IMG/VR virus record: IMGVR_UViG_3300033064_000476
Span: 1-30,784 of that record
DNA length: 30,784 nucleotides
Reading direction: 5' to 3' (one strand)
Source of the DNA: a virus
Shown here: in pieces, positions 1-30,784 of the stretch
Layout: each line of letters opens with the position of its first letter
How positions within the stretch are numbered: position 1 is the stretch's first letter
Notes under the pieces: generated by a model
Told to the model about the DNA's origin: nothing
The model's database searches: none
What the model saw: only the letters and a program-made list of their open reading frames with translations
Translations under genes and position numbers: made by a program

Positions 1-182
1 ACAGCACGAAAACCAACTCCATCACTTGCGCCAATGTAAGCCGCTATAAATATAGACAAATCTTCAATAGTTGCCCTTTTTAAATCTGTTCCAACTTCGT
101 GCGCTATATTATTAGTTAAATTTATATTTGCGCTAGGTAATTGACCAACTCTCGTTGTATTTATTTCGTTTGGATCTATCAT
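1..182 (-). CDS. Tail fibre-like protein, N-terminal part (cut by window end)
   Basis: The reading frame opens with ATG at 182 and runs off the left edge, so only the first 60 residues are visible. They begin MIDPNEINTTRVGQLPSANI and match the N-terminus of the next gene upstream (179..736) at about 29 of 51 aligned residues, including RVG, LP, NI, HE, DL, ATI and YIG. The start overlaps the stop of that gene as ATGA, which supports translational coupling. I infer a second fibre or receptor-binding protein that attaches to the virion through the same N-terminal domain. The C-terminal part, where specificity would lie, is outside the window. Confidence 0.75.
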   Translation of the reverse strand, partial: MIDPNEINTTRVGQLPSANINLTNNIAHEVGTDLKRATIEDLSIFIAAYIGASDGVGFRA

Positions 183-736
183 AATTTCATTATAAATAAT
201 TGTACTATATAAGGCTGCATTATATTATGTGCTGTTCCTGTTCCGGTGCTAACAAGATATTTTAATGTGTTTGGCTGAGCGCCTGAATTTACAATATAAA
301 TACCTTCGCCGCCGTTATCGTCGTTTGATCCGGTATAAGGCACTTGTATAGGAGGTATTTCATTTGCTAATAATGCGTGTGTAGTAGCGCCGCCAATTTG
401 CCCCATAACATTTTTTGTCGTACCGTAAGCAACTCCCACTCTACCATCAAAATTATGCGTACCATTTGCACCGTTACAAATAGCCCAACCTACCATTAAA
501 TTTGTGCCTAATCCTGTATTGTCAAAATTATCTGTAATGTATTGAGTAGTTACGTCTAACTGTTTTACTTCAAATTGAAAAGTACCAATATATGGCTGCA
601 AAAAAGTAATTAAGCTTTGTATTGTAGCTTGGTTTAAATCTGCGCCTATTTCATGCGATATTTTGCTTTCAAGTGTTATATTGTTAGCTGGCAACTCTCC
701 AACTCTAACCGTAGTTATTAAATTAGGATCTATCAT
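179..736 (-). CDS. Tail fibre with collar-like C-terminal domain
   Basis: 185 aa. Residues 1-51 form the domain shared with the neighbouring gene at 1..182. The second half resembles phage tail-collar/short-fibre domains: GWAICNGANG followed by NFDGRVGVAYG parallels the family pattern GW..CDG...P.LRGR...G, then GGATTHALLANEIP and the C-terminal AHNIMQPYIVQLFIMKL parallels H.NMPPY..V.YIIK. The family makes trimeric distal fibres or adhesins. The gene sits at the end of the tail operon, after the tail-tip gene, as expected for a receptor-binding protein. Its start overlaps the preceding stop as ATGA. Fold assignment is by motif only. Confidence 0.75.
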   Translation of the reverse strand: MIDPNLITTVRVGELPANNITLESKISHEIGADLNQATIQSLITFLQPYIGTFQFEVKQLDVTTQYITDNFDNTGLGTNLMVGWAICNGANGTHNFDGRVGVAYGTTKNVMGQIGGATTHALLANEIPPIQVPYTGSNDDNGGEGIYIVNSGAQPNTLKYLVSTGTGTAHNIMQPYIVQLFIMKL

Positions 737-1245
737 ATTTCATTTGTTCTAAGAATTACATTTGCATCTCCATTATTTACTATTACATTTGGATCTCCGT
801 TATTTAAAACAGTTGTTCCTAGACTAGCTGTTAATGGCTGGCCGTAACCCGTAGCGCTACCGCTAAAACTCATTAATTCGCCAGCAGCTTCCGTGTCTGA
901 AATTTCAGTAATGTAAAATTTACCAAAATCAACAATAGGGTATATTGAGCCTTGAATTTTCCAATCTATCAAAACCCTATCTCTCTTTAATTGCTTTAAT
1001 TTATCGTATGAAGCTAAAGTAAAATCACCGCCAGCAATTGTGCTATTAACTTGAAGTCCGCTAAATGATATAGAATAATTTTGTATTAAAGGGCGTGAAG
1101 TTGCCCAGCCTTGATTGTCTCTTGTAGTCGTATCCATCATTTCAGAACTTTCCTCAATAGAATTATCTGTAAGGCATCCAACAGGTAAATAAGAACCGTT
1201 AATTTTTATAAATAGTATTCGATCTTCGCCTTTTATAAAATTCAT
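733..1245 (-). CDS. Second tail-tube-like protein at the tail tip
   Basis: 170 aa. It aligns along most of its length with the major tail protein at 6633..7073: IKGE near the start, ILFI/ILYI, a P..CLT.NS motif, an AS.D.L segment, L..WK, then A.GEL..FS followed by G.G near residue 130. This places it in the TP901-1-like tail tube family. It carries an extra C-terminal tail with a repeated NNGD-A/P-NVI unit. Its location after the tail-tip gene rather than next to the tail terminator suggests a specialised ring or adaptor between tip and fibre, which is inference. Start and preceding stop overlap as TAATG. Confidence 0.65.
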   Translation of the reverse strand: MNFIKGEDRILFIKINGSYLPVGCLTDNSIEESSEMMDTTTRDNQGWATSRPLIQNYSISFSGLQVNSTIAGGDFTLASYDKLKQLKRDRVLIDWKIQGSIYPIVDFGKFYITEISDTEAAGELMSFSGSATGYGQPLTASLGTTVLNNGDPNVIVNNGDANVILRTNEI

Positions 1246-3485
1246 TAGCTTATTATTGTAGGTTTTACTGTTGTTCCAAAATCTAGTGTAAATTTATAAA
1301 TAATATCTGAAACCTCAGCAGAAAACAACTCTAAAAGTTTAAATGTAGTAATATTTGACTGAGTATCATAATTATATTCAATAGGGCTAAATTTACCTTG
1401 TATATTATTTATTTCAATTAATGACAAATAAGGGATAAATCCAAATACCGAGCCTCTAAATATTTTTAAAGGCTTTTGATTAATTCTTAATTCCTCCTCT
1501 GCTGCAATTCTTAATATTGCAGCAGATTCAAATTTTCCATTTCTAAACCATGTCTCGGTTGGTGTAATTTGATCTTCTTTAAATATGGCTCCTAAATAAA
1601 TAACGCCAGGACTATCGCCATTATTTACTGTTCTATTTTCCTTTACAATTGTACTTACTTTTGTGGCGCGTGTTACGGTGTGAAATTCGCCAACGTTACC
1701 ATCGTTTTCATTTCTTACAGGAGATAAATTTACATTTGTTACACTTATTAAATTAGCAGTGTTTTCATTAGGAGAAGAAACCTTAACCGATTCAATTTCA
1801 ATGTATGCATTGCCGCTTTCAATAACGGGCAAAGATTGTATTTCAACATTTATACTAATAGGAAATGAAACTGCAACTTGACTTGTAATAGTGCTTATTA
1901 TAATTCTTGCGCCTCCCGTAACCCATTCGCCCTGATTTGTTAAGTAATAATTACCAACTTTTACAATAAATGAAGCATTACCGAAACCATTATATTGAAC
2001 ATTTGCTTTAAAATTAAAAAGATCCCCTTGCAATACAGGTACGTTTTCGGATGTTGCCATTACTCTAAAAGATGGTGCCGTTCCTAAAGTTTCTGGCTTA
2101 AATGATAATTTAGAAAAGTTTAAAGGGTCGTTAATTAAAAACGGAGTGTTTACATTCCATCCTTCATAATTTAAATTACCATCATGCAAAAGATCCCCGT
2201 TAATAAATATACCGGCTACAAAACCGTATTTATAACCCAATCTAAACGCTGCTATACTTCCTTTAATTTCTAATCTTTGATTTCCGTTACAATGATGTGG
2301 ATAATAATTATCAATTTGACTTCCTAAAATTTGAGCATAATTTAAAGTTACATTTCCTACATAAGTATTTTCAATGTTGTATCTTCTAAATAATATATAA
2401 GGATTGTCAAATAAAACATTGGGCTTATAAATGTACCATTCGCCATTTTCTTGCGTTATAACAGCGCAAAATACGTCTAGTATAGATTTTAAAACATCTT
2501 CACATGACATAATGGTACCATCTTTTGCATTTTGCCCATCTGTTTTGTAAAACCGATCAGCATTAACATATATTTTGGTAAGTACGTCCAAATTATCCGA
2601 GTAGGTTAATCCATCGTATAAAGTATTTATAGATGTGTTTATAGGCAAAAGTATTCCTGAGCGTTTCAGGCATTGATATATAATATTTATCGCGCTTTGC
2701 TTTCCAACTATATTAACGCCGTTTGTTTGCACAAAAGATAAATTTTCTAACGCTCCCAAACCGTCAACGCAATCAAGTGATATAATCCACATATCACGCG
2801 TAAATGATTGAAAAACGCCATCAGGTTTAAGATACCCCCTAAATATTAATTTACCATTCTTAAAAAACTTTACGGTAAAATCTTGCTCGTTTTCAGTATA
2901 TAAATCTTCTAAGCTTAGCAAATTAGTTGCCTCTAATTCCAAAGTTAAACCAGTTCCACGAATAGGGTCTAAATGATCTTTTACACTTCCCTTTTCTAAT
3001 ATTGCCTTGCCTTGAATTTCAATAGCATCGTTTAAATTATTACGTTTGAATATTTGACACAAAAAAGTATCATTTACAATATTTGTGTATTGAAAAAAGT
3101 AACGCAAATTTATTGCGTCATCAGCAGAAATATCAACTAAACTTAATCCAATATTTTCGCCACTTTCTCCAAAACTTACTTGTATTAATTCATCGGTATC
3201 AATTGTAACTTCAATTGTATTATTGACTCTACGGTAATAAATATTTTGATAAACAAAATTAGCAATAAGAAAGTTTAACGTATTGTCAATCGTATCGCTT
3301 AAATTTGTTTTTAATTCAATAAAAGTGGGCGGGTTATTGCCCGTACCATTTGCGGTATATGCTTCGTAAACCGTAGCTTCTCCATTAGCATAAACAATAT
3401 AAACTCCATTTATAAAAATAGTGTATTCAATTGCAAGCCCTACTACTGGCTGTCCACTAAATGCTATAATAATCTTTTTTGCCAT
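1245..3485 (-). CDS. Tail-tip / baseplate hub-like protein
   Basis: 746 aa from the ATG at 3485 (MAKKIIIAFSG). An in-frame TTG at 3500 exists but lies just upstream of the predicted -7 box, so the ATG is preferred. Residues about 160-250 contain a block (DHLDPIRGTGLTLELEA, then a segment ending KLIFRGYLKPDG and SLDCVDGLGALENL) that recalls the beta-barrel domains of phage hub or tail-associated proteins. The remainder is long and beta-rich with no enzyme motif that I can see. Size and position, after the tape measure and before the fibres, fit the tail tip. It appears to have its own promoter directly behind a terminator. Confidence 0.65.
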   Translation of the reverse strand: MAKKIIIAFSGQPVVGLAIEYTIFINGVYIVYANGEATVYEAYTANGTGNNPPTFIELKTNLSDTIDNTLNFLIANFVYQNIYYRRVNNTIEVTIDTDELIQVSFGESGENIGLSLVDISADDAINLRYFFQYTNIVNDTFLCQIFKRNNLNDAIEIQGKAILEKGSVKDHLDPIRGTGLTLELEATNLLSLEDLYTENEQDFTVKFFKNGKLIFRGYLKPDGVFQSFTRDMWIISLDCVDGLGALENLSFVQTNGVNIVGKQSAINIIYQCLKRSGILLPINTSINTLYDGLTYSDNLDVLTKIYVNADRFYKTDGQNAKDGTIMSCEDVLKSILDVFCAVITQENGEWYIYKPNVLFDNPYILFRRYNIENTYVGNVTLNYAQILGSQIDNYYPHHCNGNQRLEIKGSIAAFRLGYKYGFVAGIFINGDLLHDGNLNYEGWNVNTPFLINDPLNFSKLSFKPETLGTAPSFRVMATSENVPVLQGDLFNFKANVQYNGFGNASFIVKVGNYYLTNQGEWVTGGARIIISTITSQVAVSFPISINVEIQSLPVIESGNAYIEIESVKVSSPNENTANLISVTNVNLSPVRNENDGNVGEFHTVTRATKVSTIVKENRTVNNGDSPGVIYLGAIFKEDQITPTETWFRNGKFESAAILRIAAEEELRINQKPLKIFRGSVFGFIPYLSLIEINNIQGKFSPIEYNYDTQSNITTFKLLELFSAEVSDIIYKFTLDFGTTVKPTIIS

Positions 3486-3489
3486 GTTG

Positions 3490-3497
3490 TAAAGATA
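3490..3497 (-). promoter_or_regulatory. Candidate -7 box of a leaderless promoter
   Basis: The minus strand reads TATCTTTA, one base off the Bacteroidota consensus TAnnTTTG, and ends 4 nt before the ATG at 3485. No TTG is present at the expected -33 distance because the terminator stem occupies that space. Transcription would start at or next to the ATG. Confidence 0.4.
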
Positions 3498-3529
3498 CAA
3501 AAAAACCCTTACTATTTAAAGTAAGGGTT
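3498..3529 (-). terminator. Intrinsic terminator after the 3570..3968 gene
   Basis: A 10-bp perfect stem (3504-3513 with 3520-3529, six-base loop) is followed on the minus strand by a run of T. It lies 40 nt beyond the stop of the conserved hypothetical gene and directly before the tail-tip start. Confidence 0.8.
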
Positions 3530-3569
3530 AGATCAAAAAAAATGAATGCCAAATCTTAAAAAATATTTT

Positions 3570-3968
3570 TTAAAAATTAAGTTCTTTGCCAGTTATTGCA
3601 AAATATAAATTTTGTAATTCGTGAACATATTTTGTTTTCCTTAAAAAAATTGAATTACTTTCATTTAATCCTTCCGATTCATTTTGTATAAAAACAATTT
3701 GACTTTCTTGAACGTCAGTATCGTAAATTGGATAATATCTAAATTGATCAGTATACATTTCAATATTATTACAATATATTTTATAATAATCTAATTGTTT
3801 TTTAAAGCCAAACTTTAATAACCAATCTTGTGTTATTGGAATATGTTGATATATGTTTAATTTTATTAAATAATCTAAATTACTAAAATTACTTTTAGCT
3901 ATTTGTTTATTTAATTCTTTATTTGAATCATAAACATAATTACCTATTCTTAATTCATTTGCATTCAT
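3570..3968 (-). CDS. Conserved Bacteroidota phage hypothetical (MNANELRIGNYV type)
   Basis: 132 aa. The opening MNANELRIGNYVYD and the ending KYVHELQNLYFAITGKEL are a pattern I recognise from many uncharacterised Bacteroidota phage and prophage proteins; no function is known to me. The middle is rich in Tyr, Asn and Ile, with no membrane segment or signal peptide. It forms its own transcription unit within the tail genes: a promoter-plus-terminator element lies immediately upstream (3984-4098) and another terminator follows at 3498-3529. Its expression may depend on read-through of the upstream terminator. That makes it look like a separately regulated insert (a moron) rather than a structural gene. 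Confidence 0.7.
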   Translation of the reverse strand: MNANELRIGNYVYDSNKELNKQIAKSNFSNLDYLIKLNIYQHIPITQDWLLKFGFKKQLDYYKIYCNNIEMYTDQFRYYPIYDTDVQESQIVFIQNESEGLNESNSIFLRKTKYVHELQNLYFAITGKELNF

Positions 3969-3983
3969 AACATTTTATTTACT

Positions 3984-4007
3984 AAAAAAGACCCAATCCC
4001 ACTGAGT
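3984..4007 (-). terminator. Terminator / attenuator before the 3968 start
   Basis: The minus-strand RNA forms GACUCA paired with UGGGUC (plus coordinates 4003-4008 and 3990-3995, one G-U pair), followed by six U. It ends 16 nt before the ATG at 3968. It either ends a small RNA or attenuates the downstream gene. Confidence 0.65.
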
Positions 4008-4064
4008 CGGCAGCGAAAAAGAGTCTATTAAATCTTGTTAGTTTGTTGGCTTCCGACTTCCAAC
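3984..4064 (-). ncRNA. Candidate structured small RNA or attenuator leader, about 80 nt
   Basis: The gap between the tape measure gene and the 3570..3968 gene holds a promoter (4069-4098), a first hairpin (GTTGG/CCAAC, 4045-4064, ten-base loop) and a terminator. The first loop contains AGTCGG, which is complementary to CCGACT at 4005-4010 on the minus strand. That segment overlaps the 5' arm of the terminator, so loop pairing and the terminator compete. I recognise no known RNA family. Expression is inferred from the promoter and terminator only. Confidence 0.45.
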
Positions 4065-4068
4065 CCTA

Positions 4069-4098
4069 CAAATCTATAACATTTATTTATATAAACAA
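4069..4098 (-). promoter_or_regulatory. TTG-N19-TAnnTTTG promoter
   Basis: The minus strand reads TTG (4096-4098), 19 bases, then TAGATTTG (4069-4076), an exact match to the Bacteroidota housekeeping promoter. The 15 bases at 4091-4105 around the -33 box recur identically at the promoter at 28816-28845. Confidence 0.7.
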
Positions 4099-4117
4099 TA
4101 CTTTTATTATTATTTTT

Positions 4118-5980
4118 TTAAACTATACCTAAAGTGCCTCCTAATCTTCTATTTCTGTCTAAACTATTAGCTAATACCCCAATTAAACTTTGACCGCTAA
4201 TTTCAAAGACTACATTACCGCCTCCCGAACCGCTAAAACTTGAACCGCCGCCAGAAGATCTAGGACTTTGGTAAGAGTTACCGCCTTGAGGTGTTGATCC
4301 GCCCCCGCTTAAACCTTGACTTGCTTTAGACCCTATTGCCCCGCCTATTGCTTTTAATGCAATTCCAACTCCAATTGCGGCAACTCCAGCTGCAATAGCT
4401 AAAGGCCCTCCAGTCGCAATAGCAATATCTAAATTACCTTTAACAACTGCTAATGTTCCGTATTTTATAAGTAGACCTCCCATTTCAGATAAGAAATTAC
4501 CTAAACCGGCTAATAAAGTATTTCCAATTGCATTTAAAACATTACCTCCTGTCGCCAAAGACTCTCCGATGACCGTTCCTAATCTTCCAAAAGTATCTGA
4601 TAAAGATCCTTGAATTAAAGCGTCGGCAGATTCATTTAAATTTATTAGAGCCGCTTCCATTTCTGTAATAACCTTTTCAGGTATCAAAGGTTTCAATGGG
4701 ATGTCTAATGGAATAGGAGTATTTTTAAAAGTATCTAATGCGCTGCCTAAAGACTCTTCTAATAATTTAACTACTTTTTTGCCTTCGTTTTTAATTTTTT
4801 CATTATCAATGATAGATGGTAAAGGTATGGCTATTAAAGTAGCTCTGGATGTTTCTGCACTACTACCTGAAGATTTTGTTTCCAAAGAAATTGACGCCTT
4901 TACATCTTTGTCCGCTAATTTTTGTAAGTTAGCTAATTCTGTATTTACCGCAATTAACTCGCCTCGTAAATCTGTAAATTCTCTATTTAATGAACCAAAC
5001 TTAAAAAAGTCTAAAGCACCTAAAGCCTTAACTTGTGCATTTGTTAATTCTAAATTCCCCTTGTTTAAATCTTGTACTAATTTTAATTGTTTTCCTGGAG
5101 GCGTATTTGTTAGTTTTATTATTTCTAAAGCAGTTGCCTTTAATTTTTCCTGAATGTCTAATTCTTTAGAAGCAGCTTCTCCGGCCTTTGCACTTAAAGC
5201 GGATGCCCTTGCTCTTGACCTTAAAGCTATAGACAACTGATTTATTATACCTGTTAAATCACCGTTTAATATTTTTTCGTCGCTTAGGTTTTTAAAATAT
5301 GCCGGATATTCACTTTTTAATTTTTGTAACGCAATTAATCTATTTTTGTCTGAAACGCTTTTATCTTGCGCGGTTGCTACTAATGACTTTAAAGAAGATA
5401 TTTGCTCTCCAGCACTTTTAGCCGCTTCAATTCCCAATTCCTGTAGAGCTTGTTTTGATTCATTGAAGTTTCCTGTAAGTTTGTCGTAAACATCCCCAAC
5501 GCTTAAACCTGATTGAGCCATAAAAGTTAAGCCAGTGGTAACTAATGAAACAGCAAGCAAAATCCCACCTGTGCCCATTAAAGAACTAGCTAAAGCCTTT
5601 AACGCTCCCCCCGTGCTACCTGTTTGATTTCGTAGATAAGAAAATGACTCCGCAGTAGCGGTTAGGTTGTTTTGTATTCCAACCATGCCGTAAGGTGCAT
5701 CTTGAGCAATACGGCTAAATTGAATTAAAGCATTGCTTCCGTTTGCCACTTTTGGCGCCATACCTGTAAAAGAAGATCCGGCACTATTAACAGACTTTTT
5801 TAATCCGTTTAATTGTGTTTGTGCTTTATCAATTTGCATTTTCAACGGCACCGCATCAAGTCCTAACTTAACTTGTATAGCTTTCTCTTTTCTTAGCCTT
5901 GCTATTTTATATTCTGCTGCTGCAATTTCTGCTTTTAATTCTGAACTGTCAGCACCTATGGTAACCTCTAATTTAGCCAT
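4118..5980 (-). CDS. Tail tape measure protein
   Basis: 620 aa and the longest tail gene after the tip protein. The N-terminal 80 residues are charged and probably helical/coiled coil (ELKAEIAAAEYKIARLRKEK). They are followed by SNALIQFSRIAQDAPYG and a segment with NNLTATAESFSYL, a stretch typical of Bacteroidota tape measures. Hydrophobic segments lie near residues 140-160 and 510-555, and the C-terminal part is Gly/Ser-rich (SGGGSSFSGSGGGN). The product sets tail length and is ejected with DNA; using the usual ~1.5 angstrom per residue, a tail of about 90 nm is expected (inference). It follows the tail assembly chaperone pair directly, with stop and start separated by one base (TAAaATG). 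Confidence 0.92.
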   Translation of the reverse strand: MAKLEVTIGADSSELKAEIAAAEYKIARLRKEKAIQVKLGLDAVPLKMQIDKAQTQLNGLKKSVNSAGSSFTGMAPKVANGSNALIQFSRIAQDAPYGMVGIQNNLTATAESFSYLRNQTGSTGGALKALASSLMGTGGILLAVSLVTTGLTFMAQSGLSVGDVYDKLTGNFNESKQALQELGIEAAKSAGEQISSLKSLVATAQDKSVSDKNRLIALQKLKSEYPAYFKNLSDEKILNGDLTGIINQLSIALRSRARASALSAKAGEAASKELDIQEKLKATALEIIKLTNTPPGKQLKLVQDLNKGNLELTNAQVKALGALDFFKFGSLNREFTDLRGELIAVNTELANLQKLADKDVKASISLETKSSGSSAETSRATLIAIPLPSIIDNEKIKNEGKKVVKLLEESLGSALDTFKNTPIPLDIPLKPLIPEKVITEMEAALINLNESADALIQGSLSDTFGRLGTVIGESLATGGNVLNAIGNTLLAGLGNFLSEMGGLLIKYGTLAVVKGNLDIAIATGGPLAIAAGVAAIGVGIALKAIGGAIGSKASQGLSGGGSTPQGGNSYQSPRSSGGGSSFSGSGGGNVVFEISGQSLIGVLANSLDRNRRLGGTLGIV

Positions 5981-5981
5981 T

Positions 5982-6248
5982 TTACGAGTTGTTTAAATAT
6001 TCTTTATACACTTTTAAGAAGTTTGTCTTTTGATCTTCTGAAACGCCTATTTTAGCCTTCTCGTTACCTAAACTCATAAACTTTTCAATGCTTCTTGGTA
6101 ATTTTTTAGGATCTTGATGACTGCCTATTGTAGCGCTCCATGCTATTTGTCTTACCTTTTCCCATTCCCTTAACTGAATACGTTTATAAGCAAAAAGACG
6201 AATTTGGAACTCTGCAAAAGTCATATCATAAACATCACTTAACCGCAT
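5982..6248 (-). CDS. Tail assembly chaperone, downstream (gpT-like) frame
   Basis: 88 aa if counted from the ATG at 6248 (MRLSDVYDMTFAEFQIRLFA). The same frame is open further upstream as far as the A9 run at 6317-6325 in the preceding gene, where a -1 slip would give a 216-aa fusion. This is the classical G/GT arrangement between tail tube and tape measure. The TFAEFQIRL..Y motif followed by a Trp-rich helix (REWEKVRQIAW) resembles the T-domain that binds the tape measure and tail tube. I consider the frameshift product the real protein and independent initiation at 6248 less likely, since no ribosome binding site is visible there. Confidence 0.8.
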   Translation of the reverse strand: MRLSDVYDMTFAEFQIRLFAYKRIQLREWEKVRQIAWSATIGSHQDPKKLPRSIEKFMSLGNEKAKIGVSEDQKTNFLKVYKEYLNNS

Positions 6249-6295
6249 AATTCCAAGTTCGCCACAAGCAAAAGAAATAACATCCTTTTTAAAAT

Positions 6296-6631
6296 CTATA
6301 CTTTCTTCTTGATTACTTTTTTTTTAACCTCTTGTACCGGTACATCTTTGTACATTGAATTATTAAAGGCAATTTTAAACTCGTTCCAAAATTTACCTCC
6401 AATACCCCCATTTTCATCAATTAAATCATTAACATCATACATTGATAATGTAAATTCTTTTTGGCTTCGATTGTGCGAATACAGCAAAGAATAAAACATA
6501 AGTTTAGGAATCAAAACCGCATCAGGCTGCAATCCTAAATCTTCTAACTTCATTCCGGTTCCGTCTAGCAATTCATTTAAAAATCCTATACCAAAGTGAA
6601 AATCTTTATCTAATAAAGTTATTTTATTCAT
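6296..6631 (-). CDS. Tail assembly chaperone, upstream (gpG-like) frame
   Basis: 111 aa ending in a Lys-rich tail (VKKKVIKKKV). It lies between the tail tube gene (6633..7073) and the tape measure, the invariant place for gpG-type chaperones, which coat the tape measure during tail assembly and are absent from the virion. The N-terminal LLDKDFHFGIGFLNEL and a central SLLYSHNRS segment resemble Bacteroidota relatives. Codons 103-105 are AAA AAA AAA followed by G, an obvious slippery run. The start ATG at 6631 lies immediately after the tail tube stop. Confidence 0.85.
   Translation of the reverse strand: MNKITLLDKDFHFGIGFLNELLDGTGMKLEDLGLQPDAVLIPKLMFYSLLYSHNRSQKEFTLSMYDVNDLIDENGGIGGKFWNEFKIAFNNSMYKDVPVQEVKKKVIKKKV
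6317..6325 (-). promoter_or_regulatory. -1 ribosomal frameshift site (A9 run)
   Basis: Nine A on the minus strand inside codons 103-105 of the gpG-like gene. After a -1 slip the frame continues as SNQEESIDFKKDVISFACGE and then joins MRLSDVYD without a stop; 650 nt plus one re-read base gives exactly 217 codons. The unshifted frame stops at 6296. Confidence 0.8.
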
Positions 6632-6632
6632 A

Positions 6633-7073
6633 TTATACTGCTAATGGATCTGTAGTTGCAACTGATCCGCTACCTTCCAAAGTTATTGAAAATGTACTTA
6701 ATTCGTCGCCTGCGCCTTGCGTTAATGGTAAATCAGTAATAACAGCACTACCGTAATAAATTGCGTCAGTTACGCCAGTATCTAGTTTCCAAGTTACTAA
6801 TGTTTTGTTAACCATACGCCCAAAAAGATAGTCATGTGATGCCTTTGTAGTTTCGCCACCTACAGAAGTAGTATCAATGTATTCTCCCTCAGCATCAATT
6901 GTATATGTAAACATTCCAGCCTGTTTAATTGAAACTCCTGGATTACATTTTGTCATCGATTCAATAACTGAAACCGCTGGATTGAAACTGTTTGAAGTTA
7001 AACACGCGATAGGACGGTAAACCGTTGCATCGTGTATGTAAAGTATTCCTAATTCCCCTTTAATTGCTGCCAT
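6633..7073 (-). CDS. Major tail tube protein
   Basis: 146 aa. It begins MAAIKGELGILYIHDATVY and ends with GDELSTFSITLEGSGSVA, fitting the TP901-1/phage tail tube family (a beta-sandwich that stacks in hexameric rings). The order tail terminator, tail tube, chaperone pair, tape measure is the standard siphovirus order. A diverged copy exists at 733..1245. Highly expressed virion protein by analogy; no separate promoter is evident. There is no C-terminal Ig-like extension. Confidence 0.88.
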   Translation of the reverse strand: MAAIKGELGILYIHDATVYRPIACLTSNSFNPAVSVIESMTKCNPGVSIKQAGMFTYTIDAEGEYIDTTSVGGETTKASHDYLFGRMVNKTLVTWKLDTGVTDAIYYGSAVITDLPLTQGAGDELSTFSITLEGSGSVATTDPLAV

Positions 7074-7082
7074 AATTATATT

Positions 7083-7511
7083 TTATATTAATGTTAAATT
7101 TAAACGAACGAATGATCTAAATATATTTTCTGTATCTGTAACGGTTTCCAATTGCGTTTCAAATGTAAATATTTGATTTTGTGTTACAAAACTATCAAAT
7201 GTCAAATAAGGAGTTAATAAATTATAACACGCTTCTTCAATATCATTTACTAAAACACGTGATCCGCTATTTCCAGCACTTGAACTATTTGTGTATATTT
7301 CAATCAAAATGCTTGTTTCCCATCTGTAACCGCATTTTGTTGCTTTATCAATGTCTTTTGTTTGAGCCGTAAATAATATGTATTGATTATTATTTACATT
7401 TCCTGTTACTCTAGTATCGTAGCAATAAATAATCTTTTCAGATACTACTATTGCATTAAGTCTATCAAAAATAGCTTTACGAATATACTTATCTGGATTA
7501 ATATTTATCAT
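7083..7511 (-). CDS. Tail terminator (gp17/DUF3168-like)
   Basis: 142 aa. Features of the tail completion family: an N-terminal helix (YIRKAIFDRLNAIVV), a central QYILFTAQTKDI strand, RWETSILIEIYT, then IEEACYNLL and a C-terminal FRSFVRLNLTL strand. The product caps the tail tube and joins it to the neck. It is placed directly before the tail tube gene and after the gp10-like gene, as in HK97-type phages. A TAATTTTAC element ends 5 nt upstream of the ATG, similar to the one before the portal gene, so a local weak promoter is possible. Confidence 0.82.
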   Translation of the reverse strand: MININPDKYIRKAIFDRLNAIVVSEKIIYCYDTRVTGNVNNNQYILFTAQTKDIDKATKCGYRWETSILIEIYTNSSSAGNSGSRVLVNDIEEACYNLLTPYLTFDSFVTQNQIFTFETQLETVTDTENIFRSFVRLNLTLI

Positions 7512-7521
7512 GCTTGTAAAA

Positions 7522-8028
7522 TTACGAATATTTCTTTAATAATTTATTTAAATTATCTAAATAATCTTTTTTACCTTTTTGCCATGCAGGATATAAAAAC
7601 GGACGCGGCTCTATTCCAGCACCTAATATTTTTGCAAAGATAACGTAAGCAAACTTTTCGTCTATTCCTTTTGATCTACACCAAACCCTAATAGATTCCA
7701 AACCTTCTTTATAAGTGCCTTGTTTTTGACCTTTTAAACTTGCTGCAATATCTTTAAACTCTTCCGGAACTCTTACTTTTGTGCCGGTGCCAAATTCCAT
7801 GTAACCGCCATACAATTCATTAACGGTAATTTTATAAATGCTTTGTTCAACTTTTAAAGTACTAATAGATTGCGCTAATTTACCAAAGTTTTTAGGCGCT
7901 CTTATTTTGGCGTCTTTTTCAATTTGAAATGCAATAGATTGTGTTTCTGCATCTATTTCACGCTCAATATTTTTACCTTGTTTTCGTAACTCTTTTAATA
8001 CTTGATCTATTCCTTTAACTGCTGCCAT
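7522..8028 (-). CDS. HK97 gp10-like neck protein
   Basis: 168 aa from ATG at 8028 (MAAVKGIDQVLKELRKQG). This start is preferred because AGGAG lies 5 nt upstream, the clearest Shine-Dalgarno in the window; the frame is open further upstream but would overlap the previous gene heavily. The segment QIEKDAKIRAPKNFGKLAQS followed by YGGYMEFGTGTKV is diagnostic of the HK97 gp10 family: a helix, then RAP...G.L..S, and Y..Y.E.GT. The family acts in head-tail joining. It overlaps the stop of 8015..8308 by 14 nt. Confidence 0.88.
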   Translation of the reverse strand: MAAVKGIDQVLKELRKQGKNIEREIDAETQSIAFQIEKDAKIRAPKNFGKLAQSISTLKVEQSIYKITVNELYGGYMEFGTGTKVRVPEEFKDIAASLKGQKQGTYKEGLESIRVWCRSKGIDEKFAYVIFAKILGAGIEPRPFLYPAWQKGKKDYLDNLNKLLKKYS

Positions 8029-8308
8029 TTTCTCCTGAAAATTTATAACGTGCGTTTTTTGGATATATTCTATTTTCAAATACTATTGTATCATTACTCA
8101 TAACGTCATAGTGATACCCTTCGGCAAATACAGCAGATTTTAATTCATTTCCTTTATCGTCATAAGCAGGATAAACCAAAGTAATTATTCCACATTCAAC
8201 AACCGCTTCTGTACCGTTAATATAATTATAATCATAATCAATTACCCCTTTTAATTTTAAATCAATTAAAGCGGCTTCTTTGTCGTTATATCTTAGTTTG
8301 TATATCAT
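8015..8308 (-). CDS. Neck-region hypothetical protein
   Basis: 97 aa, unrecognised. The sequence is mixed alpha/beta with a YPAYDDKGNEL turn and a charged C-terminus (KNARYKFSGENGSS). It has no membrane segment or cysteine pair beyond one Cys. It sits between the jelly-roll-like adhesin gene (start overlapped as ATGA at 8305-8308) and the gp10-like gene. Position makes a neck or decoration role likely, but the sequence alone does not show it. Confidence 0.7.
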   Translation of the reverse strand: MIYKLRYNDKEAALIDLKLKGVIDYDYNYINGTEAVVECGIITLVYPAYDDKGNELKSAVFAEGYHYDVMSNDTIVFENRIYPKNARYKFSGENGSS

Positions 8309-9249
8309 AATGTATGATGCATTAAAACGTATTTAATCCTACCAAAAGGAAGCGTAAATGTTGAAGGTATTGTAGTTAAAACTTGAGTTGTATTATCTTC
8401 AAAAACAGTAGTTATTTTAATTGTTCCTATTGGTGGAATAACCGTTGCAACGTCTTGATTTCTTGTTACTGCTGCTGATGTTGTTGGGATATAGGATGTT
8501 AAAGCAGAACTTTGTTCTAATTGAAAACCCGTTACAGATATAGCTTGATTTCCTACTATACCAGTATAATTTCCTATGTCATTAGTAGTTGAAGAGGCTA
8601 TTCTATAATCAATTGAACTAAAGTTTGATGCAACAAAAGAAAAGGAACACCTATACCAGCCATTTGCATAATTTTCCATTTTTGCGTTTATTCCACCATT
8701 ATTAGAGCCAACTAATCCAGTTGATAGATTAAAGTAAACTTTAATAGGTGGTTGCTGAAAACGGTTAAAGTCTTCAAAGTAGCAGAAATCTCTTGAAATT
8801 CTTTTAGCAAAAAAAGATACAAAATAATTTGAGCCAATTATTAAATTGCTTACTCTTGGGTTTTTACTAACTCCGTAAATAGCATTAGAAGTACTATTTT
8901 CTACAATAACATCAGTATTCAAATTTGCAAAAGGGGAAGGTGTTGAGTTTTGTAAAATAGTAACGTTTGTTTTAATCCAATTTGAATTTGATAAATCTTG
9001 AGAGTAATTTATTGTGTTTGTTACTTGTGGCTCCACCAATATACTTGGACATCCTTCGACTTTATAATCAATTCTAGGTGCGTTTAAAGCAACAGTTTCA
9101 ATAAGTACTAACTCATTAACTCTCGTTGCACTTGTGTTCCTTACTACGTCTAAATATCCTGCTCCGCTACTTGGTATGACAGAAAATAGTTTGCTTGCTT
9201 TTACTGCATTTGGTGTAACTATTAAACTTGCTTTATCTAATAAACTCAT
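8305..9249 (-). CDS. Carbohydrate-binding-like virion adhesin
   Basis: 314 aa. The first 60 residues (SLLDKASLIVTPNAVKASKL, SATRVNELVLIETVALN) followed by CPSILVEPQVTN, INYSQDLSNSNW, ANGWYRCSFSF and a final ALTSYIPTTSAAVTRNQD match a pattern common in phage structural proteins with a jelly-roll, carbohydrate-binding domain. In that pattern LEPQ.TN, YS.D..N..W, NGWYR and YIPT...VTR.QD are the landmarks. I infer surface binding, as a head/neck fibre or decoration, because the gene lies inside the neck module rather than with the tail fibres. Starts and stops overlap both neighbours by 4 nt. Confidence 0.7.
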   Translation of the reverse strand: MSLLDKASLIVTPNAVKASKLFSVIPSSGAGYLDVVRNTSATRVNELVLIETVALNAPRIDYKVEGCPSILVEPQVTNTINYSQDLSNSNWIKTNVTILQNSTPSPFANLNTDVIVENSTSNAIYGVSKNPRVSNLIIGSNYFVSFFAKRISRDFCYFEDFNRFQQPPIKVYFNLSTGLVGSNNGGINAKMENYANGWYRCSFSFVASNFSSIDYRIASSTTNDIGNYTGIVGNQAISVTGFQLEQSSALTSYIPTTSAAVTRNQDVATVIPPIGTIKITTVFEDNTTQVLTTIPSTFTLPFGRIKYVLMHHTL

Positions 9250-9461
9250 TCTATTTCGTTTAAAGTGGTTAATAAATCACGCAAACATTGTTCTGCTTCA
9301 AATGTTCCGCCGTCTGCTGAAACCCGTGTCTTAAAAGCGTCTATTATTGGTTGGATAACGTCAGATTGATAAATCAAATTTGCACCTAGATAAATATTTT
9401 TGATTTCGGTAGCCCCTAAGTATATTTTTTGTATTGCTGTGTTTCCTAAGTTTAATGCCAT
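9246..9461 (-). CDS. Small virion protein with YLGA repeats
   Basis: 71 aa. The N-terminal half contains a short repeat, IQKIYLGATEIKNIYLGANL, of the kind seen at the start of many Bacteroidota phage structural proteins (LG...I..IYLG). The C-terminal half is a predicted helix (FEAEQCLRDLLTTLNEIE). It overlaps the adhesin gene 8305..9249 as ATGA, which suggests the two are made together, perhaps with this protein as the attachment subunit. No enzyme motif is present. Confidence 0.68.
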   Translation of the reverse strand: MALNLGNTAIQKIYLGATEIKNIYLGANLIYQSDVIQPIIDAFKTRVSADGGTFEAEQCLRDLLTTLNEIE

Positions 9462-9465
9462 TTTT

Positions 9466-9792
9466 TTAAGTTGTAAAGTAAAGCCTTGTTGCTACTTTTG
9501 TTGTCAGTGCCGCGTACGATGCTGCAGTTAAAACATTAATGTCATTCACGGATATTGAGCTATTTGATTTACCTAGCTTGGTTAAAATCGCGGCAGCGTT
9601 TGCGGTTACGGTTGTATTAGAACTTACCGCGTCTTCTGTATACCCCACTTTTGCGCTGTTCAAATCAATTGCTGATTGCTTTGCGATTAAGTCGTTTGCA
9701 ATCTCAACTAAATTACCTCCGACCCTTGTTGCGGTGTTTGCATTTGCTGCTGTCTCGTCTCTTATTATTTCTGCGTTGCTTTTTATACTCAT
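9466..9792 (-). CDS. Fibre-like structural protein
   Basis: 108 aa. The N-terminal NAEIIRDETAANANTATRVG followed by EIANDL matches the attachment segment of many Bacteroidota tail or head fibres. The rest is Ala/Thr/Ser-rich, with alternating beta-type residues (SSNTTVTANAAAIL), and closes with TRLYFTT. It probably forms a trimeric shaft or an adaptor for the next two proteins (inference). First gene of the adhesin-like module inserted between head-closure and gp10-like genes. Confidence 0.68.
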   Translation of the reverse strand: MSIKSNAEIIRDETAANANTATRVGGNLVEIANDLIAKQSAIDLNSAKVGYTEDAVSSNTTVTANAAAILTKLGKSNSSISVNDINVLTAASYAALTTKVATRLYFTT

Positions 9793-9798
9793 CTTATT

Positions 9799-10179
9799 TT
9801 AATTAAATTTTGCGTCAAAAGTTAAATCAAATATGCTGCTCATTTGAAAAATTACACCGTTACTATTAGCCGTAATATTTATAAATCTAAATAATTCGTC
9901 TTCGTATCTTATATCGTTAACTACGTATTTCCTTGAACGATATACAATACTAATATTGTCAACATCAATGCTTAAATTAGCATTTGCACGTATTTTAAAT
10001 GAATAATTATCCTTTATTAAAGACTTACCAATGTTATTATCTTTAAATGCGCTATTTTGCATAACCTCAGCCCAAAACAAACCAATCAAAACATCGCTTA
10101 CCGTGCTGCCGCCGTAACCGTCAGAAACGTTGGTAGTTTTGTAAATTGCTATTTTGCGGCTGTATTGTCTTGCTATCAT
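9799..10179 (-). CDS. Head closure / head-tail adaptor
   Basis: 126 aa. The pattern SRKIAIYKTTNVSDGYGGST, then LFWAEVMQNS and DNISIVYRSRKYVVNDIRYE, matches the phage head-tail joining family (SPP1 gp16-like, PF05521). In that family the opening is R..I.I....t.d..GG..........WA.v. The product closes the portal channel in the connector. It follows the gp6-like connector with an ATGA overlap, the expected order. Confidence 0.85.
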   Translation of the reverse strand: MIARQYSRKIAIYKTTNVSDGYGGSTVSDVLIGLFWAEVMQNSAFKDNNIGKSLIKDNYSFKIRANANLSIDVDNISIVYRSRKYVVNDIRYEDELFRFINITANSNGVIFQMSSIFDLTFDAKFN

Positions 10180-10622
10180 AAAAACCTTTTATAAACATGC
10201 ATTGCTTCTTTTACGCTTTCAGGAATCAAAGTGCTATTAACTTGCTTTTCGCTTTCATAATACCAAACTTTAATCATTTGCAAACACGCTTGTATTAATT
10301 CGTCAGGAACTAAACCAACTGCATAACCCACATTTAATTCAACAGTTAAAACATCTTCATACAATGTAAACATAGAATAATTAATAAAAGTAGGTGCCGG
10401 ACTTGTAGTTATTGAATTAATAGGAAAGTCATAAACTTTTACTTCCCCTAAACTTGTATAAGTTTTTTGTTGAGCGTAAAAAATATGGTTAGTAATTCTT
10501 TCGGTATATCTGCAAGCCGCATTAATCATAGAAGTTATTTCTACGTCGTCATCGGTTAAATCCAAATCAATACGTAAATAGTTTTTAGCTCTTGCTAAAG
10601 ATATGACTGTTAAATAACTCAT
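10176..10622 (-). CDS. Head-tail connector (gp6-like)
   Basis: 148 aa. It opens VISLARAKNYLRIDLDLTDD with EITSMINAACRYTERIT, the signature of gp6/gp15-like adaptors (PF05135: ...AK.hLRid...DD..i...i.aA...ie..t). It closes with a helix, VPDELIQACLQMIKVWYYES, which also fits the family. The product forms the ring beneath the portal. It follows a 47-aa gene by ATGA overlap and precedes head closure by another. Confidence 0.88.
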   Translation of the reverse strand: MSYLTVISLARAKNYLRIDLDLTDDDVEITSMINAACRYTERITNHIFYAQQKTYTSLGEVKVYDFPINSITTSPAPTFINYSMFTLYEDVLTVELNVGYAVGLVPDELIQACLQMIKVWYYESEKQVNSTLIPESVKEAMHVYKRFL

Positions 10623-10762
10623 TTTTTAGCCGCTTTTATTTCTACAACATACCAATTCATTTTTTTAGCATCTTCTAAACTTAATTCAATAGTATCACCT
10701 ATTGCGTAATTATTTTGCTCGGATAACTTAAAAAATGCTTTTATTACTTTATATTTTTTCAT
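10619..10762 (-). CDS. Small hypothetical protein, 47 aa
   Basis: A short frame from ATG 10762 to TGA 10619, starting MKKYKVIKAFFKLSEQN and containing YAIGDTIELSLEDAKKMNWY. The stop overlaps the connector start as ATGA. A promoter box TATCTTTG lies 14 nt upstream, so it appears to be the first gene of the neck/tail transcription unit. Such small K-rich proteins ahead of the connector gene are frequent in related phages; I do not know a function. Confidence 0.7.
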   Translation of the reverse strand: MKKYKVIKAFFKLSEQNNYAIGDTIELSLEDAKKMNWYVVEIKAAKK

Positions 10763-10776
10763 AACTTATATTTTAT

Positions 10777-10784
10777 CAAAGATA
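10777..10784 (-). promoter_or_regulatory. -7 box of the neck/tail operon promoter
   Basis: The minus strand reads TATCTTTG, an exact TAnnTTTG, immediately after the terminator T-run. The nearest TTG (10800-10802) is 15 nt away, shorter than the usual 17-23, so the -33 box is weak or embedded in the hairpin. Confidence 0.55.
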
Positions 10785-10817
10785 CAAAAAAACCCAATAC
10801 AATTAAGTATTGGGTTT
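10785..10817 (-). terminator. Intrinsic terminator after the major capsid gene
   Basis: An 11-bp perfect stem (10790-10800 with 10807-10817, six-base loop) followed by T on the minus strand, 30 nt beyond the capsid stop. It would cap the abundant capsid message. Confidence 0.85.
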
Positions 10818-10846
10818 AATTCTCCTTTCTTTTAAATTAGATTAAA

Positions 10847-12004
10847 CTAGACAGCCGTAAAATCTCCTTTTATAATTGCCAAAGGCTGCTCAACTGCTAA
10901 ACCTGTTTGGCTTTCAATTCTTGCAGTTATGTTATTTTTAACAAAGTTAGTTCCCTCAACTTCGCTAAATTCTAAAGACAAACCTTGAGTGTTTACCTTG
11001 TTTACTCTTGACCAGTCGCCAACGTAGTACTTATTAGCAGCTAACCAAGTTGCTTTGTAAATAGCAATTCCATTTATTCTGATTAAACCGCCTTCAACAG
11101 TTACAATTCCCGGTAAACCGTATCCAGCACCTGTACTTTTTTCAGTCAATAAGATAGACCAATAATCAGCAGGTGTAATAACAATACCGTTAACCATATA
11201 ATCTTGACCTTCCAATCTAGCTATTTCGTTAATTAACATTTCAACTTTATTCTTTCCAGTAATTACCTGAGTAGAAGCAGTTGCGGCAGCAAATAAAACT
11301 GCATTAAATATAGAGTTTTCAGATTTAAAATAATCACGTCTTAATGCAGCAGGAATGAATGACTGTAAAAACGGCAAGTTGTTTGACATTTTCTTACTGT
11401 ATCTTGTGAATCCAGCTACAAAGTCAGTATTAAGATCTACCATTGTAAAGTCGTAATCTCTTTGCAATTTAGTACCGCCTTCTGTTTGCGCTCCGATAGA
11501 ACCCTCTCCAGCACCTTCGACAGGATAAGTATAAGTACCGCCTGAAATTTCAACACTACCTGCTAAATCAGCTACGTTAAGCATTTGACCCGGAATAAGA
11601 ACAACGTTTAAGTTATAGTCTTTCGGTTGAGCTCCAGTAAGGTTAACTGACAAAGTCATATCACCAACTGCTTTAAATTCTAAAGAGTTACCTTTTCTTA
11701 CATCTTTAATCTTATCAAAGTTTTCAGAAATAGTCTTTGTCATTACTGAATCATAACCATCAGCTTTAATTTCTACGCTTTTAGCTTGCAGCTTTACATC
11801 CAATTTGTCAGCGTGCGCTTGTACTGCATCCAATTTTACTTGTATTGCATCAGTAGCCGCTTTTAATTCTGATTCAAACTGATTCTTGTTTGATGCGCTT
11901 AATTTTAATTCAAATGCATCTAATGCGCTTTTTACCTCTAAAGTCGTTTTAGTTTCTAAACCGCTTTTAATGTTTGCCAATTCGGCTAATAATTTCTCGT
12001 CCAT
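10847..12004 (-). CDS. Major capsid protein (HK97 fold)
   Basis: 385 aa. Residues 1-100 are a charged helical region (many Lys/Glu/Ala heptads, e.g. KLDAVQAHADKLDVKLQAKS) resembling the delta scaffold domain that the protease removes. The capsid body begins near residue 105 with SLEFKAVGDMTLS. Typical HK97 landmarks follow: PVEGAGEGSIGAQTEGGTK, a spine helix region with SKKMSNNLPFLQSFIPAALR, and VNGIVITPADYW plus GLPGIVTVEGG near the A domain. The preceding gene is the prohead protease. A strong terminator follows. The cleavage site is not determined here. Confidence 0.93.
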   Translation of the reverse strand: MDEKLLAELANIKSGLETKTTLEVKSALDAFELKLSASNKNQFESELKAATDAIQVKLDAVQAHADKLDVKLQAKSVEIKADGYDSVMTKTISENFDKIKDVRKGNSLEFKAVGDMTLSVNLTGAQPKDYNLNVVLIPGQMLNVADLAGSVEISGGTYTYPVEGAGEGSIGAQTEGGTKLQRDYDFTMVDLNTDFVAGFTRYSKKMSNNLPFLQSFIPAALRRDYFKSENSIFNAVLFAAATASTQVITGKNKVEMLINEIARLEGQDYMVNGIVITPADYWSILLTEKSTGAGYGLPGIVTVEGGLIRINGIAIYKATWLAANKYYVGDWSRVNKVNTQGLSLEFSEVEGTNFVKNNITARIESQTGLAVEQPLAIIKGDFTAV

Positions 12005-12005
12005 T

Positions 12006-12662
12006 TTATTTAATGTTTAATGAGTTTGTAAATGATTTTAATGTATTTAAATAAAGCGGCTCATTTTCTTGAGTGTCTTTTAACGGCTCATTAGATAGTG
12101 CTTTTAATAATGTTTCAATTTTTCTTAATCTTGTATCTGAGTAATCCAAATTGTATGACTTTTCAATAAGTTCTAATATTCCATAAGTGGATTTAATTCC
12201 TTTTATATTTTGAACCGTTGCTAATTCATTTGCGGCCCAAGATGACAAAAAAGAATATTCACGTAACATATATTCTGTAATAATACTTTTGTTTTTTGGA
12301 TCACGCTGCATTACTTGATAACCAATAGATAACTCAGCATTTAAATCGTTTTCATACATCAACTTAACATCGGTAAACATATCCTTACCTAATTCTTTTT
12401 TCATGTTGAATTGGGTGGTGGTAAGAAGTCCGTAATTATCTTTAGTGTTAATTGACAAAGGTACGCCAATCATCATTGTAGGGTTATGATCTTTTAGCAC
12501 ACGAATACGCTTATATCCTTCTGTTACTGTCTTATCGAATGAACCCATAGCAGAAATATCCCCATCGCTATCTTCATTATTGTAAACATTAGCATAAGCG
12601 GTAATTACTCCCTTATCTTCATCCATGTTTTTAACCTCGTATGATAATTGTTTAAATTCCAT
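12006..12662 (-). CDS. HK97-type prohead protease
   Basis: 218 aa, family S78 (PF04586). It shows GVITAYANVYNNEDSDGDI in the N-terminal strand pair, a catalytic His in LKDHN (H59), a catalytic Ser in AELSIGY (S112), and downstream LREYSFLSSWAANELATV, the ..E.S.V..pAn..A.v segment of the family. It processes the capsid scaffold domain and then itself. It ends 2 nt before the capsid start. Confidence 0.92.
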   Translation of the reverse strand: MEFKQLSYEVKNMDEDKGVITAYANVYNNEDSDGDISAMGSFDKTVTEGYKRIRVLKDHNPTMMIGVPLSINTKDNYGLLTTTQFNMKKELGKDMFTDVKLMYENDLNAELSIGYQVMQRDPKNKSIITEYMLREYSFLSSWAANELATVQNIKGIKSTYGILELIEKSYNLDYSDTRLRKIETLLKALSNEPLKDTQENEPLYLNTLKSFTNSLNIK

Positions 12663-12664
12663 AG

Positions 12665-12841
12665 TTATATTTTTTCTAAAATAAGTTTTTCATGAATCAA
12701 TGACTTTTTATGTAATTTTAATTGAAGCTGTTTTAATTTAATTTCTTTTTCAAGATACAAAATGTTTAAATCTAATATTTTTATTAAATTGATTTGCTCT
12801 TTTTTCCAATTATCAATACTTGTATCATATTCTTTGCTCAT
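12665..12841 (-). CDS. Small coiled-coil protein, 58 aa
   Basis: ATG at 12841, TAA at 12665. The sequence starts MSKEYDTSIDNWKKEQ and is an almost uninterrupted Leu/Ile/Lys helix (LDLNILYLEKEIKLKQLQLK), predicted as a coiled coil. It fills the gap between the gpF-like gene and the protease, with 2-4 nt spacing on each side. A scaffolding or assembly role is possible from position, but no family is recognised. Confidence 0.7.
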   Translation of the reverse strand: MSKEYDTSIDNWKKEQINLIKILDLNILYLEKEIKLKQLQLKLHKKSLIHEKLILEKI

Positions 12842-12845
12842 ATCT

Positions 12846-13613
12846 TTAATTCTTAAATATTAAATTACCTTGTTTATCTCGTTTGGCCGTAAATCCAATT
12901 GTACATCTGCAATTTATAACGTTTCCAGCGCTTGCGTTTGGCGCTCCAGGATATTCAATCTCTTCGCCACCCACAAAAAACGGTTTATTAAATTCCTGAT
13001 CCTGTCCGTTCATATCTAAATGGTCAAAAGGAAATCTTCTTGTTCTGTCATCTTGCGCACTTATCCAAGTTTTTGTTAATGCTAATTCGCTTTGCTCAGC
13101 TGTTTTTATTGCGCTAAAATTACTTGCGCTTGTTGTTTCAGTTCTTGCAATTCTTAACGCTTGCCATTTGTAAAATTGTTGTGATCTACTTACTACATTA
13201 TAAATAGCGTCACGAATATTAACTACAGTACCCATGCCTTGCAATTGCAATTGAACTGCTTTTATCAAATCTTCAATTAACGTGTTTTGAACCGAGATAA
13301 TTTTTACACCACCTTCGTTAGACAAAAATAATAAAATTTCTTTTAACAAAACGTCATTAAATAAAATATTTGCTTTTTTAGTGCGTTGTAAGGTCTTATT
13401 TATTTTATTACCATAGTCTATTCCGATTGTAGAATATATATCATTAAACATAGCGTATATCTTCTTTTGCGTTATGTTTGCCCTAAATAACATAGCGTAA
13501 GTATCAACTGAAGCGTTATTTATTGGAATTTCGCTCAGAATCTTTTTAATGTGATCTTGAGTTATTCTATATGCTTTACGCTCGTATATTTTTTGCTGTT
13601 TAGTCCAGTTCAT
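12846..13613 (-). CDS. Minor head protein, Mu gpF-like
   Basis: 255 aa. The C-terminal half carries the family hallmarks (PF04233): ALRIARTETTSASN, KTWISAQDDRTR, DHLDMNGQ..., then PGAPNASAGNVINCRC near residues 220-237. The N-terminal half is helical. The family is a minor head component involved in head morphogenesis and usually follows the portal gene, as here with a 54-aa gene in between. Its start overlaps that small gene by 14 nt. Confidence 0.88.
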   Translation of the reverse strand: MNWTKQQKIYERKAYRITQDHIKKILSEIPINNASVDTYAMLFRANITQKKIYAMFNDIYSTIGIDYGNKINKTLQRTKKANILFNDVLLKEILLFLSNEGGVKIISVQNTLIEDLIKAVQLQLQGMGTVVNIRDAIYNVVSRSQQFYKWQALRIARTETTSASNFSAIKTAEQSELALTKTWISAQDDRTRRFPFDHLDMNGQDQEFNKPFFVGGEEIEYPGAPNASAGNVINCRCTIGFTAKRDKQGNLIFKN

Positions 13614-13764
13614 ATTCTGTTAAATAATAATCATAACCATTTATAAATCTGCCAACTTCTATTTCTCCAACAAATAACCTAAATCCGTTTTCAAATAAAT
13701 TTATTTCTTCACACCTTATTCTTGTGACTTCTTTTCCTTCGTAAAATACTACTACTGTTTTCAT
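13600..13764 (-). CDS. Small hypothetical protein, 54 aa
   Basis: ATG at 13764 and TAA at 13600. It begins MKTVVVFYEGKEVTRIRCEE and ends GYDYYLTEYELD. Pattern and length suggest a small beta-sheet protein. It lies 2 nt after the portal stop and overlaps the gpF-like gene by 14 nt, so it is part of the head operon. Its acidic C-terminus is the only notable feature; no function recognised. Confidence 0.7.
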   Translation of the reverse strand: MKTVVVFYEGKEVTRIRCEEINLFENGFRLFVGEIEVGRFINGYDYYLTEYELD

Positions 13765-13766
13765 AA

Positions 13767-15152
13767 TTATAAATTTTGATTATTATTTGCAGCATTAAAA
13801 ACCCCTTCGCTTACATCGTCAATTCTAGTCTTACCGCTATTTAACCAGACAACGTCCATGCCGTCATCTTCTAAAGTTTCGTATTTTAATGCGGTTCTAA
13901 ATTCATTTGGCGTAATTGGCGCCATGTTTAGCCATTCAGTCATTAACTTCATATCTGTTTGCATTTCTGGCAACTCGCTTACATCCCATTCAATTACAGC
14001 CGTTTCGTAACCTTTAAAACGTGGAATAAAAGATTTGTTAAGTGTATCGGCCAATAAAACTAAATCAGGTAGTATATTGTTGGTAATAGCTAGTTTTTGT
14101 TCTTGTGTGGTATCGCTTGCACCTATGCCTCCCTTGCTATCATTATTTAAAAGTTCATCATACCATCCTAAAACATTACAAATACTTTTTCTATCCCAAT
14201 TAAGATAATCAAATGGTTTTAATTCATCAGTAGTCAACGACATTCTTTGAAATCCTATCTCTGAACTTGCACCAGCTATACGGCTTAATCTTTCAGGACT
14301 ATTATCCATCTCGACTAATCTCTCTTTTAAACTATCTGCCTGCGGTTGAGTTAATGGCGCGTTCTTACCAAATATAAAACCAAATGCTCCGCTATTTTGC
14401 AACGTTTTAATATTGTTATCAATTGCGCTATTTTGGCTATTAATGTTTCTTAAAGCCGACTTAAGCGGACTCATACCGTATAAATGCTCTCCGCTTTGGT
14501 CAAAGTTTGGATTAGCGTATTTTATATGTATTACATCTTCAGCTTCTAGTTTTATAGTGATGTTACCCTCAATTAATCTGTAATGATCAATTGGACTATC
14601 AATACCCATCATATCGGCCTTGTCTTTTAATACTATTTCAATTAAATGCGCTGGCAAAGCAAATACTTGTACCGGAACGCCTTTGTTTTCGCCCTCTTTT
14701 GGCGCTAAAATATAAAGATAAAAATTACCCGTTATTTTCATGTAAATTTTATACAACGCCCAAATATCTGACCAGCTTTGAGTGCTGTTTGGCACGTCCA
14801 AAGGAAACGGCATCTCATGCTCTTGATAAGCTTCCTTTTCTAACTTTTGTTTAGTAATTGACTGTAAAATAGAAAGATTGCCTTTAGTGGCTAAATTAAA
14901 ACTCTTTAACTTTTGGTATTTATGCTCAGCGCCTTTCATTTTAATCATGTAAGGTACGCTAACTGTTTTGTTTGCCATCTGCGAAATACACGCATAAACA
15001 TCAGGATTACGATTGTAACCATTATCCAAGTAGCTAGGCGCGTTTTGATTGTAATTTGTAAAACCGCCACCTAAAAAGCGATAAAACGCTTCATTAAACT
15101 TATTTTTTCCAGCAAAGAAATCCTTTGCAACCTGAAATATATTTTTAGCCAT
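13767..15152 (-). CDS. Portal protein (HK97 family)
   Basis: 461 aa, PF04860 family. Landmarks in order: NPDVYACISQMANKTVSVPY near residue 50, a wing region with TQSWSDIWALYKIYMKITGN, the FYLYI strand, IHIKYANPNFDQ...YGMSPLKSALRNI, LQNSGAFGFIFG, and a stem/crown region with DYLNWDRKSICNVLGW. The dodecameric ring is the DNA gate and docks the terminase. Order large terminase, portal, head genes is canonical. A TAATTTTAC element ends just before the ATG. Confidence 0.93.
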   Translation of the reverse strand: MAKNIFQVAKDFFAGKNKFNEAFYRFLGGGFTNYNQNAPSYLDNGYNRNPDVYACISQMANKTVSVPYMIKMKGAEHKYQKLKSFNLATKGNLSILQSITKQKLEKEAYQEHEMPFPLDVPNSTQSWSDIWALYKIYMKITGNFYLYILAPKEGENKGVPVQVFALPAHLIEIVLKDKADMMGIDSPIDHYRLIEGNITIKLEAEDVIHIKYANPNFDQSGEHLYGMSPLKSALRNINSQNSAIDNNIKTLQNSGAFGFIFGKNAPLTQPQADSLKERLVEMDNSPERLSRIAGASSEIGFQRMSLTTDELKPFDYLNWDRKSICNVLGWYDELLNNDSKGGIGASDTTQEQKLAITNNILPDLVLLADTLNKSFIPRFKGYETAVIEWDVSELPEMQTDMKLMTEWLNMAPITPNEFRTALKYETLEDDGMDVVWLNSGKTRIDDVSEGVFNAANNNQNL

Positions 15153-15156
15153 GTTG

Positions 15157-15164
15157 TAAAATTA
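15157..15164 (-). promoter_or_regulatory. Possible weak -7 box before the portal gene
   Basis: The minus strand reads TAATTTTA followed by CAACATGGC, the same arrangement as before the tail-tip gene (TATCTTTA then CAACATGGC). It differs from TAnnTTTG in the last base and no TTG is found at -33. Confidence 0.3.
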
Positions 15165-15176
15165 CGTAAATTATAG

Positions 15177-16397
15177 TTAAAATGTGAAAAAAGGTTGTTT
15201 TTTAGCTAAAGTTTCCATTTCGTGGTATCTTATAGCGTCAATAGCATGATTAAATTTGTCAATAGGCTTGTTTAACTTATCGTTTGTTTTCTTATCTTTT
15301 TTCCAAGTATATTTTTGCAATTCATCAATAACATTAATTGATTTTCTTGTAACCAAATAATTTTCTTCTTGCATTAATTGAATACCAAAGTTAATACTAT
15401 CAGCACCTTTTGAAACTCCTTGAATATTATTTATTCCTAACCTTTTTATTTCTTCGATACTTTTTGGCTCAGCACTATCGGCATAAACCATTATATCCGA
15501 TGGTAAATATTCAGCAATATCAGAATTGACTAATCCTTTTTTATAACACAACTCGTTTAATATTCTTTTATCATTGTATTTCCAGACTTCTATAATTGCG
15601 GTTGGATCATTTGAATATCCAAAATCCATTCCAATACCTAACAATACAGCTTCATCAGGTATAAAATCTATAATTTGCCAATTATCAAAAACAACTCCGT
15701 CTAAATTACCAACCATTCCAAGACCGTAAACTTTCCACTTATTCGCCCAGTAGCTTGATTTTATATTTTCTTCTTTAAATAATAACTCAAAAGGCAAATC
15801 AGGATTATGAAATCCTTTTACTTTATAATCTAATATAGAGTTTGTTTCGCTTTCTGACAAAAACTCATTATCTTCAAAGGTAAGTGTAATAAAGTTATTT
15901 TCGTTTATGTATTCATCACCCCAAAAAAGACTATCAGGGTTATAATCAATTATTGTTAATTTAGCACGTGAAATAAATTGAACAGCTGTATCAATATCCA
16001 TTTTATCTGCTTCATTGATATAAATTATATCTCTTCTAAAACCCTTACCAACATCATTTACATCAGCACCTAAAAAATCGATGTAACTTTCGTTATCAAA
16101 CTCATGCTTATTTTCAGACTTATTAAAATCACCAACACTAAAAACGCCCCAATCTTTTGCAATCTTTTTGTAATCGCGGATTACTGTTCGTTTCATTTTT
16201 GATAACTCTGAACTAATAACAGAAATCTCCTTTGTAGAAGACAAAAGAGATTGAATCAATAATTCTATAATCGAAACTGTTTTGGACGCTCCTTGACCTC
16301 CTCTAATAACAAAAACGCTTTCTTTTGGGTTCTTAAGTATAAGATCCAAAATTTTATAATATGCTTTTGAATATTTATATTTATGTCCTGTTTCCAA
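15177..16397 (-). CDS. terL: Terminase large subunit
   Basis: 406 aa, Terminase_3 (PBSX/SPP1-type). Walker A GGQGASKT at residues 33-40; Walker B DIIYINEAD at 123-131 with catalytic E129; a coupling-type segment TIIDYNPDS at 148-156. The nuclease domain shows Asp residues in GIGMDFGYSNDPTA (D258), YADSAEPK (D307) and NHAIDAIRY (D387), the RNase H-like triad. The start is a TTG codon at 16397, because a stop lies shortly upstream and the next Met (residue 68) falls after Walker A. It overlaps the small subunit by 17 nt. The enzyme packages DNA into proheads; a headful mechanism is likely for this family. Confidence 0.94.
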   Translation of the reverse strand: METGHKYKYSKAYYKILDLILKNPKESVFVIRGGQGASKTVSIIELLIQSLLSSTKEISVISSELSKMKRTVIRDYKKIAKDWGVFSVGDFNKSENKHEFDNESYIDFLGADVNDVGKGFRRDIIYINEADKMDIDTAVQFISRAKLTIIDYNPDSLFWGDEYINENNFITLTFEDNEFLSESETNSILDYKVKGFHNPDLPFELLFKEENIKSSYWANKWKVYGLGMVGNLDGVVFDNWQIIDFIPDEAVLLGIGMDFGYSNDPTAIIEVWKYNDKRILNELCYKKGLVNSDIAEYLPSDIMVYADSAEPKSIEEIKRLGINNIQGVSKGADSINFGIQLMQEENYLVTRKSINVIDELQKYTWKKDKKTNDKLNKPIDKFNHAIDAIRYHEMETLAKKQPFFTF

Positions 16398-16800
16398 TAT
16401 CTGGCAAATTTAAACCTCCTTCAATTTTTGTTTCTGTTTTTTCGACCAATGAATTTAATCGCTGAGTAATGCTAGGATTGTATATGCCAAGTAGACCTCC
16501 TGTAACCTGATTATTACGAATTTCTTTTTTTATATATGAACAGATAGTCACGAAGTCATTATAATATCCATCTTTATTTTCAAAATATTGATGAACAACG
16601 CCATAATTTTTATAGCAAAAAACTTCAAAACCATCCATTGTATAAGGCAACTTTAAAGCATCTTCCATTCTTTGACCTTCACGACCTACATATTGAACCT
16701 TAGTCCATTCACTAGCCTGAATTAACAAATCTTCTTTGTACAGTTTCCAAGCCAATTCCAATTCATCTGAAGTCTTAAATATTCTACTAGGGTGTGCCAT
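16381..16800 (-). CDS. terS: Terminase small subunit
   Basis: 139 aa from the ATG at 16800 (MAHPSRIFKTSDELELAWKL). A GTG further upstream would place the start inside the terminator stem and is rejected. Motifs RQGQRMEDALKLPYTMDGFE-like (here REGQRMEDALKLPYTMDG) and FCYKNYGVVHQYFENKDG, then IRNNQVTGGLLGIYNPSITQ, match Bacteroidota terminase small subunits, which bind the packaging site. The gene overlaps terL. A -7 box ends 4 nt before the ATG, which suggests a leaderless late transcript starting at terS. Confidence 0.85.
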   Translation of the reverse strand: MAHPSRIFKTSDELELAWKLYKEDLLIQASEWTKVQYVGREGQRMEDALKLPYTMDGFEVFCYKNYGVVHQYFENKDGYYNDFVTICSYIKKEIRNNQVTGGLLGIYNPSITQRLNSLVEKTETKIEGGLNLPDIGNRT

Positions 16801-16804
16801 AAAA

Positions 16805-16812
16805 CAAAGATA
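16805..16812 (-). promoter_or_regulatory. -7 box of the packaging/head operon promoter
   Basis: The minus strand reads TATCTTTG, an exact match to TAnnTTTG, ending 4 nt before the terS ATG. Transcripts from here would be leaderless. A TTG inside the hairpin loop lies 24 nt upstream, slightly long for a -33 box. Confidence 0.55.
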
Positions 16813-16848
16813 CAAAAAAACTGCATACACCTATGACAATGTATGCAG
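16813..16848 (-). terminator. Intrinsic terminator before terS
   Basis: A 9-bp perfect stem (16821-16829 with 16840-16848, ten-base loop) followed by seven T on the minus strand. It closes the early/replication unit ending with 16885..17385 and is directly followed by the terS promoter box. Confidence 0.85.
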
Positions 16849-16884
16849 CTAAAAACCAAATTAATTATGAGATTGTAAATATAG

Positions 16885-17385
16885 TTAAATTATTTTACAT
16901 TTTAACTTTTCTTCTGCTTCTTCTTTTGTTATTGTTGGTATTATTTCAGCCCATATTCCATCTTTAAAAATAACTCCACACCCCTTATTCCAAATTATAG
17001 AAAAATCATTATCGTTAATAAATAAATAATTAAATTTAAAATAGTCTTCAGAAACTGCGCTTTCAAACCAAACTCCTTCTTTAAAACCTCTCTTTAAAGC
17101 TTCATTTTTTAAAGCTATTTCAACTTCTTTGTCAGTTGCTACTTTATAAATTTCATCTACACTAATGCCTAAATTATCGTACCATTTACCAGACATAGTA
17201 AATCCATAAGATCCGCTATTATTTGATCTAGAATATTTACCTGAAAAATTAAACATAAATTTATCACCTAATTTATACCATTTACCAACTTCTAAATTAA
17301 CCTTAAATACTTCAGGAAACCAATCCCTAACGCATTCATTACCATCCGCTTCTAATTGCAATACTTGCTCTTTTGTAATTCTCAT
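16885..17385 (-). CDS. Phage hypothetical protein, 166 aa
   Basis: The sequence begins MRITKEQVLQLEADGN and is rich in aromatic residues: VGKWYKLGDKFMFNFSGKYS, SGKWYDNLG, EGVWFESAVSEDYFKF. It resembles a family of Bacteroidota phage proteins with repeated G.W(Y/F) strands and a C-terminal ITKEEAEEKL helix, whose function I do not know. It lacks Cys clusters and membrane segments. It is the last gene of the replication unit and ends before the terS terminator. A weak TATATTTA element lies over its 3' end. Confidence 0.7.
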   Translation of the reverse strand: MRITKEQVLQLEADGNECVRDWFPEVFKVNLEVGKWYKLGDKFMFNFSGKYSRSNNSGSYGFTMSGKWYDNLGISVDEIYKVATDKEVEIALKNEALKRGFKEGVWFESAVSEDYFKFNYLFINDNDFSIIWNKGCGVIFKDGIWAEIIPTITKEEAEEKLKCKII

Positions 17386-17402
17386 AATTTTGTTTTTAAT
17401 TT

Positions 17403-17477
17403 TTAATACCTAAACCCTGTTTTTCCACCAAATATAAAAAATGAAATTTTGTCGTAAATTCTTTCTAATGTTTTCAT
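17403..17477 (-). CDS. Possible micro-protein, 24 aa
   Basis: A very short frame from ATG 17477 to TAA 17403: it begins MKTLERIYDKISFFIF and ends in GFRY. It overlaps the VRR-NUC stop as ATGA, the same coupling used by real genes here, and TATATTTG lies 16 nt upstream. Amphipathic with a short hydrophobic centre. It could be real or chance; no homology is recognised. Confidence 0.35.
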   Translation of the reverse strand: MKTLERIYDKISFFIFGGKTGFRY

Positions 17478-17812
17478 AGTTTGTAATTTTTATCAAATAT
17501 ACATATTATTTTTCTAAAATCCTCTAAACTTCTAACTAAATAATAATTAAATCCCAATAATTCTACTTTGGATTGAAATTCAATCTGAGCGTCTGATTGT
17601 TTGCCTTTTTCTGTTTTAACTTCAAAGAAATAAGTTATCCCATTTGGCATCAATACTATCAAGTCGGCAACTCCTGCCATTTGACCTGTTTCCTTTAGCT
17701 TTTTAGCCTCCAAAATGTGTCTTGACCCTCCATTAGGCACGGAGAAAATTAAGCCCTTAAATTGGTTTTTATACCAGATCACGATTTGCTGTTGTATTTG
17801 ATCTTCTGTCAT
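17474..17812 (-). CDS. VRR-NUC domain nuclease
   Basis: 112 aa, the length of a stand-alone phage VRR-NUC protein (PF08774). The PD-(D/E)xK core is visible: GQMAGVADLIVL gives D50, YFFEVKTEKGKQS gives E64 and K66, and Q76 follows in QIEFQ; the N-terminal EDQIQQQIVIWYK helix carries the leading Glu/Gln. The family resolves or nicks branched DNA. Its location next to the candidate origin and downstream of the primase-helicase suggests a role in replication or recombination intermediates. Start ATG at 17812 is 19 nt from the nearest GGTNACC repeat. Confidence 0.88.
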   Translation of the reverse strand: MTEDQIQQQIVIWYKNQFKGLIFSVPNGGSRHILEAKKLKETGQMAGVADLIVLMPNGITYFFEVKTEKGKQSDAQIEFQSKVELLGFNYYLVRSLEDFRKIICIFDKNYKL

Positions 17813-17830
17813 TTTTTATAAATTTTTTGC

Positions 17831-18047
17831 GGTTACCTTTTTTAGGTTACCTTTTTTATTTTAAAACTATTTGAGATGTAAATAAATAATTATACCTATA
17901 AAAAAATATTAATACTCCCATACTCTTATGATAATATATAATATTTAGGTAACTTTATATAAATACTTTTTTAAGTCCTATTGTCATTGATTTTTTTAGG
18001 TTACCTTTTTTCTGTAAAAAAAGGTAACCTTTGCTAAAAAGGTAACC
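17831..18047 (-). repeat. GGTNACC repeat block with AT-rich core; candidate replication origin
   Basis: This 249-nt gene-free gap (17813-18061) holds five exact GGTNACC repeats starting at 17831, 17845, 17999, 18023 and 18041, plus a degenerate GGTAACT at 17948. All carry flanking T or A runs (AGGTTACCTTTTTT). Copies at 17998-18011 and 18017-18030 form a 14-bp perfect inverted repeat with a five-base loop. Between the two repeat groups lie about 145 nt of almost pure A/T. Orientation of the left group is opposite to the 18023/18041 copies. Iterons around an AT-rich unwinding region beside the primase-helicase gene fit an origin; this is inference. Confidence 0.55.
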
Positions 18048-18061
18048 TTTTTTGTTATAAA

Positions 18062-20233
18062 TCAAATAAAATGTTGGTTTTCTGTGTCAATTGTTATAAT
18101 TTTTTCAAATAAAACAAATCCTTTTTTTAATTCTCCATATATTTTTACTGGTTTATACTCCATTTTATTTCTAATATAAATCTTTCTTAAATCAAATTTG
18201 GTAAACTTTACGTTTGTATTTGAGAATATATTAAGTAATTCTCCCTTATTTAAAACTACTTTTTGATTAAAATAAGCGTCTTCTTTAAGAGAGTATCGAT
18301 TGAAAAATATGTCTTCAATCTCATCATTTTCGTAAAATTCGTCGTTTTCTGACTTCATTAATTCCAAGTCCTCTTCTTTACGAATTACCCACTCAAAACC
18401 ATCTAAAAACATTCTATACGCTTCGGCTAACATCGCATTTGAGTCAAAATTAATGCACGCATCGTAATCAATTGATTCTACTTTTATAGGTAGTAATCTT
18501 CTATTGCCTGTGGGATCTTTCAATATATCCAATTCGTTTGTACTACCTAAAAGAGATACTTTTCGCATTTCGCGACTATCATTAATGCCGTATGATTTTC
18601 TATCTACTGCTATTGACATATCGGAAACCGCTTTAAAATTCTTAACATCTTTGGCGCCAACTCCTCCGAATTCGTCATCATACATTATAATATTACGACA
18701 CATTCTAAATTTAAAATCCCGTGTTTCTTCTATTTTGCCTTCAACAAAATAATCCTGGAACTCTTTAGGTAAAATATGACGGCACCATGTTGTTTTTCCT
18801 ATTCCGTGCCTACCTCCGGCCAAAACTATTGTCAAAGGACTAACTTTGTCATTTACTTTTTTTCTATGAATGTTATTCATTAAACCAACTATCCAAGACG
18901 TAAAATAAGCAGCGTTAATATCTTTTTTAGGTTCAATTAAATCAATGTATGCCTTAATATATCCATCTCCTTTATACTCTAAATTTTCCAGATAATTGGT
19001 AACTTTGTTTTCGCTTTTTGTAACATAGCTATTTAGGCACTTCATTACTCTTTGGGGAGTTACATCTTGCTCGCAATATGCGCTGGCTTGTATTGATATT
19101 GTATTTAATGTCCTGTCATCTATGACACTACCTAATACTTCAATCAGTCCGTTAAATTGGTTGTAAATAGGCTGCCATTCTTGACTAACAAAACTAATTA
19201 CTTTGCTGTCTAAGTCCTCGCCTTGATCTTGTTTAAGAATATCATTACCAATTTTTATGATTTGTATTTCTAAATCGGTTGGCTTTTCAATTGGCTTTTT
19301 TGTGGCCTTAGATATTCTAACGCGTTCTATTGCATCTTTTGTGCTTTTACTTACCACATCGACTCCCTCCTCTTTTGCGTAGTGGTATAAAGTTGCGATT
19401 GTAATACCATCATTAGCACCTTTGCAAAATCGATTGTAATCGCGCTCTATTCTTTTGTGGTCGTATTTATCTCCACCGGCACAAATAGCATCGTAGTATT
19501 GAAATCCAGCAGAACCAAACTTACTAGCAATTGAAAATCCAATATCTAAATAACGCTTATAATCGCCTTGACATATATCTTTGCCTTTTAATTCATTTAT
19601 AATGCGACCAAAATCGTCCTCAGCAAATAAATAATCCTTTTTAGGTTTTTCTTTTGGTTTTTTGTAAGTACTAATAAACTTTTGACTACTTGGATTTTCG
19701 TAAATGTATGGATCATAAGATACAAACCTTGCGCGTGCTTCATCTTTACACGCCTGATCAATAGAAATATTGTAATTATCCAAATAGTACTGAGCCAAAT
19801 CGTAAAACGATTCTAAGAACTTTTTAGGATTAATTTTTACAAATATACAAACCCCTTTACCTCCAGCAGAACGATGAATAATACAAGTGTATTTATCTTG
19901 CTTTAATTCATTAAATAAATTTTCATCTACGTCGTCATCAATATCAGCCAAATAAAAACCGTTCATTTCAGCAATATTATTTTTTCCTCTTGTGTGTCCG
20001 GCTTTTATTGTGCAACATGCCGTAGCTAAAATTAAATTCCTTTTTGCGTCGCTGTATTCTTTGCCCTTTCCAAACTTTTGTAAAGCGTTTCTAACATCAA
20101 TAATTTCGTTTATGTACTTACCGGAACGAATATCGTTAACGTAATCCCTCAAGCTTATATCTGCTTCTAAAATGTGGCTTTTATTGCTAGAAATACTTGC
20201 AAATGTGCTTATTTTTATAGTGTTAAAGTCCAT
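18062..20233 (-). CDS. Primase-helicase: VirE_N, PriCT-like and VapE-like domains
   Basis: 723 aa. Residues 1-190 resemble the BT4734/VirE N-terminal domain, an AEP primase-polymerase relative: FYLADIDDD (D97, D99) and IIHRSAGGKGVCIFV (His120). Residues 225-290 resemble PriCT (YLDIGFSIASKFG, then DYNRFCKG and TIATLYHYA). Residues 440-640 are a VapE-type SF3/AAA helicase: Walker A GGRHGIGKTT (473-482), Walker B IIMYDDE (515-521), then GSTNELDILKDPTGNRRLLP. The protein should synthesise primers and unwind DNA at the phage origin, and the repeat block lies directly behind it. TAAATTTG, a -7 box match, ends 7 nt before the ATG. Confidence 0.88.
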   Translation of the reverse strand: MDFNTIKISTFASISSNKSHILEADISLRDYVNDIRSGKYINEIIDVRNALQKFGKGKEYSDAKRNLILATACCTIKAGHTRGKNNIAEMNGFYLADIDDDVDENLFNELKQDKYTCIIHRSAGGKGVCIFVKINPKKFLESFYDLAQYYLDNYNISIDQACKDEARARFVSYDPYIYENPSSQKFISTYKKPKEKPKKDYLFAEDDFGRIINELKGKDICQGDYKRYLDIGFSIASKFGSAGFQYYDAICAGGDKYDHKRIERDYNRFCKGANDGITIATLYHYAKEEGVDVVSKSTKDAIERVRISKATKKPIEKPTDLEIQIIKIGNDILKQDQGEDLDSKVISFVSQEWQPIYNQFNGLIEVLGSVIDDRTLNTISIQASAYCEQDVTPQRVMKCLNSYVTKSENKVTNYLENLEYKGDGYIKAYIDLIEPKKDINAAYFTSWIVGLMNNIHRKKVNDKVSPLTIVLAGGRHGIGKTTWCRHILPKEFQDYFVEGKIEETRDFKFRMCRNIIMYDDEFGGVGAKDVKNFKAVSDMSIAVDRKSYGINDSREMRKVSLLGSTNELDILKDPTGNRRLLPIKVESIDYDACINFDSNAMLAEAYRMFLDGFEWVIRKEEDLELMKSENDEFYENDEIEDIFFNRYSLKEDAYFNQKVVLNKGELLNIFSNTNVKFTKFDLRKIYIRNKMEYKPVKIYGELKKGFVLFEKIITIDTENQHFI

Positions 20234-20237
20234 AATT

Positions 20238-21593
20238 TTACAAATTTAATTTTTTAATTATTTCTACTAAGCAGCTTACTACAATTGAATTACCTGCCTG
20301 CCTATAAGCCTGAGAATCGCTGACATTCCACTTAAAATCCTCGTTAAAGTCCATCAAACGGAAACATTCTTTTGGGGTTAATCTTCTTATACGTTGTTTC
20401 GTTAATACAGCCTGATTGCAAGCCGTATCTAAAGTTTGGCTTACTCCTTTACCAACCCTTCCTCTACGAGTTTCTGAATTAGGGTTTGAGAAGTTTATAG
20501 AGTCGTTTTCTGTAGCTATATCGTAGCCCTTTGAGTTGTTGGCAGGAATCACAACTACATTGTCTTTCTGAACCGTAGTAAGTGCGTTTGAAGTTCCATT
20601 TTCGTTTATTTCAAGCATTTGTTCTGTTGGTAATCCTGATACTCTGCTTAATGGATTTTGTGGGTTACGACCTCTAATTGCTCCGATTTTAGTTTCTACA
20701 TACCCATTAGCGTAACCATGAGTTCCTGCACAAATATTAGGACTTGTTCCTTGTTCTGAGAAAACTTGACTTGCCTGTGTGTCTTGATTTATATAACCAA
20801 CTTTTATATAATTATCTGATTTACCAATTTTAGCTAATCTTGCCGTAAGAGTTGACGAAACTTCATCTTCTGTTTTAGGAATCATTGATTTCCAAATTCC
20901 ATTTCCTAAATCTTTATCGGTTGTTAATGATTTAATCATTTTATCACTCAAGAAATACTTTTCATCAACTTCACTTTCTAAAACGTCTTTCAATCTTTTT
21001 ACTAAATGGAAAGGTTTAGGAAAGCAAAAATTATTATCTACATCATCACGAATACCAATTATAAAAACTCTCTCTCTATTTTGGGGTACTCCGTAATGTT
21101 TAGCGTTCATAACCTGGTAATACACGTGATATTGAACGCTATTTTCGTGAGGGAATATTACGGGGTTTCCGTTAACGGTTCTACCTCCTAACATATCAAT
21201 CCAAGTTTTAAATGTTTTACCTCCGTTGTCAGAAAGTAAACCTTTTACATTTTCAAAAATGAAATATCTCGGATTGTTCTTCACAATAAATTCGTGAGAG
21301 TTGTAAAATAAAACTCCATTTGTAGAATCTTCTCCTTTACGTTTACCTGCTAAACTGAACGATTGACAGGGTGGCGAAGTCATAAATATATCTAATGATT
21401 CTTCGGGAATTTTACGATCATAAACATTCTCGGGATAGTAATCTGGATCTCCATAATTATACATATAAGTTTGCCTAGCGTATTTATCCATATCGCAAGC
21501 AAATTTCTTGTCTTGAGTAATTCCTAACCTTTTTAATGCTTGGTCAAACGCTCCAACACCGCTGAAATCTGAACCTGTTTTAATTTTTCTCAT
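20238..21593 (-). CDS. DNA (cytosine-5) methyltransferase
   Basis: 451 aa. Motif I DFSGVGAF (9-16), motif IV TSPPCQSFS (72-80) with catalytic Cys76, motif VI FIFENVKG (111-118), motif VIII QNRERVFIIG (171-180), motif IX RLTPKECFRLMDF and motif X RQAGNSIVV at the C-terminus. All catalytic motifs are present, so it should be active. The region of about residues 200-410 is the target recognition part and contains Asn/Gly-rich stretches. No cognate endonuclease is adjacent, so it is likely an orphan enzyme protecting phage DNA. The gene follows a small membrane protein by a 2-nt gap. Confidence 0.94.
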   Translation of the reverse strand: MRKIKTGSDFSGVGAFDQALKRLGITQDKKFACDMDKYARQTYMYNYGDPDYYPENVYDRKIPEESLDIFMTSPPCQSFSLAGKRKGEDSTNGVLFYNSHEFIVKNNPRYFIFENVKGLLSDNGGKTFKTWIDMLGGRTVNGNPVIFPHENSVQYHVYYQVMNAKHYGVPQNRERVFIIGIRDDVDNNFCFPKPFHLVKRLKDVLESEVDEKYFLSDKMIKSLTTDKDLGNGIWKSMIPKTEDEVSSTLTARLAKIGKSDNYIKVGYINQDTQASQVFSEQGTSPNICAGTHGYANGYVETKIGAIRGRNPQNPLSRVSGLPTEQMLEINENGTSNALTTVQKDNVVVIPANNSKGYDIATENDSINFSNPNSETRRGRVGKGVSQTLDTACNQAVLTKQRIRRLTPKECFRLMDFNEDFKWNVSDSQAYRQAGNSIVVSCLVEIIKKLNL

Positions 21594-21595
21594 AA

Positions 21596-21802
21596 TTAAT
21601 TCTTATTAAATAATCTTCTTACTAAATACCCTCTTATTATAGAAACGGCAAGAAATACAAAGGTTATTATTAAATTTTGCCCTATGCTTACAGTAATTTC
21701 AAGTAAGGGATATAAAATTACCTGTATTAAAATGGATGTACCAAGCCCTATAATAGTTTGGACAATGCTCTCAATAAATGATTTGTTTTTAGATTGTGTC
21801 AT
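21596..21802 (-). CDS. Small two-helix membrane protein (DUF7220-like)
   Basis: 68 aa. MTQSKNKSFIESIVQTIIGL followed by ILIQVILYPL and then GQNLIITFVFLAVSIIRGYL and RRLF: this matches a small protein found in many phages (S.iE...N...G...a...Q....P......s...n......FT..S..R.Y..RR.F). Two hydrophobic helices flank a short polar turn, with a basic C-terminus predicted inside. Function is not established. It overlaps the end of the DEAH helicase gene by 14 nt. Confidence 0.78.
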   Translation of the reverse strand: MTQSKNKSFIESIVQTIIGLGTSILIQVILYPLLEITVSIGQNLIITFVFLAVSIIRGYLVRRLFNKN

Positions 21803-23345
21803 ATTTAATTTTTTTATATTCTGTTATTATTTTACTGCAAAATGTATCATATCTTACTCTTTTACTATCGCTTAAATCTGAAAGTAATATTTTACGATAA
21901 TATGGAAATAGTAATTTTTTGAAGCGTAAATCTAAATTACCTTTTTCGACGTGGTAATTAAAGTCTTTTTCTGGGACTTCAAATTTACACAAAAAAGTAA
22001 CCCACTTTTGTTTTAATATCTTAAATGTTTCAAACTTTGTGTGTTCTTTGATTAGATGAAAATTAATGTCAATTGTCGGAGGTTCTAAATTTATTTTGCG
22101 CCCTTTTATAATAAATTCTTTTTGTTCCTTTTCCTCTTCCTCTTCAATCTCTTCTATTTCAATCTCATGACCGCAATTAAAACAAATTTTTTCTTTTTTT
22201 TCAAATGTAAATCCACAGCTATTGCACTCATGAGTATCGATTAAATAGCTTTTAATTTGCTTATCTAAAAATATTTTTTTCCAATCTCTCTCGTCTGAAA
22301 AATAACCGTGTGTATCATTGTTATTACCACCGTCGATTAATAAGAAATGCGGCTTTTCTACTTTTAAAGTATTACGAGCTCCGCGCCCTGCAATTTGAAT
22401 CCATAAAGATAATGACATTGTAGCGCGTGCCATTATTATAACCTCAACATCGCAAACATCAAAGCCTTTTGTAAAACAACCGGTGTTTATTAATACCGGA
22501 TCTCTTTCATTCCTAAACCATTCTACAATACCATCACGCTCTTTTGCGTCATTATTTACACTATCATAGGTTTTTACGTTTTGATCCATGAATAGCAAAT
22601 TGTAAATTGTATTTGTAGAAGTTGCGCTTGTAAAAATCATTGTTTTTTTACCCTCGCAAAGTTTGTCAAATGTTTTACGCAAAGCAGTTGTATAACTTTC
22701 GCTCTGGAATACTTCTTTAAGGCTGGCCGCTGTAAATTCGCCGCTTGCATCGGTTTTTAACGGCGTGCTATCAAATTCTATGTATTCATTTTTTTCCTTT
22801 GTTAAATAGCTGTTTTCCATTAGCCAGGATATAGGCTTACCGCAAACTATTGTATCATACCAGTCAGACATAGTTTCAACCGCGCTTGTAAATTCGTCTA
22901 TTTTGTATCTCTTTAATCTAACAGGAGTGGCTGTAAATCCAATTCTTTGGCAGTTTGGTAAAAACTCAAATAATTTATTGAACTCCCAAATATGGCATTC
23001 ATCAATTACGCAATAATCAAATAATGGTAATTTTTTGCGACGATTCCAAAGGCTCTTAACCATTGCTACAATTACTTTATTTTCTGGTATTACTTTGTTT
23101 CCAGCTAAAATACAACCTACGTCAATACCTTGCTTTTTAAACGTTTTAACGGTCTGATTTACCAAGTCTTCACTATCTACTAAAATAAGTGTTTTACTGT
23201 CTAAAATCGATACCAATTCTGTAAATACAACCGTTTTACCGCCTCCCGTACTTAGTTGAGCGCAAACACTATTGTTTGTTTTTAAAGCTGTCATAATTTC
23301 GTCTAAAAATTCCTTTTGATGTGGATATAAAGTTTTTTTGCTCAT
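21789..23345 (-). CDS. DEAH/DECH superfamily 2 helicase with zinc-binding C-terminal part
   Basis: 518 aa. Motif I STGGGKT (32-38), motif II DECH (115-118), motif III FTATP (137-141), motif V region FTKGFDV, motif VI QIAGRGAR (317-324). After the helicase core come CNSC..CFNC (C374, C377, C388, C391), a likely zinc ribbon, and an acidic run of Glu (about 394-411). The shape is that of phage-encoded RecG/SSL2-like helicases used in replication or recombination. Transcribed behind an unusual structured leader (23346-23445) with its own -7 box. Confidence 0.88.
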   Translation of the reverse strand: MSKKTLYPHQKEFLDEIMTALKTNNSVCAQLSTGGGKTVVFTELVSILDSKTLILVDSEDLVNQTVKTFKKQGIDVGCILAGNKVIPENKVIVAMVKSLWNRRKKLPLFDYCVIDECHIWEFNKLFEFLPNCQRIGFTATPVRLKRYKIDEFTSAVETMSDWYDTIVCGKPISWLMENSYLTKEKNEYIEFDSTPLKTDASGEFTAASLKEVFQSESYTTALRKTFDKLCEGKKTMIFTSATSTNTIYNLLFMDQNVKTYDSVNNDAKERDGIVEWFRNERDPVLINTGCFTKGFDVCDVEVIIMARATMSLSLWIQIAGRGARNTLKVEKPHFLLIDGGNNNDTHGYFSDERDWKKIFLDKQIKSYLIDTHECNSCGFTFEKKEKICFNCGHEIEIEEIEEEEEKEQKEFIIKGRKINLEPPTIDINFHLIKEHTKFETFKILKQKWVTFLCKFEVPEKDFNYHVEKGNLDLRFKKLLFPYYRKILLSDLSDSKRVRYDTFCSKIITEYKKIKYDTI

Positions 23346-23445
23346 AACTTTTATAAAATAAAAATGCCCATCATTTCAAGCGGGCAGGCTTTACTTTGAT
23401 GAGCTTCTTAAAATTTCTTATTTGTATCGAACCTGCCCGAACAAT
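23346..23445 (-). promoter_or_regulatory. Structured leader with competing stems before the helicase gene
   Basis: In the minus-strand RNA, CGGGCAGG (plus 23432-23439) is perfectly complementary to CCTGCCCG (23381-23388) across a 43-nt loop. The same CCTGCCCG segment can instead pair with TGGGCA (23365-23370), which is directly followed by TTTTTATTTT, a terminator-like tail. A third option nests AAGC/GCTT inside CATCA/TGATG with CTGCCC in the loop. Mutually exclusive pairings of this sort are typical of attenuators and riboswitches. No known family is recognised. Confidence 0.5.
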
Positions 23446-23451
23446 ACAAGA

Positions 23452-23459
23452 CAAATATA
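23452..23459 (-). promoter_or_regulatory. -7 box before the helicase leader
   Basis: The minus strand reads TATATTTG, exact to TAnnTTTG, in the gap right after the stop of the small HTH gene. No TTG is present at -33, so strength is uncertain. Confidence 0.4.
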
Positions 23460-23464
23460 GTAAA

Positions 23465-23626
23465 TTATATTCTTTCTAATTTAAATATCTCTAAAGATTT
23501 CCAATTGTGAATTTTTAATCTTAAATATAAAGTTGGCTTAGATATTCCAATTAATCTACAAACTTCGTCATCTGTATCGGTTAATCTCATCCTAGCTACT
23601 TTTGCAGTACATTCTAATTTAGTCAT
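23465..23626 (-). CDS. Small helix-turn-helix protein
   Basis: 53 aa from ATG 23626 (MTKLECTAKVARMRLTDTDD), chosen because the upstream ATG at 23653 overlaps the preceding gene. The DDEVCRLIGISKPTLYLRLK segment is a clear helix-turn-helix of the homeodomain-like/resolvase type (h..lA..lGis..TlY..l), followed by a HNWK tail. Probably a DNA-binding regulator of phage genes; the target is unknown. It lies just before the structured leader and the helicase gene. Confidence 0.7.
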   Translation of the reverse strand: MTKLECTAKVARMRLTDTDDEVCRLIGISKPTLYLRLKIHNWKSLEIFKLERI

Positions 23627-23631
23627 AAAAT

Positions 23632-23862
23632 TTAATTTAATAATTCTAAACATTTTATATAAAATAGCTTTTTATTAGCCAATGCACTTTTATTCATTGA
23701 TAAAATAAGCTCTTCTAAAACTACTTTCATCATTTCATTTGTAAAAACATCATGTCCGGTAAATCCGCCAATTCTATTTTTTAGATCGTTATTGTAATTT
23801 AAAGCATTGACGATAGATATATCTTCAATGCTTTTTTGTTTTTTTCTGTAATTACATTCCAT
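23632..23862 (-). CDS. Small hypothetical protein, 76 aa
   Basis: The sequence begins MECNYRKKQKSIEDISIVNA and ends KKLFYIKCLELLN. It is mostly helical and contains GGFTGHDVFTNEMM. Unrecognised. It starts two nucleotides after the fusion helicase-methyltransferase gene and precedes the HTH gene by 5 nt, so it belongs to the same operon. Confidence 0.65.
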   Translation of the reverse strand: MECNYRKKQKSIEDISIVNALNYNNDLKNRIGGFTGHDVFTNEMMKVVLEELILSMNKSALANKKLFYIKCLELLN

Positions 23863-23864
23863 AA

Positions 23865-26054
23865 TTAAAAGAGTGTTAATGTTGAATTTTTTTCATTTAC
23901 AAATGCTTTATGGTTATTTTCATTTATTTTAAAATAGCTTTCTTTTAATTCAATTGATATTGATTTTCTATTCATTTTTATTGCAGTACATCCTTCAGAT
24001 CCGATTCCTCCAAATGGACTTAATACAGTATCTCCCTCGTTAGAATACAAATGCAATATTCTTTCAATTGTATCTAATTGCAAAGGACAAATATGTTTTT
24101 CATCATTCCCGTCACGTCCTGATCTATATTGCAGTGTTCTTGAATAATCAATATCCATCCAAACAGGACTAGCGTATTTTTGCCATAAATCAACGGGCAA
24201 ATAATCAGGTTTAGAACTATCCTTGTCTTGATGCGTTATTGGAAATTCATTATTACCTTCATTTCTAAAAAACAAAACATAATCAGGTATTCCAACTCTT
24301 GACATTATGCTATCTTTTTTTATTGTTTTATGAAGCAATCCCAATGCTTTTGTACGCTGCATTTCTGTTACTGGATTTTTCCACAAAGTTACTTTTGAAT
24401 GATAAATAAAACCCTCATTTTGAAACCAATCAATTAACATTCCTGAAAAATCACGTAATCCTATATATCCTTCTTTGCCCTTTTGTATAGGCAAGTCCAT
24501 ACAATGAATAGCACACATACGACCACTTTTGAGCGTTCTTTTTAATTCAGGAATAAGATATTTAAAATGTTGTTCAAATTGCTTATAATTAGATACATTC
24601 CCCATATCCTCTTCTTTATCTGAGTAAACATACAGCTCAGCAAATGGAGGGCTAAATACAATCAAATCCGCGCAATTATCTTCTAGTTTTGCAGTTTCTT
24701 GAACGCAATCTCCATTTATTAAATGATATTGATCTGTTTTAACTTCTTTATTCATAATTTTTACTTTTGATTTTGCTTTTTTATAATTAGATTCTGCAGA
24801 ATATCTGCTCATTTCTTTTATTCTTTCAAAATGTTGTATTTCTTTTTTTAAAATTGTTTGCCTTACATTTATTTGACTTTCTGGTATTAAAATATGAACT
24901 GTTACTTTGTTTTTTTGCCCAAACCTATAACATCTTCTTACCGCTTGATAAAAAGCCTCAAACTTAAAATCATAAGACATAAATATCATTTGATTGCATT
25001 GTTGGTAATTCATACCAAATGACGCTATACTTGTTTTGGTGATTAAGGTTTTAAATTCATCATTTGCAAATCCATTTAAATGTTTAGCTTTATATTCTGG
25101 TTTATCTGAGCCTTGAACATTTACTGAATTATCTATTAATTTTGATAAAGTATCTGTTTCTTGGTTTTTTAATCCCCAAACAATCCATTGTTTATCATTT
25201 GAATTAATCAATTCAATGGTCTTATTTACTCTGTCTTTAAAGCTTCTATTTAAATCTTTGTGTAATTCAGTAGCAGAAACCGCAACATCAGAAAATAAAG
25301 AATCGCTTAAATTCTCAACTTTTATACTATGCTCAACGTATTCTATTTCAGGTAAATTATATCCTTCACTATTAAATCCTAAACTTGAAGGATTATCAAT
25401 TGCCATTGACCATCCAGATACATATTTCCAAAAGTTATCTTGAGCGTGTTTTCTTAACCTCCATTTTGAAGTTTCACCACCATCATGCACAAAAAACATT
25501 GCTAACATTTCTAAATAAGTCATTCCTCCTAAAAATTCAGAATGCTGACCTAATTCCATGTGATCGTTTGGACTTGGCGTAGCGGTGCAGCACAATTTAT
25601 AAGGAGTGTTTTTAAAAGTTTCAATTATTAACGATGATAATTTACCATCTCTACCTTTTAAAATACTAGATTCATCTAATACAATACCTGAATAAATAGA
25701 AGTATCTGTATTTTTTAATTGATCGTAATTTGTAATGTCAAATACATCTAATTCAATGCCAAACTTAACAGCTTCGTTTTTTGTTTGTTCTACTATTGCA
25801 AGTGGAGCCAAAATAAGAACTTTCTTTTTTGTGTAAATTGAAACTTGATTAGCCCATTCTAATTGGCAAAATGTTTTTCCTAATCCGCAATCAAAGAAAA
25901 ATGCAAATTTACCTTTAAACAATGCTGTTTTAACTCCATATTTTTGAAAATCTTTCAATAAGGGATTTAACTTTTGTTCTTTAATTATAAATCCACTCTC
26001 GATAAATGTTTTTCTTTTTGTTTCTAAAAATTCTTGATAATCTGTCATAGTCAT
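23865..26054 (-). CDS. Helicase-DNA methyltransferase fusion
   Basis: 729 aa. Residues 1-420 are an SNF2/SF2 helicase: motif I CGLGKT (56-61), DESS box (127-130), CTATPSPND (156-164), motif VI QAVRRCYRFGQ (370-380). Residues 440-729 are a beta-class amino-methyltransferase: motif IV SPPF (468-471) first, then LQLDTIERILHLYSNEGD and motif I LSPFGGIGSEG (678-688) near the C-terminus. SPPF fits N4-cytosine or N6-adenine methylation. Translocase and methylase in one chain recalls Type I/III and ISP restriction architecture, but no nuclease motif is visible. A self-contained modification or anti-restriction role is plausible. It has its own promoter at 26081-26110. Confidence 0.9.
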   Translation of the reverse strand: MTMTDYQEFLETKRKTFIESGFIIKEQKLNPLLKDFQKYGVKTALFKGKFAFFFDCGLGKTFCQLEWANQVSIYTKKKVLILAPLAIVEQTKNEAVKFGIELDVFDITNYDQLKNTDTSIYSGIVLDESSILKGRDGKLSSLIIETFKNTPYKLCCTATPSPNDHMELGQHSEFLGGMTYLEMLAMFFVHDGGETSKWRLRKHAQDNFWKYVSGWSMAIDNPSSLGFNSEGYNLPEIEYVEHSIKVENLSDSLFSDVAVSATELHKDLNRSFKDRVNKTIELINSNDKQWIVWGLKNQETDTLSKLIDNSVNVQGSDKPEYKAKHLNGFANDEFKTLITKTSIASFGMNYQQCNQMIFMSYDFKFEAFYQAVRRCYRFGQKNKVTVHILIPESQINVRQTILKKEIQHFERIKEMSRYSAESNYKKAKSKVKIMNKEVKTDQYHLINGDCVQETAKLEDNCADLIVFSPPFAELYVYSDKEEDMGNVSNYKQFEQHFKYLIPELKRTLKSGRMCAIHCMDLPIQKGKEGYIGLRDFSGMLIDWFQNEGFIYHSKVTLWKNPVTEMQRTKALGLLHKTIKKDSIMSRVGIPDYVLFFRNEGNNEFPITHQDKDSSKPDYLPVDLWQKYASPVWMDIDYSRTLQYRSGRDGNDEKHICPLQLDTIERILHLYSNEGDTVLSPFGGIGSEGCTAIKMNRKSISIELKESYFKINENNHKAFVNEKNSTLTLF

Positions 26055-26080
26055 TTTTTTTACTAAATTAATTTAAGCTG

Positions 26081-26110
26081 TAAATATACCATTATTTTTC
26101 TAACTTACAA
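26081..26110 (-). promoter_or_regulatory. TTG-N19-TATATTTA promoter
   Basis: The minus strand reads TTG (26108-26110), 19 nt, TATATTTA (26081-26088), matching TAnnTTTG except the last base. It overlaps the stop region of the 26100..26606 gene and lies 26 nt before the fusion gene start. Confidence 0.5.
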
Positions 26111-26606
26111 CTCTATATCTTATTTTTTCTAATAATAATTGTCGCATTTCTACTTTATAAAATTGCTCGGATCTTATGCACTCCGAAATACTTTTAAAAA
26201 TATGACCGTCTGCAATCCTTTCTACTTTTATGCACTCTCTACCTCTATCTTTTGGCTTTTTTAGCTTTACTACTGGCAAAGTTTCTATTTTCTTGTAAAG
26301 TATCTCTTCAACTAAATACTTCTCAGCTATTACCTTGTAAAGACCTTCTGTTTTTACGTAATGATTAACGCTCGGGAAAATAAACCCATCAGCAATACGC
26401 ATGACCCTAATTGGCTTTGTGCATACATTTGTAGGTATTATTTGCTTTTCAATAATTTGACCTGTAATTATACCCCATTCTCTGTAATTTGCTTCGCTCC
26501 AATTTTTTGGTCTTATATCGTAAAGTCTGGATGAAAGCATTTTTTTCTCTCTTAAAACCTTCGCTACTTCAAAATTGCTAGGCTGTTTAATTGATTTTAG
26601 ATTCAT
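26100..26606 (-). CDS. Duplicated NUMOD-like DNA-binding protein
   Basis: 168 aa. Two internal repeats are obvious: residues 66-105 (IRVMRIADGFIFPSVNHYVK ...) and 126-165 (IKVERIADGHIFKSISECIR ...), sharing I.V.RIADG.IF.S, followed by a Y-K-V and a Glu-rich helix. The unit looks like the NUMOD1-type modular DNA-binding motif found in homing endonucleases (..TG.iy.Si.eaa....). No HNH or GIY-YIG catalytic motif is present, so this is probably a DNA-binding protein rather than a homing enzyme. The N-terminal 60 residues contain a WSEANYREWG segment. Overlaps the next upstream gene by 20 nt. Confidence 0.65.
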   Translation of the reverse strand: MNLKSIKQPSNFEVAKVLREKKMLSSRLYDIRPKNWSEANYREWGIITGQIIEKQIIPTNVCTKPIRVMRIADGFIFPSVNHYVKTEGLYKVIAEKYLVEEILYKKIETLPVVKLKKPKDRGRECIKVERIADGHIFKSISECIRSEQFYKVEMRQLLLEKIRYRVVS

Positions 26607-26790
26607 AAGTAATTTCTTTTATTTTACCGTTAAAATATAATATTTGATGAATGTAATCTTCTTGGTATTTATCAAAAAAGATTTTCCTGCCATCTCGTTT
26701 AGCAGGAATAATCTTTTCTGAAGTTGTTACTCTTTTTAATTCATTGTATCTAAGATCACATTCTTGTGCTATTTGCATCAATGATTTCAT
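26587..26790 (-). CDS. MerR/excisionase-like HTH protein
   Basis: 67 aa. LMQIAQECDLRYNELKRVTT followed by IIPAKRDGRKIFFDKYQEDY fits the winged HTH of MerR-type and excisionase proteins (l..iA...gv....l........p..r..g.r.f......). The length is that of a minimal DNA-binding domain. It could regulate the early operon. Its downstream neighbour starts within its last codons, a strong coupling. Confidence 0.68.
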   Translation of the reverse strand: MKSLMQIAQECDLRYNELKRVTTSEKIIPAKRDGRKIFFDKYQEDYIHQILYFNGKIKEITYESKIN

Positions 26791-26794
26791 AGAA

Positions 26795-27238
26795 CTAAAA
26801 CTTAATCATTACACCTGATTTTCTTGGAGTTGTACTTACTTTTGGAACTTGCTCGCCGTATGCGTCAAATACATCCTGTTTCTGTGCTAATTTTAGCAAC
26901 TCAACCCTTGCGTCTAAATCTTTCTTAAAGTCGCAATAAATTAAATCCTCGTAATAATTTACAGTATTACCACCGTTTACCGGGTTAAACTCTACGCCTA
27001 AAACACTCTGTTTTTCGTTTTCAATAATATGATTCCTAAACTTACTTAAAGCAGCAGAAACAACTTGCTCTAATCTAACTAAATTAGCCCCTAATTCCAT
27101 TATCTCAACATCCCCCGAATCCAAAACATTTTGTATTAGGTTCTCTCCTGTTTTGATTGCATCTTTTTTTGTGAAGGTGCTATCGTATAATGCGCACATC
27201 TCTGATGCACGCATTTCAAAAAATTGTAATTTACTCAT
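26795..27238 (-). CDS. Recombination-operon hypothetical protein, 147 aa
   Basis: The sequence begins MSKLQFFEMRASEMCALYDS and ends KSGVMIKF. It is helical with acidic stretches. In Bacteroidota phages a protein with this start often accompanies RecT-type genes; function unknown. It overlaps the RecT-like gene by 8 nt and is likely cotranslated with it. Confidence 0.7.
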   Translation of the reverse strand: MSKLQFFEMRASEMCALYDSTFTKKDAIKTGENLIQNVLDSGDVEIMELGANLVRLEQVVSAALSKFRNHIIENEKQSVLGVEFNPVNGGNTVNYYEDLIYCDFKKDLDARVELLKLAQKQDVFDAYGEQVPKVSTTPRKSGVMIKF

Positions 27239-27899
27239 TTTTCAAAAAATTTAAAGCGGTTTCAATTTCCAAGACTTGTACCTGAGTAGCTTCTAATTTA
27301 CCCTCTTCAATTGCATTAAGATACTTTTCTAAGTCATCAACTCCTTTAGTAAGTAGTTTTACTAATTGCTTATCATTTAGCACGGGAACTGCCTTAATTT
27401 CTTCGTGCGCTACATCTTCGGTAATTTCTGGCATTTCTTCAGGTACGTAAATTGGGCCGCTAAAAACATCAGGACAATACCATTTTACACCATTTGAAAT
27501 TGCACGAGCAAATAACATGTTTTTAGGAAACTTGTCTATATTTTTTGTCAATGCTTTTTTTGCATCTTCAATAGTAAATGTTGAATTACCTATTTTTTCT
27601 TTACCTTGATAAAAATCTACTGAGCAAATTTTATCGTTCATTACATCAACTTTGTAATCGTACTTACCTGATCCCTTAACCGTTGCCGCAATTAATCCAG
27701 CCCCTATTGTCGGCTTGCCTTGAATAATATGAATACCACTCATTGCGGCAAATGGGGGGATTCCAATCTCTTGACCCGCTTGAATTTTAACAAATGCCTG
27801 CCCCATTGCTTTTGCATCTGTAAACATTCCACTTTCTGCAAATGTTTTGGCCATTATCATAATATCTGATACCGGCATAATTTGAATTTCGTTTTTCAT
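27231..27899 (-). CDS. RecT-like single-strand annealing protein
   Basis: 222 aa. The block MAKTFAESGMFTDAKAMGQA, followed by KIQAGQEIGIPPFAAMSGIH and IIQGKPTIGAG, then SGKYDYKV, STFTIEDAKKA and MLFARAISNGVKWYCPDVF, is the conserved core of a phage protein group annotated as RecT-type recombinases. The ARA.SN....CP. signature is shared with RecT/Redbeta relatives. The C-terminal third (about 155-222) is acidic and variable. It would anneal phage ssDNA with its partner protein upstream; an exonuclease partner is not seen in the window, VRR-NUC being the only nuclease. Confidence 0.72.
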   Translation of the reverse strand: MKNEIQIMPVSDIMIMAKTFAESGMFTDAKAMGQAFVKIQAGQEIGIPPFAAMSGIHIIQGKPTIGAGLIAATVKGSGKYDYKVDVMNDKICSVDFYQGKEKIGNSTFTIEDAKKALTKNIDKFPKNMLFARAISNGVKWYCPDVFSGPIYVPEEMPEITEDVAHEEIKAVPVLNDKQLVKLLTKGVDDLEKYLNAIEEGKLEATQVQVLEIETALNFLKNE

Positions 27900-27907
27900 A
27901 ATTTTAT

Positions 27908-28162
27908 TTATATTAAGTTTTCTAAATCTGATAATTTTATTTTATCTAAATTTCTCTTGATGAAATCTATTTTCATTTCGTCTAAAAGAGATAATTGATC
28001 TTTCTTTATATCTAAAAAATCAAAACTTTTTAGCCAATCATTTATTTCTTTTTTATCTCGTTTACAGGATTTATGTCTATCTGCAATTTCATCTAGTAAA
28101 TCATTTAATTTAAACTCTTCTAATTCTATATCTACTTCTACTTCTGTTGATACTCTAGCCAT
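27908..28162 (-). CDS. Small acidic helical protein
   Basis: 84 aa from ATG 28162 (MARVSTEVEVDIELEEFKLN), two nucleotides after the stop of the previous gene. An upstream in-frame ATG at 28195 overlaps that gene and is less likely. The sequence is strongly helical with a basic patch (HKSCKRDKKE) and ends in LDKIKLSDLENLI. No recognised family. It precedes the RecT-like gene by 8 nt. Confidence 0.65.
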   Translation of the reverse strand: MARVSTEVEVDIELEEFKLNDLLDEIADRHKSCKRDKKEINDWLKSFDFLDIKKDQLSLLDEMKIDFIKRNLDKIKLSDLENLI

Positions 28163-28163
28163 T

Positions 28164-28337
28164 TTATTTGTTTTTAAGGATTTCGTAATTAACATTTATT
28201 TCTGACAGCGGCTTGTCGTAATTAGGATCGTAATCCTTACGTTTAAAAGATATTGTTTCAATTTGTAATAAAAGCACATTAAGTCGCAAAACTTCTGCTC
28301 TTAAAGCTATTATTTGAGCGTCTTTAAAGTCTATCAT
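28164..28337 (-). CDS. Small hypothetical protein, 57 aa
   Basis: ATG at 28337, TAA at 28164. It starts MIDFKDAQIIALRAEVLRLN and includes KRKDYDPNYDKPLSEI. The start overlaps the preceding stop as ATGA (28334-28337) and the stop is 1 nt from the next start. The N-terminal half forms a leucine-rich amphipathic helix. Function unknown; real because of tight coupling on both sides. Confidence 0.7.
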   Translation of the reverse strand: MIDFKDAQIIALRAEVLRLNVLLLQIETISFKRKDYDPNYDKPLSEINVNYEILKNK

Positions 28338-28576
28338 TTTAAAAGGTTTTTAATTTCTAAAATTTCATTTCTTAACCAAGCATTATCCGAGCTTGAACCA
28401 AAGGCCGCAAGTAATTGCAATCTTTTTGCAATTAACTCAAAATATAAATCTATTTTGTAGTCATCACATTCGTTTACCGCTTCAAATAATGTTTCTGGAA
28501 CAATAACAATCTCTATTCCTAATTCTTCTTGATTAGCTGGATTGTTTGGGCTGTAAGTGTCATAAGTGTCTAGCAT
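28334..28576 (-). CDS. Small hypothetical protein, 80 aa
   Basis: The sequence begins MLDTYDTYSPNNPANQEELG and then forms helices (PETLFEAVNECDDYKIDLYF, LLAAFGSSSDNAWLRNEI). No family recognised. It overlaps the upstream gene by 7 nt and the downstream gene by 4 nt. Expressed as part of the early operon. Confidence 0.65.
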   Translation of the reverse strand: MLDTYDTYSPNNPANQEELGIEIVIVPETLFEAVNECDDYKIDLYFELIAKRLQLLAAFGSSSDNAWLRNEILEIKNLLK

Positions 28577-28791
28577 ATTTCTCTTTGTTTTAGCATTTCA
28601 TCTGCAATCATAAATGACATTATACACAAAGATTCAAATTCTGACTTTATTTTAGGATATCCGTTTTCTGACAAAATACCTTGCATTGCATTAGATGCAA
28701 AATAATCTCTTAAAGTCATTCCGTATTGTGTAAATCCATTTTCATCACACATTGCAAATGCGCTTGGATTTTCTAGTGTTTTCTTTTTCAT
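28570..28791 (-). CDS. Phage protein with GMTLRDYFA motif
   Basis: 73 aa. The segment QYGMTLRDYFASNAMQGIL followed by IADEMLKQRE matches a short protein common in many phages (GMTLRDYFAa.am.......IAdaml..R), whose role is unknown. It is the first gene after the strong TTG-N19-TATATTTG promoter at 28816-28845. Start ATG 28791 has no Shine-Dalgarno sequence, typical of the host group. Confidence 0.72.
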   Translation of the reverse strand: MKKKTLENPSAFAMCDENGFTQYGMTLRDYFASNAMQGILSENGYPKIKSEFESLCIMSFMIADEMLKQREIC

Positions 28792-28815
28792 AATAATTTG
28801 TTTTTATTGTTGGGT

Positions 28816-28845
28816 CAAATATACAATTGTTTTTTAGATAAACAA
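28816..28845 (-). promoter_or_regulatory. TTG-N19-TATATTTG promoter of the early operon
   Basis: The minus strand reads TTG (28843-28845), 19 nt, TATATTTG (28816-28823): an exact match to the Bacteroidota promoter. The 15 nt at 28838-28852 recur identically at the 4069-4098 promoter. An AATAC/GTATT inverted repeat straddles the -33 box. Confidence 0.75.
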
Positions 28846-28861
28846 TACTTTTTGTATTATT

Positions 28862-29068
28862 TTAATCAACATACTCTTTCCCATGCTCGCTTAATATTGT
28901 CATTGTTACTACTGCATCTTTAAATTGTCTAATCTGCAAAGCAAATTTATTTGCGTCTTCAAAATACGTATTTGAACTTGTACACTTTGTTAGTGATACA
29001 TTACCGCAGGTAAATTTTACAAATAGTATTGTATTTTCAGGAATATTTTTTGGCGCTATTAATCTCAT
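28862..29068 (-). CDS. Small hypothetical protein, 68 aa
   Basis: The sequence begins MRLIAPKNIPENTILFVKFT and closes LSEHGKEYVD. Predicted as a beta-rich fold with one short helix; two Cys flank SLTK but do not form a metal motif with others. Unrecognised. Its start overlaps the previous 44-aa gene as ATGA, so it belongs to the HTH operon. Confidence 0.65.
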   Translation of the reverse strand: MRLIAPKNIPENTILFVKFTCGNVSLTKCTSSNTYFEDANKFALQIRQFKDAVVTMTILSEHGKEYVD

Positions 29069-29199
29069 CTCTTCAAATCGTATTTAATTGGTTTTACATC
29101 TTTGTGTTCTTTAGATAATTCAATAGCCTCTTTTCTTTGCTCTATCATATCATTTAGTATAAATACTCTTTTTTCTGGTGCGTTTTTTTTCTTGCTCAT
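29065..29199 (-). CDS. Small basic hypothetical protein, 44 aa
   Basis: ATG at 29199 and TGA at 29065. It begins MSKKKNAPEKRVFILNDMIE and ends in a Lys-rich tail (VKPIKYDLKR). ATGA overlaps on both sides tie it to the HTH gene and the 68-aa gene. It is highly charged and could bind nucleic acid; no family known. Confidence 0.68.
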   Translation of the reverse strand: MSKKKNAPEKRVFILNDMIEQRKEAIELSKEHKDVKPIKYDLKR

Positions 29200-29537
29200 A
29201 ATCCGTAAATTTGTTCAAATGTTAAATTGTATTTAATAAAAAATGCAGCAGAATTAATTAAAATATTTGGCCGCTTTTTATTCCACGCATAAGCAGTAAG
29301 AGGGTTCATTTTAAGCAGTTTAATTAATTGCTTATTTGGCATTTCTAAGGATCTTAAATAATTGCTTTCTAGTTTTGCAATTTTATCAAATACAGCCGGA
29401 CTTTTGATTTTCCAACGTGCAATAGTATCAACTTTTACATTAAACATTTTAGCTAATTGTTTATCTGTCACACGTCCATGACCTTCATACTCTAAAAGTA
29501 ATTTTATCCTATTAGGATTGAATTTTGATTTTTCCAT
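29196..29537 (-). CDS. Repressor-like protein with two HTH segments
   Basis: 113 aa from ATG 29537. A TTG at 29555 extends the frame but lies inside the -7 box, so it is rejected. Two HTH-like stretches are visible: VTDKQLAKMFNVKVDTIARW and MPNKQLIKLLKMNPLTAYAW, each followed by a basic K(S/R)P-type turn, so the protein looks like an internal duplication. Likely a DNA-binding regulator of early phage genes; whether it is a repressor is inference. It begins the operon that follows the lysis terminator. Confidence 0.7.
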   Translation of the reverse strand: MEKSKFNPNRIKLLLEYEGHGRVTDKQLAKMFNVKVDTIARWKIKSPAVFDKIAKLESNYLRSLEMPNKQLIKLLKMNPLTAYAWNKKRPNILINSAAFFIKYNLTFEQIYGL

Positions 29538-29552
29538 ATTTATAATTTTTAA

Positions 29553-29560
29553 CAAATATA
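29553..29560 (-). promoter_or_regulatory. -7 box of the HTH operon
   Basis: The minus strand reads TATATTTG, exact TAnnTTTG, 15 nt before the ATG at 29537. No TTG at -33, so the promoter may depend on an activator or be weak. Confidence 0.45.
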
Positions 29561-29601
29561 AACATAAAATAATATTAATACTATTTTTTTATTTAAAAGT
29601 T

Positions 29602-29630
29602 TAGCAAAAAAAAAGCTATAAAGGCTTTTT
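29602..29630 (-). terminator. Terminator overlapping the spanin stop
   Basis: An AAAAAGC/GCTTTTT stem (29610-29616 with 29624-29630, seven-base loop) followed by T on the minus strand; the stem includes the spanin stop codon at 29616-29618. It ends the lysis unit. Confidence 0.7.
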
Positions 29631-30089
29631 TATTTTTGGTAAGTAAAACCACAAGAAAATAAATAAACAAATTACAAAAGCGATACCAATATATAATATT
29701 GTGTTATCGCTTTTTTCTGTTATTTTGTATTTTGTTTTAGTATCTTTTTTTAGCTCAATTATTTTAGATACTTCTTGCAATTCAAAGTTATTAAATTGGC
29801 TTTTGTCGTATTCAATAGTAGCGTTAAAATATTCTTTTCCGTCTACAAAAAACGGCTTTAAAGGATCAAAAGCTCGAATCTTGCCTATATCATTTAAAAC
29901 TATATTTTGCTTTAAAATACGACTGTTTTCTACGCTGAGAGAGTCGCTTTTAATGTCGACTTTTGATAGAGATGTTTTGCGTGTTCCTCCGCAGCTAGTA
30001 ACTACACCAATCAGTAGGTTTATCGCCAAAAAGTATTTTACTGATTTTGTTCCAAAGATTTTCCATAATATTGTTTTTTTAAGTTTCAT
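29616..30089 (-). CDS. Candidate unimolecular spanin (lipoprotein with C-terminal TM)
   Basis: 157 aa from ATG 30089 (MKLKKTILWKIFG). A signal peptide with a lipobox VVTSC puts a lipidated Cys at residue 33; a charged periplasmic region follows (about 34-128). A hydrophobic helix ILYIGIAFVICLFIFLWFYL spans residues 131-150, ending in a basic KIKKPL tail. An outer-membrane lipid anchor plus an inner-membrane helix is the topology of u-spanins such as T1 gp11, which fuse the membranes in the last lysis step. The endolysin gene lies immediately upstream. Homology is not shown, only architecture and position. Confidence 0.62.
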   Translation of the reverse strand: MKLKKTILWKIFGTKSVKYFLAINLLIGVVTSCGGTRKTSLSKVDIKSDSLSVENSRILKQNIVLNDIGKIRAFDPLKPFFVDGKEYFNATIEYDKSQFNNFELQEVSKIIELKKDTKTKYKITEKSDNTILYIGIAFVICLFIFLWFYLPKIKKPL

Positions 30090-30104
30090 AGTATAGTGCA
30101 ATTA

Positions 30105-30647
30105 TTATGCCATATATTTTTTTAAAAGTTCTTTTCGATGCGGCAAACCATTAAACCCCCCGTTTATTATTTTAGTTATTGCGTTAATATCGTTTTTATC
30201 CGCTAACTTATTGAGCCCTTTTAATTCCCAAAACCATAGCGCAGAAATTAAAGCGTTTGCCTCTTCCAAAAGCAAATCGGGATTTTTAAAACAATCTAAG
30301 TCGGTGTCGTTTGCAAGCCTAAAATAGTTTGATTTGCCGGTAATTTGCAAGAAACCGCGGCCGCGATACTTCCAACCCTCCCCCGTTGACTCGTTGCCGT
30401 TCCCCATTCTGTTGGCGTAAACTCGATTCGCTATTTTTTCGGGTTTTCTTGCGTAGCTTTTGGCCGTTAAGTTGCCAAAGTATTTGCCGAAGGTTGTTAA
30501 AAGCCCTTTTTCTGAGTAGTTTAAGTTTTCGCTTATTGGTTTTAAGCGGCTCTCGTGATCGATTTGCGCCATAAAATGTGCAAGGCGTAATTTAGTAGTT
30601 AATCCGCTTTTATCGAAAAGTGATTTATAAATTATTGGCAAGCTCAT
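30105..30647 (-). CDS. GH19-type endolysin
   Basis: 180 aa. LRLAHFMAQIDHESRLKPIS (E32 as the general acid) and ENLNYSEKGL (E40), then GWKYRGRGFLQITGKSNY are the hallmarks of phage GH19 lysozyme/chitinase-like enzymes that cut peptidoglycan glycan strands. The C-terminal segment (ITKIINGGFNGLPHRKELLK) also fits. It lacks a signal peptide, so a holin is expected; none is recognised here. Base composition is visibly less AT-rich than in neighbouring genes. The start overlaps the preceding stop as ATGA. Confidence 0.9.
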   Translation of the reverse strand: MSLPIIYKSLFDKSGLTTKLRLAHFMAQIDHESRLKPISENLNYSEKGLLTTFGKYFGNLTAKSYARKPEKIANRVYANRMGNGNESTGEGWKYRGRGFLQITGKSNYFRLANDTDLDCFKNPDLLLEEANALISALWFWELKGLNKLADKNDINAITKIINGGFNGLPHRKELLKKYMA

Positions 30648-30784
30648 ATCGATTTGTGTTTTTTTTTATAAATCTCAAACTCCGCCTTTAATTTGCTGTA
30701 TAAAGTTTGAAGGTTGCTGAATTTCTTTTGCCATTCTTGCGACTCTTCAACAATTATCGCGTTTCTAAATTCTAGCCTTTCAAC
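30644..30784 (-). CDS. Coiled-coil protein, C-terminal part (cut by window end)
   Basis: Open frame from the window edge to TGA at 30644: 46 residues visible, ending FEIYKKKHKSI, with a Glu/Lys/Leu-rich helical pattern (LQTLYSKLKAEFEIYKKK). The stop overlaps the endolysin start as ATGA. In this position a holin or a lysis accessory would be expected, but the visible part is not hydrophobic. Full identity unknown. Confidence 0.6.
   Translation of the reverse strand, partial: VERLEFRNAIIVEESQEWQKKFSNLQTLYSKLKAEFEIYKKKHKSI

Follow-up and report, generated by a model that had tools for sequence, protein, structure and literature searches.

The 249-nt intergenic gap at 17813–18061 is very probably a phage replication origin, in which GGTNACC repeats would act as iterons and the neighbouring VapE protein would bind them through a predicted C-terminal wing (residues 695, 697, 702, and 704). 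The gap lies in a 30,784-base virus record of IMG/VR, analysed at full length and referred to here as the window. Opposed repeats flank AT-rich DNA, relatives keep the layout of the repeats under a changing word, the word covaries with the wing, and VapE is structurally similar to SaPI PriRep.

The gap and its repeats

The gap runs from the stop codon of a VapE-type primase-helicase gene (18062–20233, minus strand) to the start of a VRR-NUC nuclease gene (17474–17812, minus strand). A first-pass annotation put its length at about 250 nt. The repeats it described are all present: GGTNACC in five exact copies and one degenerate copy, and a perfect inverted repeat of 14 bp. Iterons GGTTACC are located at 17831–17837, 17845–17851, and 17999–18005, iterons GGTAACC at 18023–18029 and 18041–18047, and the degenerate iteron GGTAACT at 17948–17954. 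The inverted repeat (17998–18011/18017–18030, spanning 17998–18030) consists of two opposed iterons and their A/T tracts. The core separating the iteron groups (17852–17947) has 13.5% G+C, and 17852–17998 has 15.6%, compared with 31.5% for the window. The core is AT-rich as described, but "nearly pure A/T" overstates this a little, and the 145-nt stretch with the lowest G+C in the window is found elsewhere, at 29493.

GGTNACC is concentrated in the gap, as had been predicted. Five exact copies are found there and one elsewhere in the window, at 5960; dinucleotide shuffles give an expectation of 1.84 copies in the whole 30.8 kb and ~0.015 in the gap. Repeat density in the gap is ~100-fold that found outside it; having chosen the word from the gap itself inflates this figure. 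No second iteron cluster was seen in the window. GC skew has the same sign on both sides of the gap, which says little because nearly all window genes are on the minus strand.

Between iterons, at 17950–18000 of the window and at the same place in relatives, other words recur (e.g., ATCAAT...TTAA and TAAACCC) and are perhaps host-factor sites. Upstream of the initiator gene, 20238–26054 includes a C5 methyltransferase (20238–21593) and a fused SNF2-type helicase/N4-N6 methyltransferase (23865–26054). The window shares distant DNA-level kinship with Flavobacterium phage 11b.

Arrays and their layout in relatives

VapE relatives were drawn from viral contigs, genome contigs, and phage records, giving 91 distinct loci, some of which are near neighbours of each other. 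The genome-contig scan yielded one near relative, in a Flavobacterium MAG, and two contigs matched a DNA pattern built on the tandem spacing of the window. A word model was fitted separately to each of the short gaps. Repeat arrays above threshold were found in 81 of 86 gaps (window and relatives), compared with 3 of 86 shuffled gaps and 4 of 172 equal-length flank windows. Relatives had been expected to share the repeats; the place is shared but the word is changed. In the closest relatives (75–83% identity), the same gap contains repeats of GGGGGAA (L004 and L005), GGTTACA (L006), or GGTAACA (L007 and L008). Array words are GGTNACC, GGTAACA, GGTTACA, GGTAATA, GGTAAGA, GGGAACA, GGTAGTG, TGTAATAT, GGGGGAA, GTAAACA, and GGTAAAA. 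Copies within one phage are mostly of one word, with mixtures in a few gaps (L003, L022, L118, and L140). Three loci (L034, L038, and L041) encode a VapE-like protein with an unrelated C-terminus and have no such array. A second type of VapE C-terminus (L035, L036, L048, and L173) accompanies arrays of CTGTAAA, CTGTAAC, or CCTGTAA. L006 and L008 have an inverted iteron pair inside the last VapE codons, translated KVTLPF.

The commonest layout begins ~3 nt past the VapE stop with three head-to-tail copies 8–11 bp apart, followed by one opposite-sense copy near 45 and two copies near 88 and 97. An AT-rich stretch of about 100 bp separates these from two opposite-sense copies near 200 and 207. 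Gaps were compared to this eight-position template with global shift, sign choice, and mirror image allowed, and the orientation of near-palindromic words was set by layout. At least six of eight positions were matched by 26 of 54 gaps and fewer than six by the other 28; random placements with equal freedom reached six in 0.17% of cases. The layout is common to clades with different words. The window array is among the sparser ones, with within-group spacing of 14–24 bp versus 8–11 bp in the commonest layout, and its gap matches five of eight positions, a score reached by 0 of 100 random placements.

The array of the close relative L007 is inverted relative to the genes. It matches seven of eight template positions, as a mirror image only, and aligns to the window gap with a score of 101 as reverse complement and 60.5 in the forward direction (best of 500 shuffles, 84); when iterons were masked with N, N pairs inflated the shuffle scores. 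The array is therefore a module that occurs in both orientations. Such behaviour fits an origin better than a terminator or a leader, and inversion is what an orientation-independent site may show. The density of the word in the gap and the arrays of relatives support the initial proposal of an iteron origin beside an AT-rich region, and from sequence they argue strongly that the gap is an origin.

The VapE C-terminal domain and nucleases that carry it

The proposed initiator is a 723-residue protein with Pfam domains BT4734-like_N, PriCT_2, and VapE-like. Its C-terminal domain (residues 655–712; 18098–18271, minus strand) is a predicted winged helix. The AlphaFold model has two helices followed by a beta hairpin (strands 693–698 and 701–710), and the winged helix reappears when the domain is modelled by itself. 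The wing hairpin (residues 693–710; 18104–18157, minus strand) turns at 699–700, which places residues 697 and 702 opposite each other, and likewise 695 and 704; judged from the strand limits, the four residues would form one patch on one wing face. Foldseek matched the whole protein most closely to SaPI PriRep1 with dsDNA (7pds, E 8e-16), followed by viral and plasmid primase-helicases, and a profile search of PDB sequences with VapE returned 7pds only. No Pfam family was found for the reading domain, and Foldseek gave no significant match to the isolated wing domain. The best match in a second look was the RFX1 DNA-binding domain (1dp7, Z 5.1; next 4.4). The RFX1 half-site is GTTACC/GGTAAC, the same hexamer as the iteron core of the window, which is a lead only. 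With Z too low for kinship and no sequence kinship shown between the two domains, RFX1, which reads DNA mainly through strands and wing (PMC8998557), is at most a parallel.

Covariation was measured as word-model distance against local VapE distance, with the distance across the remainder of VapE controlled for, among 60 proteins <97% identical. It peaks at VapE residues 681–705 (partial r 0.28; family-wise p over all windows 0.003 by free permutation and 0.001 within clades). Before residue 660, r is ≤0.12 everywhere, and residues 640–674 and the second helix (679–688) do not covary with the word. By residue, the signal is highest at 697 (z 6.2), 704 (3.8), 702 (2.9), and 695 (2.3) and is lower between them. 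Mutual information also ranks 704, 697, and 702 high, although by that measure a few columns elsewhere exceed z 4 as well. With words ordered by array layout, C at word position 7 accompanies K or R at residue 704 in 15 of 21 cases and other residues in 0 of 14 (Fisher p 2e-5, uncorrected for kinship). When words were instead aligned on their resemblance to GGTAAC, this rule had exceptions, several of which disappeared once words were ordered by layout.

The covariation is correlational and built on word models from short gaps, and kinship was controlled only through clade-restricted permutation and partial correlation. Because the array lies next to the 3′ end of the VapE gene, linkage could generate a signal of this kind. 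Linkage alone is disfavoured, since VRR-NUC, the control gene that borders the array on its far side, does not covary with the word (r −0.01). VRR-NUC was rejected as reader on the same ground. The result points to the VapE C-terminus, rather than VRR-NUC, as the candidate iteron reader and agrees with the earlier suggestion that the primase-helicase recognises GGTNACC.

Several relatives have a gene of ~190 codons within the array, annotated as a nuclease in the mumin phages. Such genes are found in or beside the array 3′ of VapE in L103/L174 (mumin), L135, L147, L150, L157, L166, L179, and L192. The N-terminus of the nuclease matches T5orf172/MUG113, and we take it to belong to the GIY-YIG superfamily. 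When a profile of the VapE reading domain was run against 1,685 ORFs of the collected loci, only VapE pieces and these nucleases matched (nucleases, E 2e-14 to 8e-5). The related nucleases examined directly 3′ of VapE in viral contigs carry the reading domain or a trace of it; most others in viral contigs have a different C-terminus, ending in what by eye resembles a helix-turn-helix. In L200 and L206, VapE has another type of C-terminus, the nuclease of the same phage has that type as well, and the nuclease domain finds its own VapE as best match of 101. The own VapE ranks first in these two loci only (second in L191, third in L190), so a nuclease domain matches the VapE of its class but not always that of its own phage. 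The origins of mumin and snusmum (L114) are near identical on either side of the insertion, and in snusmum the same site is empty, without a nuclease.

These matches support the VapE C-terminal domain as a portable iteron reader, and a nuclease in the array suggests possible origin-directed homing or interference. We propose tentatively, with a little less than even confidence, that words turn over by a wing rule under a fixed layout and that parasitic GIY-YIG-type nucleases acquired the reading domain for homing into competitors' origins or for cutting them. The parasitic reading is based on the conserved nuclease N-terminus joined to a C-terminus that resembles the class-matched VapE reading domain, and on the mumin nuclease inside the array versus the empty snusmum site.

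Alternative roles and known replicons

In the preferred reading, we infer that VapE would bind the iterons with its C-terminal winged-helix domain, one wing face (695, 697, 702, and 704) reading the bases that differ among phages. With helicase rings loaded by the opposed iteron sets on its two sides, the AT-rich core would melt and the N-terminal primase part of VapE would begin synthesis, starting replication. The repeats could instead be operators for transcriptional control by VapE or by a small regulator, with replication starting elsewhere. Initiator-bound repeats often double as autoregulatory sites, and VapE binding for regulation would give identical covariation. However, the array follows the 3′ end of the VapE gene and is not at its promoter, and promoter-like sites in the region are only as numerous as by chance. 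The conserved opposed layout around an AT-rich core and the occurrence of inverted arrays also make a purely regulatory role very unlikely.

Still less probable is that the repeats are targets of another phage protein, such as VRR-NUC, a DNA methyltransferase, or a recombinase, for cleavage, modification, or recombination. VRR-NUC adjoins the array, the C5 methyltransferase is encoded upstream of VapE, and GGTNACC, being palindromic, resembles a type II site. Against this, VRR-NUC lacks covariation with the word, and a methyltransferase target was rejected because words of relatives, including GGTAATA and GGGGGAA, are non-palindromic. We give least credence to a functional element that is a pRN1-like stem-loop or an inverted repeat ending transcripts. 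The minus strand of the gap does fold better than shuffles (z −5.7), which is accounted for by iterons opposed to each other, and pRN1 has a stem-loop at the corresponding place (PMC4234260). In the arrays, though, word, spacing, and strand are conserved, copies are mostly tandem without a stem, and the word covaries with the wing. A pure terminator role had been called unlikely from the outset and was rejected here, as no terminator-like site was found in the region. A known RNA element was also rejected, with no Rfam family found for the gap.

The origin reading has close precedents. The C-terminal domain of SaPI Rep helicases recognises an iteron origin directly downstream of its own gene, as does that of the SCCmec helicase Cch2 (PMC7581432), and opposed SaPI repeats are believed to act as loading sites for two hexamers in head-to-head arrangement (PMC9894130). 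As in SaPI Rep/PriRep (SaPIbov1, SaPI1, and SaPI5) and Cch2, the initiator proposed here is a helicase or primase-helicase, its closest solved structure is SaPI PriRep1, and several short iterons lie directly 3′ of its gene. The VapE counterpart of the SaPI Rep reading domain is, from sequence, a candidate only. Unlike the SaPI satellites, the window system belongs to Flavobacterium-type tailed phages, VRR-NUC is the next gene, many different words occupy a fixed layout, and the reading domain has no Pfam family. P4 alpha, which acts with ori1/crr, is likewise a primase-helicase with a winged-helix domain that binds origin repeats, as cited in PMC4234260. Its primase is TOPRIM-type, unlike that of VapE. 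P4 has a second cis site, crr, and no second cluster was seen in the window. ORF904 of pRN1 also combines a primase-polymerase, an SF3 helicase, and a C-terminal winged helix, and in this replicon too the cis element comes immediately after the 3′ end of the gene (PMC4234260), but the pRN1 origin is a stem-loop without iterons.

The gap thus has, in its sequence, the anatomy of a SaPI/P4-type replicon: a helicase fused with a primase, a cis site directly downstream of the initiator gene in the window and in relatives, and opposed sets of short iterons with an AT-rich region. A conserved long stem-loop without iterons, as in pRN1, is not what the 81 of 86 gaps with iteron arrays contain. The gap is best read as a SaPI/P4-like origin whose iterons would be read by the C-terminal wing of the initiator. 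None of the papers searched joins virulence-associated protein E, primase, iterons, and phage, and the main text of the mumin phage paper mentions neither an origin of replication, iterons, nor VapE.

If correct, this reading would give a large group of Flavobacterium-type tailed phages a defined origin and initiator. It would also provide >50 natural initiator-origin pairs with different words in one layout, a resource on joint specificity change. Because the word shifts in step with a small, putatively DNA-reading surface of VapE, the rule by which initiator reads origin is directly testable, and the cultured phages mumin and snusmum (Flavobacterium LMO6/LMO9) are named test cases. Judging by the series, a few residues may suffice to predict replication compatibility groups. 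The nucleases, if they are as proposed, would represent a further means by which phages attack one another's origins.
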